A stretch of 64,000 nucleotides of DNA from a virus: the IMG/VR virus record IMGVR_UViG_3300042691_053984, positions 62,001 to 126,000 of that record; one strand, given 5' to 3'. Made by a program: the position numbers and the translations under genes. The stretch's first letter is position 1, and every line of letters begins with the position of its first letter. The notes beneath the pieces were generated by a model. It was not told the DNA's origin, searched no databases, and worked only from the letters and a program-made list of their open reading frames with translations. Positions 1 through 64,000 of the stretch are shown here, piece by piece.

Positions 1-778
1 CAACGTCATCAATTAAAATATTTAGATTTTCTATCAATTCATCAATATTTTGAATTTTTATGTATGCGTTATAGCCAAACTGATCAAAGCTTTCATAAGG
101 AATACTGATTGTTGGTATTCCATAACTTTGAAAGTTTGATAATTTGGTATTTGGTTTGTATTTTTTTATAGCCTCAATTACGGTACTAGAGTGTGATGAC
201 TCATCTAAAAAGATGAGACCGATATCAAGAGACATAAAAATTTCATCGCATTTTTCTCTTGTGCTTGGGGAAACATTGACAAAATCAATGTTTTTTTCTT
301 TACAAAAATTTATAATTTTGTCTGCCTGGCTTAATTGCTCGGGTAGACCTACGTAACCTATTTTAGTTACTTTTTTATTTAAATTTATTTTTTTATAATC
401 AGTGTTTGTAGTGTGATGGGGAATAACAAAAATAGGCTTTTTTATGAATTGCTCTAATTCACTCTTGCATAAATCATTGTTGACAATGAAAAAATCATAA
501 ACATCATGACAATAGTTTTTTAGCTGTATGTCTTTGGCTCCTCTAAAAAAAGCGTCGCCGACGGGCATGTCTAAAATGTCATAGCCTATGATTTTATTGT
601 TTTTTTTATTTAGTTCAGCAATACCTGGAATGTGATTTCTAATCATTATTGAAAATTGATTTTTGCCAACCTTGGATTCATGACTGTTAAAAAATTCAGA
701 GTTTTCAATTTTAGATGAAATCTGCTTGCCTCTAATGAGGCCTGATGTTCGATCGCTCAATCCTAAAAAATTGATCAT
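1..778 (-). CDS. Glycosyltransferase-like protein (GT-B C-terminal half type), partial
   Basis: The reading frame is open from an ATG at 778 to the left edge of the window (about 259 codons), so the C-terminus is missing. The end visible here has a KPNTKLSNFQSYGIPTISIP segment, which resembles the donor-binding region of GT-B glycosyltransferases where a KP(A/N)TKL-x-N-x-x-x-x-G-(V/I)-P pattern is common. No DxD motif is seen. The start overlaps the stop of the upstream gene by four bases (ATGA), so it is the translationally coupled continuation of the glycan operon. The assignment is by pattern only; acceptor and sugar donor are unknown. The gene is strongly AT-rich like its upstream neighbours to about 5.2 kb. 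Confidence 0.6.
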   Translation of the reverse strand, partial: MINFLGLSDRTSGLIRGKQISSKIENSEFFNSHESKVGKNQFSIMIRNHIPGIAELNKKNNKIIGYDILDMPVGDAFFRGAKDIQLKNYCHDVYDFFIVNNDLCKSELEQFIKKPIFVIPHHTTNTDYKKINLNKKVTKIGYVGLPEQLSQADKIINFCKEKNIDFVNVSPSTREKCDEIFMSLDIGLIFLDESSHSSTVIEAIKKYKPNTKLSNFQSYGIPTISIPYESFDQFGYNAYIKIQNIDELIENLNILIDDV

Positions 779-1584
779 ATTTCTGTTTTACTCGCGATGA
801 TTACATGTTGGTAAGTTTTACCGCTCCACAACTTGACATACTCTTGCGAACGTAAATTTAGTTTAAATAAAAGTTTTGAAACTTGTTCGACATTTGGTTG
901 ATAAATATGACCGAATGGTTCTTGATTAAGCGGTCTAGCATCTACAGGAAATGATAGCATCAATTTTCCAGTTGAAGAAATAATCTTTGATATATCAACC
1001 AATATTTGCTCACCTTGCTCTGGCGTTAAATGCTCTAGCACTTCTGCAAACATGATCAAATCAAAAAAATCGCCCTTATACAAGTTTGACAAAGACGTTC
1101 TGTCTGCATCAAAGTAACTTGCATTTATTCCAAAAATAGTCTGTAGCTCAAGATAGCATGGGAGTATATCTGCTGAGTAGAAATCAAAATTTGCCTTGTA
1201 AAATTCTTTGTAGAGAATGTTGCTATGAATTCCGTGGCATGGCCCAATATCTAAATAAGTTTTTGCATTTTCTTTTTTTGAAAGAAAGTTTTCCCATGAC
1301 CATTTAGGTCTAATCCCAAATCCTTTAGACCAAGCGGGTTCAATTAATTCTTTTAGAATCCATTGCTTAATGGACTGTTTTTCAAGCAAAGATAGATCAT
1401 TATAATTTTCAATGAAACTTTTGAACTCTTGCTCTAGTTCTTTAGACATAACATCTGTTCTGTTGTAGCAATAGTTCTCTAATTCTTGGTTTGTGTGTGG
1501 GCAAAAAGTTTTGCCCCATTTTTGAAAAAAATCATTATCAAAGTTCTTTGAATTTAATTTTCTGAAAATCTCTTCATGGGGCAT
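775..1584 (-). CDS. Class I SAM-dependent methyltransferase
   Basis: This is a methyltransferase with a Rossmann-type SAM-binding motif I (YLDIGPCHGIHS, about residue 110) and a post-motif block DLIMFAEVLEHLTPEQGEQI typical of the Methyltransf_11/23 group. The longest frame starts at a GTG at 1593, but the ATG at 1584 has an AGAG eight bases upstream and is chosen (269 residues). Its place between glycosyltransferase-like genes suggests O- or N-methylation of a sugar or a nucleotide sugar, but the substrate cannot be read from the sequence. The roughly 100-residue N-terminal part before the SAM domain has no motif I recognise. Confidence 0.75.
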   Translation of the reverse strand: MPHEEIFRKLNSKNFDNDFFQKWGKTFCPHTNQELENYCYNRTDVMSKELEQEFKSFIENYNDLSLLEKQSIKQWILKELIEPAWSKGFGIRPKWSWENFLSKKENAKTYLDIGPCHGIHSNILYKEFYKANFDFYSADILPCYLELQTIFGINASYFDADRTSLSNLYKGDFFDLIMFAEVLEHLTPEQGEQILVDISKIISSTGKLMLSFPVDARPLNQEPFGHIYQPNVEQVSKLLFKLNLRSQEYVKLWSGKTYQHVIIASKTEI

Positions 1585-1608
1585 ATCAAACACTCTTTGG
1601 TTTGCAAT

Positions 1609-2589
1609 TTAAATTTTTATTTGTTGATCAATCCAGTCATAGGTAATATTAACACCTTCTATTAAAGGTTGTTTAGGTTTCCAACCTACTTTTAAATAAA
1701 TTAAGTTGTTATCTGAATTTCTTCCCCTTACGCCCACTGGGCCGTCAATATTTTTAATATTGATATGCTTGCCAGCTATAAAGGCGACCATCTTCACAAG
1801 ATCATTTATTTTGATCATCTCTTCAGAACCGATGTTGACAGTAGATTGACAATCTGATCTCATCAGCCTGAGAACACCTTCTACACACTCATCGACATAA
1901 AGAAAGGATCGCGTCTGTTGTCCATCACCCCACACCTCTATGGTTCCACCATCGTCACATTCAGCGACTTTTCTACAGATGGCAGCTGGTGCTTTTTCTT
2001 TTCCGCCCCGCCACGTTCCCTCAGGACCAAATATGTTGTGGAATCTTGCAATTCTCACGTCCAAGCCGTAGTTTCTGGCGTGTGATAGATACAGCCTTTC
2101 GCTGAAAAGCTTTTCCCACCCATACTCGCTGTCTGGCGCAGCTGGGTATGCGGATTCTTCTGAACACAGGGGATTTTCTGGATCTGTCTGATTATACGCC
2201 GGATAGATGCACGCAGATGATGAATAGAATATTTTGGGCTTTTTAGCAAATTTCACCGCGTTTGAGACAACATTCAAATTGATTGTCGCCGAGTTGTGCA
2301 TCACATCGGCATCGTGGTCTCCCGTAAAGATATATCCAGCACCGCCCATGTCAGCAGCAAGCTGATAGATCTCATCAAATCCATCGTCCCATGCCTTATT
2401 AAGGTGCATCACGGTCATCACTGTACTATGATCGCGCAGGTCACCTATGACAAACTCATCGGCGGCAGTTTGAGAAAATTCAGGATATTTGAGGTCTACT
2501 CCCCTTACCCAATATCCTTCATTTTTTAACCTCTTCACAAGGTGGGAACCGATGAAACCGCCTGCACCGCAGACTAATACTTTTTTCAT
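1609..2589 (-). CDS. GDP-mannose 3,5-epimerase-like NAD-dependent sugar epimerase
   Basis: Extended short-chain dehydrogenase/epimerase. The NAD-binding GAGGFIG lies at residues 8-14 and the YxxxK pair at Y156/K160. Several blocks are diagnostic of GDP-mannose 3,5-epimerase: AADMGGAGYI, SSSACIYP with the catalytic Cys at 127, RFHNIFGPEGTWRGGKEKAP with a Lys at 199, GDGQQTRSFLYVDECVEGV and GVRGRNSDNN. In plants this enzyme converts GDP-mannose to GDP-L-galactose and GDP-L-gulose; related bacterial enzymes make GDP sugars for surface glycans. The length of 326 residues suits a single-domain enzyme, slightly shorter than plant GME. Here it would supply an unusual hexose donor to the neighbouring glycosyltransferases. 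The family call is strong; the exact product is inferred. Confidence 0.88.
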   Translation of the reverse strand: MKKVLVCGAGGFIGSHLVKRLKNEGYWVRGVDLKYPEFSQTAADEFVIGDLRDHSTVMTVMHLNKAWDDGFDEIYQLAADMGGAGYIFTGDHDADVMHNSATINLNVVSNAVKFAKKPKIFYSSSACIYPAYNQTDPENPLCSEESAYPAAPDSEYGWEKLFSERLYLSHARNYGLDVRIARFHNIFGPEGTWRGGKEKAPAAICRKVAECDDGGTIEVWGDGQQTRSFLYVDECVEGVLRLMRSDCQSTVNIGSEEMIKINDLVKMVAFIAGKHINIKNIDGPVGVRGRNSDNNLIYLKVGWKPKQPLIEGVNITYDWIDQQIKI

Positions 2590-3186
2590 TTATTGCCCCC
2601 TGAATTTTGCTTTTAACTGTAGGTGATTTAAACCATCACTTTGTAAGTGTTTAACTTTTTCCCAAGAAACATACTTGGTATTAATATACCAATCTTCAAA
2701 ATTATAGTCTATACCAGCGTGATGGTGATGAACGTCAGAGCATAAAAGAGTAAATCCGTGGTCAAGAAAGATTTTTCTTGATTCATTTTTTATTTTGCTG
2801 CCAAATCTATATTCATCATGTTCATATGTTATAGCCCCAAATTCAATTGAGTTAAATGGCATGTTTTGTAAACATTTCAAGGTTATTGATGCGGGCTCAA
2901 GGTCTAATGACAAATAATCATAATATGAATTCTGAAAATCAGAAAGTTGCAGATTAGTGCAATCTTTTATTCCAAAATGACAGTTTCTTTTTCCCTGAAA
3001 TCTTTTAATGAAATTTTCATCTATATCATAACAGGATCCATTCCAGCCGTATTCAGACTCTAGAAGAAAAGTATTTGAAATATTGGTGGGATCATTACAC
3101 CCAAGGTCTAAAAAAGTCCCATTTTTTTTATGATCAAAAACTTCAAGAACAAAAATATCTTGATTTGCCTGTGAATAGTTTGTCAT
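2590..3186 (-). CDS. FkbM-type methyltransferase
   Basis: A 198-residue protein starting MTNYSQANQDIFVLEVFDHK, followed by NGTFLDLGCNDP. This order (a Q-x-x-x-D-x-F block, then a glycine-rich SAM-binding loop near residue 30) is typical of FkbM-family methyltransferases that act on sugars or natural products. A DYLSLDLEPAS segment corresponds to the conserved acidic second half of the SAM site. Its stop codon immediately precedes the start codon of the epimerase downstream, with no spacer, and its own start overlaps the stop of the preceding glycosyltransferase by four bases. The substrate is unknown; O-methylation of a sugar residue is the likely role. Confidence 0.7.
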   Translation of the reverse strand: MTNYSQANQDIFVLEVFDHKKNGTFLDLGCNDPTNISNTFLLESEYGWNGSCYDIDENFIKRFQGKRNCHFGIKDCTNLQLSDFQNSYYDYLSLDLEPASITLKCLQNMPFNSIEFGAITYEHDEYRFGSKIKNESRKIFLDHGFTLLCSDVHHHHAGIDYNFEDWYINTKYVSWEKVKHLQSDGLNHLQLKAKFRGQ

Positions 3187-3965
3187 TTTACTGTCCTGTG
3201 CAGAGTTTCTTTATTTGGCTTTAGCAAAAGATCGTAATATCTTTCGTAAAATATTTTTTGGTTTTTTTCATTAGAGGTTTTCCAAACGCTATGACTTTTT
3301 GGATTTTCTCTTGTAGTTCCCCATTGCTTTTCTGAAATAAATTTAACTGAATAAGAGCCGCAAAACCAGCCTTTTTCTTTTGCCCTGTAGCAAATGTCAT
3401 GATCATCCCAAACAAAAGGTGCATAAACTTCATCAAAAAAATTTAACGATAAAGCCTTATCACGATCAAGTGCAAGCGGTCCCCTGTTTACAGAATCTCT
3501 GATTTCGATTCTATCACGAGGGCCCTTAAGACCGTTAGTAATTTCACCATGTTTGATAAGATCGTGTCCTGAGCCTGGTTTTTTTCCGGTCAAGTAGTTA
3601 TTGTGCGCATTTTTTGCCGTAACTGCAAAAATATCATCATAAACTTGCAAGGGCTTTATTATCCTTGAGTCCCAACCTAATTCGTCAACAACTACGTCAT
3701 CTTGCACAAGTATAACATATTTTTGGGTTGCTTCTCTTAATCCTGCGTTATTTGCCTTTGTTTCAAAGACGTCGTCTGTAAAAACTACTTTATGAATAAT
3801 GTCGCAGTTTCCAAGTCGTTTTTCAACCAAATATTGAGAATTGTCAGTACAACCATCTAAGACAATTATTAATTCTGACATATCTTTTGACAAAGATAAA
3901 ATAGACCCAAGACAACGCTCAACGAGATTTTCTTTATTGTGTATTGTAAGGACTACACTTAACAT
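3183..3965 (-). CDS. Family 2 (GT-A) glycosyltransferase
   Basis: N-terminal MLSVVLTIHNKENLVERCL and ELIIVLDGCTDNS are the nucleotide-sugar-binding start of GT2 enzymes, and LVQDDVVVDELGW holds the metal-binding acidic cluster (DxD position). A later YAPFVWDDHDICYRAKEKG block matches the ED-type catalytic region of rhamnosyl or galactosyl GT2 enzymes. The frame can be extended upstream to a TTG at 3974, but the ATG at 3965 overlaps the TAA of the upstream gene by one base (TAATG), the usual arrangement in this operon, so it is preferred (260 residues). It should transfer one sugar in the glycan built by this cluster. Acceptor and donor are unknown. Confidence 0.82.
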   Translation of the reverse strand: MLSVVLTIHNKENLVERCLGSILSLSKDMSELIIVLDGCTDNSQYLVEKRLGNCDIIHKVVFTDDVFETKANNAGLREATQKYVILVQDDVVVDELGWDSRIIKPLQVYDDIFAVTAKNAHNNYLTGKKPGSGHDLIKHGEITNGLKGPRDRIEIRDSVNRGPLALDRDKALSLNFFDEVYAPFVWDDHDICYRAKEKGWFCGSYSVKFISEKQWGTTRENPKSHSVWKTSNEKNQKIFYERYYDLLLKPNKETLHRTVK

Positions 3966-4546
3966 TAGCGCCAAACCTCAAAATTCTTGCAAGTTTTTTT
4001 TATGGTTTCTATTAAGTCTAATTTAACGGCACGATAATCTTCTTCTTTGTCCATGAAAAATCTTTCGTGAAATTCAACATATAAATCGTCTATATAGCTT
4101 AATGAATCAGTGTCTATTAAGTCTTTCAATACGGCAAATTCAGCACCCTCAATATCTAGTTTAACAACTACTTTTTCTGAATTTTTTGATATTGACTTTA
4201 ATAGATCGCTTAGACGTAAACACTCAACATCCTCAACCGCCGCCCAGTTGTGAACAGATTTCCAGGTTTTATCAGTAGGAGGAGGAGCTGAAAGAACCGT
4301 AGATGAACAACCGGCCAAATTTGCTCCCTCACAATGAATTTTTATTTTTCCAACATCACACCAGACAGCCTTATTTTCGTGAATTAATTCATATTTTGCT
4401 GTCGGTCTGTGATTAAGAGATGACTTAAATACATGAGGATTTGCCTCAAATGAATAAACCATCCAATTATTGTCAAAACGATATTTCTTTTCAAATTCTT
4501 TAAGACCTTGAAAAAAATAAGTTCCGCAATCTATGAAATATTTCAT
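3965..4546 (-). CDS. FkbM-type methyltransferase
   Basis: This 193-residue protein has FkbM hallmarks: MKYFIDCGTYFFQGL and VYSFEANPHVFKSSL at the SAM-binding end, KAVWCDVGKIKIHCEG in the middle, and VVKLDIEGAEFAVLKDL, the very characteristic (V/K)LDIEGAE block of the family. It shares little sequence with the other FkbM-like protein of the cluster (2590-3186), so the two are probably independent acquisitions or have different substrates. It is separated from the next gene downstream by only the one-base TAATG junction. It probably methylates a sugar hydroxyl; no other function is indicated. Confidence 0.82.
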   Translation of the reverse strand: MKYFIDCGTYFFQGLKEFEKKYRFDNNWMVYSFEANPHVFKSSLNHRPTAKYELIHENKAVWCDVGKIKIHCEGANLAGCSSTVLSAPPPTDKTWKSVHNWAAVEDVECLRLSDLLKSISKNSEKVVVKLDIEGAEFAVLKDLIDTDSLSYIDDLYVEFHERFFMDKEEDYRAVKLDLIETIKKTCKNFEVWR

Positions 4547-4547
4547 T

Positions 4548-5252
4548 TCAACCTCTCACATTAAACCTAATACCAGGTATTCGTTGTAATTTTGTTAATT
4601 TGTGTTTTTCAAACAACACACTTAACACACTTTGATCATATCGATTAAATTTGTATTCTGGATAATTTGCAACATCTGTCATGATGTCATCTACGATACA
4701 TTCTTTTTCACAGCAAAAATTTAACCATTCATCTATTATTTCTTTTGTTGTCTTAGACGCGACAGCAACCAAAAAGCCTGCCTCAATCATTTGAGCATTT
4801 TTATATTTATCGTTATCACAATTCATCTTAATTAGACATTCACGCTTAGTAGATACCAGAATTTTATTCTTGCTTTTGTTTTGATGCCACGCTAAAATAA
4901 AAGTATCATTTTTTATAAGATAATCAATGATAAATTTAACTGTATCACTTGTGATGCTATCTGTGCTATCAACATATATGACAATATCGCCATCACTTGC
5001 TTGGTTTAATAATTTTTGTAGGAAATAAGGTTTCCAGATGCAAAAACCTGCACCTTTTTTGGATTGCGCAATTTCTTTGTGATTTTGGTAAAAATCGCTG
5101 TTAACAAATTCAAGATCAAGATTTAAGTGTTTTTCATCAAAAGAAATATGGCTTAAATCGTCATCTTTTATAATGAAAGAAATTTCATTTTGTATTTTTT
5201 GCTGCGAACTCAAGTGCGTTGCATTTGCGCACGTCAGAAACGTTAATTTCAT
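4548..5252 (-). CDS. Putative glycosyltransferase, GT-A-like
   Basis: The block GAGFCIWKPYFLQKLL followed by GDIVIYVDSTDS matches a family of polysaccharide-locus proteins where G-x-G-x-W-x-W-K-P-x-x-I/L is followed by an acidic donor-binding D-x-D-like turn. The frame extends upstream to 5291, but the ATG at 5252 (MKLTFLTCANATH) overlaps the preceding stop codon as ATGA and is chosen (234 residues). The C-terminal half has IVDDIMTDVANYPEYKFNRYDQSVLSVL, where an R-x-D-Q-S pattern is common in this family. It should add a sugar in the glycan pathway of the cluster. The fold assignment is by motif and only moderately certain. Confidence 0.6.
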   Translation of the reverse strand: MKLTFLTCANATHLSSQQKIQNEISFIIKDDDLSHISFDEKHLNLDLEFVNSDFYQNHKEIAQSKKGAGFCIWKPYFLQKLLNQASDGDIVIYVDSTDSITSDTVKFIIDYLIKNDTFILAWHQNKSKNKILVSTKRECLIKMNCDNDKYKNAQMIEAGFLVAVASKTTKEIIDEWLNFCCEKECIVDDIMTDVANYPEYKFNRYDQSVLSVLFEKHKLTKLQRIPGIRFNVRG

Positions 5253-6052
5253 GTTGTGGCCTTTTTCAGATGAGATGCGCGAATTATGCAATCTTTCTTT
5301 GCGTCATAGCTGTAACAATGGTGCTCAAACCACTCAGTCGACTCCATGACAGGCACGTCATTCTTGTGGAGAAAGTAGCAGTTTGCGACCTGATCGCTTG
5401 TATTGAATACTTTTGAGACAAGGGACGGATTTTCAGGAAACTTATTCACACTTGAGATGTCCACTGATATGAGTTTTTCACAAAACTCAGGTATCTGCCT
5501 TGCGACATCATTCCACTTGCTTGACAGTCCCCACGTGCCCGTGTTGTAGATGAAGAATTGATCAGTGCCGAAAGCTCCACGCGCCGCAAGCTTCTCGCCC
5601 CAGTAATCACGTCCGTTTGCACACAACCTTTCTTTCTTCCACACGATTGCACCGTCGTGCTTTAATAGGTCATCTATTGGCTTCAGGCACGTGAGGTCGT
5701 TGTCAAGCTTAAGCACGCTGTCGTTACTTTTCAATTGATGATCAAATACTTGAATGAGTGGCCAGAAGCAGTACCAGTGCTGCGTCCATTCATCGATGAG
5801 TTTTGTTGCATCAACAATCGACAAGTTGCGCCTATCAACCTTATACGATGACAATTTTTCATCCAACAGGTTGACATCGTCAGTCAAGATCTCATATGGT
5901 AGGTGAGGATTGTGATGTAGAAAGGTGGCGATAGATGCCGCTGAATATGTAAAAATATAATCCTTGTTCTTGTATGCTGTGTTGGCCCAAGGTCGACCGG
6001 TCTGTTGCATCTTTGCGATGTTGTAATCAAATATGAGGCTGAATATCTTCAT
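5249..6052 (-). CDS. Putative GT-A glycosyltransferase (GT8/GT32-like)
   Basis: A 267-residue protein with an LKLDNDLTCLKPIDDLL segment, a DxD-type metal and nucleotide-sugar site set in the same context as in GT8/GT32-like enzymes, preceded by PYEILTDDVNLLDEKL. A GTDQFFIYNTGTWGLS block resembles the acceptor-side region of these proteins. It is joined by four-base overlaps to both neighbours. From here to about 8.6 kb the DNA is visibly less AT-rich than the genes between 1 and 5.2 kb, which hints that the cluster is a mosaic. Donor and acceptor cannot be told from the sequence. Confidence 0.55.
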   Translation of the reverse strand: MKIFSLIFDYNIAKMQQTGRPWANTAYKNKDYIFTYSAASIATFLHHNPHLPYEILTDDVNLLDEKLSSYKVDRRNLSIVDATKLIDEWTQHWYCFWPLIQVFDHQLKSNDSVLKLDNDLTCLKPIDDLLKHDGAIVWKKERLCANGRDYWGEKLAARGAFGTDQFFIYNTGTWGLSSKWNDVARQIPEFCEKLISVDISSVNKFPENPSLVSKVFNTSDQVANCYFLHKNDVPVMESTEWFEHHCYSYDAKKDCIIRASHLKKATT

Positions 6053-6780
6053 CTAATCCTGATCCCCCTCACTGCTGGGTTGATGTTGTATGTCAGGAAC
6101 ATGCTTCTCATCACTTCAGGATATTGATCCACGTTCCACTTCCCTTTATTTATCGCAGTGCACACGTAGGGGTACACGATTGAATCGTAGTGAGCGCTTC
6201 TGGCGACTTTAGGCTCTCCATTGTATATCATGGTGCCTTTGATCCCGAGCTCACGTGCACCATTGTTCCATTCCTCTGACTCAAGCCACTTTTGAGATTT
6301 GACGTGTTCGTACAACTTTCTGAGAGAGTCTTTTTTCCATAACGTGGCCTGCATCGAAAATGCGTCTCGACTTTCCATGTGAACCTCATAGAGGTCGTCC
6401 ACCACGTGTCTATCAAGTGGCATCTGATATCCACAACGTATCAATCGCACGTAATCATAACTGCTGGTGTTCAGGAAGTCTGCGTACTTCTCTATCTTGT
6501 CTGCCAAGATGTCAGAAAAAAGAATAAAGTCCTCCTGTGAATAGATGACGTAATCCTCCTTTACTGATTCAAGACATTTCGTGTACTGCGTCCAGTATGG
6601 ATCTGAATTGTTATAGGTGATCAGTTCGTGATTGTCGTGAGTCCACAATTTCCTCGACTCTTCGTCAGAGAACGCGTAACTCTTTGCGCCGCAAAGGTGC
6701 CTGTCAAGCTGACCGAAGTGCATGGGCCAGACGTCGTTGTACTTTGAAGTTGTGTAAGTGATGACTGCAAACCTTGACAT
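6049..6780 (-). CDS. Putative glycosyltransferase-related protein
   Basis: A 243-residue protein with an N-terminal RFAVITYTTSKYNDVWPMHF strand-turn and a DYVIYSQEDFILFSDILADK block. The second block is where an acidic metal-binding motif would sit in a GT-A enzyme (Q-E-D in place of D-x-D). There is no further diagnostic motif. It lies in the coupled operon between a GT8/32-like and a CgeB-like glycosyltransferase, and the context is the main support. It could also be a sugar-transferase accessory protein. I recognise no closer family. Confidence 0.45.
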   Translation of the reverse strand: MSRFAVITYTTSKYNDVWPMHFGQLDRHLCGAKSYAFSDEESRKLWTHDNHELITYNNSDPYWTQYTKCLESVKEDYVIYSQEDFILFSDILADKIEKYADFLNTSSYDYVRLIRCGYQMPLDRHVVDDLYEVHMESRDAFSMQATLWKKDSLRKLYEHVKSQKWLESEEWNNGARELGIKGTMIYNGEPKVARSAHYDSIVYPYVCTAINKGKWNVDQYPEVMRSMFLTYNINPAVRGIRIR

Positions 6781-6782
6781 TT

Positions 6783-7718
6783 TTACCCCAGCTTGTTTGT
6801 TATTTCTTGTGCACGTTTGATAGAGGTGTGATGTCCCAAGGCGTGATTAAATCCAGCTACGCCTATTTTTCGAGACAAATATGAGTCCCTTAGCAACAAT
6901 TGCAACTTTACCTCAAATTCATTCATGTCAGAATATGTGACTGCATGCTCCATGTTGAGGAAAGGATTGGGAACGATTGTTTGGTACTTTTGGTACAAGC
7001 AGCACGATTTTGCTCCGACTGCTTCATAGAACCTGTCGCAGTTGTCTCCGCCTCCCCATGCATCAATCACAATCCGAGAGCGTGAGATCATGCTCTTGTA
7101 TTCCTCCGGATTCAGGGAGTTTCCCACACAGATCTTGTAGTTCGAAGACCGAGAAAGTTCTTGAAGTCTGCGAAAAATCGGTTCTCTTAGGCCTGTTGCT
7201 GTTTGACCAAACACACAGAACACATCTATGTCCTTTTCAAAGTCAGGGGTGATGTGCCTGTCCATCATACCAAAAGGTAGGGGTGTGATTCCCTTGTTTA
7301 AGTCTTCAGGATATGTCTCTCGTTTAAAGTAAAAATCGACAGCCTGTAACATTGGTTCATTTATCCAGTGAGCGCCTCGCCTCATTCTTGGGCAGACTAG
7401 CGAGGCTTTCATCTGATTCTGTTCTGGATAACCCGTGTTTGTCCATTCACTTCCGTCGACATAGACTTTTTTTACGTCATTTATGTCTGCAAATAAGTGA
7501 TGCTTGGGTGGCTTGTTGTCTCTCACTTTTCCAAAAAAATACACGATTGCATCTGCGTCGTGTAACTCGAGTCTCAAGACTTCATCAGCGCACGACTCTG
7601 TGATTCCGTTACCGACGTCCGATGCATACAATTCGCAGTTTAATTTTTTGAAACCTTCGATGACACACTCAGCGGTGTAATCTCGTTTTCTATCTGGGGT
7701 GATGAGTATGAGCTTCAT
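6783..7718 (-). CDS. CgeB-like GT-B glycosyltransferase
   Basis: The C-terminal part carries RSRIVIDAWGGGDNCDRFYEAVGAKSC and a following VTYSDMNEFEVKL block. These fit the donor-binding domain of CgeB-like (glycos_transf_1_2) glycosyltransferases, where an N-x-R-x-x-E-x-x-x-x-G-x-x pattern binds the nucleotide and a short helix-rich tail follows. The length of 311 residues and the two-Rossmann layout suit GT-B. There is a three-base gap to the next gene downstream and a four-base overlap with the gene upstream. It should be a retaining transferase acting in the glycan pathway; the substrate is unknown. Confidence 0.7.
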   Translation of the reverse strand: MKLILITPDRKRDYTAECVIEGFKKLNCELYASDVGNGITESCADEVLRLELHDADAIVYFFGKVRDNKPPKHHLFADINDVKKVYVDGSEWTNTGYPEQNQMKASLVCPRMRRGAHWINEPMLQAVDFYFKRETYPEDLNKGITPLPFGMMDRHITPDFEKDIDVFCVFGQTATGLREPIFRRLQELSRSSNYKICVGNSLNPEEYKSMISRSRIVIDAWGGGDNCDRFYEAVGAKSCCLYQKYQTIVPNPFLNMEHAVTYSDMNEFEVKLQLLLRDSYLSRKIGVAGFNHALGHHTSIKRAQEITNKLG

Positions 7719-8650
7719 TTTTCCATGATTCTAAGGTATGAATTGAAAGAGGAAACTGAATTTAAAGATTCAGCATCTATTTTTGACGTCAGTTTTTTTC
7801 TCTGTTCAAACACTTTAAACACTGTGTTCAACACGTCATCAGGAGAGCCAAATTGAATTCCGTAGTTTTTGCACATTTCCACGATTCCACCACCATCTTT
7901 GTGATATGCAACCGGTAGCCCACATGCAGCCGCCTCAATGTGATGCATTCCACAGGCCTCCCAACGGGCGGCGGTGACGTACACATCGTGTTTCTTTAAC
8001 TCATTCCCCAATTCTTTTCCATATAAAGGCGAAATGACCTTTGTGTTTTGTGGTACGTAGTCCTTGTAGTACCGACCGATGTACGTGAACTCAATGTCTT
8101 TCCTACCTGATATTACTTTGTCAAGTTCAATATATGAGTCAAATCCCTTGTTGTAATTGTCAGACCAGTGATGAGTCACAACCTTGACAACATTATCTTC
8201 TTTTTCAGGCTTACCTAGTGGATTGAAGTGGTACAGATTCGTACCGTTTCTGATTACGTAAGAGTCTTTCCTGAATCCCTTTTCCTGATAGTGTTTTTGC
8301 AACCATTCGCTTATGAAGATGGTTTCATCCGCAATCGCAGCATTCGCCCTGATATTGAGATCCACCAAAAAATTGGTGCCTCTTGGAATGTCGCTATCGT
8401 TGATTCGATGTACGACTTTTACGTTCTTTCCGCTGCTTTTTAAATGGTGTTTAAATTGCAACAGTTGATTTATGTCACCAAAACCTTCATCATCACGTGG
8501 ATCGACCATGAATATGATGTCAACGTCTGGGTGATATTCATTTGTCACCTGATGCCCCAACTTTGTCAAATAATCTGCAAAGCCTGTGACAAAATGAACA
8601 CCGCCGCCCCAAGGAGTACGTCTGAATTTTCTGTTAAAAAATATTTTCAT
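7715..8650 (-). CDS. Family 4 (GT-B) glycosyltransferase
   Basis: The N-terminus MKIFFNRKFRRTPWGGGVHF contains the glycine loop and flanking residues of GT4 acceptor domains (W-G-G-x-x-x-F). The C-terminal domain has VIRNGTNLYHFNP, VTAARWEACGMHHIEAAACG and PVAYHKDGGGIVE, the E-x-G-x-x-x-x-E-A-x-A-x-G-x-P signature of retaining GT4 enzymes that bind the nucleotide sugar. Length 311 residues, slightly short for GT4 (usually 350-400). It overlaps both neighbours by four bases. It is confidently a glycosyltransferase; its sugar is unknown. Confidence 0.85.
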   Translation of the reverse strand: MKIFFNRKFRRTPWGGGVHFVTGFADYLTKLGHQVTNEYHPDVDIIFMVDPRDDEGFGDINQLLQFKHHLKSSGKNVKVVHRINDSDIPRGTNFLVDLNIRANAAIADETIFISEWLQKHYQEKGFRKDSYVIRNGTNLYHFNPLGKPEKEDNVVKVVTHHWSDNYNKGFDSYIELDKVISGRKDIEFTYIGRYYKDYVPQNTKVISPLYGKELGNELKKHDVYVTAARWEACGMHHIEAAACGLPVAYHKDGGGIVEMCKNYGIQFGSPDDVLNTVFKVFEQRKKLTSKIDAESLNSVSSFNSYLRIMEK

Positions 8651-9555
8651 GGTGTTAGTAAATTAATCATTTCGATGTAAGGTTTATAACCTAACGGTAA
8701 TAACCAGTCTGTTACATGCGGTATTTCAGGTTCCGCCAATCTTAAATCATTGTTTATCGCAGTGTCAGGCAGCACTTGTCTTGAAATTCCTACATCTCTC
8801 GAGACAACAGGAACCCTTAATAACCCACACTCAATCAATGCTTGTGGGCCACCCTCACATCGTGCAGATATTGGATACAAGTCTAAACACTGATATAAGT
8901 CATTAATAACTTCATGAGAGGGTCTTTCAAAGTAAGAAAAGCTTATTTTTGCATCTTGAAGTCTTTTTATGACATATTGACGTCGCCAACCTGCTAAAAC
9001 AACGTGAATGTCTCTTGGTACAGAGATAGAGCTTTTGTGCTCAACAAAATCAACAAATAAATCAGGGCCTTTCTCTAGCTTGGGACTGATTAAATCAAAT
9101 CCTTCGGTATCTCTTTGAAAAGAGCCAATCAAAAACTTATCTGCAGGAAGATCATACTTTAGTCTAAGACTAGACTTTGAACCAGTTTTTTTCCATATGT
9201 TTTGATTTGCCCAATAGTGGACAAGTTTGATATTTTTACTTGTTAGACTTTTGACAAATTCAAAAGTTTTTTCGTTGTATACATGGTAAAGGTCTGTGAC
9301 CTGATCACGTTTTTGAAAATCTTGTCTTTCTTTTTCTGAAAACTTTTCAGGAACTATGTGATGAACCGTTGTGATGACATGTTTTGATCGCAAAAGATCA
9401 TACGGAAGTTGATTCCAACACCAATCAGCCAATAACCAAATTACGTCTGCCTCAAGCACATTATAAGTGCTAATTTCAGCATTATCTGAATACCACTCTT
9501 TGACAAATCTGTCAACAATCCAGTCTTCGCCTGGGGGTAAAATGAAAACTTTCAT
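8647..9555 (-). CDS. GT-B glycosyltransferase (GT4-like)
   Basis: This 302-residue protein has a C-terminal donor domain ending in DLYPISARCEGGPQALIECG and RVPVVSRDVGISRQVLP, the (E)-G-x-P-x-x-(L/I)-(I/L)-E-x-x-x-x-x-x-P-V-V pattern of GT4 enzymes. The N-terminal half includes VHHIVPEKFSEKERQDF, an acceptor-domain HH motif often seen in capsule and LPS transferases. It is coupled to the GT4 gene downstream by ATGA, and its start codon shares one base with the stop of the upstream oxidoreductase gene. It should add one glycan residue; specificity is unknown. Confidence 0.8.
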   Translation of the reverse strand: MKVFILPPGEDWIVDRFVKEWYSDNAEISTYNVLEADVIWLLADWCWNQLPYDLLRSKHVITTVHHIVPEKFSEKERQDFQKRDQVTDLYHVYNEKTFEFVKSLTSKNIKLVHYWANQNIWKKTGSKSSLRLKYDLPADKFLIGSFQRDTEGFDLISPKLEKGPDLFVDFVEHKSSISVPRDIHVVLAGWRRQYVIKRLQDAKISFSYFERPSHEVINDLYQCLDLYPISARCEGGPQALIECGLLRVPVVSRDVGISRQVLPDTAINNDLRLAEPEIPHVTDWLLPLGYKPYIEMINLLTP

Positions 9556-10583
9556 CAGTAAAAAAACCTTCTTTGAGCCCCACTCTGCCTAATTGCAAAC
9601 AATAGATTCACGTCCATGTAAGCAGATTTGCACGTGTAGCCGTCTGTATTTGATTTAATCGCATTAATGTTTTGCGTAAAAATCTCTCTCACGGCAACTT
9701 GCTGGTCATTTAAATGACCAATTTCATCATCTTTTGCCCATCTGAACTGGCGACCTGAAATAACTGCAGATATTTCTTTTGTACTCATGTATTCACCTAC
9801 AACATTAACATCAATCTTCTCTGTGTCATGAGAATCGCCCAATCTGTGTATCTCAAATACGTTATCATCATTTGTTATTGTACCTCTTGTACAATAAATC
9901 CTCATTGACCGTGGTTTTCTAAACTTAGCTCGATTGTAAATTGAACTAAAGTTATAGACTGCAGTCTGACCTGATGAAAACTTGATGACACCAAAATCCC
10001 AACCTTCTGTTTGATTTGAGATCATTCCGTTGTTGTCGGTATACGAGACTGGGTAGTGCGGGACGCTCGAGCCCACAACTTCAACTGGCTGTTTTTCAAA
10101 CCCAATATATCTTCTGAGTTGAGAGATTCCGTGATACTCAAACGTTCGACAATCATTCATTACTACGGTTGGCTGCCCGAAAAGGCCTGAATTCAGCAAA
10201 GTCATCTTAAATTCTTCGCAAGGAAGAAACGGCGTTTGCTCGTTTACAAAAACCTTTACGCCTGCATCAGACGATGCATCATGTATCTCAGAGTCCCACA
10301 CAGGAGTTTCCATGATGATAGGAATTCCGTACTTGATACAACTCAGCACGACTGATTTTATGGCGGATGAGTTTATCACAACTAAAAGTGCGTCAGGCCG
10401 GTTCTCAGAGATCATTAAATCGATGTCAGTGTATCTTTTCCACCCCCATGTCTTAGCAACAAGGTCCCCCTTGTGGTGATCACGGTTCCAGAACCCACAA
10501 ATCTCAAGATTTGGCATTGTTTTTGTGACAGGCCCATACATTTCGTGGATTCTTTTACCTGCCCCAAGTACACAAATTTTCAT
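9555..10583 (-). CDS. Gfo/Idh/MocA-family oxidoreductase
   Basis: This 342-residue protein begins MKICVLGAGKRIHEMYGPV, a dinucleotide-binding Rossmann start, followed by the second half of the NAD(P) domain and a two-domain length typical of Gfo/Idh/MocA sugar oxidoreductases. The normally conserved E-K-P motif after the Rossmann fold reads ETP here (IPIIMETPVWD), so the catalytic lysine position is a threonine. A WDFGVIKFSSGQTAVYNFSS segment fits the C-terminal beta-sheet domain. In glycan clusters such enzymes oxidise or epimerise nucleotide sugars, often toward uronic or amino sugars. The missing lysine makes the precise reaction uncertain. Confidence 0.75.
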   Translation of the reverse strand: MKICVLGAGKRIHEMYGPVTKTMPNLEICGFWNRDHHKGDLVAKTWGWKRYTDIDLMISENRPDALLVVINSSAIKSVVLSCIKYGIPIIMETPVWDSEIHDASSDAGVKVFVNEQTPFLPCEEFKMTLLNSGLFGQPTVVMNDCRTFEYHGISQLRRYIGFEKQPVEVVGSSVPHYPVSYTDNNGMISNQTEGWDFGVIKFSSGQTAVYNFSSIYNRAKFRKPRSMRIYCTRGTITNDDNVFEIHRLGDSHDTEKIDVNVVGEYMSTKEISAVISGRQFRWAKDDEIGHLNDQQVAVREIFTQNINAIKSNTDGYTCKSAYMDVNLLFAIRQSGAQRRFFY

Positions 10584-11311
10584 TTTAGATCCTTTAATCT
10601 TTTTTCGTACAAATCATGAAGCACTTTGTGGTGCTCTTTTGACGCATACTTTCTTAGGTACTGATTTTCAGTTATGAAGTTGTATATCAATCTGATTGAT
10701 CCCCTTGGATGAACGTCTGGGATCACTCCGTGAAGCATGGAAGTATCAAACAACATCACCTGATCATTATTACTGAACAGTATTTCATTTTCAATTGAAT
10801 TTATCAGATTGTTGTCAAAAGCTTGATTATTTGCATAGCACCTGTGAGAAGAACGTATGAATTTTAGTCTTGGCTCAGGATGATCTACCATAGGATAAAA
10901 GATGATTTTATGTGCAGGAGGTGTGTTTCCAGCCCAGTGATTTATTCCGTTTTGATGGGTGTCTCTGTGCCAGTCTTGGTACGATCGCCCTGGTGCTGTT
11001 TTTACGACCTGAATATGTGAAAGAGTCAATCTCTTACAGGTGTATAACTCTAGCAAATTATAGAGTTTGTTGTCAAACAAAAGATCAAGGAAGCAATTAT
11101 CGTAACTGAAGACATCCGGTCTTAGATGGAACGAATTTTCCCGTTGCTCCCACGAAAAATTGCCTTTAATCTTGTCAAGAAAAAGCAATTCATTCAGCGA
11201 ATGAACAACTTCATCTTTGCTTTTTCCTCCTATGTTTAGCAGAGCAAAACCATCATGGTAATATTTTCCTGCTTCATCGAGTTCATCAGACGTGATTGGA
11301 GATAACTTCAT
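10580..11311 (-). CDS. PhyH-like Fe(II)/2-oxoglutarate dioxygenase
   Basis: This 243-residue protein shows the facial triad of the phytanoyl-CoA dioxygenase family: DWHRDTH (H-x-D) around residue 120 and a distal His in MLFDTSMLHGVIPDVHPRG, followed by RGSIRLIYNF, where the Arg would bind 2-oxoglutarate. The family hydroxylates or epoxidises small molecules, including sugars and natural products. In this operon it would probably hydroxylate a sugar or lipid part of the glycan. It overlaps both neighbours by four bases. Family call strong, substrate unknown. Confidence 0.78.
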   Translation of the reverse strand: MKLSPITSDELDEAGKYYHDGFALLNIGGKSKDEVVHSLNELLFLDKIKGNFSWEQRENSFHLRPDVFSYDNCFLDLLFDNKLYNLLELYTCKRLTLSHIQVVKTAPGRSYQDWHRDTHQNGINHWAGNTPPAHKIIFYPMVDHPEPRLKFIRSSHRCYANNQAFDNNLINSIENEILFSNNDQVMLFDTSMLHGVIPDVHPRGSIRLIYNFITENQYLRKYASKEHHKVLHDLYEKRLKDLK

Positions 11312-12234
11312 TCTATTTCTCTCACATAATTAACGTAATGATTCATACACGTTTCCATTGAGACGTCTACGTCGTACTTTAGGTCATTTTTGTGTGGAAG
11401 CCTATCAACTTGGCACAAATCTATTTTAGGCGGATTTGTGTAGTCCACAAGGTCAAATTTGTATTCATCTTGCTCTTTTAAAACGACACCAAAGCTTTTT
11501 ACAAGTTCTTTTGTTCCACCGTGCTCAGAACAAATAACCGGTGTCCTTTGTGACAGGCACTCTACAACTGTGTTGGGGCAATGATCTAACCATGCAAGGT
11601 GGATCATCCAATCAGCAGCAGAAAACACCTCTAGACACACTTCGTGAGGCTGAGAGCCTGTATAAAATATGTGGGGGTCTGCAACCATGGTTGGATTGTT
11701 CCCCATCACGATCAACGCTGCGGAGTCATATGAATACCTAATGCGTTTAAAGAACTCAATGTTGTCAAGCAGTCTTTTTTGAGGATGCCAATTTGCTGAG
11801 CACACGAATAACGCCTGATATTGCTGTCGAATTTGTTCCAAAGAGGACACCTTGAATTCTTTAATTTCTGGTGCGTTTATTCCGTTATGGATTACCTTGC
11901 CTGATCGTGGTTGTCCCCACCATTTTGTCACCATGTGCCTGTCAAAATCTGATTGCCAGATCACTCCATCAGCGCGTTGATACAGGCTTTTGATGGCAAC
12001 ATTCTTTGTCTCAAATTCGTGAGGAGAAAACCAAATGCCGTCTAGTCTTTGAATGACCCTTTTAGCAAGAGGTCTACCAGAAGGCTCAATAAAAACGATG
12101 GAAACATCTGAATTAGAACCGTCCTCTAGTTCAATGTCATGTCCGGTTTCAAGCAACGCCATTGCAAGTCTTTTTCCAAAAGAGTTAGGCCCCGAGGATG
12201 ATGACATATCGACGTTGTCAAGGTGGATCTTCAT
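11308..12234 (-). CDS. Family 4 (GT-B) glycosyltransferase
   Basis: The N-terminus MKIHLDNVDMSSSSGPNSFG has the small-residue acceptor loop of GT4 enzymes. The middle has VIHNGINAPEIKEF, CSANWHPQKRLLDNIEFF and the donor site AADWMIHLAWLDHCPNTVVE followed by CLSQRTPVICSEHGG. The (D)-x-C-P-N-x-x-x-E-x-x-x-x-x-x-P-V pattern is the retaining GT4 nucleotide-binding signature. Length 308 residues. It overlaps the next gene downstream and the gene upstream by four bases. Donor and acceptor are unknown. Confidence 0.82.
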   Translation of the reverse strand: MKIHLDNVDMSSSSGPNSFGKRLAMALLETGHDIELEDGSNSDVSIVFIEPSGRPLAKRVIQRLDGIWFSPHEFETKNVAIKSLYQRADGVIWQSDFDRHMVTKWWGQPRSGKVIHNGINAPEIKEFKVSSLEQIRQQYQALFVCSANWHPQKRLLDNIEFFKRIRYSYDSAALIVMGNNPTMVADPHIFYTGSQPHEVCLEVFSAADWMIHLAWLDHCPNTVVECLSQRTPVICSEHGGTKELVKSFGVVLKEQDEYKFDLVDYTNPPKIDLCQVDRLPHKNDLKYDVDVSMETCMNHYVNYVREIE

Positions 12235-12593
12235 GATCTCTTTTTTACCTCTGCGATGAAAGGAACTGCGAATGGCGTCTTGTTGAACATCACTGCCATC
12301 AACGCAACTTCCTTAGTGTTGATGTTGGACAACTGTGCCCTTTCGGTGAAGATGTTAGGATCCAACTCCTGACCACCGTTGATCGTGACTGAATCATAGT
12401 ACATCTGGGCGATGTAATTGACTGATTCGTTAGACAGGGGCGTAGACGTTTGCTCAAAAACCTTTGACAAAGAGTAGAATATATCCTGATATATTTCAGA
12501 GCACACTTGCGAATTAAATTTTTCGCCCTTTCTTTTGGAAAGATTGTGAACTAAAAGACCTGTAATGGTTTCATTCAAATTGTTTTGCGTCAT
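12231..12593 (-). CDS. Conserved-looking small protein of unknown function in the glycan operon
   Basis: I do not recognise this 120-residue protein. It is helical and hydrophilic, starts MTQNNLNETITGLLVHNLSK and ends with a basic VKKRS tail, and has an LSNESVNYIAQMYYDSVTIN segment followed by ELDPNIFTERAQLSN. There is no signal peptide, membrane segment or Cys cluster. It is joined by four-base overlaps to a GT4 gene and a GT2 gene, so it is translated as part of the operon. A role as a small accessory or assembly factor for the glycosyltransferases is possible but unproven. Confidence 0.7.
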   Translation of the reverse strand: MTQNNLNETITGLLVHNLSKRKGEKFNSQVCSEIYQDIFYSLSKVFEQTSTPLSNESVNYIAQMYYDSVTINGGQELDPNIFTERAQLSNINTKEVALMAVMFNKTPFAVPFIAEVKKRS

Positions 12594-13345
12594 TTAACAT
12601 ATCCCCTGTGTCTTAAAAAGACGGCTTCGTCCTTCTGAAATTTTGCATCCGGTGTTTGGTATGTTTCCGGTACGTCATCTATCGTGTAGTGATACATCAC
12701 CCTTGGGATGAAGCCTTTCATTTTTGCGTTGTGAAGCGCAGGAAGATATATCGCCTGATCTCCGGCCCTTTTTATGTAACTTCCGTCTTCACCCCTGAAG
12801 TTTTCGTCCTTTACGTCGTTCAACAATCTCTTGCGAAATGTCTTGAGGTGACTAGAAACCCATGGGTGCTCATAAGGATTGGAATCATTAGACATGGGAC
12901 CACTGATGTTTTTATCAGTGAAACCCCACCTATGCGCCGTCCATAACGCATCAGCGTTTGTCTGTTGATAAAATGAATTCAACATTGACAGTGCGTCAAC
13001 CTCAGTCAACCAATCGTCTGCGTCTATCCTACACACAATGTCGTCATCTTTACACTTTGAGATACCAAACAACACATTTGACACTTCCCACTGTTTACCA
13101 CGAATGGGATCATCAGAGTTCCAAAAAACCTGTATCTTTGATGGGTCACGATCCAGCGATTGTAGCAGCACCTGATGTGCTGCGATAATTGATCGGCACT
13201 TTTCTCTTTCAAGAGGTGACGAGACGTCGTCTATCAGGATCACCTGCCAGTCATCGTAAGACTGCGATACGATCGATGATAACATCTGTCCAACGTACGC
13301 AGACGCATTGTACATAGGAGCGACAAAAACAAATCTATTCTTCAT
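12590..13345 (-). CDS. Family 2 (GT-A) glycosyltransferase
   Basis: This 251-residue protein begins with RFVFVAPMYNASAYVGQMLS and SIVSQSYDDWQVILIDDVSS, a classical GT2 start. DDDIVCRIDADDWLTEVDAL carries the D-A-D-D metal-binding motif (DxD) that binds the UDP or dTDP sugar. The C-terminal half has a RGEDGSYIKRAGDQAIYLPAL segment where the catalytic base ED/GDQ region is expected. It overlaps both neighbours by four bases. It should be an inverting transferase; the base composition here (12.2-15.8 kb) is clearly higher in GC than at the left end of the cluster. Confidence 0.88.
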   Translation of the reverse strand: MKNRFVFVAPMYNASAYVGQMLSSIVSQSYDDWQVILIDDVSSPLEREKCRSIIAAHQVLLQSLDRDPSKIQVFWNSDDPIRGKQWEVSNVLFGISKCKDDDIVCRIDADDWLTEVDALSMLNSFYQQTNADALWTAHRWGFTDKNISGPMSNDSNPYEHPWVSSHLKTFRKRLLNDVKDENFRGEDGSYIKRAGDQAIYLPALHNAKMKGFIPRVMYHYTIDDVPETYQTPDAKFQKDEAVFLRHRGYVK

Positions 13346-14280
13346 CTTACGTCCGTCACAAATGATCTGATGGTCTCTTCGAGGGCGGACGAAAACTCCC
13401 TGTATTCGTGTCCCACGAGAGAATTGCTTTTCTCAGAAGAGATCCAATATTTCTTATCGTGACCTTTTCTATCTGTGACAAAATCTATCACATCATCAAT
13501 TTTAAGTTGTGATCCTGTGATTGTATTGTATCCCCTGATTATCTCACGGATGGTATCAAGATTGGACATTGAGTGACCCGAGGAAATGTTGTATGTGTTT
13601 CCATCGGCCCAATTATCGAGAAGCTTCCTGATGATTGAGACGGTGTCCTTTACGTAGGTCCATTCTCTTTCCTGCGAACCATCTCCGTACACGGGAAATT
13701 TCTTTCCGGATGAAATCAGCTGTAACAGTTTTGGAATTAACTTTTCCGGAAACTGCCTCGGACCAAAGTTGTTTGACGGGCGTACAATGAATGCCTTCAC
13801 TTTGTGGGTGTTCCTGTACGCAAAGATCATCATGTCTGCCGCAGCTTTTGTCGCCGAGTAGGGATTCATTGGATGAAGCCGATCATACTCTGTGAAGGGT
13901 CTTGTGTCCGCCGGGCCGTATACTTCATCGGTGGATACATGACACAATGGCACCGAGTGTTCAACACATACATCTAAAACAGACGTTGTGCCCAATACGT
14001 TAGAAAAGACAAACTGTCTTGACGCCTTGATCGAATTGTCAACGTGTGTCTCAGCGGCAAAATTGACGATCACGTCAGGGCTAAAACTTTTCACAACCTC
14101 TGATAGTCTTTTGGTGTCGCAGATATCAAACGTTTCAAGACGATGAATTCTGTTAAGTGATTTGATGTCTGAGGCATAGGTCATCTTATCGACAACTACG
14201 ACCTCATCGCCGACTGAGGTGAAATGATCATATGCATGGCCGCCGATGAAACCGGCACCACCCGTGAGTAGGATCTTCAT
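13342..14280 (-). CDS. dTDP-glucose 4,6-dehydratase-like (RmlB-type) enzyme
   Basis: An extended SDR enzyme with TGGAGFIGG at the N-terminus, FAAETHVDNSI, HVSTDEVYG (Thr, Asp and Glu of the dehydratase active site) and the YSATKAAAD block with YxxxK. VRPSNNFGPRQFPEKLIPK and GDGSQEREWTYVKD are RmlB hallmarks. RmlB removes water from dTDP-glucose to give dTDP-4-keto-6-deoxyglucose, the second step to dTDP-rhamnose and many 6-deoxy sugars. At 312 residues it is somewhat shorter than typical RmlB (about 350). Together with the RmlA-like and RmlD-like genes just upstream it forms a nucleotide-sugar subcluster. RmlC is not seen in the window. Confidence 0.88.
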   Translation of the reverse strand: MKILLTGGAGFIGGHAYDHFTSVGDEVVVVDKMTYASDIKSLNRIHRLETFDICDTKRLSEVVKSFSPDVIVNFAAETHVDNSIKASRQFVFSNVLGTTSVLDVCVEHSVPLCHVSTDEVYGPADTRPFTEYDRLHPMNPYSATKAAADMMIFAYRNTHKVKAFIVRPSNNFGPRQFPEKLIPKLLQLISSGKKFPVYGDGSQEREWTYVKDTVSIIRKLLDNWADGNTYNISSGHSMSNLDTIREIIRGYNTITGSQLKIDDVIDFVTDRKGHDKKYWISSEKSNSLVGHEYREFSSALEETIRSFVTDVR

Positions 14281-14283
14281 AGT

Positions 14284-15105
14284 TCAACTCCCGTAGTTCT
14301 GGATACACCAGTTAAGCGCGGACTCTGCGTTACGAGGCAGGTAGCCTGTGGACGCAAGTTTTGAAAGATCCAGCAACGTATTGACACGCCTGACCTCAAG
14401 CGTCTTGACGTAATCTTCATAGTTTACGCTGTCCACAATTAGTGCAGGATTTAGTGACCTTACTCTCAAGGCAATGTCATATGGACTCATGAAACCGCTG
14501 TTTGCAACATTATAGATTCCATAGTGCTCACCGGAAATCAGGTGGTCAATCATATCTCCCATATCTTCAATACATGTCAACGAGTTTTTTGACGTGATGA
14601 ACTTGCCTGATGTCATTGACACGAATTTAGTGATCATGTTGGTGGGATAAGGTAACTTTGAGATCAATTGACGAGGTCTCACGATGATAGTTTTTCTGTG
14701 GTTCAACCTGACTATCGAACTATCTGCCTCTGCTTTTGTCTTGGTGTACCATGCAGCCGGCGTTGGTTCATCGTCTTCGGTGTATAACTTTTCCGTCTCG
14801 CCTCCGTCAAAAATGCACCCGCTGCTCACGTGCACGAGGCGTAGATCAAGTTCCTTGCAAACTTTTGCTACGTTGATTGCACCGATAACGTTGACGTCAT
14901 ACGCTTCAATCTTATTGGTCTCGCACCACTCAAGGTTTATCTTTGAGACCGTGTTGATAACGGTGACATCGTCTCCTGAAAATTCCCTGAGTCGATTCAT
15001 TACATTGTTAAAGTCTTTGATTTCAATGTCAGAATGTGACAAAACGACATCAGATTCTTTCCTGATCACTGTTGCAACTTTTCCTGCCCCTACAATCACC
15101 CTCAT
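14284..15105 (-). CDS. dTDP-4-dehydrorhamnose reductase-like (RmlD-type) SDR
   Basis: A 273-residue SDR-type reductase with MRVIVGAGKVATVI at the N-terminus, VINTVSKINLEWCE (the region of the RmlD D-x-A-E), VHVSSGCIFDGG in place of the usual S-T-D-Y-V-F-D-G, and WYTKTKAEADS containing the YxxxK pair. This layout is that of RmlD, which reduces the 4-keto group of the sugar made by RmlB. Sequence is divergent and the N-terminal glycine motif is short, so it may reduce a different keto sugar. It is three bases from the RmlB-like gene and overlaps the RmlA-like gene by four. Confidence 0.72.
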   Translation of the reverse strand: MRVIVGAGKVATVIRKESDVVLSHSDIEIKDFNNVMNRLREFSGDDVTVINTVSKINLEWCETNKIEAYDVNVIGAINVAKVCKELDLRLVHVSSGCIFDGGETEKLYTEDDEPTPAAWYTKTKAEADSSIVRLNHRKTIIVRPRQLISKLPYPTNMITKFVSMTSGKFITSKNSLTCIEDMGDMIDHLISGEHYGIYNVANSGFMSPYDIALRVRSLNPALIVDSVNYEDYVKTLEVRRVNTLLDLSKLASTGYLPRNAESALNWCIQNYGS

Positions 15106-15821
15106 TTTTCACCCCACATCATAAGATTTGCCTTTTTGTACGAATCATGAGTCCCGGCGTCGACCCACCCACACGTCAATTCAACCGAAGAACCTGCGTC
15201 ATTTTTAACTAGATGAGAATTAACGTCGCTGATTTCGTACTCTCCTCGCGCCGAAGGCTTCAAGCGATTGATCACTCCAAAGACAGACGGTGAGTAACAA
15301 TAAAGACCGACTACTGCGTGATCGCTACTAGGAACAGCGGGTTTCTCTGCGATGTCAACGATCTTTCCTTCGTGGAATGTTGGAACGCCAAATCTTTCCG
15401 GGTCTGGTACACGTTTTGTAAATAGCTTAAACGTGTCATCAGACTCTGCGAATCTTTTCACGTGTGATGCGACTAAAGGTTGATCGTCAAAGATGTTGTC
15501 GCCGAGGATGACTGCAAACTTATCTCCTCCGACAAAGTCCTTACACAACTTCAAGGCTGCAGCGATTCCATTGGCGGAATCTTGGACCCTGTATGTCAAA
15601 GAACAGTTGTATTCCGCACCAGAACCCAGCATTGCAATCACGTGTCCCATGTGATCCGGTCCTGTGACAAGCATTACCTCTTTCACACCTGCCATTGTCA
15701 ACACATTGAGACAGTGATTTATGATCGGAAGTCCACCGACGGGAAGAAGACACTTGTTGGTCACCTTTGTGAGAGGCATGAGCCTTGATCCGGTGCCTCC
15801 GGCAAGAATGATTCCTTTCAT
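15102..15821 (-). CDS. Sugar nucleotidyltransferase, RmlA-like
   Basis: The N-terminus MKGIILAGGTGSRLMPLT is the signature of sugar-1-phosphate nucleotidyltransferases (G-G-x-G-[TS]-R-L-x-P-L-T), followed by NKCLLPVGGLPII and the Mg-binding VILGDNIFDD. It should transfer dTMP (or another NMP) from the NTP to a sugar-1-phosphate, giving the activated sugar used by the RmlB-like and RmlD-like enzymes encoded next. At 239 residues it is shorter than full RmlA (about 290) and lacks the C-terminal allosteric part, like the short GlmU/RmlA-related enzymes of phage and capsule loci. It overlaps both neighbours by four bases. Confidence 0.85.
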   Translation of the reverse strand: MKGIILAGGTGSRLMPLTKVTNKCLLPVGGLPIINHCLNVLTMAGVKEVMLVTGPDHMGHVIAMLGSGAEYNCSLTYRVQDSANGIAAALKLCKDFVGGDKFAVILGDNIFDDQPLVASHVKRFAESDDTFKLFTKRVPDPERFGVPTFHEGKIVDIAEKPAVPSSDHAVVGLYCYSPSVFGVINRLKPSARGEYEISDVNSHLVKNDAGSSVELTCGWVDAGTHDSYKKANLMMWGEK

Positions 15822-17734
15822 CTTTCACCTCTTGTCATTACCAGTGGTTGTTGCCTAAACACCACAATGTGTGGTGTACGTGTGAAACCATCCCACTTTC
15901 GGTGCCAAATCCAGCCACCGGTCTTTTCAGCGAGAGATCTTGCCCGTTCTGTCAGCATCTCATCAGTCACCTGAGACCAAGCAGCGTCAAACATCATATT
16001 GTTTTGAGCGGTGTCAGAAGTGTCCTTACCCCACAGACCATTCCAGTGATTTTGCCAGTAATCTCTGTATAACTTCATCTTTCTTGGAAGATCATACCAA
16101 GAATAGTGAAACACACAAGGGATGTTCGTTGCAACCTGATTGAACCAGTCTTGGTACTGCAATAATGCCTCGGTTGATCCTTGCATTGCCGCAATCCTAA
16201 CTTGCTCTGCGTCGTGAGAATAGAAGCTTAAGTGAGGAATTCTTTCTCCTGACTTTGCATCAATCATGTCGCAACCGTCGGTACCCTCTTTGGCCATTTG
16301 ACGGCCCTCAGAATCAATTGTCCTTAATTCAAGTGGTATTCCATGGGTGATATTTTTCTTATTCCTAGACAACCTCCATTTCCATGGTTGGATGTCAACT
16401 CTTGTCTTGTCAGGGCCACCCCAGTACTCTATCACTGGCAACGAGATCAGATCAACCTCCTTTGGGAAGGACTGACAAAGAATTATCACTTTTTCACAGT
16501 CTTCTTCGTGAACCACTTCATCTGAGTCCATTTGCCAACAAAAATTACCAGTGCACATTGCACGAGCTTCTGCTTTTTGCATTCCGTCGTAGACAGCGTG
16601 ACGTGGATTATCCCAATCTCTTGGTACTTGCTTGATTTTTACCCGTGGGTCTTTTTGTGAAAGCGAAACCAGAAGTTCCCATGTGCCATCGGTGGAGCCT
16701 CCGTCAACAATGCAAACTTCTTCACAGAATCCCAACATCGATTCGATCGATTGTTGAAATGGATATTGTTGTTTTATGGCGTTGTACGTTGTAGTGTACC
16801 CAGAGACGCTAGGCTTGAAGTTCATGATCTTTCCAATCGAGCTCCAAAACATTTGTCTTGATGACACAAGATAATCGTTGATGGAGTCTAGATCGTCAGT
16901 ATTAAACCATTCTTCGTCTTTATGTTGAACATTTTCATTTAGTTGTAACTTACAACCTAACAATTTTGCTTCAATCACCATTCTTGGGCAGGTGTCTTTG
17001 CCTGCAGGCAGATAAACAAAGCCTTCCGCCGCTGACAATTTTGCAATTACTTGATCATACGGAACGTTCCACACAACTTCAAATTGCTTATTGTTTTCTT
17101 CACACCACTGCTTGGCTGAATCAAACCCTTTGACCCAAGAATTAGATCCCAACACAATCCAACCACTTCTTTCTTGGGGAGGAATTTTATCACGTAAGAA
17201 CCTCATCATACCAAGTGTAGACTGGCTAAAAACGCTAGAAAGCACGATGTTATCTTTTTCACCCAAGAAAGGAAATAACTTCAAGTAATGAAGCTTCTGT
17301 CCCTCCGACATCCAGTAGATGGATTGGGCTCCGAAAAAGAAAGACGATACAATCTTTCCATTCATGTTTTCGCTACAATCACAGTCACTTCCAGTCTCTG
17401 ATTTATGTTTCTCTGGAGATCTGAATCTACAGTACTTATAGTCATATTCTAAAATTGAATATTTCAAGTTCCCAATTATGCTGGGGATTAACTCTGCATT
17501 AAGAGAGGCAAAATTTCCAAAGATCCAAAATCTGTCAAACCCTTGCTTCAATAAATCTAACGTCACAAATTTTGACTTGATTTTGAAGACGTTAAAGGGA
17601 CTTGATTCAATCAAAGCCTGAGTTGTCAACTCAGCGCCTCCGACGTAATCTTCGACAAATAAATCAGCAACCAGGATTATCTGGGCATCTTGAGGGATCT
17701 TTGCGCCAAACTGAAATACTGGATTTGAGAACAT
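15818..17734 (-). CDS. Two-domain glycosyltransferase (GT-B-like N-terminus plus GT2 C-terminus)
   Basis: First gene of the leftward operon. The N-terminal half (to about residue 310) is GT-B-like: ADLFVEDYVGGAELTTQALI, WIVLGSNSWVKGFDSAKQWC and GFVYLPAGKDTCPRMVIEAK. The C-terminal half is a GT2 domain: EVCIVDGGSTDGTWELLVSL, then ARAMCTGNFCWQMDSDEVVH with the DSD metal motif. The fused protein could add two successive sugars or be a transferase with a degenerate partner domain. The open frame extends to 17788, but the ATG at 17734 has AGAGG six bases upstream. A transcript from the late-promoter-like motif at 17800-17807 would start almost on the 17788 codon, so 17734 is preferred (638 residues). 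Confidence 0.82.
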   Translation of the reverse strand: MFSNPVFQFGAKIPQDAQIILVADLFVEDYVGGAELTTQALIESSPFNVFKIKSKFVTLDLLKQGFDRFWIFGNFASLNAELIPSIIGNLKYSILEYDYKYCRFRSPEKHKSETGSDCDCSENMNGKIVSSFFFGAQSIYWMSEGQKLHYLKLFPFLGEKDNIVLSSVFSQSTLGMMRFLRDKIPPQERSGWIVLGSNSWVKGFDSAKQWCEENNKQFEVVWNVPYDQVIAKLSAAEGFVYLPAGKDTCPRMVIEAKLLGCKLQLNENVQHKDEEWFNTDDLDSINDYLVSSRQMFWSSIGKIMNFKPSVSGYTTTYNAIKQQYPFQQSIESMLGFCEEVCIVDGGSTDGTWELLVSLSQKDPRVKIKQVPRDWDNPRHAVYDGMQKAEARAMCTGNFCWQMDSDEVVHEEDCEKVIILCQSFPKEVDLISLPVIEYWGGPDKTRVDIQPWKWRLSRNKKNITHGIPLELRTIDSEGRQMAKEGTDGCDMIDAKSGERIPHLSFYSHDAEQVRIAAMQGSTEALLQYQDWFNQVATNIPCVFHYSWYDLPRKMKLYRDYWQNHWNGLWGKDTSDTAQNNMMFDAAWSQVTDEMLTERARSLAEKTGGWIWHRKWDGFTRTPHIVVFRQQPLVMTRGER

Positions 17735-17799
17735 AACGACCTCTTTTACGAAAATACTATTCTTTTTTCTGGGTCGTTGTTTAGTCAAAATTTAAAGAA

Positions 17800-17807
17800 T
17801 ATTTATT
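17800..17807 (-). promoter_or_regulatory. Late-promoter-like motif driving the glycan operon
   Basis: On the minus strand the sequence reads AATAAATA, matching the T4-type late promoter (TATAAATA) at seven of eight positions. It lies about 66 bases upstream of the chosen start of the first glycan gene and in the only non-coding gap (17735-17912) available to the whole 21-gene leftward operon. A T4-like late start site would fall some ten bases downstream, near 17790. The motif is short and in AT-rich DNA, so chance occurrence is possible. Confidence 0.4.
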
Positions 17808-17854
17808 TAAAATAGTGCTTGTACATTTCTACAAATTTGGAGAAATTAAGTCTG

Positions 17855-17873
17855 TAGCTAAATCTAGCTAAAT
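17855..17873 (+). repeat. Short tandem direct repeat in the divergent intergenic region
   Basis: TAGCTAAAT occurs twice, at 17855-17863 and 17865-17873, one base apart, followed immediately by a palindromic AAATAAATTTATTT. The pair sits between the two divergent transcription units (minus-strand glycan operon and plus-strand genes from 17913). A repeat with ten-base spacing is what a dimeric regulator site would look like, but it may simply be part of an AT-rich promoter region. Confidence 0.4.
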
Positions 17874-17912
17874 AAATTTATTTAAATTCTATCTGAAATA
17901 GAGGTTTTTCTT

Positions 17913-18467
17913 ATGGATAAGAAAATAGTAAAAGACATAGTTAGACCTCTGCAAAAAAAACAGCACCTGTATGCTGTGGCGTCGAGGCCTGCAGATGAAA
18001 CGTCTGCAGAAATCCTCCAGGACATTCAAAGAAAAGTAAATGAATCGTCAAATCTAAATTCAAAATTTGACGCTTTGATGTTTAAAGTCGAAAAGATAGA
18101 AGAAGAACAGTCAAAAGTATCAAAAACAGTGGGACTGATTCACAACGCTCTGTATGATCCAGATAACGGTCTTTTTTCAAGAATTGCAGCAGTTAAATCT
18201 ACACATTCAGAGGAGAAAGCCGACATAGAAAAACAACTGATTGAAATAAATGCATGGAAAAATCAATCAGAGAAAGATGAAAATCGTTCCTCGGCAGAGG
18301 GAAAAGAGATTCACAAAAAAGTTGAATCTCATCAGAACACTATTGAATCTCTTGAAAGATGGAAAGGCAACGTAAATTCATTGGGAAAGTGGACGCTTGC
18401 GGCAATTGCAGGTGGAACCATCACAATCATTTTTAGGGCAGTGTACGAACTTTTCATTGTTCAATGA
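17913..18467 (+). CDS. Coiled-coil protein with a C-terminal membrane anchor, function unknown
   Basis: I do not recognise this 184-residue protein. Residues about 20-145 are highly charged with heptad-like leucine, isoleucine and valine spacing (coiled coil). Residues about 158-180 (WTLAAIAGGTITIIFRAVYE) form one membrane segment near the C-terminus, so it is a tail-anchored type protein with most of its length in the cytoplasm. Size and layout resemble phage holin-like, spanin-like or membrane-tethering proteins, but no endolysin is nearby. The start has GAGG eight bases upstream. It is the first plus-strand gene after the divergent junction. Confidence 0.7.
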   Translation: MDKKIVKDIVRPLQKKQHLYAVASRPADETSAEILQDIQRKVNESSNLNSKFDALMFKVEKIEEEQSKVSKTVGLIHNALYDPDNGLFSRIAAVKSTHSEEKADIEKQLIEINAWKNQSEKDENRSSAEGKEIHKKVESHQNTIESLERWKGNVNSLGKWTLAAIAGGTITIIFRAVYELFIVQ

Positions 18468-18493
18468 CACCAGAAATGTGTTAAATTGTTGGA

Positions 18494-19726
18494 ATGAACT
18501 CAGAAGTTTTTACTGAAAATGACTTAAAAGTTGCAACAAAAGAACTGTTAAAAAACATCAAAAATCTACTCAAAGAAGTGGATTCTGTTGTTTTGACTGA
18601 CTCTAAAACCGGTTTGTCATTGTTGACAAAATATCAGTTCATGTTTGGTTGGAAACCGCGGTCTTTGTTACAAGCACGTTTGTATGAGCTCATACTGAGA
18701 CTTGCAGTCGATGCAGAAAAACTAGGCCCAGGGTCGTTTGATCGAGTGCTTGAGCGGTTATCTGAGCACCCGAATAATCTTACCAATGATTACAGTGATG
18801 ATTTTGATAATAAGGGACTGTCAACCGTTCCTGCGTCTCTCGCTGATCTTAAAACTTTCACCGAAGATTACTTCAAAAGTGCAGGAGAGCGTGCACATCA
18901 TATCTTCTTAGAGGCGCTTGATCTTGCCGGATTTGGGGGTAAAATTGTCGTAGAAAAGACACATGCCGGTGTTCCATCGGTTGAGCTTACTCATGGTTAT
19001 GCCTTTGACGTAAAACCTGCATGGGACGTTAATCTGAAGCTCGAAAATACCCGGATTTTTGTGATTGATGGATACGTAGAATCTGTCTCGGAAATTCATC
19101 ACCTGTTAGAATCGCAGGCCGTCAAGAAAGAAAACTCTGTCATATTTTTAAGAGGAATGTCTCAAGACGTGATTCACACCCTCAGGGTCAACTTTGACAG
19201 GGGGACTTTAACCGCAATTCCCGTAATCGTCAATTTTGACATTGAAGGCATCAATACGTTAAACGATGTGGCAATTATCACAGGTTGTGATGTTGTGTCA
19301 TCCAACAAGGGAAACCTAATAAGTTCCATTGACTACAACTCTGCAACAATTGTTGAGTCTGTGACTTTGTATCCTTCAAAGGTTGTGATTCAACATAAGA
19401 AAACTTCTTTGTCGATTGCAACACATGTGAATTTTTTGAAAAACAAAAGAATGGAAAAAAGTGCCGTAGAAGACATGGGGAAATTGTACGACAAAAGGAT
19501 TAGATCATTGACGCCAAATCAGGTGATCATTAGACTTTCTGACGACAAGGATTTCATTAAGACTTCACAGTCAATAGATCTTGCGCTACGTACCGTCAAG
19601 TCGTTAATAGAGTACGGAGTTTCAACAAAAAATAAGTTACCTGCAATGACTGAGTTCTCTACGCAAAAATATTTACGTTATTGCGTAGAGACTCTTTCAA
19701 ATTTAGGCGCTATTATTTGCGCTTAA
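18494..19726 (+). CDS. GroEL-like protein reduced to apical and intermediate domains
   Basis: A 410-residue protein. Residues about 130-300 follow the GroEL intermediate/apical sequence closely: GERAHHIFLEALDLAGFGGK, IVVEKTHAGVPSVELTHGYA and FDVKPA match the GroEL stretch from the helix before the apical domain to the GMQFDRGYLSP loop. NTRIFVIDGYVESVSEI, NSVIFLRGMSQDVIHTLRVN and DVAIITGCDVVSSNKG match later apical strands. Residues about 327-375 (DMGKLYDKRIRSL, IDLALRTVKSLIEYG) match the second intermediate segment. The ATPase motif GDGTTTAT of the equatorial domain is absent, the N-terminal 120 residues are unrelated in sequence, and the protein ends where GroEL's second equatorial part begins. 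It may bind substrates or the host GroEL ring. No GroES-like gene is in the window. Confidence 0.78.
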   Translation: MNSEVFTENDLKVATKELLKNIKNLLKEVDSVVLTDSKTGLSLLTKYQFMFGWKPRSLLQARLYELILRLAVDAEKLGPGSFDRVLERLSEHPNNLTNDYSDDFDNKGLSTVPASLADLKTFTEDYFKSAGERAHHIFLEALDLAGFGGKIVVEKTHAGVPSVELTHGYAFDVKPAWDVNLKLENTRIFVIDGYVESVSEIHHLLESQAVKKENSVIFLRGMSQDVIHTLRVNFDRGTLTAIPVIVNFDIEGINTLNDVAIITGCDVVSSNKGNLISSIDYNSATIVESVTLYPSKVVIQHKKTSLSIATHVNFLKNKRMEKSAVEDMGKLYDKRIRSLTPNQVIIRLSDDKDFIKTSQSIDLALRTVKSLIEYGVSTKNKLPAMTEFSTQKYLRYCVETLSNLGAIICA

Positions 19727-20846
19727 GTATTTCGCTTAAGGCTTTTTTGTCAATTGAGACCGTGATCATTCCTTTTTCCATTGCTTCGGTTAATTTGCCT
19801 TGAGATGCAAGCCATTGCATGATATTCTTCGTGGTGTTCATTGCAAATGATGAACGTCCAAGTTTTAAATCAACTCTTGCTTTGTCGATTAAAGCATCTA
19901 ATAATGGCGAATCAGGAGAGATTTTTTCCGGTGTCAGTGGTTTCTGAGGTTGTTCCACGTTTCGTGGGGGAGGAATCGGTCGCATCTCTCGAGCTGTGGG
20001 TTTGTAATCTTCATCGTCGGCAAACGAAAAATCATCCGTATCATCCAGTAATGACTTCGGATTTTTTGCGCCATAAGTGGGCCCACCCGTCTTCTTTGTA
20101 TTTTTTGATGGTTTGTCTACGTCAACAAAAACATCATCATCTTCCACAGATCCGATTACGCTTCCCAACTCATTTTCAATTGAAGGACCTTGCTCCCACT
20201 CTGCAATCATCTTCTGTACATCTTTCATTGACATGTGCATAATAGCACTTGTCATAATTTCATCAATGTCTTCGTTAAATTTTTTGTCAGCCGGATTTCC
20301 AAATCTAAAAAATTTTAATAAACCACTTGCAATATTTTTGACTGCATTTTTTGCCGTTTGCCAAGTGCTTGACTCCGCTGGAGAAAATGCGGTCATCAAA
20401 ACAGTCTTTAAGCTTTCAGACCCAACGTCCTCGAGGTATCTTGTCTCTCTTTCATCAGCAAGATACTTTATCTTTTCATTTGAATTTTTTATTTCTGTAA
20501 ATTTTCTACGTCCAAAAAAGTTGTTAAAAATGGTATTTAATTGACTTATACCCTGTTCAAGAACTGCAAGAAACGCACCTGCCGCGATGACGCTGCCGGT
20601 AAACTCTTTTTCGTTACCTCCTGCTTCAATTGCATTAAGGTGTTTGTCTATTTCAACCTCAAGAGCAGCCTTATAGGTTCCTGAAATTCTAATGCTTTTT
20701 AAAAACTCAAGTTTTTCTCTGTAGTTTTCTGCATCATCTAAAATCTTGGTTTCAATTCTTTCAACAAGAAGAACGCTTCTTTTGAATTCTTCCTTCAGAA
20801 GAAGCTCTTTTTTTGTCTCATAGTTTTCTTTTAGCGTTCTTGTCAT
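19713..20846 (-). CDS. Unknown protein, paralogue of the adjacent minus-strand gene
   Basis: I do not recognise this protein (377 residues from the ATG at 20846, which has GAGG five bases upstream; the frame extends to a TTG at 20888). It is paralogous to the next gene: both start with TLKE(S/N)YE, both have a central hydrophobic region, and both end with a short domain, here MQWLASQGKLTEAMEKGMIT. A disordered proline- and acid-rich linker (about residues 230-310) precedes that domain. It overlaps the chaperonin-like gene on the other strand by 14 bases at the 3' ends. The modular head-linker-tail layout suggests a structural or virion-associated protein, but this is inference. Confidence 0.6.
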   Translation of the reverse strand: MTRTLKENYETKKELLLKEEFKRSVLLVERIETKILDDAENYREKLEFLKSIRISGTYKAALEVEIDKHLNAIEAGGNEKEFTGSVIAAGAFLAVLEQGISQLNTIFNNFFGRRKFTEIKNSNEKIKYLADERETRYLEDVGSESLKTVLMTAFSPAESSTWQTAKNAVKNIASGLLKFFRFGNPADKKFNEDIDEIMTSAIMHMSMKDVQKMIAEWEQGPSIENELGSVIGSVEDDDVFVDVDKPSKNTKKTGGPTYGAKNPKSLLDDTDDFSFADDEDYKPTAREMRPIPPPRNVEQPQKPLTPEKISPDSPLLDALIDKARVDLKLGRSSFAMNTTKNIMQWLASQGKLTEAMEKGMITVSIDKKALSEILKRK

Positions 20847-20884
20847 TTTGTCCTCATATTTCCTTAAGTATATAAGCAAAAGCC

Positions 20885-21892
20885 TCAAAGAAGCTGTGAA
20901 AGTTTTTTGTTAAATTTGATTTTTATTACACCTCTTTCAAGAGCTTCCACCAATTTTCCTTTGCTATTTAACCACATTAAAAAGTGCAAATGAGGTTTTT
21001 GATTTTTTAATGCTTTTTCATCTTCAGGCAGGTCTTTTCTCTTTATATTTAGGTACTCATTTTCCAACTTTTGGAGTTTGGTAGCGCTAAGTAATTTCCC
21101 CCCACCGGCTTCCGAACCTTGAGGCGGTGCACCCGTTGGACCACCCGCGGCAGCCCCGCCTCGAGTAGCTGCGGCTCCTCCTCTTACCGGACCACCTGCA
21201 GCGGCACCACCTCTTGCTGGACCACCCGCGGCAGGTGCACCACCACCACTTTCAGCCGCCGCCGTGGTAATTGCTCCACCTGCGGCCGACAAAAGCTCAG
21301 TATCGTCAATGTTGATGTAACTATTTGCCATTTCAACTACGTCACCAACAGCCATTTCCATCAATGAATTTGCAATCAATTTTCCGGTATTTTCAAATAC
21401 AGTTCCACCCGTAAAGAACTTTTTAATCTTTTTTCCAAGGTCGTCTTTTGATTTTTTGTCAAATAGATCAATCAGCGCTTCTTTGAATTTTTCTTCTCCT
21501 CCGTCAAATCTATTTTCTGCATAATCTTTTAACTTAGCGCCAGTCTCTGGTGCCACTGCTCCAATCTTCAAAGTTAATTTGAGAAATTTTGGAAGATTTT
21601 TTACGCCTTTTTGAAAAGAGTTGAGAAAGTGAACTGCTGCCGCAAAATCATCTTTGCCTTTGACTTTTTTAAAAAATTTAATGGGATTTATTCCGGAGTC
21701 TAACGCTGAAGAAGCATTGGAAACGCTTTGTACGTAACTACCAACCAGTTGCTTCAACTCACGGCCAAGTCCACGTAAATTTTGTATATCTTTTAAACGT
21801 TTGACTAACTTGTCAAGCTTGTCCAGTTGCTTTAGGTCAATTGCCTCAAGAATCAAACTTCCATGCTCATAGCTTTCTTTCAAAGTTTGCAT
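20885..21892 (-). CDS. Unknown protein with Gly/Ala/Pro-rich linker, paralogue of the downstream gene
   Basis: A 335-residue protein that begins MQTLKESYEHGSLILEAIDL. It has an N-terminal helical domain to about residue 200, a low-complexity linker of G, A, P and R (about residues 204-265, encoded at 21098-21283), and a C-terminal block FLMWLNSKGKLVEALERGVI shared with its paralogue (19713-20846). The segment IANSLMEMAVGDVVEMANSY also has a counterpart in the paralogue. A good ribosome site (AAGGA, eight bases) precedes the ATG. The two genes form a minus-strand island inside plus-strand genes. Function unknown. Confidence 0.6.
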   Translation of the reverse strand: MQTLKESYEHGSLILEAIDLKQLDKLDKLVKRLKDIQNLRGLGRELKQLVGSYVQSVSNASSALDSGINPIKFFKKVKGKDDFAAAVHFLNSFQKGVKNLPKFLKLTLKIGAVAPETGAKLKDYAENRFDGGEEKFKEALIDLFDKKSKDDLGKKIKKFFTGGTVFENTGKLIANSLMEMAVGDVVEMANSYINIDDTELLSAAGGAITTAAAESGGGAPAAGGPARGGAAAGGPVRGGAAATRGGAAAGGPTGAPPQGSEAGGGKLLSATKLQKLENEYLNIKRKDLPEDEKALKNQKPHLHFLMWLNSKGKLVEALERGVIKIKFNKKLSQLL

Positions 21893-21961
21893 AATTCCAT
21901 TCCTTATGTTTTACTCTTACACTAAATATGTAATTAATCTTCTTAAGAAGGAAAAATATAC

Positions 21962-22225
21962 ATGCACAAAGACAAGATCATCAAGGCGTCTTGGAATCAC
22001 TTTGAGGGCGCAAAGAACATTCTCATCAATAATATTCTCACTGCTGTGAGGGATCAAAAGATTAAAATCGACAACACTGAACTAAATCAGTTAGTGTTTT
22101 TGATGACAACTTCTCTTGAAGAGGGATATCATAAAGGATACAAGACATTTGACAGAGAGTTAACGTCTTGCCTCGCAGATACAAGCAAGTCGCAACCAAA
22201 GGTAGCTCAGTCGAAAAAAAACTGA
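21962..22225 (+). CDS. Small unknown protein
   Basis: An 87-residue, mostly helical and charged protein with no recognised motif. The start follows an AAGAAGGA element about nine bases upstream and lies in the divergent gap opposite the minus-strand gene pair. It is the first of four short genes (to 23639) that read as one plus-strand operon ending in the ClpP-like gene. Nothing in the sequence indicates function. Confidence 0.6.
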   Translation: MHKDKIIKASWNHFEGAKNILINNILTAVRDQKIKIDNTELNQLVFLMTTSLEEGYHKGYKTFDRELTSCLADTSKSQPKVAQSKKN

Positions 22226-22265
22226 GAATTCTTGGTAAGATTTTATCTTTATTTAAAGTTGGATC

Positions 22266-22739
22266 ATGATGTCAACTGGTGTAAAACACTTAGTTAAATG
22301 TCGTTGCGTTTTACCGCAATTTAAAAGTTTACATGAACCTCCAGTTCATCAATTTGTCGTCTTTTCCGTCGTTGATGATTCAGACAAGGTTCAAATCAAG
22401 TTTGCTCAATGTAATAATTGCGGTGTGATTCACAAAGTGACAGACATATGCAGGTCTGAAATCTTGATGAATAAAGAGGACATGGGTTCGCTATTGAGCA
22501 TTAACGACATTAGTCAAGGTCTACCTCAAAATCTGGTCAAGATTCTTGAATCCAACAGTTGTGACCTTCCCACGTGGGAAGCATGCAGTTTCATTGTTGA
22601 AAACAAGCAATGGGGAAACTTTGTCGTGTTAACCACCGACGCTGAGCACGGAACGAGGCAAGGAAAATACGTGCAAATAATTGGTGAAAATATGTTTAAG
22701 GTAAATACATTCACTCGTGAAGAGTTTATTAAGGGATAA
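22266..22739 (+). CDS. Putative zinc-binding protein of unknown function
   Basis: A 157-residue protein with Cys pairs near the N-terminus (KCRCVLPQF at about residue 11, then CNNCGVIHKVTDIC at about 57-70), consistent with a zinc knuckle or ribbon. The second half (WGNFVVLTTDAEHGTRQGKY) has a beta-rich pattern. Two in-frame ATG codons (22266 and 22269) are possible starts. It sits three bases before the next gene, so it is in the same operon. I do not recognise a family. Confidence 0.6.
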   Translation: MMSTGVKHLVKCRCVLPQFKSLHEPPVHQFVVFSVVDDSDKVQIKFAQCNNCGVIHKVTDICRSEILMNKEDMGSLLSINDISQGLPQNLVKILESNSCDLPTWEACSFIVENKQWGNFVVLTTDAEHGTRQGKYVQIIGENMFKVNTFTREEFIKG

Positions 22740-22741
22740 GG

Positions 22742-22999
22742 ATGAATCAAGTTCAACTCTACGGACAGATGCAGTCAGAGAAGACTGCGGAAGAGAATAG
22801 GACAGTCAGGGACATTGTCAAAGAAATATCTAACTTTGGAATCAATGAAAGGCAGAGGTGGTTGATAATCTATCAACTTGCCCTGGAGTTTGAAAACGTT
22901 GATGACCTGAGAGAGGTCACGTCTTTTATCAAAGAGTACAAGGGTAGCGAATTGTTTTTATCAAGCAAGGAAGTGTTAGATGGGTCGTTCAACAAATAA
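22742..22999 (+). CDS. Small unknown protein upstream of the ClpP-like gene
   Basis: An 85-residue helical protein (segment NERQRWLIIYQLALEFENVD) without a recognised motif. It follows the zinc-binding gene by two bases with GGATAAGG ahead of its ATG, and its 3' end overlaps the ClpP-like gene by 20 bases, so the two are probably translationally coupled. It might be a partner or adaptor of the protease, but only the gene order suggests this. Confidence 0.6.
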   Translation: MNQVQLYGQMQSEKTAEENRTVRDIVKEISNFGINERQRWLIIYQLALEFENVDDLREVTSFIKEYKGSELFLSSKEVLDGSFNK

Positions 23000-23639
23000 T
23001 ACAAACAGCGCAATCTCGGTCAGGGGACCCTCCGCTTCACCTGAAGACATGCTGATGCAGTCACTGATTGTTCAGCATGATAATGTTAGAATTGTGGTTC
23101 TCCACGGCGATGTAAATGAGCACACAATCTCACATGTCATTGTCCAGCTTCTGCAACTTGCAAACCAAAATCACAAGCCGATTCACCTTGTCATCTCTAC
23201 TTATGGAGGCTCGGTGGACGAAATGTTCTCCCTGTACGACACGATCAAATTCTTGCCGTGTCCGGTTCACACCATCGCCCTTGGTAAGGTAATGTCCGCT
23301 GGTGTGTTGTTGTTGGCCTCAGGTGTCAAAGGCAAAAGGTTGATCGGTCGATCTGCCCGTATCATGATCCATCCTATCTCTGGTGGATTGTACGGAAACG
23401 TGTTTGAGGCACTCAATGAGGTGAAGGAGCACGAAAGATTGCAGCGTCTCATGGCAGACGCACTTCTTAAGGAGACAAAGATGTCAGCCGAAGAGATCGA
23501 GAAGATCATGAAGGCGGGACACGACTGTTACCTTACACCGGAAGAGGCGATTAAGATGGGAATCGTGGACGGTTACATTGGCGATGATTCCATATCTGCA
23601 ATGACGTCTGAGAAGAAAAAGTCAAAACGAGCCAAGTGA
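22980..23639 (+). CDS. clpP: ClpP-like serine protease
   Basis: A 219-residue ClpP homologue. The catalytic triad can be placed: Ser106 in GKVMSAGVLLLASG, His131 in ARIMIHPISGG and Asp182 in AGHDCYLTPEEA. The oxyanion-hole motif GGSVDEMFSLYDTI follows IHLVISTYGG, and the C-terminal helix ends in a basic KKKSKRAK tail. ClpP forms a barrel that normally needs an AAA+ unfoldase (ClpX or ClpA); none is encoded in this window, so it would have to use a host ATPase or act on small or unfolded substrates. Several T4-like aquatic phages carry such genes. The start has AAGGAAG seven bases upstream. Confidence 0.9.
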   Translation: MGRSTNNTNSAISVRGPSASPEDMLMQSLIVQHDNVRIVVLHGDVNEHTISHVIVQLLQLANQNHKPIHLVISTYGGSVDEMFSLYDTIKFLPCPVHTIALGKVMSAGVLLLASGVKGKRLIGRSARIMIHPISGGLYGNVFEALNEVKEHERLQRLMADALLKETKMSAEEIEKIMKAGHDCYLTPEEAIKMGIVDGYIGDDSISAMTSEKKKSKRAK

Positions 23640-23664
23640 TTCTTGTAAATTGAGGTTGTTATAG

Positions 23665-25344
23665 GTGTACGATACGATTCGTATGCCTCGACACAACTAC
23701 GATTGCTTCTTTCCTTTCTCAAAGATTCGTCCTGAACAGAGAAAGGCCATTGAATTTGCGCTTGATGCCTTTGAAAATGGCAAAAGATACGTTGTCTTGA
23801 ACATGGGGACCGGCTGTGGAAAGTCTGCCACGGCTGTCACAATTGCTCGTTACATGCAAGCTCACGGTGAACGTACCTTTGATGAAGACAACGTTCCACT
23901 GTCCGGAGCCTATGTTCTAACAACACAAAAGGTGTTGCAACAGCAATATCTTGATGATTTTGGACCAGGTGTAGGTCCATCAAAGAACCTGATGCTAAGC
24001 ATCAAGTCTTCATCCAACTATAAGTGTGGATTTTATCCTGATCAAACCTGTGCTGAATCAAGGCGCGTCCTGAATCAATTAGGGAAAAAAATACTCGGGA
24101 CAGAGTTTCACAAGCATTGCAAGGGATTTTGCGGTTATTCGAAGGACAAGCAAGATTTCATTGAATCTCCGATCAGCGTCACAAACTTTTCGTATTTTTT
24201 TGCAGAAACGATGTACAGCAAAAAGCTGACACCTCGTGACCTGCTCATCATTGACGAGTGTCATAACACTGAGACAGAACTAGGAAAGTTCGTTGAAGTG
24301 ACGTTTTCTGAAAAGTTTGCAAAAGAAATCTTGAAGTGTAAGATTCCTCAACATCTAAATTCGCAGATTGATGTCTTTGATTGGATTAAAAAGACTTACC
24401 AACCATCATTGGCAAAGTATTTTAAGCAGGTTGAAAAAGCAATATCGCAAAAGTTGAACGAAAATTCTGTGGGATTTAGCGACCTCAGCAAACAGTTTGA
24501 GATGCTAGATAAACACATCTGCAAAGTCGATAGGTTTTTGTCGACCTACACCAATGACAATTGGATCTGTAATATCGTACATCCTGATGATTTTAAAAAG
24601 AGAGCACAAAGAAAGTTTGAGTTCAAACCAGTTGACGTTTCACGCTTTAGTTACGAGAACTTATTTAAATTTGGTGGTAGATCTTTACTTTTGTCTGCAA
24701 CAATAATTGATAAGCACATCTTCTGTCAATCAATCGGTCTCAAACCCAATGATATTGAATACCTCAGCATTGAGTCGCCATTTCCCGCAGAGAATAGGCC
24801 GATACATTTTGTTCCTGTTGGCTCACTGTCAAAGGCAACGATAGACAATACCTTACCTAATCTCGTGGAAGCAGTGAAGATGTTGCTGGAGCAACATCAT
24901 GACCAAAAGGGGATCATTCACTGTGTGAACTTTCGTATTGCCCAACATCTCGTTGATTCATTAAAGTCTCCAAGATTGTTAAGCCATAACTCCGAGAATC
25001 GTGATGAAATCCTTAAATCCCACATAAGCTCAAAAGAGCCTACCGTTCTGGTGTCTCCATCTATGATGGAAGGCGTTGACCTTGCAGGTGATGCTTCAAG
25101 ATTTCAGATCCTCTGTAAGGTCCCGTTTCCTTATCTCGGAGATCAGGTCATTAAAAAGAGAATGGAAAATAATAAACAGTGGTACACCTACCAAACAATT
25201 AAATCAGTGGTTCAAGCAATGGGTAGATCCATCAGAAACGAAACAGATCATGCAAGTTCATACATTCTTGATGCAGATTGGGAGAGGTTTTTTAGGATGA
25301 ACAGGCACATGTTTCCCGCTGATTTCATTGTAGCGCTATCTTAA
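23665..25344 (+). CDS. DinG/XPD-type superfamily 2 DNA helicase
   Basis: A 559-residue helicase. Walker A GTGCGKS is at residues 48-54, Walker B/DEAH-box is DECH (LLIIDECHN), motif III-like LLLSATI, and motif VI QAMGRSIRNETD. Between Walker A and DECH are four cysteines (KCGFYPDQTC, HKHCKGFCGY), arranged as in the iron-sulphur cluster of XPD/DinG helicases. It probably unwinds DNA 5'-to-3' in phage replication or repair. The start is a GTG at 23665 preceded by TTGAGG with an eight-base spacer; the next in-frame ATG (23683) has only a poorly placed site. Confidence 0.88.
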   Translation: MYDTIRMPRHNYDCFFPFSKIRPEQRKAIEFALDAFENGKRYVVLNMGTGCGKSATAVTIARYMQAHGERTFDEDNVPLSGAYVLTTQKVLQQQYLDDFGPGVGPSKNLMLSIKSSSNYKCGFYPDQTCAESRRVLNQLGKKILGTEFHKHCKGFCGYSKDKQDFIESPISVTNFSYFFAETMYSKKLTPRDLLIIDECHNTETELGKFVEVTFSEKFAKEILKCKIPQHLNSQIDVFDWIKKTYQPSLAKYFKQVEKAISQKLNENSVGFSDLSKQFEMLDKHICKVDRFLSTYTNDNWICNIVHPDDFKKRAQRKFEFKPVDVSRFSYENLFKFGGRSLLLSATIIDKHIFCQSIGLKPNDIEYLSIESPFPAENRPIHFVPVGSLSKATIDNTLPNLVEAVKMLLEQHHDQKGIIHCVNFRIAQHLVDSLKSPRLLSHNSENRDEILKSHISSKEPTVLVSPSMMEGVDLAGDASRFQILCKVPFPYLGDQVIKKRMENNKQWYTYQTIKSVVQAMGRSIRNETDHASSYILDADWERFFRMNRHMFPADFIVALS

Positions 25345-25346
25345 GC

Positions 25347-25374
25347 TTTACAATGGACAAAACGTTATTATAGA
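25347..25374 (+). promoter_or_regulatory. Sigma-70-like promoter for the histone-like gene
   Basis: TTTACA (25347-25352, five of six bases of the -35 consensus) and TATAGA (25369-25374, four of six of the -10) are separated by 16 bases. A transcript would start near 25381, just ahead of a very strong ribosome site AAGGAGGT eight bases before the ATG at 25396. The gene is followed by an intrinsic terminator, so this is a single-gene unit that a host polymerase could read early in infection. Confidence 0.55.
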
Positions 25375-25395
25375 TACCCAAGGAGGTATCACAAA

Positions 25396-25602
25396 ATGTC
25401 GACAGAACCAAATAGTCAGATATTGCTTACGTGGAGTGAAATTAAGAACATAATTGAAGGACTTGAATTTGATGTCCTAAAGAGTGCAAGGGGAGTTGCA
25501 GCTGCAGGAGTTAGGGCAAGGAAGGGTTTACGTGCATTGAAGGCAAGATCTCACGATCTAGTGAAGCTCACCTTTGAAGAAAAGCCAAAGAAGGAAGATT
25601 GA
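25396..25602 (+). CDS. Small histone-H1-like (Hc1-type) basic protein
   Basis: A 68-residue protein. After an acidic-neutral N-terminal helix (LLTWSEIKNIIEGLEFDVLK) comes AAGVRARKGLRALKARSHDL, which matches the (A)-G-x-R-(V/A)-R-K-x-L-x-x-L-K pattern of bacterial histone-H1-like (Hc1-type) proteins, followed by a lysine-rich end. It should bind DNA non-specifically and may compact or coat phage or host DNA. It has its own promoter, the best ribosome site in the region and its own terminator, which points to high expression. Family call rests on this short pattern. Confidence 0.55.
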   Translation: MSTEPNSQILLTWSEIKNIIEGLEFDVLKSARGVAAAGVRARKGLRALKARSHDLVKLTFEEKPKKED

Positions 25603-25607
25603 TCCAG

Positions 25608-25637
25608 AAAAAACGCCTTTTAACGGGCGTTTTTTTA
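25608..25637 (+). terminator. Rho-independent terminator after the histone-like gene
   Basis: AACGCC (25612-25617) pairs with GGCGTT (25626-25631) around an eight-base loop and is preceded by A-rich and followed by T-rich DNA, so the stem can be extended by A-T pairs. It ends in a run of seven T. It lies six bases after the stop codon of the histone-like gene. Confidence 0.85.
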
Positions 25638-25674
25638 TTTCTGTTGATTAATTACACGTAAAAGGAGATAATTG

Positions 25675-25992
25675 ATGCCATCACCTAGAGCCGTGTTAGC
25701 AGATCTAACAAAAATGTCGTTAAACACAAAGAAACCGTGGTCAACAATAGGAAAAAACGGTCACCTTTCCGGTAACGTACCAGTTCATGTAACTGAAACA
25801 CCTTTAGTTGTTAAAGAGGCTGAGGTTGCGGAATCCACTGTTGTTGCGGATGTTCATCCTGTTGTATTAGAAGTAGAAGATACCATAACGGTTCCAGAAC
25901 ACGTTGTTACAGAAACAATTGATGAAGTTCAAGATCTTGGCCTTGACATTGAGGATCCATTCAAGGCAAAGAAAAAGAAAAAATTAGTATGA
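25675..25992 (+). CDS. Small unknown protein with lysine-rich C-terminus
   Basis: A 105-residue protein from the ATG at 25675, which follows AAAGGAGA by seven bases; an in-frame TTG at 25672 is less likely. The middle is an acidic, valine- and threonine-rich, probably disordered stretch (EAEVAESTVVADVHPVVLEV) and the protein ends in a lysine run (PFKAKKKKKLV). No family recognised. Size and charge would suit a small transcription or DNA-bound accessory factor, but nothing proves it. Its 3' end overlaps the minus-strand sigma-like gene by nine bases (convergent). Confidence 0.6.
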   Translation: MPSPRAVLADLTKMSLNTKKPWSTIGKNGHLSGNVPVHVTETPLVVKEAEVAESTVVADVHPVVLEVEDTITVPEHVVTETIDEVQDLGLDIEDPFKAKKKKKLV

Positions 25993-26265
25993 TTTCTTGA
26001 TCTTTTCATAAATGTTTTTTTCTATCTGACATATTCTCATTCTTGTCAGACCATATATCTTACCTATTTCCTGCAAAGTATGAGGTCCTTCGTTGGCGGT
26101 AATCATCACACAATTGTGTCCTTCCGGGTGTGAAATCCACTGTGAGCAGTTTTTCCGTTGACAATCAACATCATGTTTAGAAAGTATAGAGAAGCAAGTT
26201 ACGCCCTTCACAACTTCATCGTTTACATCGGTGCTTGACGGAGGGCGTTTTTTATTATTTTGCAA
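25984..26265 (-). CDS. Sigma-70 region-4-like DNA-binding protein with cysteine cluster
   Basis: The C-terminal half (GPHTLQEIGKIYGLTRMRIC, then QIEKNIYEKIKK) is a sigma-70 region-4 helix-turn-helix, the part that contacts the -35 element. Ahead of it are cysteines in HDVDCQRKNCSQWI and HNC, which could bind metal. There is no region 2, so it is not a complete sigma factor; it may be a transcription regulator of phage genes. The frame can be opened to an ATG at 26325, but the TTG at 26265 has AGGAG seven bases upstream and gives a hydrophilic start (93 residues), so it is preferred. It is transcribed against its neighbours. Confidence 0.7.
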   Translation of the reverse strand: MQNNKKRPPSSTDVNDEVVKGVTCFSILSKHDVDCQRKNCSQWISHPEGHNCVMITANEGPHTLQEIGKIYGLTRMRICQIEKNIYEKIKKSY

Positions 26266-26343
26266 TTGGTATCTCCTGATTTTTAACAAATTTAAAATAG
26301 CATAAATTTTTGTACAAGTTTTCATTACAACACGGAGAATAAT

Positions 26344-27723
26344 GTGAGTAACATCAAAACGTATGTCCTGGATACAAACGTCCTACTGAGCGATCCTTCG
26401 TCTTTATTTTCCTTTGAGGAAAACAACGTCATCATACCACTTGCTGTTCTTGAAGAACTGGACAATCACAAAAGTAGACAAGATGAAGTCGGACAAAATG
26501 CAAGATCTGTCAGTCGTACGCTAGACGAACTGAGATTACAGGGAAGTTTGTTGGATGGAATCGGACTAAAAAATGGAGGAAATCTGCGGGTTGTTTCCAT
26601 TCCTCACGAAAAGTTCACAGAGCTTCCGATTGAACTGAGGTCAGTGGAATCCAAAGTTGACAATATGATCATTGCTTTGATGAATTCATATGACAAGGAT
26701 GCGATCCTTGTTTCCAAAGACATCAATGTAAGATTGAAATGTGATGCACTTGGCATCCGTTGTGAAGACTATTTAAAAATGAGAGTAGCTGATGACCCCA
26801 AGAATTTCTATAGGGGCGTAGAAGTGATTGAGCTACCATATGAACTGATAGAATCATTCTATGAAAATGACGAACTTGATCTACCTCAAGAGTATGTCAA
26901 CGGAAAACTTCACCCTAATCAGATTTTGATCCTGAAAAATTCCGTTGATGGAAAGACTGTAAAGTCAGCGATAGCAAAATACGTTTCGCACGATAAACCG
27001 GTAAAACCGATTCAAAAAATAGAGCAGGCGTTTAACCTGAAACCTAGAAATAAGGAACAAAGTTTTTCACTTGATCTATTGTTTGATGAAAGCATTAAGT
27101 TGCTTACACTGGTTGGACCGTCTGGCACTGGGAAAACATTACTTGCAATATCTGCGGCTCTTGCTCAATTGAAAGGACTGGGAGACGAACCAAGGTACGA
27201 CAAGTTGATTGTATCAAGGCCGGTACAACCCCTCGGGAAGGATATTGGCTTTCTTCCAGGTACAATGGAAGAAAAAATGGAGCCATGGGTCGCCCCTATA
27301 AGAGACAACATCAACTTTTTGATGGGTTCAGGTAAAAAGCAATCAAGAAGATCTCGACCAAATCATGATGAACATGAAAGTAAGATGCATTATCTCAACC
27401 TTTTGCAAGAAAAAGGCTTGATAGAAATAGAGGCCATCACTTTCATCAGAGGTCGTTCCATACCTAACGCATTTATCATCATTGATGAAGCCCAAAATTT
27501 GTCTATGCACGAATTAAAGACCATTGTGACACGTGTTGGAGATAACACAAAGATTGTATTGACAGGAGACGTAGAGCAGATTGACAACGTTCACGTTGAC
27601 GTATATTCAAATGGTCTAACTGTTGCAGTAGAAAAGTTCAAAGATTATTCAGTGGCTGGACACGTGACATTGATTAAGGGCGAACGTTCTGAACTGGCGA
27701 CACTTGCATCAAAGATTCTTTGA
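26344..27723 (+). CDS. phoH: PIN-PhoH fusion protein (PhoH2-type)
   Basis: A 459-residue protein. Residues about 1-140 are a PIN nuclease domain (TYVLDTNVLLSDP, AVLEELDNHK and later acidic residues ILVSKDINVRLKC). The rest is a PhoH ATPase: LVGPSGTGKTLLAIS (Walker A), IVSRPVQPLGKDIGFLPGTM, FIIIDEAQNLS (Walker B) and VLTGDVEQID. The fused form is that of bacterial PhoH2 proteins, toxin-like RNA helicase/RNases; most phage PhoH proteins are the ATPase alone. It may process RNA during infection. It starts at a GTG with GGAGA six bases upstream. Confidence 0.9.
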   Translation: MSNIKTYVLDTNVLLSDPSSLFSFEENNVIIPLAVLEELDNHKSRQDEVGQNARSVSRTLDELRLQGSLLDGIGLKNGGNLRVVSIPHEKFTELPIELRSVESKVDNMIIALMNSYDKDAILVSKDINVRLKCDALGIRCEDYLKMRVADDPKNFYRGVEVIELPYELIESFYENDELDLPQEYVNGKLHPNQILILKNSVDGKTVKSAIAKYVSHDKPVKPIQKIEQAFNLKPRNKEQSFSLDLLFDESIKLLTLVGPSGTGKTLLAISAALAQLKGLGDEPRYDKLIVSRPVQPLGKDIGFLPGTMEEKMEPWVAPIRDNINFLMGSGKKQSRRSRPNHDEHESKMHYLNLLQEKGLIEIEAITFIRGRSIPNAFIIIDEAQNLSMHELKTIVTRVGDNTKIVLTGDVEQIDNVHVDVYSNGLTVAVEKFKDYSVAGHVTLIKGERSELATLASKIL

Positions 27724-27767
27724 AATTAGGTCAATAGAATTATTTAGAAAAGGTATAATTTACAAAT

Positions 27768-28805
27768 ATGAGCGGAATTCTTGACAAAAAATCCAGAGTG
27801 CTTGACAGTATCATCACCCTGGAAGGCAGAAAGCAACTGTCTAATGGTGGAATTAACATACGCTATGTTACGTTTACTGATGGTGCAACTTTTTATAAAG
27901 CCGACATGGATAATGGTTCCGCTGATGCAACGCTAAGGCTTTATTTGGAGTCATGTCATTTACCACAGGATGAAATAACATTTCAATCAGATGATGATGG
28001 AAAACTTGTTTCATTTAAATCCTCTCTAGATAAACTCATAAAAGATGGAAAGTTATTAAACACAGACGTAATTTTACCCAGTGATTCTGAGATGCTCAGC
28101 GGATCATCTATTTTTGTTTCAACTCAAGAAAGAGGAACTTTTCTACAACAATCAGCAGAATCATTGCTCACTTCATCAATTGACAACCTGAAAAAAATGC
28201 AGATCATCGGCACAAAAGATTCTTTGTTCGATGATAATGATTTTTCTATCGGCAGCACAGATGTAGAATTTGTTATTACTGAAACCGGACCTATTCCCAT
28301 TGATTTTGGCGTTATCACTGATGTACGTCAACTAGAGAACATAATTGCAGATCCTAGGTTTAGTAACTTAGTTAATTTTAAATACTTACCACCAATTAAC
28401 AAGACTGATGAAATTGTTAATAAATCAAACGTAGACAACTTAAGTAAGTATTTGTTGGGAAGTTATCCTGCGTGGAATAGTATTCCCTCACGTGTTCTTT
28501 CACATCGTGAAGTGATAAATGAACACGCTTATTACGCAAGAAATGGATTCTCAAAAATTTTGAATTTTGATCCAACTTCATACTCAAATAACTTATTTTT
28601 TCAAGCGTTTGAAGTAACAAATGACACGATGTATAAGCTCGACATCATTGATTTTGGAATAAATCAATCAGTTGTAAGACAGAGCGAAGACACAAGGTTT
28701 TCACCAGGACCTATAACAAATATATTTTTTATAGGCAGATTAATAACAAAATCTGAAACAAACACTCACTCTTTTGTGCATCTTTTTACGCTAATTTTTG
28801 GATAA
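27768..28805 (+). CDS. Predicted virion structural protein
   Basis: A 345-residue protein whose N-terminus (GILDKKSRVLDSIITLEGRK, then YVTFTDGATFYKAD) follows the same pattern as the protein encoded at 36939: an I/F-L-D start, a second L-D, T-x-x-G-R, and F-x-D/G-D with a Y. I believe this motif recurs in predicted tail or baseplate proteins of aquatic myoviruses. It opens the run of very AT-rich large genes to 41.5 kb. TATAAT lies 16 bases before the ATG. Exact role unknown. Confidence 0.6.
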   Translation: MSGILDKKSRVLDSIITLEGRKQLSNGGINIRYVTFTDGATFYKADMDNGSADATLRLYLESCHLPQDEITFQSDDDGKLVSFKSSLDKLIKDGKLLNTDVILPSDSEMLSGSSIFVSTQERGTFLQQSAESLLTSSIDNLKKMQIIGTKDSLFDDNDFSIGSTDVEFVITETGPIPIDFGVITDVRQLENIIADPRFSNLVNFKYLPPINKTDEIVNKSNVDNLSKYLLGSYPAWNSIPSRVLSHREVINEHAYYARNGFSKILNFDPTSYSNNLFFQAFEVTNDTMYKLDIIDFGINQSVVRQSEDTRFSPGPITNIFFIGRLITKSETNTHSFVHLFTLIFG

Positions 28806-28808
28806 ATT

Positions 28809-31208
28809 ATGTATTTTTCAAGTGAAAGAAATTTAAAATTATTGAAAATAAACGATAATTTTGCATCATTACGTAAAATTAACGAAGATGGTTCATATGA
28901 ATTTGAGTTTCGTTATTCAATAAGTCAAACAGAGGCCATAAAAAAGTCAACAATCAGCGTGAACGTAACGGTCTATTACGATAACTCCACTGTCAATAAC
29001 TCAAAAGATAAATATTTTCAAGTTAAAAATGAAAAAATTCATAATATTTTGACAGGATTTTCAAATCAAAAGCTAAACATAAAAAATCAAGATAATACCA
29101 CAGTATTCTCTACAAACAGTGACATCTCTGCGTTTATAGACAATAGTTACGTATCTGAAGTTTTGAGATCGAAATCAATAAAAAAAACTCAATCAAAACT
29201 TGTTTTAAAAAATGTAGGCTTATTGAAAAAAAATAGGCAAAACATTCGTCACTTACAGCAAGTTCTCATAAAAGAAGATCAACTACAACAAAAGTCAGTA
29301 CAAAAATCAAATAAAAAATTGTGTCACAGTCTTTTATTTGAGCACTGTATAGATCCATCTGAAATAAAAGAGTTATCATCTTACGTAATTGATCCATATC
29401 AGCTTTCACAAGGTGTTTTAAGTCCACGAAACAATCGTAGGCCTCAAGTGCTCACTGAGTTATATGATCAATTTGTACTCGGCGGAATATCAAAATTTGA
29501 TGAATCATCTACAAGTGACTCAAGCTATGTAGTCACCCTTGACAACGTAGAGGCAGATCAACTAGAGATTCCTGTTAATGCAACTTTTAAGTTGCCAAAA
29601 AACACTTCTGTTCAAAATTCATTAAATCTATTTGTTAAGTTTGAACTAATAGATGTGAGCAACAATGTTCCCACTGAGACAATTGTAAAAGAGCTAAATG
29701 TCCTTAAATACGATATTTCTTACTGGAAACCTGATGACGCTCCTGAGGTCACAGTTGATTACATTGATAGATCTAATGCGTTGATAAACATAAAACAGAT
29801 TGCAAAAAATGCAAACTTTGTTAATGTCTATAAAAAAAGCTTGTCTGACGTGCTAAACCCAGACGAGTATTCTTTTGTTCAAAGACTAAACCTGGAACAA
29901 GGCCAATCTGTCAGCCTTAACGTTTTGTCTTCAGAAAGTCCAACAATATACAGGGTCATATCTGCACACAATAACTTACTTAGCGACAAGTTCAAAAATG
30001 TTGTCATCTGTTCACAACTTACAAATGTGACAAGACAAATTTCCATAACCAGCGTTTCCACTGAAAGCGGGGTTATGCTAGAGGCAAGGAATTTACCTTT
30101 TGATGCAATTGAGTTGCAATTCTTAAAAAAGAATTTGTCTCAATTTGATTCTAAATTTGACACAATTAACGAAAAAAGATTCTTGATTAAGCAAGAAGAT
30201 GATCTGATTGTTGAAAATTTGATAAACAGCGAATTAAACGAAGGAGACATTTATGAGTTCTCTGCGAGGGTGTATTTTTCAAATGGATCAAGTATTGACA
30301 CAGGATCAGAAATTATCGAATATGCCAAAAATAGCTCAACAAACTACTTGAACATGTTGATTGAAAATGTCATCATAGACGGAGATGATGATGTAAAATT
30401 TAACGTAAAGTTTTCACCAACTGAAAGTGGGATTGATCAAATAAAAAATATACTCAAAAGCCAAGGTAATATTTCATTTTTTGAAAAAAACATAGCCTCT
30501 CAAAAAGATGAATTGCAAAAATTACTTGCGTACTCTGTGCAAAGAATCAACCTAACAACTGGCGATAGAGAGGATTTTGGAATAATAACGAAGGGATTTT
30601 TTTCAGACAGAGGATTAAGAAATTCTGCCGGAATAAAAAAACTAAATCCCAAGAACAATTACAGATATGTAATAACAGCTTTTGTTAGAGACACAACAAC
30701 GGTTTTATCGTCATATAAAGAGAAAAAAACAGATCCATTAACAAATAAAAGTTATCTTTATCGACCTGCTAAATTTCTTCAACCTTACACGTTAAAGACG
30801 GGTACGATTATATCAGAATCAACGAATCTTTCTTACGTAAATGGTAAAAGCGTCTTTGAACAAGGTGACTCCGGAATAACATCTAAGTTAGATGTTACGT
30901 TCAACAAAAAAAAGTTTGAAGTAAAAAATGCCAGTGTATCAAGATTTGACTTATCTACCCTGCTTATAAAATGTAATTACGTTAACAACTTATCTGACGT
31001 TGATCATTTTGTAATTTCTAAAGAAATATTAGGAATAAGGTCAATCATAACTTGCATACACTCTCAATTTGAGAATGGATTAGTGTTTCACTACAAGTTA
31101 TCAACTGATGATTTGGGTTATGTAAAATTTGTAATAACACCTGTGCTAAAAGATTACTCTTTGAGCAAAGAGTCCACAACAAACGAGATATTGATTGAGG
31201 CACTATGA
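28809..31208 (+). CDS. Large predicted virion structural protein (possible FN3-like repeats)
   Basis: A 799-residue protein with no Cys-rich or catalytic motif. The middle and C-terminal parts have beta-strand-like repeats of the type NFVNVYKKSL and YRVISAHNNLLSDKF that resemble fibronectin-III strands, which suits a tail or baseplate protein. It lies three bases after the preceding gene and overlaps the next by four bases (ATGA), so the three are one translational unit. Very AT-rich. Function inferred from size, composition and position only. Confidence 0.55.
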   Translation: MYFSSERNLKLLKINDNFASLRKINEDGSYEFEFRYSISQTEAIKKSTISVNVTVYYDNSTVNNSKDKYFQVKNEKIHNILTGFSNQKLNIKNQDNTTVFSTNSDISAFIDNSYVSEVLRSKSIKKTQSKLVLKNVGLLKKNRQNIRHLQQVLIKEDQLQQKSVQKSNKKLCHSLLFEHCIDPSEIKELSSYVIDPYQLSQGVLSPRNNRRPQVLTELYDQFVLGGISKFDESSTSDSSYVVTLDNVEADQLEIPVNATFKLPKNTSVQNSLNLFVKFELIDVSNNVPTETIVKELNVLKYDISYWKPDDAPEVTVDYIDRSNALINIKQIAKNANFVNVYKKSLSDVLNPDEYSFVQRLNLEQGQSVSLNVLSSESPTIYRVISAHNNLLSDKFKNVVICSQLTNVTRQISITSVSTESGVMLEARNLPFDAIELQFLKKNLSQFDSKFDTINEKRFLIKQEDDLIVENLINSELNEGDIYEFSARVYFSNGSSIDTGSEIIEYAKNSSTNYLNMLIENVIIDGDDDVKFNVKFSPTESGIDQIKNILKSQGNISFFEKNIASQKDELQKLLAYSVQRINLTTGDREDFGIITKGFFSDRGLRNSAGIKKLNPKNNYRYVITAFVRDTTTVLSSYKEKKTDPLTNKSYLYRPAKFLQPYTLKTGTIISESTNLSYVNGKSVFEQGDSGITSKLDVTFNKKKFEVKNASVSRFDLSTLLIKCNYVNNLSDVDHFVISKEILGIRSIITCIHSQFENGLVFHYKLSTDDLGYVKFVITPVLKDYSLSKESTTNEILIEAL

Positions 31209-34200
31209 AAGACACGTTCTTGATATCATCGCAAAGATCACAGGTTAAAACCGGTAATGTTGAAACTCAACCGTTGCCAATAATTCTTGACGATAAAAAT
31301 AGATTATCAGCAGACGTTTCTTTAAATAACGTGTCTTATGTTGTAAGGCGAGATGAGACATCTCAGGTAACAAGAGGCCAGTCAATTACGTCAATCGTTA
31401 ATGACATCAAGATCAACAATCCAATCCTTACTACCTTAAGGGGAGAAAACATCAATAGAGTTGATTTTGATGATGCAAACGCAGTCCAACAAGATCAACC
31501 GATCGTAAGCAACGATACCATTTCATATTCTGAATATGAATCACTGGCGGGTATGTCACAGTCTGAGCCTCAAATTATTTTGTTGACTGATTTTAAGCCA
31601 ATATATTCTTTACAAAGATTAAACGAAAATGGTGTTTTTTTTGATAAGCAAAATAACATAAAAAAAGTAAAAAATCACAACATAAAGCACATAATTGATT
31701 TTAATAAAAAAATATCAGACAAGTTTGAGACGCAACTACAAAATCGTGTGATTGACTTTAATTCAAAAATAAGTCACATTGAAAATTATTTGTCGTTTAT
31801 AAAACTTGTAATTCTTGAATCAGACAACACAAACGTTTTTTCAAAACAAATATTATTGTCAACAACATACGATGAATCGTACGTTCCAACAAATTACAGT
31901 GAAAACATGATTACTTCTTTGGAGGTTAAGGAGACATTAACACCGAAGCTATTTCTAAAGAACATGGGCTTTGATGAAGAAGCAGTAAGCGAAAATTTCC
32001 TTTCTACAAAAATTGGATTTCAATTTCTGACTGAGACTAAAGACGCGGTGAAATTCCACTCACCAGTACTAATAAATCTTCAAGATGAAAACAAACGCAA
32101 CGACTCTTCAAAAGAGACAATAATAAATAAACCAATTAACTACTATCAATTTAGCGATAGGCTTTATTTGAAAGATAGTTCAATTCCAAGTTTAAATTTT
32201 TTTCGTAGCTATGACCCACAGGACACAGAAGCAATAAAAAATGCAACACCATCACAATGGTCAGACGGAGAAACTGTGTATGGTCAACCATTTTATGGGT
32301 TTGATGTCATAACTCCTGAGGCTCGTGAATATTTTTCAAAGCTACAAACTGAATTTGGATCATTGCAACAAAATTCATTTGAAAACTTGGAAAGTGATTT
32401 AGCTGCAAATATTTACGACATATCAAAAGAGTTTGATATGTCAAATCGATTGAATCTTAATGAAACAAAAGTTTTTTTAAAAACAAAATTTAATTACGAT
32501 GTTGACCTTGAAGAGGTCAAAACTTCAATATTTGATTCTATTTTTGGGTATTCTGGTGATGACGTTGCAACTGCTGCAGCGAATACAGTGAAGACCTCTC
32601 TTGGTTCAGTGTTTTCATATCAGGAAGGAAATATACGTGTACTTCCATTTGAAAAAAAGTTGCCCGCCTCATTAGAAACAAGTTTTGTCTCAGGCTTTTC
32701 TACAAATCTAGCGCGTCAAAAAGAAAGAATTGAACAATATGCTGAAAACTTAAGGTTATTAATTGATAACTTTAGTCAAGCAATAAATAAATTAAATTTA
32801 CTATCCATACGTGATTCTAATTTTAGCGTTTCACAGTTGTTTTACGGGGATTTAATTAATGATCTAGGTCTAGAATACGACAATAACACCGCTTTAAATT
32901 TGTCTAATTCCGACAAACTTATATTTTCTTTGTTTGAATGGTCTTTCAAAGATTCCTACATGTCGTTTTTACTGTTTTTGTATTGCATAATTAATGACAA
33001 TAATGAAAAATTTCGTGTTGTAATTGAGGGTCAAATTACAAAATGGATAACAGAGAACGTGAGGTATAGGCTTCCTAGCGTTTCACAAGAAACTCTATCG
33101 CTCCAGGCCTTTGAGACAGTAAGTACAATTCGTTCTTTAGATTTTATTGCCGGAAGCAATAACTTGCTTGACGTCATGTATGTTACTAAATTTGATTTAT
33201 CAGAGCACTTGAGAAATTCACCTTTAATCAAGTCGATCAAGTCAAGGTTGATGCTTCCGGAATTGCAACAGATTGGTCAGATTGGTGAGGCGACTTTTTA
33301 CAGAAATTATCCTGCGTTGAAAGTTGCAATGTCGCTATTTCAGTCAATATTAAAAATGATTCAAACCGAAAACCCCGTCAACAAGTATTCTTTTTACGGA
33401 ATGTTTTTCTCAGATGGTGTTGACACAAGTGATGGATTTTTTATTGGACGAAAACAATCTCAATACAATGGTGCCAACGTTATTCAATTAATGAAAAATG
33501 AATGTCTTTCCGTTAGAACATCAGTTTTGTGCTTGTTGAACGTGTTAAAGACTTTACACGTTAATTGTGTCAATTACAAAAATTTTTTAAACTCACTGGT
33601 TTCATCAACTCAGTATCGTGAAATCAGTCAAATTTTTTCTTCTGACGAAAAACTCATTAACTTGCTATTTGACAATCGACAGCACTTGTCATTAATAAAA
33701 AATCAATTTAATCTAATTAAAGATTCCCTAGTCAAACCTGTAACAAATATTCAAAATCAATCCTTATCATGGGAAAGTACTTCAGATCTGACAACAGCAC
33801 CTGGTCAGGTGCAAACTGATTCAAGTGAAATAAAGTCAATAGATGAATCGTTGACTGGGGATCGCCTCTATGAGATTTTGCGGGCATATCTTAAAGAAGA
33901 TGTTTTGTCTTCTCATGAAGCCACAAATTTGAAAATAATGACAATTGGAATTCCTCACAAACTTTTTCAAAATTTTCTTTTTGACGAAAATGCAAGAAAT
34001 ACCCAGAGATCAAGAAAAAATGGATTGCTAACATTTGAGGTGTACAAAGTAAATCAGCAACATCCGGACATTATTTTAAAACCACAAATGTTTACTTTTG
34101 AAATATCACGTTTTCCGGTGATGTCGGATAACTTAATTCAGCCTGTGGTTCGTGATTCTCAATCAATCTACGAGTTGATCAACCTAGTGCCAACAAGACG

Positions 34201-35122
34201 TTATGACGTCGAACTACCAGATAGTCAACTCGGATTTTTAAATCCCGAACAGGGTCAGCGTGCAGCCTTTGATCAAGGCTATTCATTTTTAACAGAACTA
34301 CAGAAAAAAGAGATTTATAAAAATCATATTGTAAGCATGCTTCTTGAGCATTATCTAAAAATAATGACAGGAATATCAACTAATGACTCTGAATTTCAGT
34401 TCTTGTTTAAAGATAGAGGATGGATTGACTCAGATTTGATCAAACTTTTGACAGACGTTCACATTGAAAACTACGTTTCATCAAAAGACAAACATAGACC
34501 TCGTACGAGAGGAAGGTTATTTTTTGATTTTGAGAATTATGCAGGAACACTTGATCCAAATTTGTCAACTAGCGATGTCACTGCACTGTCTCATTACACC
34601 AATAATTCAACCATATCAAAAGCAATAACTGATGCAAAATCTTCACTTTTGACATTATCAAGATCTCAGATAAATCCGTTATTGCACCAATTAAGTGTAA
34701 TATCAGAGTTCTCAAGAACATTTTCAAATGTTTCAAATCCTTCTAAGTTAGAAGAATACATTTTAACACCAAAGATATTCGATAGAATCTTTAATGTGAT
34801 GATTGACACAAACGCATTTACGATAGACGAGCAATTAACCAGAGCAACCTATCAGGGAAATTCTGAACTTGATTCTCTTTTAAGGCAAGGGATTATAACC
34901 CAAGTTGAGAAAGATACGTCAAATCAATTTTTAAACGCAGGACAAAACATTCAAGTTCAACCGCAAAACCTTAATATAGTAGCCAATCCACTGACTGGTA
35001 ATGCAGGTTCTCAAACACAAACAAAAGATTACGTTTTTGCAAAAAGAAATAGATCTGAAAACAACATCATATTTGAAAAATATTTTGTAGCTGTAAAAAC
35101 TTTTTCCGAGGAAGAATTCTGA
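31205..35122 (+). CDS. Very large predicted tail/baseplate protein
   Basis: The longest gene in the window (1305 residues). I see no enzymatic motif. It is rich in N, S, D and K, with long polar stretches and helical segments, as is common for baseplate or long structural proteins of myoviruses. It overlaps its upstream neighbour by four bases and its stop shares one base with the next start (TGATG). The line 31741-31800 has only 14 G/C of 60, among the most AT-rich of the lines I counted. Tail assignment is by context. Confidence 0.5.
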   Translation: MKDTFLISSQRSQVKTGNVETQPLPIILDDKNRLSADVSLNNVSYVVRRDETSQVTRGQSITSIVNDIKINNPILTTLRGENINRVDFDDANAVQQDQPIVSNDTISYSEYESLAGMSQSEPQIILLTDFKPIYSLQRLNENGVFFDKQNNIKKVKNHNIKHIIDFNKKISDKFETQLQNRVIDFNSKISHIENYLSFIKLVILESDNTNVFSKQILLSTTYDESYVPTNYSENMITSLEVKETLTPKLFLKNMGFDEEAVSENFLSTKIGFQFLTETKDAVKFHSPVLINLQDENKRNDSSKETIINKPINYYQFSDRLYLKDSSIPSLNFFRSYDPQDTEAIKNATPSQWSDGETVYGQPFYGFDVITPEAREYFSKLQTEFGSLQQNSFENLESDLAANIYDISKEFDMSNRLNLNETKVFLKTKFNYDVDLEEVKTSIFDSIFGYSGDDVATAAANTVKTSLGSVFSYQEGNIRVLPFEKKLPASLETSFVSGFSTNLARQKERIEQYAENLRLLIDNFSQAINKLNLLSIRDSNFSVSQLFYGDLINDLGLEYDNNTALNLSNSDKLIFSLFEWSFKDSYMSFLLFLYCIINDNNEKFRVVIEGQITKWITENVRYRLPSVSQETLSLQAFETVSTIRSLDFIAGSNNLLDVMYVTKFDLSEHLRNSPLIKSIKSRLMLPELQQIGQIGEATFYRNYPALKVAMSLFQSILKMIQTENPVNKYSFYGMFFSDGVDTSDGFFIGRKQSQYNGANVIQLMKNECLSVRTSVLCLLNVLKTLHVNCVNYKNFLNSLVSSTQYREISQIFSSDEKLINLLFDNRQHLSLIKNQFNLIKDSLVKPVTNIQNQSLSWESTSDLTTAPGQVQTDSSEIKSIDESLTGDRLYEILRAYLKEDVLSSHEATNLKIMTIGIPHKLFQNFLFDENARNTQRSRKNGLLTFEVYKVNQQHPDIILKPQMFTFEISRFPVMSDNLIQPVVRDSQSIYELINLVPTRRYDVELPDSQLGFLNPEQGQRAAFDQGYSFLTELQKKEIYKNHIVSMLLEHYLKIMTGISTNDSEFQFLFKDRGWIDSDLIKLLTDVHIENYVSSKDKHRPRTRGRLFFDFENYAGTLDPNLSTSDVTALSHYTNNSTISKAITDAKSSLLTLSRSQINPLLHQLSVISEFSRTFSNVSNPSKLEEYILTPKIFDRIFNVMIDTNAFTIDEQLTRATYQGNSELDSLLRQGIITQVEKDTSNQFLNAGQNIQVQPQNLNIVANPLTGNAGSQTQTKDYVFAKRNRSENNIIFEKYFVAVKTFSEEEF

Positions 35123-36849
35123 TGTCGCAACAAGGTTCAACAAATCCGTCAAGAGAAGTATCTGTGGCAGATGTTCCCGAGGTTAAAAATCTAAAAGTAA
35201 ATTTTGTGTACAATTATTTTGTTCCCGATGAAAAATTAAATGAAGCAAGCGGAATTCCTGATAAAGTTGTTTCAAACAGATCAATACTATTTGACCCAAA
35301 TCTTGAAAAATCTTTTACGTCTAGAATCCCAAGATATGTAGACATACAGTGGAAACCTGTTTTATCTCCAGGTGAACCAATCACTCCTTTTGAAGGTAAT
35401 GTTATTGCCTCAAACTTAGATAAAATAATTTCAGAAGATTCTTTTTCAAATAAAAATTTTATTGGTGTCACTTTTCAAGACGCTGACATTGATTCTAAAA
35501 TATTTTCAATGTTGTCTGGAACACTTGAGCAACTCAGATTAACTGAAGAAATTGATAGCGGTTTGAATTACGAACAATCATCTTTGGCATTAAGCAACTT
35601 GCTGCCAAACATAAGCAAAGACTTTGTCACAAATGGCCTTGTACAACCAACAAGATCTCATGGTGCGCGCTATTATTCAAACAATCCACAAGATTCACTA
35701 AATGAAGATGCTTATCTGTCGACCAAGATTCACGCATCTTTAGCGAAAGACATGATCAATAGGATCATTACAGATCCTCAATCGTCATATGACGCAGACC
35801 TACACGACATATATTCACGAATATCAACAATAATTTCAAATACAAATTCCCAAAATTCAGATGTAACAATCCAGCCTATAAGACATCAAGTAATATCAAA
35901 TTTAGGTGAAAATCCCAACAAGATGAAAATCGCAGGATTTGTCATAGACAAATATGAATTACTAGATAATGGAAATTATCAAAGATTGGGTTCAATCGTC
36001 ATTGAGAACCCATCAATCAATTCTCTAATAGATCCATTTATTAAATATGGAAAAACATATTGTTATTCGGTCAAAACCATATCAATGCTTACAATGGTGC
36101 TAATAGACAGAGATACTACAACGTTGGGACTGGCTGATATCCTGGTTTCATCAAAACCTGTCAAAAAATACGTTACGACCACAGAGACTTTGGCGCCTCA
36201 ACCTCCTACTGATATTTTATTTTTTTGGGATTATGAAACAGACAAGCTTGTGTTGAGTTGGTCGTTTCCAACCAATCCTCAAAGAGATATTAAAAAGTTT
36301 CAAGTATTTAGACGTCAGTTTTTAACTGACGCATTTGAATTGATAAAAGAATACGATTTTAACGATTCACTCGTAAAGTCAGCAAATCTAGAATCACCAG
36401 AAAAAAGACTTGTTGAAACTAAAAATTCACCGTCAACAGTTTACATAGACGATGATTTCAAAAAAGACTCTGTTTTTATCTACGCGTTATGTTCTGTTGA
36501 TGCGCATGGATTTACGTCTTGTTATAGTTCGCAATACAGGACGACATTTGACATCTTTAAGAATGAGTTAACATACGCCCAGATAAGTCAAAGTGGTGCC
36601 CCAAAGCAATATCCAAACATGTATGTAAGAGGTCGTGGGTTCACTAACGTGGGATATGTAAATGGGAATTATTCCAAAAGGGCGTTTTTGTATTTCACGC
36701 CTCAATTTTATCAGTTGAAAGAAAGAGACGGCAAGATAAACGACGTTGTTTCAACTAATCAAAATGGTGGTTCATATAAGTTTCAATTTATAAATGTAGA
36801 TAATCAAAAAAGCGAAATATTAAACGTCAAAATAGAAAATACGTTATGA
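35122..36849 (+). CDS. Predicted structural protein with fibronectin-III-like domain
   Basis: A 575-residue protein. The stretch PQPPTDILFFWDYETDKLVL followed by SWSFPTNPQRDIKKFQVFRR and a later YALCSVDAHGFTSCYSSQY is a recognisable fibronectin type III domain (P-x-x-P-x-x-L-x-x-x-W, then the Y/F-x-V-x-R strand). FN3 domains are common in tail and fibre proteins of phages. The N-terminal 300 residues are unrelated to known families as far as I can see. It follows the 1305-residue gene by a one-base overlap. Confidence 0.6.
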   Translation: MSQQGSTNPSREVSVADVPEVKNLKVNFVYNYFVPDEKLNEASGIPDKVVSNRSILFDPNLEKSFTSRIPRYVDIQWKPVLSPGEPITPFEGNVIASNLDKIISEDSFSNKNFIGVTFQDADIDSKIFSMLSGTLEQLRLTEEIDSGLNYEQSSLALSNLLPNISKDFVTNGLVQPTRSHGARYYSNNPQDSLNEDAYLSTKIHASLAKDMINRIITDPQSSYDADLHDIYSRISTIISNTNSQNSDVTIQPIRHQVISNLGENPNKMKIAGFVIDKYELLDNGNYQRLGSIVIENPSINSLIDPFIKYGKTYCYSVKTISMLTMVLIDRDTTTLGLADILVSSKPVKKYVTTTETLAPQPPTDILFFWDYETDKLVLSWSFPTNPQRDIKKFQVFRRQFLTDAFELIKEYDFNDSLVKSANLESPEKRLVETKNSPSTVYIDDDFKKDSVFIYALCSVDAHGFTSCYSSQYRTTFDIFKNELTYAQISQSGAPKQYPNMYVRGRGFTNVGYVNGNYSKRAFLYFTPQFYQLKERDGKINDVVSTNQNGGSYKFQFINVDNQKSEILNVKIENTL

Positions 36850-36938
36850 AAATGTTTTATCAAATTAATTTAACTGATGGCAAATTTTTCGTATCTTATA
36901 TACGTAAGACAAACATTACAAATAAGGTGTAAAAACAC

Positions 36939-37700
36939 ATGGGATTTCTTGATCATTCAACAAACAACATTATTCTTGATGCAGTTTTGACAGACGTTGG
37001 TAGACAGCTTCTGGCAAGAAATGACAACAGTTTTTCCATAAAAAAGTTTGCATTAGGCGACGATGAAATCAACTACTCAATTATAAAAAAGTACGGTAGA
37101 ACAGTAGGAAGGGAAAAAATTGAGAAGAATACTCCAATTTTTGAGGCATTGACGAATCAAGAGCATGCGCTCAAGTATAAGTTGAATACAGTATCAAATC
37201 CCAACTTGAACAACCTCCCAAGGCTTCAATTGTCAGGTGGAAATGTTTTTGATGTAGATGCGTTAGTTAACACAATAAAATTGAGTTTTGGATCGACTGA
37301 TTTTGGCGGAGCATTTGGCAACATAGGCCCAAGGCCATCAACGTCAGTGTCAGTAACCGTAGAACAGACTTCGTACACCCAATCAAATATTGAACCCGAA
37401 TTAAGAGACTCTGTGTTTACGGTAGACGTACCAGACATGCTTTGTTCAATTTCTGGTAATACACCAAACATGATTGATTCTCAAAAACGTGCAACCTATA
37501 CGATAAGAAGAATTGATGAGCAGAATTCATATGGTGGATCAAAGACAAGATTTACTATTGCGGCAAAAAGTTTAACAACTTCAATTTTTCAAATCTATGG
37601 TACGCCTTATGGGAATAGCACTTACATACGTTCCTACATTCGAGTAACAGGTCTCCAGTCTGGATCTGTTCTTGACATAAATCTCGATATTTATAGATAA
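36939..37700 (+). CDS. Predicted virion structural protein
   Basis: A 253-residue protein with an N-terminal module GFLDHSTNNIILDAVLTDVG followed by RQLLARNDNSFSIKKFALGD. It shares the L-D...L-D-x-x-x-T-x-x-G-R...F-x-x-G-D pattern with the protein at 27768 and seems to be a paralogous module. The C-terminal part ends in a beta-rich RVTGLQSGSVLDINLDIYR. A gap of 89 bases separates it from the FN3 gene, with AAGGTG eight bases before the ATG. It is probably a tail-associated protein. Confidence 0.6.
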   Translation: MGFLDHSTNNIILDAVLTDVGRQLLARNDNSFSIKKFALGDDEINYSIIKKYGRTVGREKIEKNTPIFEALTNQEHALKYKLNTVSNPNLNNLPRLQLSGGNVFDVDALVNTIKLSFGSTDFGGAFGNIGPRPSTSVSVTVEQTSYTQSNIEPELRDSVFTVDVPDMLCSISGNTPNMIDSQKRATYTIRRIDEQNSYGGSKTRFTIAAKSLTTSIFQIYGTPYGNSTYIRSYIRVTGLQSGSVLDINLDIYR

Positions 37701-37722
37701 GAAGATATTAGGATAACATCAC

Positions 37723-38958
37723 ATGGCAATTTTTAAAGACATAGCACCCTCTGACATCAAGACCGCAAGATCTTTTCTTAACCAGTTAATTGACGTCCTT
37801 CAGGAGGACATCAGCGGGTCAATCACGCGTAGAAAATATCAAGTGTTTGTAACTGGTGGAATTGGTCCTGGTGTCACAAGCTCCCTATATCAGACTGTCT
37901 ATGATCAAGATTTTACTTTACAGACAGCAAATCCTGTGTTTGATATGACATTCGGGATAAGACCTGGAGGAACAGTTGCATCAACGAGTCAGGTTGGATC
38001 TGACGCTTTTGGCAAAGAACTTTTTCCGTCTTCGTCAATGATGATGAGGGAAAAACTTGACATTTACAGGCAGTTTTCTCAAGCTCTTTTGGGAGACTCT
38101 TCTGCTGCATTTAAGGCACCGATGGACTCGACCACAACCTCTGACGTGATTGATACAGGGTTGTTCCTCGCATTCAAGAGACTGTTTGCAAGAGATCAGA
38201 TAAAGAGAGAGACGTTTGCAATGCGTTTTTATCAATCTGCAAGTTACGTTAGTGTATATGGAGGAGCAGATGCACCGCCAGCCGAGCATGCATACGGTCG
38301 TCCCAATCTTTGGGCAACGTCAACCACTGGTTCTACCATATACACTGACATTGGGTCAGCAAACAACAGATTGACACAAGTCGGTGGACAGTTTGGTTAC
38401 ATAGTAGATAGCGCAAACACCTCCAAAACAGTGGGATTGATGTTTTATGATCGTGGTGTTGCAGTGCTTGACCTTGCTAAGATTACATCCGGTTCACAAT
38501 TTATGTCAGGTACAATTGACGCGATAAATCCGGTAGGAAATATTACGTTGGGAGGTGTTGGTACCGAGACAGAAGATAGGTCTAAGTTCATACCTGATTT
38601 TGTAGTCTCTGCATCGATAGACAATGTTATTGATCATATTGCAGGTTGTAGGTTTGGATCAGGACCACAGTCAGCAATAACGTTCCAGAACGTCACAAAT
38701 ATAAACAGCACGTTGATTTTCTGTAGGGCGACGGCCGATGAATTTAATTATTCTACAAATCCGACGTTCACAGACCAAAATGGCAAATTAGTTGTCATAG
38801 ATCCAGGATTTGAAGATTCACAACAGACTTTTACCTTTGTGACGTCTGTCGGTTTATACGATGGAAATAATCGACTGCTTGCAGTCGCAAAATTGTCAAG
38901 ACCTGTTGAAAAATCACCTGAAAGAGATTTGACGTTAAGAATACGATTGGACTTCTAA
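37723..38958 (+). CDS. Predicted tail/baseplate structural protein
   Basis: A 411-residue protein starting MAIFKDIAPSDIKTARSFLN and ending in FVTSVGLYDGNNRLLAVAKL and PERDLTLRIRLDF. The ending is a module shared with the 841-residue protein downstream, whose end reads YVYITGLNFHDENLNVVAKT and DRIMFKVTLDL. The shared form is (V/I)T-x-(V/I)G-L-(Y/N)-x-x-x-x-L-x-V-x-A-K. Such a terminal module may dock different proteins to the same virion partner. No enzyme motif is seen. Assignment by context. Confidence 0.55.
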   Translation: MAIFKDIAPSDIKTARSFLNQLIDVLQEDISGSITRRKYQVFVTGGIGPGVTSSLYQTVYDQDFTLQTANPVFDMTFGIRPGGTVASTSQVGSDAFGKELFPSSSMMMREKLDIYRQFSQALLGDSSAAFKAPMDSTTTSDVIDTGLFLAFKRLFARDQIKRETFAMRFYQSASYVSVYGGADAPPAEHAYGRPNLWATSTTGSTIYTDIGSANNRLTQVGGQFGYIVDSANTSKTVGLMFYDRGVAVLDLAKITSGSQFMSGTIDAINPVGNITLGGVGTETEDRSKFIPDFVVSASIDNVIDHIAGCRFGSGPQSAITFQNVTNINSTLIFCRATADEFNYSTNPTFTDQNGKLVVIDPGFEDSQQTFTFVTSVGLYDGNNRLLAVAKLSRPVEKSPERDLTLRIRLDF

Positions 38959-38973
38959 TAAGGTCATAACCAC

Positions 38974-41499
38974 ATGTCGATCATTCCTGTCGTTCAAGGC
39001 GACTTAGAAACATTTAGCGTAATTACAAATCCGTTACGCACTTATTCTTCTTCGTCTCAAGGCGTAACAGGTTCGGTTTATGTTTTTTCGAGAAGAAGTC
39101 AACGAGAAAAAGATCTTGCGCCGTCTCCTGCGTTCATTGACTCTACTTATGATGATGAAGATATTAACGTATTTTTACAAGAATGCGTTTCAGCGGGAAA
39201 AATTGCAAAGCAATACACTGATTCCGGCGCCGAAGGCATTGAATACGCAGAAAATGCGACAAAGAAATTTGGCTCATTAATGAGTCAATATCTTGACAAG
39301 ATAAATAAGCAAGGCACCTCTGCTAGAAAGTTTAAATTTGTTGATGTGATCAGGTTCACTCCGACCACAAGGTTTACGTCAAATACCGTCAGAAAATTAG
39401 TCGTTAAAGATGTATTAAATTCATACTACAAAACAAGACAACCGTCAGCAAATTGGGCGTATACAAACTATAATACCCTAAATTTTTTCAAATCAGAAAC
39501 GGTTCCAGATAGTTCTGCGTTATTGTATCCAAATGTTGAAGGTCCGAGTGTTACTCGGCACGAAGGATACGTAACAGGAGCCTACAGTTTAAGCGGTTCG
39601 TTTTCATTTGATTTTTATATAAATCCCAGATATCAGCAGGCAGAGATTGATAGTGAATTTAAAGCAGGAACAATTTTTCATCTGTCTTCAAGTTACGCAT
39701 TATCATTAATTTCCGGTTCTGCAAAAGATCAAAACGGTCGTGCAACAGGATTCATGTTGCAACTACAACTCAGTCATAGCGCTGATATTTCACCGTCACA
39801 AGCAAATCAAGGTGTTTTCCCAAGAGACCTAGTCTTCAGGTCAAACGACAATTCATTAAAACTAAACAATTGGCACCATGTTGTGGTGAGGTGGGGAACA
39901 AATTTAATTAATGGTGGTTCTGGTAGTTTTAATATCGACGGCGTAGATGTTGGTGACATTGTGATTCCATCAGGAACCATTTCTCCAAAGTTATTTAACA
40001 TCTCTACCTCAGATCAACCGAGCGTTCTGTGTGTTGGAAATTATTGGGAAGGAAGAAATTATGGTGCGTCTGCACAATCTACGTTCTTTGCAAAAGATCC
40101 CGCAGACAGAGATGGCCTTGTTGTGATTGAGCCTTCTACCGGAGTAGAAGAGCCTAATTCATATGTTTTTGCGCATCCCTTAAGTGCTGAACTTCATGAT
40201 TTATCGATCAAGCGTTATTACATGACAGATGAAGACATACGCGCATCTGCAGGCTTAGGTCCGTCTCAATTAGATGAAAGAATTGCGTTGTATATTCCTC
40301 CTTTTTTTACTGAAGAGTCACCGTTTAGAAAAATGGTAAATGACCATGGCGGTGTGATGCAAACACCTTTTTTTGAAATAAACGGATCGACCAATGATCC
40401 ATTTAACGTTGCAATGTCGTTTGGCGTAAATGGGCACTACATAAACATTGAAAACTACGTAAGAGATTTTGCGAACAATTCGTATCCAAGGCTACATCAC
40501 ATGACCGGGTCTGTCATCACAGATTCAACGCAGGCACTCGAGGCAAATGACCACCTATATGGTGATCCATTCGTGAGGAGAAGAAATCTTCTTATTTTAC
40601 CTTGTGACGATGGAAAGTTTTTTCCCGATTATAGATTGCTCGGTAATGAAGTTAGACAAAACATGTTTGTAAATGACGAAAAGGTGATCGATTTTAGCCT
40701 TGTTAGTTTGAACGACTTGCTGTCAACTTCGTCATTGATATTCGGCACAACTTTTTCTGACGTGGAAGGACAGTCCCTGATATCAGATGATCTTCCTGAG
40801 GAACTCATTGGTCCAACACCTGAAAACCCTGAAAAACCACCTGGCGAAGCTTTCCTAAACTATCAAAGATTGGTAAATTACAATGTCTCAGCGGGCGCGT
40901 ACGACCCAGGAATTCATTCCTCGGCTCCGCTAACCATCTATCAGAGGACGCTCGATCCGTCATCAAATCAGGTGACATTCTTTGACATCAGTAATCTTTT
41001 CTATGGAAAACAGATAAAACCTGGTAGTTTTGTCATCTCTGATTCAAACATAACGGGTTCCGGTGGCGCCATCAAGATGACGCTTAGGGACGATGGTTTG
41101 GGCAACATCTATCGTGCGGATTGCAAAACGCCAGCATCAAAATGGAACAGCTGTGGTAACATATACTACAGTGAAGGTATCGTCGTAATTAAAAATCCGC
41201 ACCTATACTTCTTTGGCAAGAACGATTTTGATATCTCGTTCCGCGGAGAACAGAACATTCATACGTTAAAACTTGAGGTAATAGCCGCCTCAAATACATT
41301 GAACTCAAGCTCAAATCCCGGTTTCATACAGTTGCCTGCGTCTGGCATTGAGACCGACACAGATCCGAATTATGTTTACATCACCGGCCTTAATTTTCAC
41401 GATGAAAATTTGAACGTCGTTGCAAAGACGCAACTGGCGCAACCTATCGTAAAAAGACATGGAGATAGGATTATGTTCAAGGTCACGCTCGACCTATGA
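38974..41499 (+). CDS. Large predicted tail protein with LamG/concanavalin-like domain
   Basis: An 841-residue protein. Residues about 195-340 resemble a laminin-G/concanavalin-type lectin domain: GAYSLSGSFSFDFYINPRYQ, then NSLKLNNWHHVVVRWG and FNIDGVDVGDIVIPSG, the (W/N)-H-H-V-(V/A)-V-x-(W/Y) strand followed by the D-G strand. Such domains bind carbohydrates in tail fibres and receptor-binding proteins. The C-terminal end shares the module seen at the end of the preceding protein. It overlaps the gp4-like gene by four bases. A role in host-surface recognition is likely. Confidence 0.65.
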   Translation: MSIIPVVQGDLETFSVITNPLRTYSSSSQGVTGSVYVFSRRSQREKDLAPSPAFIDSTYDDEDINVFLQECVSAGKIAKQYTDSGAEGIEYAENATKKFGSLMSQYLDKINKQGTSARKFKFVDVIRFTPTTRFTSNTVRKLVVKDVLNSYYKTRQPSANWAYTNYNTLNFFKSETVPDSSALLYPNVEGPSVTRHEGYVTGAYSLSGSFSFDFYINPRYQQAEIDSEFKAGTIFHLSSSYALSLISGSAKDQNGRATGFMLQLQLSHSADISPSQANQGVFPRDLVFRSNDNSLKLNNWHHVVVRWGTNLINGGSGSFNIDGVDVGDIVIPSGTISPKLFNISTSDQPSVLCVGNYWEGRNYGASAQSTFFAKDPADRDGLVVIEPSTGVEEPNSYVFAHPLSAELHDLSIKRYYMTDEDIRASAGLGPSQLDERIALYIPPFFTEESPFRKMVNDHGGVMQTPFFEINGSTNDPFNVAMSFGVNGHYINIENYVRDFANNSYPRLHHMTGSVITDSTQALEANDHLYGDPFVRRRNLLILPCDDGKFFPDYRLLGNEVRQNMFVNDEKVIDFSLVSLNDLLSTSSLIFGTTFSDVEGQSLISDDLPEELIGPTPENPEKPPGEAFLNYQRLVNYNVSAGAYDPGIHSSAPLTIYQRTLDPSSNQVTFFDISNLFYGKQIKPGSFVISDSNITGSGGAIKMTLRDDGLGNIYRADCKTPASKWNSCGNIYYSEGIVVIKNPHLYFFGKNDFDISFRGEQNIHTLKLEVIAASNTLNSSSNPGFIQLPASGIETDTDPNYVYITGLNFHDENLNVVAKTQLAQPIVKRHGDRIMFKVTLDL

Positions 41500-41888
41500 A
41501 AAGACCTCGTAGACGAAGAGGACACTACAAGCGGGGGTCTTATATTTCTCTCAAGTCTGGCAAGGAATTTAAGTTCAGGTCTGGGTGGGAAGCAAATTAC
41601 ATGATTCACCTGGACAAGGATGGAAGCGTGTCTGATTGGTCATATGAGTCCGTGAGCATAGATTACGTAAGCAACGTCAGGACAGGCAGAAAGAGAAAAT
41701 ACTATCCTGATTTTATCGTTGAATATCTTGACGGTCGAAAGGAGCTGGTGGAGATAAAACCAAAAAAAAGGTTGAATCAACTCACGGTGAAGAAAAAGAT
41801 TGACGCTGCGACCGATTGGTGCTCGACGAATGCCTATACTTTCAAAGTTCTCACCGAGGTTGAGTTGAAACAGATGGGCGTGATTTAA
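41496..41888 (+). CDS. 4: Head completion nuclease (T4 gp4-like)
   Basis: A 130-residue PD-(D/E)XK nuclease matching T4 gp4 block by block: FKFRSGWEANYM (gp4: YRSNWE), RKRKYYPDFIVEYLDG and KELVEIKPKKRLN (gp4: E-I-K-P-K-K), and a C-terminal KVLTEVELKQMGV (gp4: ILTEDGLRALGF). The Glu of RSGWE, the Asp of YPDF and the Glu/Lys of EIKPKK are the catalytic residues. gp4 completes DNA-filled heads before tail joining in T4. Length 130 residues against 150 in T4. The start overlaps the preceding structural gene as ATGA. Confidence 0.88.
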   Translation: MKRPRRRRGHYKRGSYISLKSGKEFKFRSGWEANYMIHLDKDGSVSDWSYESVSIDYVSNVRTGRKRKYYPDFIVEYLDGRKELVEIKPKKRLNQLTVKKKIDAATDWCSTNAYTFKVLTEVELKQMGVI

Positions 41889-41910
41889 CGTGAATTTACT
41901 TCAATCGTAA

Positions 41911-42495
41911 ATGCCATTAGATATCAAGATGAACAAATTGATCATTGGGCTCGACGTATCAACGTCAGTGACAGGAGTGTGTATCATAAATCCAGAATCC
42001 AGTCAGATCGTCGGTGGATCTCACATTCTCAAGATAGACAGGATTGAATTTAAAGGTGCCGATTCCTTGTGGAAAAAGGCAGATATGGTCTCAGGTGCCC
42101 TTGAGGAAATTAAGGGGATGTACCCAGGGTCGGAATGGAATTTTGCACTAGAAGAACCGCTCCTGGGCTTCCAGAAGGGAATGTCGTCGGCGGCGACAAT
42201 CACTACCTTGATGAGGTTCAACGGAATCGTCTCCTACATAGGCAGGCGTGTGTTCTCCGTAGATCCGGTGTATATCTCTGCGGCCCATGCAAGGAAATTG
42301 TGTGGTATAAAGATGCAACGTACATCAGTCGCAGGAATGAGTGGAAAGGAACAAGTCTTTAAATACATGACAGAAAATGATCTGAGTCACGTTGTATGGC
42401 CGAAAAAAAAGAACGGTGCTGCGGTTGACTGGTCTCGAGATGCCACTGATGCTTACGTCATTGCGCGTGCACATTGTTTGCAAGTGAATACTTAA
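41911..42495 (+). CDS. RuvC-like Holliday junction resolvase
   Basis: A 194-residue protein of the RNase H fold. The first catalytic Asp (residue 15) lies in LIIGLDVSTSVTGVCII, a Glu in NFALEEPLLGF, and the C-terminal Asp pair in DWSRDATDAYVIARAH. This D-E-D-D order is typical of RuvC-type and related resolvases. It should cut branched DNA during phage recombination-dependent replication or before packaging. The ATG at 41911 and the in-frame ATG at 41929 are both possible starts and neither has a clear ribosome site. Confidence 0.82.
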   Translation: MPLDIKMNKLIIGLDVSTSVTGVCIINPESSQIVGGSHILKIDRIEFKGADSLWKKADMVSGALEEIKGMYPGSEWNFALEEPLLGFQKGMSSAATITTLMRFNGIVSYIGRRVFSVDPVYISAAHARKLCGIKMQRTSVAGMSGKEQVFKYMTENDLSHVVWPKKKNGAAVDWSRDATDAYVIARAHCLQVNT

Positions 42496-42499
42496 TGTC

Positions 42500-43027
42500 A
42501 TGAATCATGATACGCGCCTCCTAAAAACCCTTATAAGAGAGTATCTCATAATCGAAGGATACTACGACTTGAGCCGTATGAGACCAACACCCAGCATCAA
42601 ATACGTCATTGATGAATGGGTGAGGTCAGGTAATAAGGCGTATGATCCTGACGAAACCTATCATGCTATGTATCCCGCGGAGGAAATCTGGCCATACAGG
42701 GAGTACTCATGGAGTTCAGAGACCGCAGCCGGACAAGATGTGATTGGTAAGGACATGAATCCTTACCAAGACAAATGGCACTTTGTTCCAATGGATGATG
42801 AAGGCCTTGTTGTAGGTCGATCACGGTGGGATTTCATGGTGGAAGAGTTGAGGAAGAAAGGATGGAAACCAACTGACCCTCTGTACTTTGAAATCGGTAA
42901 GAACGGTGTTGCTAAGGTGGGGGAAGGTAATCACCGTCTTGCAATTGCAAGGGAACTGGACATGATGGTGCCTGTCTTGTTCTCTTTCAAACAACACGTC
43001 GAAAAATCACGTGCATCAAACGTCTAG
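42500..43027 (+). CDS. ParB/sulfiredoxin-fold-like protein, possible head cargo
   Basis: A 175-residue protein. The C-terminal part (LYFEIGKNGVAKVGEGNHRL then AIARELDMMVPVLF) fits the ParB/Srx-like fold, where (V/A)-x-(D/E)-G-N/H-H-R-x-x-A is the nucleotide-binding loop. The N-terminus TRLLKTLIREYLIIEG matches the L-K-x-L-I-x-E helix pattern shared by several head-region proteins. The start lies two bases after the RuvC-like stop. Whether it hydrolyses nucleotide is unknown. It may be a virion cargo protein rather than a partition protein. Confidence 0.55.
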   Translation: MNHDTRLLKTLIREYLIIEGYYDLSRMRPTPSIKYVIDEWVRSGNKAYDPDETYHAMYPAEEIWPYREYSWSSETAAGQDVIGKDMNPYQDKWHFVPMDDEGLVVGRSRWDFMVEELRKKGWKPTDPLYFEIGKNGVAKVGEGNHRLAIARELDMMVPVLFSFKQHVEKSRASNV

Positions 43028-43037
43028 GAAGTGCTAC

Positions 43038-44348
43038 ATGAACATATTGAAAGAATACGTTTACGGCGTGATATCTGAGCTAAACAGGTACAAAAGGGAG
43101 ACAGGTAAAGATCTTGACCTCACCCGTGAGGACCCTAAAACCGGAGAGGTGATTCACTACGGACACTCTGCTGACTCATTGTCGTTTTACGACAAAAAAG
43201 GATACTTTGTGCACTTTGGAAAAGTGCCAAAAGCCGGACTGCAATTTAACAATACCAGTCCAGACACACCGATCGGATTTTATGTTTATCCTCTGGACAA
43301 GGAAAAGATTGCCAAGTTTGCAATCAATAGAAGATATGCAATGATCGTGAAACCAAAACAGTCCGCAAATATCCTGGACATGGGTTCGTACGATGAATCT
43401 AGTTACAAGTCTGACGTACGAAAGTTGTCGTCAATTGGATTTGACAGGAAATTAGAGGATGCCGTAAAGAAGGACGGTAAAGGAAATTCAGCGGCAAGTC
43501 TGCTTTGGCAAGTGACTCGTAGGTTGGCGTGTTCACCCGAAAGACGCTATCTTAGCGGCCTCCCACACGGGACCGACAACAATTTTCGTGATCAGGATGT
43601 AAAGACTTGGACGAACATCTTCACAAATGTGCTTAACTACGATGGCGTGACAGATCCCGGAATGGGTGTTATTTACGAAGGTGAACCTGCACAATCAGTG
43701 TTCTTTCGAATGAACCAGATTCAACTCGTTGATGTGATCGATACGTTTAACGTTGATCGTAAGGTCACTTCTGTTGATCGCTTGTTTACTCGTGACAAAA
43801 GTCCAAGACTGACGTCTAAAGAATTCTCAAAGAGAAACATTGAAAAACTGGATTTCACGAACAGAAGAAAAGAGATACAGGTGAACAACGTAGTCATTAA
43901 CAGAGGAGACTTTTTTGGCGTTGTAGGTCCTGTAAAATACGCCTTTAACGATTCAACAATGACAAATTGTGACTTTTCCGAATCGGAGAGATTGAACTGG
44001 ACGTTTAATAGATGTAATTTGCAGAATAGCGATTTTTCCAAATTGGGAGGCTTGGGCGTGAACGTGTTGTCGTTCAACGAGTCTAACGTGGACGGCGTCA
44101 GTTTTTCTGGATCGACCCTTAAATTGAGTTTAACGGGCTGTTCGTTTGACTTTGTTGATTTATCTGATTCAACTGTCGTAAATGGCAAAATAGACAAAGT
44201 TGATGGACTGAAGGTCAATAACACGACATTTGACTCTTGCGTTTTTATTGCTGATTTTTCTGGTGTTGATTTAAGAGGTGCAACATTTGTACGTTGTGAT
44301 TTTTCAAGGTCCACTAATGTGAACCTTGATGACCTCAAGGTTTCTTGA
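43038..44348 (+). CDS. Pentapeptide-repeat protein with a conserved N-terminal domain of unknown function
   Basis: A 436-residue protein from the ATG at 43038 (AGGA about nine bases upstream; the frame opens earlier at 43011). The C-terminal third (from about residue 290) is built of pentapeptide-like repeats: NCDFSES, NSDFSKLGG, FNESNVDGVSFSGST, CSFDFVDLSDS, FSGVDLRGATFVRCDFSRST. This A/S-(D/N)-(L/F)-x-x pattern forms a right-handed beta-helix that in some proteins mimics DNA. The N-terminal 280 residues are a globular region I do not recognise, with a VIYEGEPAQSVFFRMNQIQL block. The first residues MNILKEYVYGVISEL resemble the head-region helix. Confidence 0.6.
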   Translation: MNILKEYVYGVISELNRYKRETGKDLDLTREDPKTGEVIHYGHSADSLSFYDKKGYFVHFGKVPKAGLQFNNTSPDTPIGFYVYPLDKEKIAKFAINRRYAMIVKPKQSANILDMGSYDESSYKSDVRKLSSIGFDRKLEDAVKKDGKGNSAASLLWQVTRRLACSPERRYLSGLPHGTDNNFRDQDVKTWTNIFTNVLNYDGVTDPGMGVIYEGEPAQSVFFRMNQIQLVDVIDTFNVDRKVTSVDRLFTRDKSPRLTSKEFSKRNIEKLDFTNRRKEIQVNNVVINRGDFFGVVGPVKYAFNDSTMTNCDFSESERLNWTFNRCNLQNSDFSKLGGLGVNVLSFNESNVDGVSFSGSTLKLSLTGCSFDFVDLSDSTVVNGKIDKVDGLKVNNTTFDSCVFIADFSGVDLRGATFVRCDFSRSTNVNLDDLKVS

Positions 44349-45372
44349 ACAAGACGGATTCAGGTCTTATGATAAGATTGTGCATTCCATCTCTCAGAAA
44401 TTAGCCTTCATTGAAGGAGTCTTCGGAAAAGGGGTTCTTGCCTCAAACGGCAAGAACTTCAGCGTAAGATGTCCTATTTGCGCGCCGTCAGATCTCAACA
44501 AGAGAAAGCTTGCAATCAGGACATCCGATGATGCTCATCACTGTTGGACGTGTGGGTGGCGGTCGTATTCATTGGCACCGCTCATCAAAAAGTACGGCAG
44601 TGCATCTCAGCTACATCGTTATAGGACTGAATTTTTACCGGAAGGCCTAAAAAACAGGCGTGAAAATCCGGATCCTGAGTCGAAAACTGTCACACCACTT
44701 CCGACAGATTTTACCCTTCTTTCACTTGCAAATCTCGCAAACCCTGATGTAAAGGCCGCCTGGACCTATCTCAACAGCAGGGGAATTGACATCAGGGATG
44801 CATGGCACTATAAGCTCGGCTTTTCAAACGAATACAGGTGGCGCCGTCGAATCATGATGCCGTCATTTGACACATGCGGTGCGCTTAACTTCTTTGTGGC
44901 GAGGAATATCGACGCAAACGACAGGCGTACAAAATACGACAATCCAGATGACGTAAAGACAGACATCGTCTTCAACGAGCTCAGTATAGATTGGAATCGT
45001 CAACTTGTGATCTGTGAAGGACCGTTTGACATGATGAAATGTGGTGACAATTCGACCGCATTGCTGGGTTCTGACCTGAGTCCAAGTTCAAGACTATTTT
45101 CTCAGATACTGTTGAATAATACTCCGATTGCTCTTGCACTTGACGCAGACATGTGGTACACAAAGACCCCGAAGTATGTCAAACTGCTCAGGTCTTATGA
45201 CATTGACGTAGTCGTGGTCGACACACGCTTAACACAAGATCCTGGGTCTATGACAAAATCTCAGTTTGCAGACTCTTTGCGATGTGCGTTGTCTCCATCT
45301 TGGGAAGATTCATTCATGGACAAATTGTCGAAGTTATCAGAAGTCAGTCTGCGACTAAAACATGCGTATTGA
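44329..45372 (+). CDS. 61: DNA primase (T4 gp61-like)
   Basis: A 347-residue primase. An N-terminal zinc-binding motif (VRCPICAP then HHCWTCGW) resembles the CHC2-type zinc finger of DnaG primases. The TOPRIM core shows LVICEGPFDMMKCGD (motif with catalytic Glu) and IALALDADMWY (the D-x-D). It synthesises RNA primers on the lagging strand in concert with a helicase; that partner is not in this window. It overlaps the pentapeptide gene by 20 bases. The frame starts at a TTG at 44326 with an ATG next to it at 44329; the ATG is used. Confidence 0.88.
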   Translation: MTSRFLEQDGFRSYDKIVHSISQKLAFIEGVFGKGVLASNGKNFSVRCPICAPSDLNKRKLAIRTSDDAHHCWTCGWRSYSLAPLIKKYGSASQLHRYRTEFLPEGLKNRRENPDPESKTVTPLPTDFTLLSLANLANPDVKAAWTYLNSRGIDIRDAWHYKLGFSNEYRWRRRIMMPSFDTCGALNFFVARNIDANDRRTKYDNPDDVKTDIVFNELSIDWNRQLVICEGPFDMMKCGDNSTALLGSDLSPSSRLFSQILLNNTPIALALDADMWYTKTPKYVKLLRSYDIDVVVVDTRLTQDPGSMTKSQFADSLRCALSPSWEDSFMDKLSKLSEVSLRLKHAY

Positions 45373-45409
45373 TAAACATTAAAACAACCGTATTGTACCG
45401 TTATAACCC

Positions 45410-48400
45410 ATGATTCGTATTGCCCACACCGCTGACATCCACATCAGAGCCTTATCACGTCACGATGAATACAGGGAAACATTTCAAAGTTTCATCGACG
45501 ATTGCAGAGATCAGAAGACAGATCACATATTTGTGGGAGGAGACATCTTTCACACCAAGACAACCGGTATCTCTCCGGAATACATAGACTTGTTGTCTTG
45601 GTGGTTGACGGAAATGTCAAAAGTTGCACCGGTACATATGATTCTAGGCAATCATGACGGCAACCTTGTCAACATGTCAAGGCAAGACGCTGTGTCGCCC
45701 ATTGTGGATGCATTGGGTAATCCAAGGATCCACCTCTACAAAAAAAGCGGAGTGTACGAGTTTTCGCCGGGTTATAATTTTTGTGTGTACTCTCTCTTTG
45801 ATGAGGAGGGTTGGGATCAGGTAAAACCTGTTCCTGGAGATTTCAACATTGCATGTTATCATGGTTCTGTCTTGGGCAGCAAGACTGAATCTGATTGGGC
45901 AGTTGAAGACGGTATCGGAGTTTCTTTTTTTAAAGATTACGATATCACCTTACTAGGCGATATTCATAAACGACAGTTCTTGTCCTACAGGGACTACAGA
46001 CCAGTCATGGCATATCCAGGAACTCTAATCCAGCAAAATTACGCGGAAGAGCTTGATCACGGATATTTGATCTGGGATATACACTCACACTCTGAGTGGG
46101 GTGTCGAATATAGGTCACTTCCCAACACGAAGCCATTTGTGACTCTTGAATGGGCAGGCTCGCTTGAGTCTACGTTTATGCTAGCAAGCGACTTTCCTTC
46201 CGGCGCAAGGTTTAGGGTCAAGAGCCTTTCTCATATAAGTCATCATGAAATTCAAGGCTTGACTTCTCGCTTGAAGCAGGATCTTCATGCGTCGGAAGTC
46301 ACTTTTAAAATAGACCAACAGGTCGACAAAGAGGTCATTGCAACAGAGACCCAAGTGTTGCATAGAGCCGATTTACGCGAGCCAGATATGTTACTTTCTT
46401 TGTTGAAGAATTACCACGTATCATCAGGACAAAATGATGACATGTGGCAAAGGGTCGGAGAGCAAGTCAAGTCTTATCTTTCCCAGGTTGCATCATCTGA
46501 CGACTCTGCAAGAAATACGAAGTGGTCGTTGAAGAACATCAAGTTTGACAACTTGTTTTCTTACGGCGAAGGGAATGAAATCAATTTTGATGATTTAAAC
46601 GGCATTGTCGGTATTTTTGGATCAAACAGGGCAGGAAAGTCGTCAATTGTCGGCAGCATCATGTATTCGTTGTTCAACACCACTGACCGTGGGCCTATGA
46701 AAAACCTTTATGTATGCAACATCAGAAAGCCTTTTTGCTATTCAAGGGCGTTGATCAGGGTGAACGGTGTGGATTATGTCATTGAAAGGCAGACCACAAA
46801 AAATGAAAACAAGAAGGGAGTCGTAAACGCTGCAACTGCATTAAATCTCTATCGGATAGATTCCAAAGGAGAGGCACATGACCTTGCAGGCGAGCAAAGA
46901 AACGATACGGAGAAGGCCGTCAGACGCCTGATAGGAAATCCAGATGATTTTTTGATGACGTCTCTTTCTGCGCAGGGTGAGATTAATCAGTTTATTCAAC
47001 ATGGTTCTTCTAAGAGAAGGACGATCTTGTCTAAATTTCTTGACCTGGATGTTTTTGAGAAGATGTACGATTTGGCAAACAAGGATCTTGGCGTCTCAAA
47101 GGCACAGTTAAAAATACTTCCTGATCGTGATTGGAAGGCCCTCGAGCTTTCTAATAAAAATGGACTTTTGGAGTGTGACAGAAGCATTTCTGATCTTCGT
47201 AGGATTTCAGAGGAACAGACTGAAAAGTTGTCAGAACTGAGACAAAGACTGGCGCAACACAGCGATTTTACGCCTGTCACGCCGTCTCAAGTTGAATCAC
47301 AAAAAAGCAAAGTGTTAGATCTAGACAAGAGGTTGAACGAAAGCCGGAGTGCTCTCAGGACGCTTCAGGATGACTCTGAAAAATTAAAAGGTAAGATCAA
47401 TCAAATCAATTCATTGAGTGAGGAAAATGACATCTCGAGCCTTAAGAAGAGACAAGATTTTTTTGTACAGCTGGAGTCTTCTGTCAAAGAACTCAAGTTG
47501 ATGCATGAAAAAGAGTCTTCGCTACTAAAGCAGCAGGAAAGATCTGCAAAGATTCTTGATGATGTTCCATGTGGAGATATGTTTCCGACGTGCAAGTTCA
47601 TCAAGGATGCACACACCGCAAAGGGAAAGATAGAGGAACAGAAAGGTAAGTCTGCAAAAGCACTGGAAAAACTTGAAAAAGTTTCGGAGTCTCTGGAAAA
47701 GTTGAAGGTGGAAAACATCCAAGACAAGTTAGGCAAACTTCAGAAGTTGCAAGACATGCACACGAAACTGACGATTGAACTTTCAAAGAAGCAGACGGAA
47801 TTAGTGAGACTTGAAAGTACGATTGAGTCAATTGAATTGTTGGTTGAACCGGCTCGTAATCGTCTTAATGAGTTGGAAGAGGCGTTAAGGAACGATGAAA
47901 ATGCTGAAATTGTCTCATTGCGAGCCGAGATAGACGCTATCACAAAGAATTTGTCACGTTTAGATAGTGAAAAAATTCAACTTGCAAGCAAACTGGGTAA
48001 ATTGAACTCAGAACTCGAGAAATTTTCTGATGAGAGGTTTTCGCGTGAAACAGTCCTTCAAAAAATGAAGGTACACGAGCTCATTACAACTGCATTTTCC
48101 AGAAAGGGCGTTCCGTCTGTGGTCGTTGCGTCGCAAATGCCTGCCATCAACTCAGAGATCTCAAAGATTCTCTCGGGAATAGTGGACTTCACGGTTGAAC
48201 TAGAGGTTGACGAAGAGTCTGACTCAATGGAAGTCTATATCAACTATGGTGATTCAAGGAGAATTATTGAGCTTGGATCGGGCATGGAAAAGATGATTAG
48301 CTCAATAGCTATCAGAGTTGCACTTATCAATGTTTCCTCCTTGCCCAAGACAGATATGTTCATCATAGACGAAGGATTTGGGGCCCTTGATGATGCAGGT

Positions 48401-48550
48401 GTTGAATCTTGTAATAGGCTTTTGGCTTCCTTAAAGAGATATTTCAAGACTGTCATCGTAATCACTCACGTAGACGGCGTCAAGGATGCAGCTGACGTTG
48501 TGTTGGAGATCACAAAAAATGAGAAGGATTCAAGCGTGCGTTATGCATAA
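45410..48550 (+). CDS. Fused SbcD/SbcC nuclease (gp47-gp46 type)
   Basis: A 1046-residue fusion. Residues 1 to about 350 are Mre11/SbcD (T4 gp47): HTADIHIRALSRHDEY, FVGGDIFHT, LGNHDGN and GDIHKRQFLS, all with metal-binding D, H and N. Residues about 380-1046 are Rad50/SbcC (T4 gp46): Walker A FGSNRAGKSS near residue 404, long coiled coils, a zinc hook near residue 720 (VPCGDMFPTC; six residues between the Cys rather than the usual two), and signature and Walker B ELGSGMEKM and MFIIDEGFGALDD near 982. T4 makes the two as separate proteins of 339 and 560 residues. It resects DNA ends for recombination. Confidence 0.9.
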   Translation: MIRIAHTADIHIRALSRHDEYRETFQSFIDDCRDQKTDHIFVGGDIFHTKTTGISPEYIDLLSWWLTEMSKVAPVHMILGNHDGNLVNMSRQDAVSPIVDALGNPRIHLYKKSGVYEFSPGYNFCVYSLFDEEGWDQVKPVPGDFNIACYHGSVLGSKTESDWAVEDGIGVSFFKDYDITLLGDIHKRQFLSYRDYRPVMAYPGTLIQQNYAEELDHGYLIWDIHSHSEWGVEYRSLPNTKPFVTLEWAGSLESTFMLASDFPSGARFRVKSLSHISHHEIQGLTSRLKQDLHASEVTFKIDQQVDKEVIATETQVLHRADLREPDMLLSLLKNYHVSSGQNDDMWQRVGEQVKSYLSQVASSDDSARNTKWSLKNIKFDNLFSYGEGNEINFDDLNGIVGIFGSNRAGKSSIVGSIMYSLFNTTDRGPMKNLYVCNIRKPFCYSRALIRVNGVDYVIERQTTKNENKKGVVNAATALNLYRIDSKGEAHDLAGEQRNDTEKAVRRLIGNPDDFLMTSLSAQGEINQFIQHGSSKRRTILSKFLDLDVFEKMYDLANKDLGVSKAQLKILPDRDWKALELSNKNGLLECDRSISDLRRISEEQTEKLSELRQRLAQHSDFTPVTPSQVESQKSKVLDLDKRLNESRSALRTLQDDSEKLKGKINQINSLSEENDISSLKKRQDFFVQLESSVKELKLMHEKESSLLKQQERSAKILDDVPCGDMFPTCKFIKDAHTAKGKIEEQKGKSAKALEKLEKVSESLEKLKVENIQDKLGKLQKLQDMHTKLTIELSKKQTELVRLESTIESIELLVEPARNRLNELEEALRNDENAEIVSLRAEIDAITKNLSRLDSEKIQLASKLGKLNSELEKFSDERFSRETVLQKMKVHELITTAFSRKGVPSVVVASQMPAINSEISKILSGIVDFTVELEVDEESDSMEVYINYGDSRRIIELGSGMEKMISSIAIRVALINVSSLPKTDMFIIDEGFGALDDAGVESCNRLLASLKRYFKTVIVITHVDGVKDAADVVLEITKNEKDSSVRYA

Positions 48551-48854
48551 ATTAGAAAAAAGACCATATTTACGTGATCGCTGGATCGTTACACACCCAA
48601 AACAATTCTACGTAATTACTCCTGTTGAGTTTCACAGAAACATACCGATCAGTTGTCCGGTTTGTGAAACGTTGCTCAGGTCAAAAGATGACGAAGATGC
48701 ATATGAAGAATTTTCATGTTGTCACAGGTGCTCCATGGCGTGGGCATCCTCGAGAAGAGAAAAGTGGAAGGATGGGTGGAGACCAGCTCCAAATGAGTTA
48801 AAGTTAGAGGTATCTTCAAGACCTCCATTAAACATCAATTTTAAAATCGAATGA
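48543..48854 (+). CDS. Small zinc-ribbon protein
   Basis: A 103-residue protein from the ATG at 48543, overlapping the end of the SbcDC gene by eight bases. It carries two Cys pairs, SCPVCETLL and SCCHRCSMAW, about 30 residues apart, a treble-clef or zinc-ribbon arrangement. The short N-terminal part (RPYLRDRWIVTHPKQFYVI) and a Trp-rich stretch follow. No family recognised. Zinc ribbons of this size in phages often bind nucleic acid or a polymerase. An upstream frame to 48486 exists but lies wholly inside the SbcDC gene. Confidence 0.6.
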   Translation: MHKLEKRPYLRDRWIVTHPKQFYVITPVEFHRNIPISCPVCETLLRSKDDEDAYEEFSCCHRCSMAWASSRREKWKDGWRPAPNELKLEVSSRPPLNINFKIE

Positions 48855-48883
48855 TTGTAATACTTATCTGACAGGAGCTTCAT

Positions 48884-49267
48884 ATGCCAAATGCCGACAT
48901 TGATTATAACGCCTTGGGACAGGCGATGGATACTTCGTGGGGTCGTTCATCTACGCCGGCAACCGCAGGTTGCTCTGTGAAGTTTAATCTTCATGGTAAC
49001 ATGCTTACGGCAACGTATATCGTGATGATAAACTTCGGTACGGAGAAAGAAATGATCCTGACAAAGAGATCATGCTCAGAAGAATCCATATCGGTGACCA
49101 ATGAAGTCATGTCAAAGGTTAAAAGCACTTACAAAGACATCTCAGGAAAGTCGCTAACCGTCAAGCAGATGTTTACAGGTGATTCCATGGAAATTGTTGG
49201 CTTTGGTATCCACAATCCAAAGCGGACCGCTTGTTACAGGCGTAAGACAACATTTGAAGTCGGATGA
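48884..49267 (+). CDS. Unknown small protein upstream of the terminase
   Basis: A 127-residue protein with a good ribosome site (AGGAG seven bases ahead). The composition is alpha/beta without recognised motif; a segment CSVKFNLHGNMLTATYIVMI suggests a beta-hairpin. It sits in the place where T4 carries the small terminase gp16, but the sequence does not look like gp16 (no coiled coil or HTH visible), so I give no name. It ends three bases before the large terminase start. Confidence 0.55.
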   Translation: MPNADIDYNALGQAMDTSWGRSSTPATAGCSVKFNLHGNMLTATYIVMINFGTEKEMILTKRSCSEESISVTNEVMSKVKSTYKDISGKSLTVKQMFTGDSMEIVGFGIHNPKRTACYRRKTTFEVG

Positions 49268-49270
49268 TCC

Positions 49271-50884
49271 ATGGCCCAACCTTCAGGTAGAGAACATCAG
49301 GTCAAGGAGGTCTTGAAGTGCGGACGTGACGCAGTCTACTTCATGAGATCATACGCAAGGATTCAACATCCAAAAAAGGGATTGATTCCGTTTGAGACGT
49401 ACCCATTCCAGGACGATTGCGTCCATGATTTTGAAAAGAACAGATTCAACATCATTCTTAAGTCTCGTCAGTTAGGTCTGTCCACTGTCACCGCTGCGTA
49501 TGCAGTGTGGTACGCCATTTTCAAGAAAGACAAGAACATCCTCGTCATTGCTACAAAGTTGCAAACTGCAATGAACTTCATCAAAAAGGTGAAGACAATG
49601 CTGGATGGTCTTCCAAAGTGGCTGTTGCTGACAAAGTTTGAGCCGACTCGACAACAGATCAGGTTTTCAAATGGATCAACGATCACCGCCATTCCAACTT
49701 CACCTGACGCAGGTCGTTCAGAGGCTTTGTCTCTTCTAATCGTCGATGAGGCAGCATTTATTAGGGATTTCGAGGACATCTGGACCGGTCTATATCCCAC
49801 GCTTTCAACGGGTGGTTCAGCCATTATCATCTCTACACCAAACGGCGTAGGGGGAATGTATTACAAACTATGGACAGATGGTGTCTCTCAACAAAACGAG
49901 TTCAACACCATCAATTTGCCATGGTGGGTACATCCGGAACACGATCAGGAATGGTTTGACAAAGAGACCAGAAACCTTCCTAAAAGGAAGGTTGCACAGG
50001 AGTTTCTCTGTGACTTCATCTCGTCAGGTGACACGTTTTTACAAGAGACTGAGATGGAGTATCTCAGGTCGATGATCGAATCTCCGAGAAAAAAACAAGG
50101 ACCAGCAAACGCCGTGTGGATCTGGGATGATCCACGACCGGGCAAAAAGTACGCAATCTCCGCTGACGTGGCCCGTGGTGACGGTGCTGACTTCTCAGCA
50201 TTTCACGTCATTGACGCAGCAGAATGCCAAGTGGTGGCAGAGTACATGGGCAAAATACCACCAGATAAACTTGCAGATCTTTTGTTAGAATACGGCAAGA
50301 TGTACAATAACGCTCTGTTATGTCCTGAAAGGAACACATTTGGTTATTTCACCTGCGTAAAGTTACGTGACTCAGGTTATAAGAGGTTATGGTATAGGTC
50401 GACATCGGGAGACCCCTGGGAATATGCATGCTCGGACATAGAAGCAGTACCAGGATTTGAAACACAAGGAAATACAAGGCCACAGATTCTTGGTAAACTG
50501 GAAGAGTTGATCAGGAACAAGGTAATCAAGACGTATTCTCAAAGAACCTACGATCAACTACAAGCATTTATTTGGCAAGGATCCAAGGCACAGGCCTCTC
50601 GTGAGAGTCACGATGACCTAATCTTGAGCCTTGCAATTGGTACATGGTTGACAAATGGAACTTCCTCCTCAAATGAGTCAGGAATGGAACACGCGATAGC
50701 GATGCTAAGATCAACAAGGGTCGAAAAGAGAGATACCAGTTCAATGCCCAGTGACATTAATTCAGTTAGACCTGTAAACAATCCACATGTTCATGGTTTC
50801 ACTCCATATAGCGCTACAACGCCTAGGGATTCTTCGTCGGTAAAACACGGAGGAACGTCAGATTTTAGTTGGTTGTTGCGTTGA
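49271..50884 (+). CDS. 17: Large terminase subunit (gp17-like)
   Basis: A 537-residue packaging ATPase/nuclease. Walker A is SRQLGLST (residues 65-72), Walker B LLIVDEAAF with the catalytic Glu, and the coupling motif IISTPNGVGG follows. The C-terminal nuclease domain of RNase H fold begins with ISADVARGDGADFSAFHVID (first catalytic Asp) and continues with SHDDLILSLAIG (the last Asp). It hydrolyses ATP to pump DNA into the prohead and cuts the concatemer. Slightly shorter than T4 gp17 (610). The start is three bases after the preceding stop and its ribosome site is weak. Confidence 0.95.
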   Translation: MAQPSGREHQVKEVLKCGRDAVYFMRSYARIQHPKKGLIPFETYPFQDDCVHDFEKNRFNIILKSRQLGLSTVTAAYAVWYAIFKKDKNILVIATKLQTAMNFIKKVKTMLDGLPKWLLLTKFEPTRQQIRFSNGSTITAIPTSPDAGRSEALSLLIVDEAAFIRDFEDIWTGLYPTLSTGGSAIIISTPNGVGGMYYKLWTDGVSQQNEFNTINLPWWVHPEHDQEWFDKETRNLPKRKVAQEFLCDFISSGDTFLQETEMEYLRSMIESPRKKQGPANAVWIWDDPRPGKKYAISADVARGDGADFSAFHVIDAAECQVVAEYMGKIPPDKLADLLLEYGKMYNNALLCPERNTFGYFTCVKLRDSGYKRLWYRSTSGDPWEYACSDIEAVPGFETQGNTRPQILGKLEELIRNKVIKTYSQRTYDQLQAFIWQGSKAQASRESHDDLILSLAIGTWLTNGTSSSNESGMEHAIAMLRSTRVEKRDTSSMPSDINSVRPVNNPHVHGFTPYSATTPRDSSSVKHGGTSDFSWLLR

Positions 50885-50915
50885 TACATATATTTAGCAT
50901 GAAGAGGAAAATGAT

Positions 50916-51233
50916 ATGAAAAACAAGATTACGATCAATAGGCTCAAGACTATCATTTCTGAAGAAATTTCTTCCCTGGTAAGTGAAGACTCCTCTAAGT
51001 CAAACAAGGTTGCAAAACTTGTGACAAGCGCAAGCAAACTTTTGACCGCGCTTGAGTCGTTCAGGGACAGCGTCTCAGATAGAAAAGCCATAGATGCCGT
51101 GTCGCCACACCTGGATTCTTTGATGACCATAATGGATCAGATGGTTGATCACGCCTCAACTTACGTAGACGATCCGAAAGTTGAGCCAAAAAAGGTTATC
51201 TTAAAAGTTTCAAAAGAAAAGGGCGTGATGTAA
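50916..51233 (+). CDS. Small tagged protein between terminase and portal
   Basis: A 105-residue helical protein. The start has AGAGGA eight bases upstream. Its N-terminus INRLKTIISEEISSLVSE follows the L-K-x-I-I-x-x-E helix pattern seen in several genes of the head module. The middle is a helical stretch with alanine, leucine and serine and the end is lysine-rich. In T4 the tail sheath and tail tube genes lie in this position, but this protein is not one. It may be a head-internal protein. Function unknown. Confidence 0.6.
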   Translation: MKNKITINRLKTIISEEISSLVSEDSSKSNKVAKLVTSASKLLTALESFRDSVSDRKAIDAVSPHLDSLMTIMDQMVDHASTYVDDPKVEPKKVILKVSKEKGVM

Positions 51234-51281
51234 CGTAAATTCCTATACTGGGAAAGATACCGGCTTACAATTCCTTGAGCC

Positions 51282-53282
51282 ATGTCTCTAATAGGCAGGC
51301 AAACAATTATGGTAAAAAAACAAAATCAATCTTTGTTCAAGAAGCTGACCGACCTTTTTCGAAGCGGTCCTGTCGTCAAGAGAAAGATTAAAACAATTGA
51401 CACAGCGATCGCCGTACCTGATAGGACAAAGTCTTCAGGCGCTCTTCTATTTCAGAAGTCACTCGCTCCCACTTACGCCACCATAACGGCCAACGCGTAT
51501 AACCTTTCTGAACGCTTGATGCGCTATCAAGATTTTCAAGAAATGGAATATACTCCTGAAATTGCTGCCGCCCTTGACATCTACGCAGATGAATCCTGTT
51601 CGCAGGATGAAAAGGGTCGAGTGATGCATATCTACTCTGACAACGAGAAGATCAAAGAAATCCTAGAAGATCTATTCTACAATACCCTTAACACCGAATT
51701 CAATCTGAGGTCATGGACAAGAAACCTAGTAAAATACGGTGACTTTTTCCTCTATAACGACGTACACCCAGATTATGGCGTTGTCTCCGCATTTCCTGTC
51801 CCTGTCAATGAAATAGAAAGGGAAGAGAACTTTGACAGGGATGATCCTTTTGCAGTCAGGTATCGTTGGGTCACATTGGGAAACAGGGTTTTAGAAAATT
51901 GGGAGATCACACACTTCCGCCTACTTGGTAATGACATGTTCTTGCCATACGGTTCATCAGTTATTGAACCTGCACGTAGAATTTGGCGTCAGCTCATTCT
52001 GATTGAAGACGCCATGCTTGTGTACAGGGTTGTGAGAGCTCCTGAGAGAAGGGTATTTTACATTGACGTGGCCAACATTCCAGCTGCAGACGTGCCACTC
52101 TACGTGGAAGAGCAAAGGAAGAACCTTAAAACAAATCAAGTGGTAGATAGGAACACCGGCAGAGTGGATCTCAGGTACAATCCTATGAGCGTAGATGAGG
52201 ATTTTATAATCCCGGTTCGTGGTACAGACACAGGAACTCGCATCGAAACCCTTGCTGGCGGTCAAAACACCGCTGCAGTCGAAGACGTTGCGTACATACA
52301 AAAAAAGTTATTCGCGGCGTTGAAGATCCCACGAGCATATCTCGGCTATGACGAAATGCTTTCAAGCAAGGCGACACTTGCACAAGAAGACATCAGGTTC
52401 TCAAGAACCATCAACGTTATTCAACGGGTTCTTTTATCTGAGCTCAACAAGCTTGCGATTATTCACTTGTACGCTCACGGTTTTGATGGCGATGATCTTC
52501 AAAATTTCACGTTGAGATTGTCTAACCCATCCACTGTTGCGCAGCAGCAGAAGCTGGAGCTTTGGAGAACCAAATTTGAGATCGCGGGATCTGCGCCAGA
52601 AGGTTACGTAAACAAAAACTTCATCCGTAAGGAGATCTGGGGCCTTAACGATGAAGAGTGCAATGAGATTGACGATGAACGTAAGAAGGACAAGATCATT
52701 GATCAACAAGTTGAGACCGCTGGTGCAGACGCAGTGGGCGAAGACACTGGGGGCGGCGACGCAGGATCTGACCTTGGTGACCTCGACGCTGACCTTGGCG
52801 ATACCGGTGGCGGAGACGATACCACCCCACCTGAAGAAAACGCCGGTGAAACTCCCGAAGAGGACAGTGAACCCGGGATATCTCTTTTGACGTCAGGCGA
52901 TGATTATGATGATTTTGAGGGGGCGTCATACTCCCTTAAGGAACTTGATTTTCCGATCAACATCAGAAACAATATCAAGGAATCAAACCTTGTCGCTCGA
53001 AATAAAAGAAACAGTAAACGACGGAAAAGAGCGATGAAGCACATGCCAGATTTTGCGTCAATGTTGTCGCATGACAACAGAAGCTTCAAAGATGTGACAG
53101 GTCTAAAGTCCGTCCTTGAGACAAGGTTAAGTTCAAGCCCACAGCCAACGAGGACCAATCTTCCACCTGACGTGTTGTCTGCGTTAAGGCAGTGGAAACA
53201 AAGACACGGTGTCACAAACTCGATATTGAAAGAGTCAGAGCAAGACCTATTTATTCTTGACGATGAAGGTGATGAGACATGA
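51282..53282 (+). CDS. 20: Portal protein (gp20-like)
   Basis: A 666-residue portal protein. APERRVFYIDVANIPAADVP matches T4 gp20 APDRRVWYVDTGNMPA. Other matching blocks are NPMSVDEDFIIPVRG (gp20: MSMTEDYWLQRR), ETLAGGQNTAAVEDVAYIQK and LSSKATLAQEDIRFSRTI. It forms the dodecameric ring through which DNA enters. The C-terminal 190 residues include an acidic glycine- and aspartate-rich segment (about residues 480-545) and a basic end that T4 gp20 lacks, making it longer than T4 gp20 (524). An alternative start is the ATG at 51309, preceded by AGG about nine bases upstream. Confidence 0.93.
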   Translation: MSLIGRQTIMVKKQNQSLFKKLTDLFRSGPVVKRKIKTIDTAIAVPDRTKSSGALLFQKSLAPTYATITANAYNLSERLMRYQDFQEMEYTPEIAAALDIYADESCSQDEKGRVMHIYSDNEKIKEILEDLFYNTLNTEFNLRSWTRNLVKYGDFFLYNDVHPDYGVVSAFPVPVNEIEREENFDRDDPFAVRYRWVTLGNRVLENWEITHFRLLGNDMFLPYGSSVIEPARRIWRQLILIEDAMLVYRVVRAPERRVFYIDVANIPAADVPLYVEEQRKNLKTNQVVDRNTGRVDLRYNPMSVDEDFIIPVRGTDTGTRIETLAGGQNTAAVEDVAYIQKKLFAALKIPRAYLGYDEMLSSKATLAQEDIRFSRTINVIQRVLLSELNKLAIIHLYAHGFDGDDLQNFTLRLSNPSTVAQQQKLELWRTKFEIAGSAPEGYVNKNFIRKEIWGLNDEECNEIDDERKKDKIIDQQVETAGADAVGEDTGGGDAGSDLGDLDADLGDTGGGDDTTPPEENAGETPEEDSEPGISLLTSGDDYDDFEGASYSLKELDFPINIRNNIKESNLVARNKRNSKRRKRAMKHMPDFASMLSHDNRSFKDVTGLKSVLETRLSSSPQPTRTNLPPDVLSALRQWKQRHGVTNSILKESEQDLFILDDEGDET

Positions 53283-54142
53283 ACAACAAAACGCACAATA
53301 AGAAAAGAAATGCAGGCCTGTTGTACGAATTTCTTGTAAGGACTATTTCAAGTGCTCTTGTGGAAGGCAATCAGAGAAAATCTGCAGCCTCCTTAAGAAT
53401 ATTGAAGAGACACTTTAGACCTGGAACTGAGCTTTACAGGGAATTTCGGCTCATCAACTCGTTGATCAAAACGACAGTAAGCTCTACTTCGACTGCGTCG
53501 TCAATCATCAGCGAAGCAAGGGGTGCAGCCTGTACATACGACATGGCAGTGCTGGACAGGCAGAAGTCGCTGTTAATCAAGCACATCAACTATGCGTTGA
53601 AAGATGAAAATTTCTACGACCAACAGATCAACGAATACAAGATGTATGCCACGGTGCAGATGTTGTTAAATAACTGGAGGACGCCAAGCAAAGATAAGGA
53701 CATTGGAAGGCTCGCCGATTATGAAAATCAACTCAACAATTGGCTCGTTTCAGAAAAGGTAAATCACGACGACCATGTCATCGCAGAGGATTCATCCGGC
53801 ACTTCACGACTTTTGATGAAAGTGATGACAAAAAAGTTGAACGAAAAGTATTCAGGCATGTTGACAGAGAGTCAAAAGTCTCTTGTCAAGTCTTATGTGT
53901 TTTCGACAGTGAATGACGACCCCGAAATCATCAGAGGAAAACTCGCCGAAATACGTGACGATCTGATGAGGAAAATATCGATGCACGAATCATCTTTCTC
54001 AGAAAACAGATACATTTCTAATAAGCTCACTGAGGCAAAAGATAGATTAATCACAGAAAACTTTGAATCAATCAACGATGATACGATAACACGTTTCATG
54101 CTATACACAAAACTCAGTTCAGAACTAGACAGCGAGGAGTGA
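53279..54142 (+). CDS. Unknown head-module protein between portal and prohead protease
   Basis: A 287-residue helical protein that starts MNNKTHNKKRNAGLLYEFLV and overlaps the portal gene by four bases (ATGA). Its position corresponds to the small prohead-core genes (67/68) of T4, but it is much longer and I see no match. A segment SRLLMKVMTKKLNEKYSGML and the regular leucines suggest helical bundle or coiled-coil structure. A head-assembly or core protein is likely from position. It precedes the protease gene by four bases. Confidence 0.6.
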   Translation: MNNKTHNKKRNAGLLYEFLVRTISSALVEGNQRKSAASLRILKRHFRPGTELYREFRLINSLIKTTVSSTSTASSIISEARGAACTYDMAVLDRQKSLLIKHINYALKDENFYDQQINEYKMYATVQMLLNNWRTPSKDKDIGRLADYENQLNNWLVSEKVNHDDHVIAEDSSGTSRLLMKVMTKKLNEKYSGMLTESQKSLVKSYVFSTVNDDPEIIRGKLAEIRDDLMRKISMHESSFSENRYISNKLTEAKDRLITENFESINDDTITRFMLYTKLSSELDSEE

Positions 54143-54146
54143 CAAA

Positions 54147-54800
54147 ATGCTTATCGGTGAAAAACGCCTCTTAGACACATACGACGTCTTTGATTACAAA
54201 ATCGTGACTGAGGTCGTGAAACCTGCAACAGTGGTTGAAGACTCCTCGGGTAACAGGATCGAAGTGCCGGCCGTTAAAAAGGTATATATGAAGGGTGTCC
54301 TGCAGAAGGCGGATACCTTGAATCAGAACGGACGAATCTATCCTTTGCACCTCCTAGAGAGAGAGGTCAGAAATTACCAGAAGTTCATCATTGAGAACCG
54401 AGCCTTGGGTGAACTAGATCACCCAGATTCCTCTGTCGTCAATTTAAAGAATGTGTCTCACATCATTCGTGAGGCCCACCTTGAAAATGGGGTGGTATAT
54501 GGTACAGCTGAAATTCTTGACACACCTTCTGGAAAGATCCTGCAGTCTCTTGTGGAGAGTGGTGTGAAACTTGGCATCTCATCTCGAGGAGTGGGCTCAA
54601 CAAAGAAGCAGGGAGAATATCACATAGTCCAAGACGACTTTCAGTTGATTTGTTGGGACTATGTGTCGGAGCCATCAACACCAGGTGCTTTCATGATCCC
54701 CGAGGGGAAGAGGATTGCCGAGGCAGAACTGAAGAAAATCTTCAATAAGAGTGACAGGATTGACAGGGCTCTAAACGATATTTTGTCTTGCAAGTTTTAA
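54147..54800 (+). CDS. 21: Prohead protease (gp21-like)
   Basis: A 217-residue serine protease of the herpes/T4 prohead protease fold. NGRIYP, ALGELDHP (His92) and LGISSRGVGS (Ser 145-146) are the catalytic blocks of T4 gp21, and VSEPSTPGAFMIP is the strand and loop near the end. T4 gp21 cleaves prohead proteins after glutamate in (L/I)-x-E motifs and thereby matures the head and the internal proteins. A ribosome site (GGAG) precedes the ATG. The presence of this protease is what makes the LxE-type cleavage sites in neighbouring proteins meaningful. Confidence 0.94.
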   Translation: MLIGEKRLLDTYDVFDYKIVTEVVKPATVVEDSSGNRIEVPAVKKVYMKGVLQKADTLNQNGRIYPLHLLEREVRNYQKFIIENRALGELDHPDSSVVNLKNVSHIIREAHLENGVVYGTAEILDTPSGKILQSLVESGVKLGISSRGVGSTKKQGEYHIVQDDFQLICWDYVSEPSTPGAFMIPEGKRIAEAELKKIFNKSDRIDRALNDILSCKF

Positions 54801-54817
54801 TCTTAACAGGAATCTAA

Positions 54818-55291
54818 ATGAATAACGGCATAAAAATGACTAGATCACACCTTAAGTCTCTCGTGAAGGAATGCCTCGTTGAAATCCTTCAAGAAGGTCT
54901 GGGGTCTGTGGTGCCCACAAGACCAAACGAACATGTCGTAGAGAGCAGACTGCCACAAGGCAAAAACGCTCAACAGGTGCAAAGACCTCGTAGCGCAAGT
55001 CTTGATACCCCCTTGGTTTCAAAAAAACCACAATTATCAAAATCACTCATTGAAACCATTAGGCACGAGTCTAACGGAAATTCAATAATGGCTGACATCC
55101 TTGCCGATACCGCGACAACCACTCTACCAAAAATGTTATCAGGGGGTGATTCTTCCAACATGTCACATTCTACAAGGATGTCGCAGGTGGAACACTTCAA
55201 TGGAACACCTGAGCAGGTCTTCGGAGACGAAGTTGCATCAAGGTGGGCAAATCTTGCATTTATGGACGTGTCAAACAGAAAAATGTCGTGA
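54818..55291 (+). CDS. Unknown head-module protein with N-terminal helix and RWANLA motif
   Basis: A 157-residue protein. N-terminal HLKSLVKECLVEILQEGLG follows the L-K-x-L-V-x-E helix pattern. Near the C-terminus is ASRWANLAFMDVSNRK, a variant of the RW(A/Q)RLAG tag found at the end of the scaffold protein and of two proteins near 62-63 kb. The middle is disordered (proline-, serine- and lysine-rich). AGGA precedes the first ATG. It follows the protease gene and is probably part of the prohead core, but the function is not shown. Confidence 0.6.
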   Translation: MNNGIKMTRSHLKSLVKECLVEILQEGLGSVVPTRPNEHVVESRLPQGKNAQQVQRPRSASLDTPLVSKKPQLSKSLIETIRHESNGNSIMADILADTATTTLPKMLSGGDSSNMSHSTRMSQVEHFNGTPEQVFGDEVASRWANLAFMDVSNRKMS

Positions 55292-55333
55292 TGGCACCTA
55301 ATTAGAGAAATGTAGTGTCAAATGGAGAACAAA

Positions 55334-55579
55334 ATGAGACTTACGCCAAAAATGTTAAAAAAGTTGATCCTCGATGAGGCAGGCAAGTTTGGAAAGATGC
55401 AGGACGTTGAAGACGTGGAGGCACGTGAAGTTGATGCAGACGAATTTGCTGATTCTCTTGAGAAAAAGATTGATTATGTAAAGGCTTTGAAGTTGGAAGA
55501 AAGCAGGTTACGTAAGCGCTTGGCAAAGATTGCTGAGACGCGTACCCGAGTCGTAAAATCTATGTCAGACACAATCTAA
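55334..55579 (+). CDS. Small head-module protein with N-terminal helix tag
   Basis: An 81-residue protein from the ATG at 55334, which has GGAG six bases upstream; the frame opens at 55322. The N-terminus MRLTPKMLKKLILDEAGKFG aligns with those of the genes at 60991 (MRMSSLQLKRLIESE) and 63237 (MRISPQTLNRIITSE). The leader before the ATG (GGAGAACAAA) resembles those of the same genes. The rest is helical and charged with an acidic middle and a basic end, like T4 prohead core proteins gp67 or gp68 in size and position. No direct match can be claimed. Confidence 0.6.
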   Translation: MRLTPKMLKKLILDEAGKFGKMQDVEDVEAREVDADEFADSLEKKIDYVKALKLEESRLRKRLAKIAETRTRVVKSMSDTI

Positions 55580-55590
55580 GGGGGGATCAC

Positions 55591-56109
55591 ATGCCGGGCA
55601 AGGGTAAATACACAACGTACAATTCAAATTCTAGTCCGAGAAAAACGTTTCTTGCAAGTCTGTTTAAAGGCAGTCCCTATGCAGACAAAGGACCGGAACA
55701 GGTCAGGCAAGAAGTTGTTGCGTTGGGAAATAGTATCCTGCGTGCAGGAGAGACGGGAGGAGTGGCAGCGGGTGATGGTCAGATGTTCCCCAAGGGGGTT
55801 GATCTCACTTACGCAGGCAGCAATCTGCCTTATGGTCCTCCTGACGGAGACGTAAAGGTTGATGCAGCAGGCGCACCAATGAACGCGTTCGTGCCCGACG
55901 TTTCTTCACCAGGACCAGGCAAGACAGATGGACTTGATAAGGTTCCAGGATTAAATCCGAAGTTAAAACCAGAAGAATACAAGCCGGGATACGTTGAATC
56001 TGCGAACACGAGACTTCCTGTCGAATCTAGTGCTCGTGTTTACAGCGCTAACGTTCTCGGAGACGACAATCTGTTCAATACTACTGAACCTGTGCAGATA
56101 CCTGTTTAA
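55591..56109 (+). CDS. Unknown head-module protein
   Basis: A 172-residue protein that is rich in glycine, proline and asparagine (segments SNLPYGPPDGDVKVDAAGAP and GPGKTDGLDKVPGLNPK), so mostly disordered or extended. It starts MPGKGKYTTYNSNSS after a GGGGG ribosome-site-like stretch and lies between the core-type protein and the scaffold. The C-terminus is hydrophobic-polar without motif. It is likely a minor head or core component by position. Confidence 0.55.
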   Translation: MPGKGKYTTYNSNSSPRKTFLASLFKGSPYADKGPEQVRQEVVALGNSILRAGETGGVAAGDGQMFPKGVDLTYAGSNLPYGPPDGDVKVDAAGAPMNAFVPDVSSPGPGKTDGLDKVPGLNPKLKPEEYKPGYVESANTRLPVESSARVYSANVLGDDNLFNTTEPVQIPV

Positions 56110-56154
56110 ATTAAATCTGATTGATAATTATTTCGAAAAATCGTGGGGAAAAAT

Positions 56155-57879
56155 ATGTCGAAACAACTCTACGAAGAAGCGTTGGCTGATGTTAAGAAGC
56201 TAAAGGAAGTCGCTGAGGATAATGCGAAGCGAGCCTTGGTTGAAGCAGTGACCCCGCGAATTCGTGACCTGATAGAGAGGGAACTGTTGAGGGAATACAA
56301 TGAGATGGACGGAGATGCAGTGGGTGCGCCCGGCTCCGTTCCTCCTCACGGTGACCTAATGACAGATGACTATGAATCACTTTCCGGACCGGAAGAGGGT
56401 GGCAAAGTTACCCTTGACCTTGACGATCTGATGGCCGACACAGGTGGTTCTCCTGTCGGCCCACCGATGTTTGGCGGAGATTACGCCATGGACGACATGG
56501 TCTATGGGCTCGACACTGAATCGGTGAAGATGTTGCTGCCTGTCATAAATTCAGTTTCATTGAACGAGAATTTTGAGGAAAAACTGTCGCAACTGGAAGA
56601 AAGCATCAAGAATATCAAATATTCTGTGTACTTTCTAAAGGAGTCAAAGGATGGGGCTTCATCCGTACCAAAGTTGATTTCTCTGGTTGAAGATATGTAT
56701 TCACACCTGCAGGAGAACCTTGCGTCTTCCGGCAAGAAGAAAAAGTATGAACTGACATTAGAAAGTTACTATCAACAACTCAACAAGCTCCAGGAGCAAA
56801 ATATGCGCAGAAATAGATCTAGAAGGTTATTTGAGGATGACAGCGAAGGCGGAGGAAAGAAGGAACTTTCCTTCCTTGTCAAGTTTGGGGATCAGTTCCC
56901 TGAAGAGGCCTTGGACGATGTTGAAATTGAAGTTACACCCGGTGGAGACATGGGTGGAGATGACTTCGGCGACGACGAAGACATGGGCGACGAAGACATG
57001 GGCGACGAAGAGATGGGCGATGATGAGGACATGGGCGACATGGGTGACGACGAAGACATGGGCGACATGGGAGATGAAGACATGGGTGACGAAGGTGGCG
57101 ATGAAGAAGAGCCACAAGAGGAAGGTCAATACATGGAATCCCGAGTTCTCAGGAACAATCTTGTCGTTGAGATCGATGAGGGAATGCTTCGTCGTGAGAT
57201 CGGTCGCATGAAGACTCTTCGCGAGGCTCGTGCACGTCATCAGCGCAGACTCAATGAAGCCCGTAGGCTCAGGTCGCAGCGCAGAAATCTGCGTGAATCT
57301 GCACCGGTTCCTTCCACGAAGGGACACGGCCCCGGAAAGACAGTCAACAGCTTTGGCGGCGCTAAGTCCAAGGGAGACCCCTGGCTTGATCAGGAACTCA
57401 CCCTTGAGATCGACGAGATGGAACTCGAAAATGACGAGATGGAGACCACTCAGTCGCAGCAAATGGAATCATATCGCAGAAATTCGAGATTGGCTTCTCG
57501 CAATGGTGCACGTCACAGTGACGCACCCAGCAGGCACGCGGTTCAGGCCGAATCAGTACTCCGCGCAAAGTTGGCAGAATCGAATCTGTTCAACGCAAAG
57601 TTGATTTACGCGAACAAGCTGCTCCAGAATGAGTCGCTTTCGAGGAGGCAGAAGGCACAGGTCATCGAGCGCCTTGATGAAGCTTCAAACCTGCGTGAAG
57701 TCAAGCTTGTCTATGAGAGCCTGACCAAGGCGTTGGCAGGAACCTCACGCCCATTGTCGGAGTCGGCTGATCGCAAGGTCATCGGATCTTCGTCCATGGC
57801 AACCCGTCCGGCGGCAACGAACCTCAATGAAGGATTTGAGACCGATCGTTGGGCACGTCTGGCCGGTATCAACAAGTGA
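56155..57879 (+). CDS. 22: Prohead scaffold / core protein (gp22 position) with acidic tract and RWARLAG tail
   Basis: A 574-residue protein just before the major capsid gene, where T4 places the scaffold gp22. The ATG at 56155 follows GGGG by six bases; the frame opens at a GTG at 56143. The sequence is highly charged and helical, with coiled-coil-like stretches (EEALADVKKLKEVAEDNAKR), an acidic repeat (residues about 272-320, D-D-x-D-M-G), and arginine-rich helices (RMKTLREARARHQRRLNEAR). The end DRWARLAGINK contains the RWxRLAG tag also seen in other proteins. Twice the size of T4 gp22. It should drive prohead assembly and be degraded by gp21. Confidence 0.75.
   Translation: MSKQLYEEALADVKKLKEVAEDNAKRALVEAVTPRIRDLIERELLREYNEMDGDAVGAPGSVPPHGDLMTDDYESLSGPEEGGKVTLDLDDLMADTGGSPVGPPMFGGDYAMDDMVYGLDTESVKMLLPVINSVSLNENFEEKLSQLEESIKNIKYSVYFLKESKDGASSVPKLISLVEDMYSHLQENLASSGKKKKYELTLESYYQQLNKLQEQNMRRNRSRRLFEDDSEGGGKKELSFLVKFGDQFPEEALDDVEIEVTPGGDMGGDDFGDDEDMGDEDMGDEEMGDDEDMGDMGDDEDMGDMGDEDMGDEGGDEEEPQEEGQYMESRVLRNNLVVEIDEGMLRREIGRMKTLREARARHQRRLNEARRLRSQRRNLRESAPVPSTKGHGPGKTVNSFGGAKSKGDPWLDQELTLEIDEMELENDEMETTQSQQMESYRRNSRLASRNGARHSDAPSRHAVQAESVLRAKLAESNLFNAKLIYANKLLQNESLSRRQKAQVIERLDEASNLREVKLVYESLTKALAGTSRPLSESADRKVIGSSSMATRPAATNLNEGFETDRWARLAGINK
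56971..57111 (+). repeat. Tandem acidic repeat within the scaffold gene
   Basis: Short units of the form GACATGGGCGACGAAGA recur with small changes (GAAGACATGGGC, GAAGAGATGGGC, GAGGACATGGGC). They encode D/E-D-M-G-D repeats. The tract is low complexity at both DNA and protein level and is a likely site of length variation between related phages through slippage or recombination. Confidence 0.8.
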
Positions 57880-57896
57880 TGCATTGAACAGTCGAT

Positions 57897-57904
57897 TATA
57901 ATAA
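57897..57904 (+). promoter_or_regulatory. Late-promoter-like motif upstream of the major capsid gene
   Basis: TATAATAA matches the T4 late promoter TATAAATA at six of eight positions and lies 37 bases before the capsid start, followed by a leader with CGGAG eight bases from the ATG. T4 gene 23 also has its own late promoter. The motif could also pass for a bacterial -10 element; no good -35 is placed. Confidence 0.4.
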
Positions 57905-57933
57905 CCAACAAACAAACACACGGAGTTTTTAAG

Positions 57934-59832
57934 ATGAAGCACTTTACACTAGATCAGTTAACCCAGGGTATTCGCGAGAAGCACATCGGTGCTGAGCGTG
58001 CCCGCCTCGTGGAGAAGTGGAGCCGCACAGGCCTCCTCCGCGGCCTCGACGGCGTTCGCCGTGAGACAATGTCGCAACTCCTGGAGAATCAGGCAGCTCA
58101 GGTCCTCAAGGAGTCCAACTCACTCTCGACCGGTGGCGGTAACGTCGCCTCGTCAGGTCAGATCCAGGGCTTCAGCAATATCGCGTTCCCGATCGTTCGT
58201 CGTGTGTTCGGTGGCCTCGTCGCCAACGAGCTCGTCTCGATCCAGCCGATGTCGCTCCCCTCGGGCCTCATTTTCTACCTAGATTACACCTACGGCTCGA
58301 ACGTCGGTGGTGACGCCGGTGTGGGTCTCTCGAATTCAGCAACGTTCGAGACGTACCAGCGTGGTCAGTCCATCTACAACAACCCGACCGGTAAGGGCAT
58401 CCGCTCAGGATCGCTCGCCACGGGTGGTATGTACGACCTCGTCAACACGGGCTACACCAAGGTCCACTCGGGTTCGCTGGCCCTTGCCACTGCATCGATC
58501 GGTGCATGGACGGCAAATGGAGACGTCTGGTCTGTCCATGGAATCGTCAAGTCGGTAACCGATCTTTCGGGCACAAACATTCGCCAGCTCCAGTTTGACC
58601 CACAGGTCGAAAACGATGTCTCTGACAACGCCCTTGACGTCTCCTTCGTTGTGGTTTCAACCTCTGACCTGCAGGCAGTCCTGCCCAAGGTTGACCTCCT
58701 CGCGGTCGATCAGATTGCCCTCTTTGGTCTCGGCACCAACGGCGGCGCGACAGCATGGGGTGAGACATATCAGTCAGGTAAGGGTGTGCTCAACCTGCGT
58801 CGTTTGAACCGCCGTGGTAACTGGACGGGTTCAGTGTTCACACCTGATCCGCTCAATGGAAACCACGTTCTGTTCGTTGTCAAGCTTACAAACACCGGGG
58901 CCACCCCCACGGTGCAGGTCGCAGATCGAAACACCCTCAAGGTCTCGGCCGCATTGACAGACGCCCTCGAGATCGACTCGACGTCAGGTGCAGCGCTGAC
59001 GGTTCCCTCGTTCGAGTCTGACTTCGGCTCGTCGCCCACTGCGGCGATCCCCGAGATCGACATCAAGATCGAGTCGATCGCCATCACGGCCACGACCCGT
59101 AAGTTGCGCGCTCGCTGGTCGCCGGAACTCGCACAGGACCTCAACGCCTATCACTCGATGGACGCCGAGGTTGAGCTCACGTCGATCCTCTCAGAGCAGA
59201 TCGCCCTCGAGATCGACCGCGAGATCCTGAGCGACCTCGTGACGACAGCCAACGGTGCCAACTACTACTGGTCACGCAGCCCAGGCCGCTTCCTCAACAA
59301 GGTGACGGGAGTTCGTCAGAACCTCGCCGACTCGTTGCAGATCGGACCGCAGTTCACCGGTACGGTTCGTGAGTGGTACGAGACCCTCGTTGAGACGGTC
59401 ATCGACGTTGCCAACACAATCCACCGTAAGACACTTCGCGGCTCGGCCAACTTCCTCGTCACGTCGCCCGACGTCTGCACCATCCTCGAGTCATCGGTCC
59501 TCTACAAGCCGAAGTTCTCGATCGACGGTGAGGGTCAGGTCGGTTCGCCGTTCACAATCGGCGCAGAGGCAATCGGCACAGTCTCGAACCGCTTCACGGT
59601 CTATAAGGACCCCTACTTCCCACGTAACAAGATCCTCATCGGTTACAAGGGCGGCAGCTACCTCGAGACCGGCTATGTGTATGCTCCTTACGTTCCGCTC
59701 ATCGTGACACCCACGATCTTCGCTCCTGAGGACTTCACACCGCGTAAGGGCGTCATGACAAGGTACGGCAAGAAGGTCATCCGTAGCGACTTTTACGGGA
59801 CAGTGACTGTTCTCGACATGAACGTGATATGA
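57934..59832 (+). CDS. 23: Major capsid protein (gp23-like)
   Basis: A 632-residue precursor. RARWSPELAQDLNAYHSMDA with AEVELTSILSEQIALEIDRE matches the hallmark (W-x-P-E-L-A-Q-D-L...A-E-x-E-L) of T4 gp23, and the middle holds the IQPMSLPSGLIFYLDYTYGS strand region. The N-terminal 60 residues end in VLKE|SN, a consensus gp21 cleavage site (LxE) at residue 60, against 65 in T4 gp23, so the mature protein would be about 572 residues. The gene is strongly GC-rich and uses C-ending codons, unlike its neighbours, which fits very high expression. It follows the scaffold gene by 54 bases. Confidence 0.95.
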   Translation: MKHFTLDQLTQGIREKHIGAERARLVEKWSRTGLLRGLDGVRRETMSQLLENQAAQVLKESNSLSTGGGNVASSGQIQGFSNIAFPIVRRVFGGLVANELVSIQPMSLPSGLIFYLDYTYGSNVGGDAGVGLSNSATFETYQRGQSIYNNPTGKGIRSGSLATGGMYDLVNTGYTKVHSGSLALATASIGAWTANGDVWSVHGIVKSVTDLSGTNIRQLQFDPQVENDVSDNALDVSFVVVSTSDLQAVLPKVDLLAVDQIALFGLGTNGGATAWGETYQSGKGVLNLRRLNRRGNWTGSVFTPDPLNGNHVLFVVKLTNTGATPTVQVADRNTLKVSAALTDALEIDSTSGAALTVPSFESDFGSSPTAAIPEIDIKIESIAITATTRKLRARWSPELAQDLNAYHSMDAEVELTSILSEQIALEIDREILSDLVTTANGANYYWSRSPGRFLNKVTGVRQNLADSLQIGPQFTGTVREWYETLVETVIDVANTIHRKTLRGSANFLVTSPDVCTILESSVLYKPKFSIDGEGQVGSPFTIGAEAIGTVSNRFTVYKDPYFPRNKILIGYKGGSYLETGYVYAPYVPLIVTPTIFAPEDFTPRKGVMTRYGKKVIRSDFYGTVTVLDMNVI

Positions 59833-59863
59833 TATGAATGTTATCTAATACGATAACATAATC

Positions 59864-59892
59864 AAGGGCCACTTTTTAGTGGCCCTTTTTTA
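59864..59892 (+). terminator. Strong rho-independent terminator after the capsid gene
   Basis: AAGGGCCACT (59864-59873) pairs perfectly with AGTGGCCCTT (59878-59887) around a four-base T loop, followed by TTTTT. This ten-base-pair stem is the strongest terminator in the window and isolates the capsid transcript from the endonuclease gene downstream. Confidence 0.95.
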
Positions 59893-59929
59893 GTTTACAT
59901 TTAATAGTTGCTGTTTATTATATAGTTAT

Positions 59930-60874
59930 ATGTTAACTATGCTAGACAATAAATGTAAAATATGCGAAAAAGAATTTGGCTCCCTAGAGTCAGTCTTCAG
60001 GCACATCAAGGTCCACGAAATAAAAGCTAAAGAGTACGTCCTAAAGTGGAAGCACAATGGTATTGCACCGCTATGTTCTTGCGGATGTGGGGGAGAAACT
60101 AATTGGAATATAGCTTTAAAGGATTTTGCAAAGTTTATTCAAGGACATCATGCACACGGAAGAGCTAAGTCTGATGACGAAAAGAGAAGAATCGGAGAAA
60201 AAAATAGGGCCAATATGAAGGCGTGGATGGCAAGACATCCAGATGTAGCAAAGAAAAGAGCCGAAAGCATGGCAAGCATTAGAACTCCTGATTTTGAAGA
60301 ACGTCGCATTAATTCAACACGCAAAGCCTACGAGTCAATGACCGCAGAAGACAAGCAAAAGTTCTCTGATCATTTTAAAAGACTTTGGGAGGATGGGACA
60401 CTAACAGAAGCCCATGTTAAATCTAGCGAAACGTTCAAGCGTCGTTTTGCAAATGGAGAATATGATTTTGCTGAGCGAAATGAGAAGATCTCCGCTATCA
60501 TAACCCAGTTATATCTTGATGGCGGATTCGAGTGGTCTACAGGCCAATACATTTCTGTGAAATCTGGAAAGACATTCAACTACAGGTCTTCATGGGAGCT
60601 TGAATTAATGAGGCAGTTGGATGAAGACGCAGTCGTTGAGCTTTGGAATTATGAGCCCTTTTCGATACCTTACCTCTTCGAGGGCAAGGTTCGTAGATAT
60701 GTCCCAGACTTTCATATTGTAACTGACGATGGGCAAGACGTGCTTGTAGAAGTTAAGCCTGCTAGCCTTAGTGGCACAGAGAAAAACTCTTGTAAACGGT
60801 TAGCCGCTGTGGAATTTTGTCAAAAAAATGGGTGGAGATATCTTGAGTGGAAGCCCGGCGATAAAATACCGTGA
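59930..60874 (+). CDS. Free-standing (homing-like) endonuclease with gp4-type nuclease domain
   Basis: A 314-residue protein. N-terminal C2H2-type zinc finger (CKICEKEFGSLESVFRHIKV then H) and a CSCGCGG cluster, a middle basic helical region with NUMOD-like stretches (KSDDEKRRIGEKNRANMKAW), and a C-terminal PD-(D/E)XK domain: KTFNYRSSWELELMRQLDED, RRYVPDFHIVTDDG and VLVEVKPASLS. That last domain is clearly related to the gp4-like protein at 41496 (KEFKFRSGWE, YYPDF, LVEIKPKK). Layout suggests a mobile endonuclease recognising DNA by its zinc finger and helices. It is flanked by terminators and follows the capsid gene, a typical site for phage homing genes. ATG at 59930 or 59939; no ribosome site seen. 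Confidence 0.72.
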   Translation: MLTMLDNKCKICEKEFGSLESVFRHIKVHEIKAKEYVLKWKHNGIAPLCSCGCGGETNWNIALKDFAKFIQGHHAHGRAKSDDEKRRIGEKNRANMKAWMARHPDVAKKRAESMASIRTPDFEERRINSTRKAYESMTAEDKQKFSDHFKRLWEDGTLTEAHVKSSETFKRRFANGEYDFAERNEKISAIITQLYLDGGFEWSTGQYISVKSGKTFNYRSSWELELMRQLDEDAVVELWNYEPFSIPYLFEGKVRRYVPDFHIVTDDGQDVLVEVKPASLSGTEKNSCKRLAAVEFCQKNGWRYLEWKPGDKIP

Positions 60875-60877
60875 TTA

Positions 60878-60920
60878 GCTTTTGCCTAGCTTGAGGCTAC
60901 CGAAAGGCAGCTTTTTTTTT
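60878..60920 (+). terminator. Probable terminator after the endonuclease gene
   Basis: Following the endonuclease stop, GCT and GCCT (60878-60887) can pair with AGGC and AGC (60905-60911) as a bulged stem; a second option pairs GCCT with AGGC at 60894-60897. A run of nine T starts at 60912. The stem is imperfect but the T tract is convincing. Confidence 0.6.
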
Positions 60921-60990
60921 ATTTGGAGTGTATTATTTGTTTTTTCTAATTAGTTATTTACGAATGTCACGCGTGACGGGAGAAGCACAC

Positions 60991-62124
60991 ATGAGAATGA
61001 GTTCTTTGCAGCTAAAGAGATTGATAGAGTCTGAGGTAAAGGGTGCCATGGAGTCGAAGAGACGGACAAAGAGACGCCCAATGAGAGAGGCTTCGTTCAG
61101 GCCTAGCTTGGTCTCGCTAATTTTTGAAGAGTTAAGCGACGCAGAGACTGAAAATTTGATTAGTAAAAATATCACACAGCCCTTGTCATCGACAGCAGAC
61201 AAGACGACAGTAGAAAAGATAGTTCAGTTTTTAAACTCAAGTGAGGGTCAAGACCAAAAAGTAAGAGATAAGCTGGCGTCTGGTGCAAATGACGGTAACC
61301 CATCTGACGAAGTTATGGAAGTTGGGGTAGAGACATTGCCTGTCTTGAAACTCAAACCCTCTCAGTCACAAATTGGTTTGCCTAATTCAATCGGGTTTGC
61401 GTTTACTTCAAAGGGGAAAAAAGTGGGGGCCTTGGAGGCCGCGTTGAAGGGAAATGTGAACTCAACGGAAATTGTCGCGTGTGGCGACGGCATTGATAAT
61501 AACTTTATCATCGATGGTCACCACAGGTGGTCGTCGGCAATCGCCGTAAATCCAGCTGCAAATATCACCGTCTCTTTCATTAAAGGAGACGATGCATTCA
61601 AAGTGCTGTCAATATGCCAGCTTGCCATTGCTACTTACAAGCCAGGTAAACTACCATCTAACACTTCTGAACCTGACACAAACTTACTTACCATGAGCGC
61701 CGACGCAATCGCACAGTACGCAAAAGACAACGTCGGAAAAGTCGTTGATGAAAAGGCAGGCTCCCCGCTTTTGACTGACGATATCTTAGACTTCCTTGCC
61801 GGGCAAGGCTATGGAGGCGCATCAGCGACAGATGACAGAGACACGAAGCTGGATAAGATCTGCACCAAGATCGGAGAGAACTGCAAAAAAGTGCCAACAC
61901 CTGGTGACGCGCCTGACAGAGTTCATATGCCGCAGTTTGATCCAAAATCGGGCGGTCCGACGCTTGATCAAGTTAAAGATAAATTTACGGGCGGGCAATT
62001 AAACTTTAAAGATCCTGTTGGTTCATCAGGCGGAGGAAAGCAGCAGGTCACTGCGGAATCTTGGGATCGCCAAGGTGCAGTCGTCGTAGAGCGCTGGCAG
62101 CGGCTTGCTGGATTGATCAAGTAA
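60991..62124 (+). CDS. Tagged ParB/Srx-like protein (DGHHRW motif), putative capsid cargo
   Basis: A 377-residue protein from the ATG at 60991 (GGGAGA eight bases upstream; the frame opens at 60928). N-terminus MRMSSLQLKRLIESE is the shared helix tag and contains LIE, a possible gp21 site. The middle holds a ParB/sulfiredoxin-like motif DNNFIIDGHHRWSSAIAVNP, related to the paralogue at 63237. The C-terminal 15 residues, VVVERWQRLAGLIK, are nearly identical to the end of the next gene and similar to that of the scaffold. The DGHHRW loop would bind nucleotide or phosphate. A role in the virion or after injection is inferred from tags and position. Confidence 0.65.
   Translation: MRMSSLQLKRLIESEVKGAMESKRRTKRRPMREASFRPSLVSLIFEELSDAETENLISKNITQPLSSTADKTTVEKIVQFLNSSEGQDQKVRDKLASGANDGNPSDEVMEVGVETLPVLKLKPSQSQIGLPNSIGFAFTSKGKKVGALEAALKGNVNSTEIVACGDGIDNNFIIDGHHRWSSAIAVNPAANITVSFIKGDDAFKVLSICQLAIATYKPGKLPSNTSEPDTNLLTMSADAIAQYAKDNVGKVVDEKAGSPLLTDDILDFLAGQGYGGASATDDRDTKLDKICTKIGENCKKVPTPGDAPDRVHMPQFDPKSGGPTLDQVKDKFTGGQLNFKDPVGSSGGGKQQVTAESWDRQGAVVVERWQRLAGLIK
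62074..62121 (+). repeat. Direct repeat, copy A (encodes RWQRLAGLIK tag)
   Basis: The 48 bases encoding the C-terminal tag of the gene ending at 62124 are about four-fifths identical to 63148-63195, including the identical run CGCTGGCAGCG. They end at the stop codon here. Many differences are at third codon positions, so the peptide is under selection while the DNA drifts. Confidence 0.85.
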
Positions 62125-62139
62125 GATTGGAGAAAATAC

Positions 62140-63201
62140 ATGAGATACAACAACAACAGAAATAGTGAGCTTTTTAGATTGCGTCAGACGATCAGGAGAA
62201 TCATCAAGGAAGAGGCGGAGAACGTAATCCCTGGAGATGCGTCGCCTGATAAGCAGGTTCACGTGTTTGACTTCGATGACACTCTCGGTGAGACGTCGAA
62301 CGCCAACGGGATCATGTTGCATCAGGACGGGAAACCCGTTCACAAGTCAGAAGGAGAGGCTCGTGATTGGGCAAAGTCTATGGGGCTGACAAACTCTGAC
62401 TTCCTTCCGCCTGAAGTTGCACAGATCTCCAACAGAGACGGTGGCTATGCGATCTACGTGACGTCAAAAGCGCTAGCTAAAGTGCAGAACCTCTTTAAAC
62501 CCTCGAAGACAAAGCAGGCGATCACGGGTGTGAGCGAGCCTCCAGCAAAGGGTCCATCTATCTTAATTGACTTTACACCGTCGGCAGACGTAAGTATAGA
62601 AACGACTAAACCAATCGACTCGACTATCGACAGGTTGAAGGACGCAAATTCGAAGGGATCAAAGACCATCGTCATCACTGCGAGGCAGGCCGACGGCGAA
62701 GGCACAAACTTTAAAGGCGAAAAAGTCGGAGCGACAAATGCCAAAGACATGAATGCATTTCTATCGAAGCAGGGTGCCAAGCCGACTGACGGCGTATTGG
62801 GAGTCGTGGGTCAAAACAAGGGAGATGCTATCATCGACAAGTACCTGAAGTCAGGGGAGCCTCCCGAAGAGATACACTTCTACGACGACTTGGAGAAAAA
62901 CACGAGTGAGGTCGAGGCAGCCGTAGGAAAACAAGTACCATCAGAGCTTTTTGTCTACGGCCCAGGAGAATTTGCCCACGGTCAGGCAAGCGCGGATAGT
63001 CCTCGGGCGAAATTTCCCAAGGACGAAGCTTCAGAAGAAGACTGGAAGAAGCGTGACACAGATCGTCGTGCAGCAAACAAGGCAGCTCGTGCAGCTGCAG
63101 ATGCAGCCGCAGCTGCACAAGCTCAAAACTCGAGCCGCTTCAGGGACGGTGCGGTCATGGTGGAACGCTGGCAGCGCCTCGCAGGTTTAATCAAGGATTG
63201 A
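62140..63201 (+). CDS. Tagged HAD-like phosphatase-type protein, putative capsid cargo
   Basis: A 353-residue protein. HVFDFDDTLGETSN is the HAD nucleophile motif I (D-x-D-x-T), ITARQADGEG holds motif II, KGDAIIDKY the motif III lysine, and HFYDDLEKN motif IV acidic residues, so it looks like a complete HAD hydrolase fold (possibly a phosphatase or nucleotidase). N-terminus LRQTIRRIIKEEAENV follows the helix tag pattern. The C-terminus has an alanine-rich linker (about residues 302-330) and then VMVERWQRLAGLIKD. It lies 15 bases after the preceding tagged gene with GGAGA upstream. Substrate unknown; delivery in the virion is inferred. Confidence 0.7.
   Translation: MRYNNNRNSELFRLRQTIRRIIKEEAENVIPGDASPDKQVHVFDFDDTLGETSNANGIMLHQDGKPVHKSEGEARDWAKSMGLTNSDFLPPEVAQISNRDGGYAIYVTSKALAKVQNLFKPSKTKQAITGVSEPPAKGPSILIDFTPSADVSIETTKPIDSTIDRLKDANSKGSKTIVITARQADGEGTNFKGEKVGATNAKDMNAFLSKQGAKPTDGVLGVVGQNKGDAIIDKYLKSGEPPEEIHFYDDLEKNTSEVEAAVGKQVPSELFVYGPGEFAHGQASADSPRAKFPKDEASEEDWKKRDTDRRAANKAARAAADAAAAAQAQNSSRFRDGAVMVERWQRLAGLIKD
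63148..63195 (+). repeat. Direct repeat, copy B (encodes RWQRLAGLIK tag)
   Basis: Second copy of the element described at 62074-62121. It lies just before the last codon of the HAD-like gene; this protein has one extra residue (Asp) after the tag. The two copies are about 1 kb apart in the same orientation. Confidence 0.85.
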
Positions 63202-63236
63202 TATATATATAAGCAGATGTCAGCAGGAGAAAACAC

Positions 63237-64000
63237 ATGAGAATCAGCCCACAGACGTTGAATAGAATCATCACATCAGAGATCAGGTCACTAATGGAGT
63301 CAAAGAAAAGAGTGACCAGAGGTAAAGGAAGACCCAGTCTATATTCTGCTTTATTTGAAGATGCAGACCCAGGTAAGATCGATCCGAATAGATTCCCACT
63401 AGAGTTGGGATCTGTGAATATAGATTCAGCAAAAAAATTCGTGTCAGGTGGTCTCAACGATGGCGATAAAAAAGATGATGTGATCAGCGCAAAAGTAAAC
63501 GCAAGTTTGGGCACTGTCAAAGACTTAAAACCGTCTCAGACTTCTATGAACCTAGGCAAAGCTTGGTCATTTGCTCTTAGCATGATTAACGGCACAATGC
63601 CTGGTTCTGATGGCCCTGGAGGGAACCTTGATGCCTTTGTTTCTAGCGATAACTACATTATGGATGGACACCATAGGTGGATCGCAAGCTGGATGGTCGA
63701 TCCTGTTGCTGAGATGAAAGGCCATAAAGTGAATATGCCTGGCGAAAAGCTTGTCGCAGTTTTAAACGCAGTCACAAAGGGTCTACATGGTATTGAAAAA
63801 GGAAATCCATCAACAGGCGGTTTTGACCAGTTTAAAGACAAGCAAAAGATGACAGATGCCTGTAAGGCTGGGATTGAAGCAGGCCCGATTAATGGTAATG
63901 TTGAAGATTTGAAAAAGAAATTAAAAGATTGGACGGGCACGCAAGACGATGCCGGGCTCGTTGACGCGACTGTTGAAAAAGTCATGGACAACTTGTCGTC
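63237..64000 (+). CDS. Tagged ParB/Srx-like protein (DGHHRW motif), partial, paralogue of 60991
   Basis: The open frame runs from the ATG at 63237 (AGGAGA seven bases upstream) past the right edge; 254 codons are visible. N-terminus MRISPQTLNRIITSEIRSLM aligns with the gene at 60991 and 55334 and contains LME. DLKPSQTSMNLGKAWSFALS and DNYIMDGHHRWIASWMVDPV match KPSQSQIGLPNSIGFAF and DNNFIIDGHHRWSSAIAVNP of the paralogue. The C-terminus is outside the window, so whether it ends in the RWQRLAG tag cannot be told. Upstream, TTGATATATATATAAGCA spans the stop of the previous gene. Confidence 0.7.
   Translation, partial: MRISPQTLNRIITSEIRSLMESKKRVTRGKGRPSLYSALFEDADPGKIDPNRFPLELGSVNIDSAKKFVSGGLNDGDKKDDVISAKVNASLGTVKDLKPSQTSMNLGKAWSFALSMINGTMPGSDGPGGNLDAFVSSDNYIMDGHHRWIASWMVDPVAEMKGHKVNMPGEKLVAVLNAVTKGLHGIEKGNPSTGGFDQFKDKQKMTDACKAGIEAGPINGNVEDLKKKLKDWTGTQDDAGLVDATVEKVMDNLS

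Follow-up and report, generated by a model that had tools for sequence, protein, structure and literature searches.

A terminal peptide shared by the scaffold and candidate cargo proteins of gp22/gp23-type phages is a probable address for the prohead core

The DNA analyzed here, referred to as the window, is a stretch of 64,000 nucleotides of the IMG/VR virus record IMGVR_UViG_3300042691_053984 (positions 62,001 to 126,000). Genes were called mechanically as open reading frames, and the tags were read directly from the sequence. The head-gene region contains the following features, in window coordinates:

54147–54800, + strand: prohead protease of the gp21 type (Peptidase_S77), probably the enzyme responsible for processing (Pfam PF03420, E 1.7e-27; phrog_207 head maturation protease, E 1.1e-49)
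54818–55291, + strand: 157-aa protein between protease and scaffold, with RWANLAF from 55241 ([KR]WAxLAF motif in relatives)
56143–57879, + strand: gp22-position scaffold, acidic and mostly helical, directly 5' of gp23
57823–57831, + strand: LNE, a match to the gp21-type cleavage consensus [LI]xE shortly before the scaffold tail, conserved in relatives
57844–57876, + strand: scaffold C-terminal tag DRWARLAGINK
57934–59832, + strand: gp23-type major capsid protein precursor (Pfam PF07068, E 1.1e-75)
58006–58047, + strand: LVEKWSRTGLLRGL, an element separate from the tag and conserved at the N-terminus of gp23, recognized from relatives and from counterparts in T4 and P-SSM2
58105–58113, + strand: LKE followed by S, the predicted cleavage site at the end of the capsid propeptide, conserved in relatives
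60991–62124, + strand: ParB/Srx-like candidate cargo 1 (DGHHRW), assigned from family alignment A1 and from the AF2 model of its paralogue with Foldseek
62089–62121, + strand: cargo 1 tag ERWQRLAGLIK
62140–63201, + strand: HAD-superfamily candidate cargo 2 (DFDDTL motif; Pfam DUF2608, E 1.4e-6; phrog_415 polynucleotide kinase, E 2e-4)
63163–63198, + strand: cargo 2 tag ERWQRLAGLIKD
63237–64000 and past the window edge (record positions 125237–126253), + strand: second ParB/Srx-like protein, candidate cargo 3, with C-terminus VMVERWQRLAGLVR (sequence and AF2 model)

The order of protease (54147–54800), scaffold (56143–57879) and capsid (57934–59832) genes is that expected of a gp22-type scaffold. 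The protein itself, whose homologues point to the ATG at 56155 as its start, has the matching character, with a long acidic stretch and a helical AF2 model (mean pLDDT 59.9). Comparison with known gp22 family models yielded no Pfam match, and PHROGs returned only phrog_38441 (function not assigned, E 0.023).

In the window genome, the scaffold, the ParB/Srx-like protein and the HAD protein all carry a C-terminal [ED]RWxRLAG[IL]. The tails reported in the preliminary description of this DNA are present and lie exactly at the C-termini: the scaffold terminates in FETDRWARLAGINK, the ParB-like protein in AVVVERWQRLAGLIK and the HAD protein in AVMVERWQRLAGLIKD. A fourth copy, EVMVERWQRLAGLVR, forms the C-terminus of the second ParB-like protein, whose gene starts at 63237 and whose stop codon lies 253 bases beyond the window edge. 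A degenerate DNA pattern for R-W-x-R-L-A-G finds four matches in the complete 132,858-bp record, all of which fall at these C-terminal tails, and the backwards control pattern finds none. The tails of the first ParB-like protein and the HAD protein differ in 9 of 15 codons, 8 of them synonymously, which indicates that the peptide rather than the DNA is conserved and bears out the proposal that it is under selection. The two ParB-like proteins are homologues of each other (27–28% identity in family alignments), and the HAD assignment rests on a VFDFDDTL motif together with the DUF2608 match, which is above the Pfam family cut-off. Sequence searches of Pfam, PHROGs, NCBIfam and the PDB provided little information on cargo function. 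Between the capsid gene and the first ParB-like gene, a 314-aa ORF (window 59930–60874) has CxxC/HxxxH residues near its start.

Structure models offer a view of how the peptide may be presented. The AF2 model of the second ParB-like protein has a confident core (residues 46–300), a disordered linker and a C-terminal helix (residues 324–337); its top three Foldseek matches in the PDB are ParB proteins (6sdk and 5k5d twice), all of them weak (E 0.1–0.34, probability 0.28–0.51). The scaffold model, which is helical and of low confidence, has a disordered linker (residues 535–562) followed by a short C-terminal helix (residues 563–573). In these models, the tag is a helix behind a disordered linker, in cargo and scaffold alike.

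To follow the scaffold tail in other phages, we used 80 IMG/VR loci picked by capsid similarity alone. The gene 5' of gp23 ends in [EDS]RWA[RKQ]LAG[IL] in nearly all of these loci that include it, so that nearly every scaffold in this capsid-selected set of gp22/gp23 phages is tagged, as a linkage of the motif to gp22 predicts. The 71 tagged scaffold relatives form a single BLAST cluster, and in 63 of 65 scaffolds [LI]xE, most often as LNEG, precedes the tag at a nearly fixed position. More distant gp23 phages retain a scaffold tail of the form R[WMFLI]xxLAG[IL]; R[WMFLI]xxLAG is found at the scaffold C-terminus in 16 of 19 distant records (the exceptions are G032, G037 and the T4-like G049) and likewise in Mel-JY01, immuto and RM378. 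The scaffold is probably the ancestral location of the peptide R-[W/M/F/L]-x-x-L-A-G-[I/L]. The corresponding T4 proteins were rejected as tag bearers: the resemblance of gp22 (VYAKVASRF) and gp21 (AYMALAEAMKKAL) is no more than loose, and the C-terminus of T4 Alt is unlike the gp22 tail.

Two further proteins of the locus had been linked to the tag. The capsid precursor was thought to carry a possible counterpart, LVEKWSRTGLLRGL, near its N-terminus, an interpretation that the comparison does not support. EKWSRTGLL is a different peptide, one that gp23 proteins, that of T4 included (LLNKWKPLLEG), conserve in their N-termini; KW with GLL occurs in all 68 relatives counted, and P-SSM2 also has a counterpart. 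The 157-aa protein at 54818 does contain ASRWANLAF about 16 residues from its end, as described, and this motif is a related form, KWAxLAF, rather than the tag itself. Across the 80 capsid loci, the KWAxLAF form was counted 36 times, each time toward the C-terminal end of one ORF. The protein has no family match above cut-off in Pfam or PHROGs, and it may be a minor core protein whose motif is a diverged version of the tag.

Carriers of the tag fall into about 12 BLAST clusters, some singletons among which may be remote relatives. The clusters comprise the scaffold, the ParB-like and HAD proteins, a cluster containing an L147 protein that shows GPPAAGKG, several large proteins of no assigned family and one protein in which a peptidoglycan-binding domain was recognized. 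The description of the tag as a feature of otherwise unrelated proteins stands, with the qualification that the two ParB-like proteins are related. In 30 tag-containing records, which were chosen partly for presence of the tag, 45 of 46 pattern matches lie within 16 residues of the stop codon and the backwards control has no match. The sole non-terminal match is in a 310-aa protein (L174, 1326–2258), where VERWQKLAG lies about 65 residues before the stop; the start of this protein resembles that of a 414-aa protein of L145, in which the tag is terminal. The DNA pattern for ERWQ[KR]LAG is C-terminal in 0 of 43 classifiable cases from bacterial genomes versus 50 of 68 in viral contigs, 2 of the 50 being short FAG ORFs that are probably spurious. 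With 45 of 46 genome-wide matches terminal and the controls at zero, chance does not account for the shared tails. Two look-alikes were set aside as coincidences. One is a VERWQRFAG- or VERWQQFAG-like stretch about 30 residues before the end of 419–457-aa proteins, presumably DNA methylases; the other lies inside the portal-position protein and resembles KIDTLAGGQN.

Tagging of cargo is far less widespread than tagging of scaffolds. A looser-motif census of 17 records (2,387 ORFs), several of which were selected for tags, counted 29 C-terminal cases, 7 N-terminal ones and 21 that are internal; 15 of the C-terminal cases are non-scaffold proteins, compared with 0.96 expected. Of 9 long records selected by capsid and scanned, only 2 show C-terminally tagged cargo, and in three genomes chosen blind to the tag (G042, G044 and G047) the scaffold is the only protein with the strict motif at its C-terminus. 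A cargo-tag 20-mer has no match in 50,697 cultured-phage records. C-terminal tagging of cargo is therefore limited to a minority of related genomes. A consistent match between scaffold and cargo in the W/M/F/L residue looked promising and was abandoned on account of exceptions such as G034 (F and W) and immuto (W and M).

Alignment A1 of the ParB family was assembled from tagged proteins, so the constancy of the tag in it is not evidence. Relatives of the ParB and HAD proteins were searched after removal of their tails. By a loose test, 9 of 20 HAD relatives have the C-terminal tag; one more (L351) carries it at the N-terminus, and two (L340 and L349) have variant LAGI tails. Among ParB relatives, few have the R-x-x-x-LAG tag and the others bear different terminal peptides that vary by lineage, in classes defined by loose regular expressions and reading by eye. 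The N-termini in some lineages are MKSFxEF or MKHIKTYQEFINED-like and resemble the capsid targeting sequence (CTS) of T4, five homologues (L263, L265, L268, L269 and L270) begin with an LMExWRxF-like or MExWRxF peptide, and homologues elsewhere have LRxIIxxE-like peptides at either terminus. In G049, a CTS-like ParB protein occurs alongside a T4-type scaffold that lacks the LAG tail. A second N-terminal motif, approximately LRxIIxxE, is also seen within the window, in head-region proteins at 50916, 54818, 55322, 60991, 62140 and 63237, tagged cargo among them.

The tag also occurs at the opposite end of proteins. Among the matches listed in a scan for RMQKLAG (at least 81), at least 58 are C-terminal, at least 21 N-terminal and at least 2 internal; 18 of the 21 N-terminal cases listed run directly into [LI]xE, as in RMQKLAGIITES. 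The order of the two elements is thus reversed: [LI]xE precedes the tag in scaffolds and comes after it in the N-terminal cases. An RM-type scaffold occurs together with RM-type N-terminal proteins in two genomes (G072 and G076). The cultured phage immuto (MW353175), the only match of the N-terminal peptide queries among cultured phages, encodes two small proteins, immuto26A_41 and immuto26A_188, that begin MKKQILSEQFxRMQxLAGIITES; a scan of 150 of its 160.4 kb found these two N-terminal tags and no second C-terminal one. Three ORFs of L130 (2269–2538, 7749–8285 and 8673–9458) have an RW tag at or near the start (e.g., MTRFSKERWRRLAGLLNEGS and MTKILKERWQKLAGILKEQ) followed by L/I-x-E, in a record that yielded no gp23. 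The N-terminally tagged HAD homologue of L351 (5962–7251) has the peptide MDAVINRWCKLAGILQEQ, and the scaffold and ParB-like proteins of the same record are tagged at their C-termini.

These positions bear on proteolytic processing. T4 gp21 cleaves after L/I-X-E, according to PMC9026906, and the gp23 precursor has [LI][KR]E followed by S, A, V or T at the expected end of the propeptide in 70 of 70 relatives. Among 54 tagged proteins classed as non-scaffold, a set that includes a few scaffolds, only 11 have [LI]xE at a distance of 3–12 residues upstream of the tag, and 34 have I or L two positions ahead of the residue that precedes RW. The cargo proteins of the window have VVE or MVE at the putative cleavage position. 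Cleavage of C-terminally tagged cargo is uncertain because [LI]xE is so infrequent there and because the window cargo has these variants.

With the peptide observed to be shared, terminal, conserved, linked to gp22 and gp23 and placed next to the cleavage consensus, we consider it likely that the tag is a removable prohead-core targeting peptide of gp22/gp23-type phages, common to scaffold and cargo and usable at either end of a protein. In some lineages, ParB/Srx-like, HAD and several large proteins bear the peptide on a flexible C-terminal tether; in others, it sits at the N-terminus. During assembly, the tethered helix would bind the partner of the scaffold's own tail, be it capsid shell, portal, scaffold core or protease, and tagged proteins would become part of the prohead core. 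Cuts by the gp21-type protease at adjacent L/I-x-E sites would afterwards leave cargo free inside the head for delivery with the DNA. We infer the shared binding partner, packaging, cleavage and delivery from the arrangement of the peptides. Loading of tagged enzymes into the core, as originally suggested, remains the best explanation, and the tag is the scaffold's conserved tail; C-terminal cargo tags are confined to a minority of relatives. For the broad gp23 group, we lean slightly toward a wider version in which the scaffold tail is a portable, end-independent cargo-loading code, C-terminal behind a protease site or N-terminal before one, and ParB-like and HAD families move between lineages by exchanging address peptides.

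Other readings of the same observations were weighed. The tagged genes are neighbors in the window genome, so their tails could reflect recent DNA exchange or coincidence with no common function. This reading is already contradicted by the synonymous codon differences, by conservation of the tail in distant phages and by the terminal placement of the matches against a bacterial control with no C-terminal case, and we give it practically no weight. C-terminal peptides containing LA can act as degrons (ssrA ends in LAA), and the tag might clear scaffold and helper proteins late in infection. We regard this as very improbable: the tail usually runs beyond LAG into charged residues, N-terminal versions occur on the opposite side of a cleavage consensus, and T4-type prohead scaffolds are degraded by the prohead protease.

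That protease figures in another alternative, in which the peptide is the docking site of the gp21-type enzyme on its substrates and not itself a packaging signal. Such a role would fit the juxtaposition of peptide and L/I-x-E in scaffolds and N-terminal cases, as well as the co-occurrence of the peptide with the protease gene. We nonetheless consider it unlikely, given that the capsid protein lacks the peptide despite its predicted cleavage site in every relative and that ParB homologues of other lineages swap the peptide for other terminal peptides instead of simply losing it. About as unlikely, or a shade more so, is binding of the peptide to the portal or another vertex component, which would gather proteins for ejection or for contact with a membrane and not in the core. 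A scaffold tail could touch the portal, and several tagged proteins are large and of no assigned family; the T4 scaffold, however, is a high-copy core protein (576 copies; PMC9026906), and use of its tail at a single vertex would leave most copies idle.

The closest parallel to the proposed core-targeting peptide is the CTS of T4, a short, removable N-terminal peptide that is sufficient for head entry (PMC9026906). Like the tag, the CTS is a short terminal peptide on otherwise unrelated proteins (IPI, IPII, IPIII and Alt), and by analogy with the account in PMC9026906 the tag would be expected to bring its carriers to the prohead core, there to be cut off at L/I-x-E by a protease of the gp21 type. 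The CTS-like N-termini of some ParB homologues from other phages provide a further connection. The two peptides differ in sequence and position: the CTS occupies about 10–20 N-terminal residues, whereas the tag is C-terminal in the window cargo and its clade and N-terminal in other lineages only, and ERWQRLAGLIK is unrelated by eye to the IPIII CTS of T4. The tag also differs in that it is a peptide of the type found at the C-terminus of the scaffold itself. We infer that it would work like the T4 CTS without belonging to it by sequence or position.

T4 Alt and the SPN3US protease gp245 are head proteins with C-terminal propeptides that the prohead protease likewise cuts, as is proposed for the tag, but at about 63–64 residues these propeptides are much longer. 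A role in bringing the protease to the core has been suggested for the gp245 propeptide (PMC7411985), and the role of the Alt propeptide is left as an open question in PMC5694885; what such flanking propeptides of head proteins do is an open question in T4 and giant phages alike. The consulted part of the literature on targeting and scaffolds, mainly work on T4, P1, P22 and SPN3US, does not describe the tag, and four exact 7-mers of it were not found in the open-access literature searched. If scaffold and cargo do share the peptide as an address, it would provide a sequence rule that predicts which proteins of unknown function are packaged in uncultured phages, as well as a candidate for a short tag with which to load proteins into heads. 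Scaffold-derived or C-terminal peptides load cargo into protein shells in two other settings, P22 scaffolding-protein cargo fusions and encapsulin cargo-loading peptides. Unlike the tag, the P22 fusions are engineered, and encapsulin shells are not phage heads.
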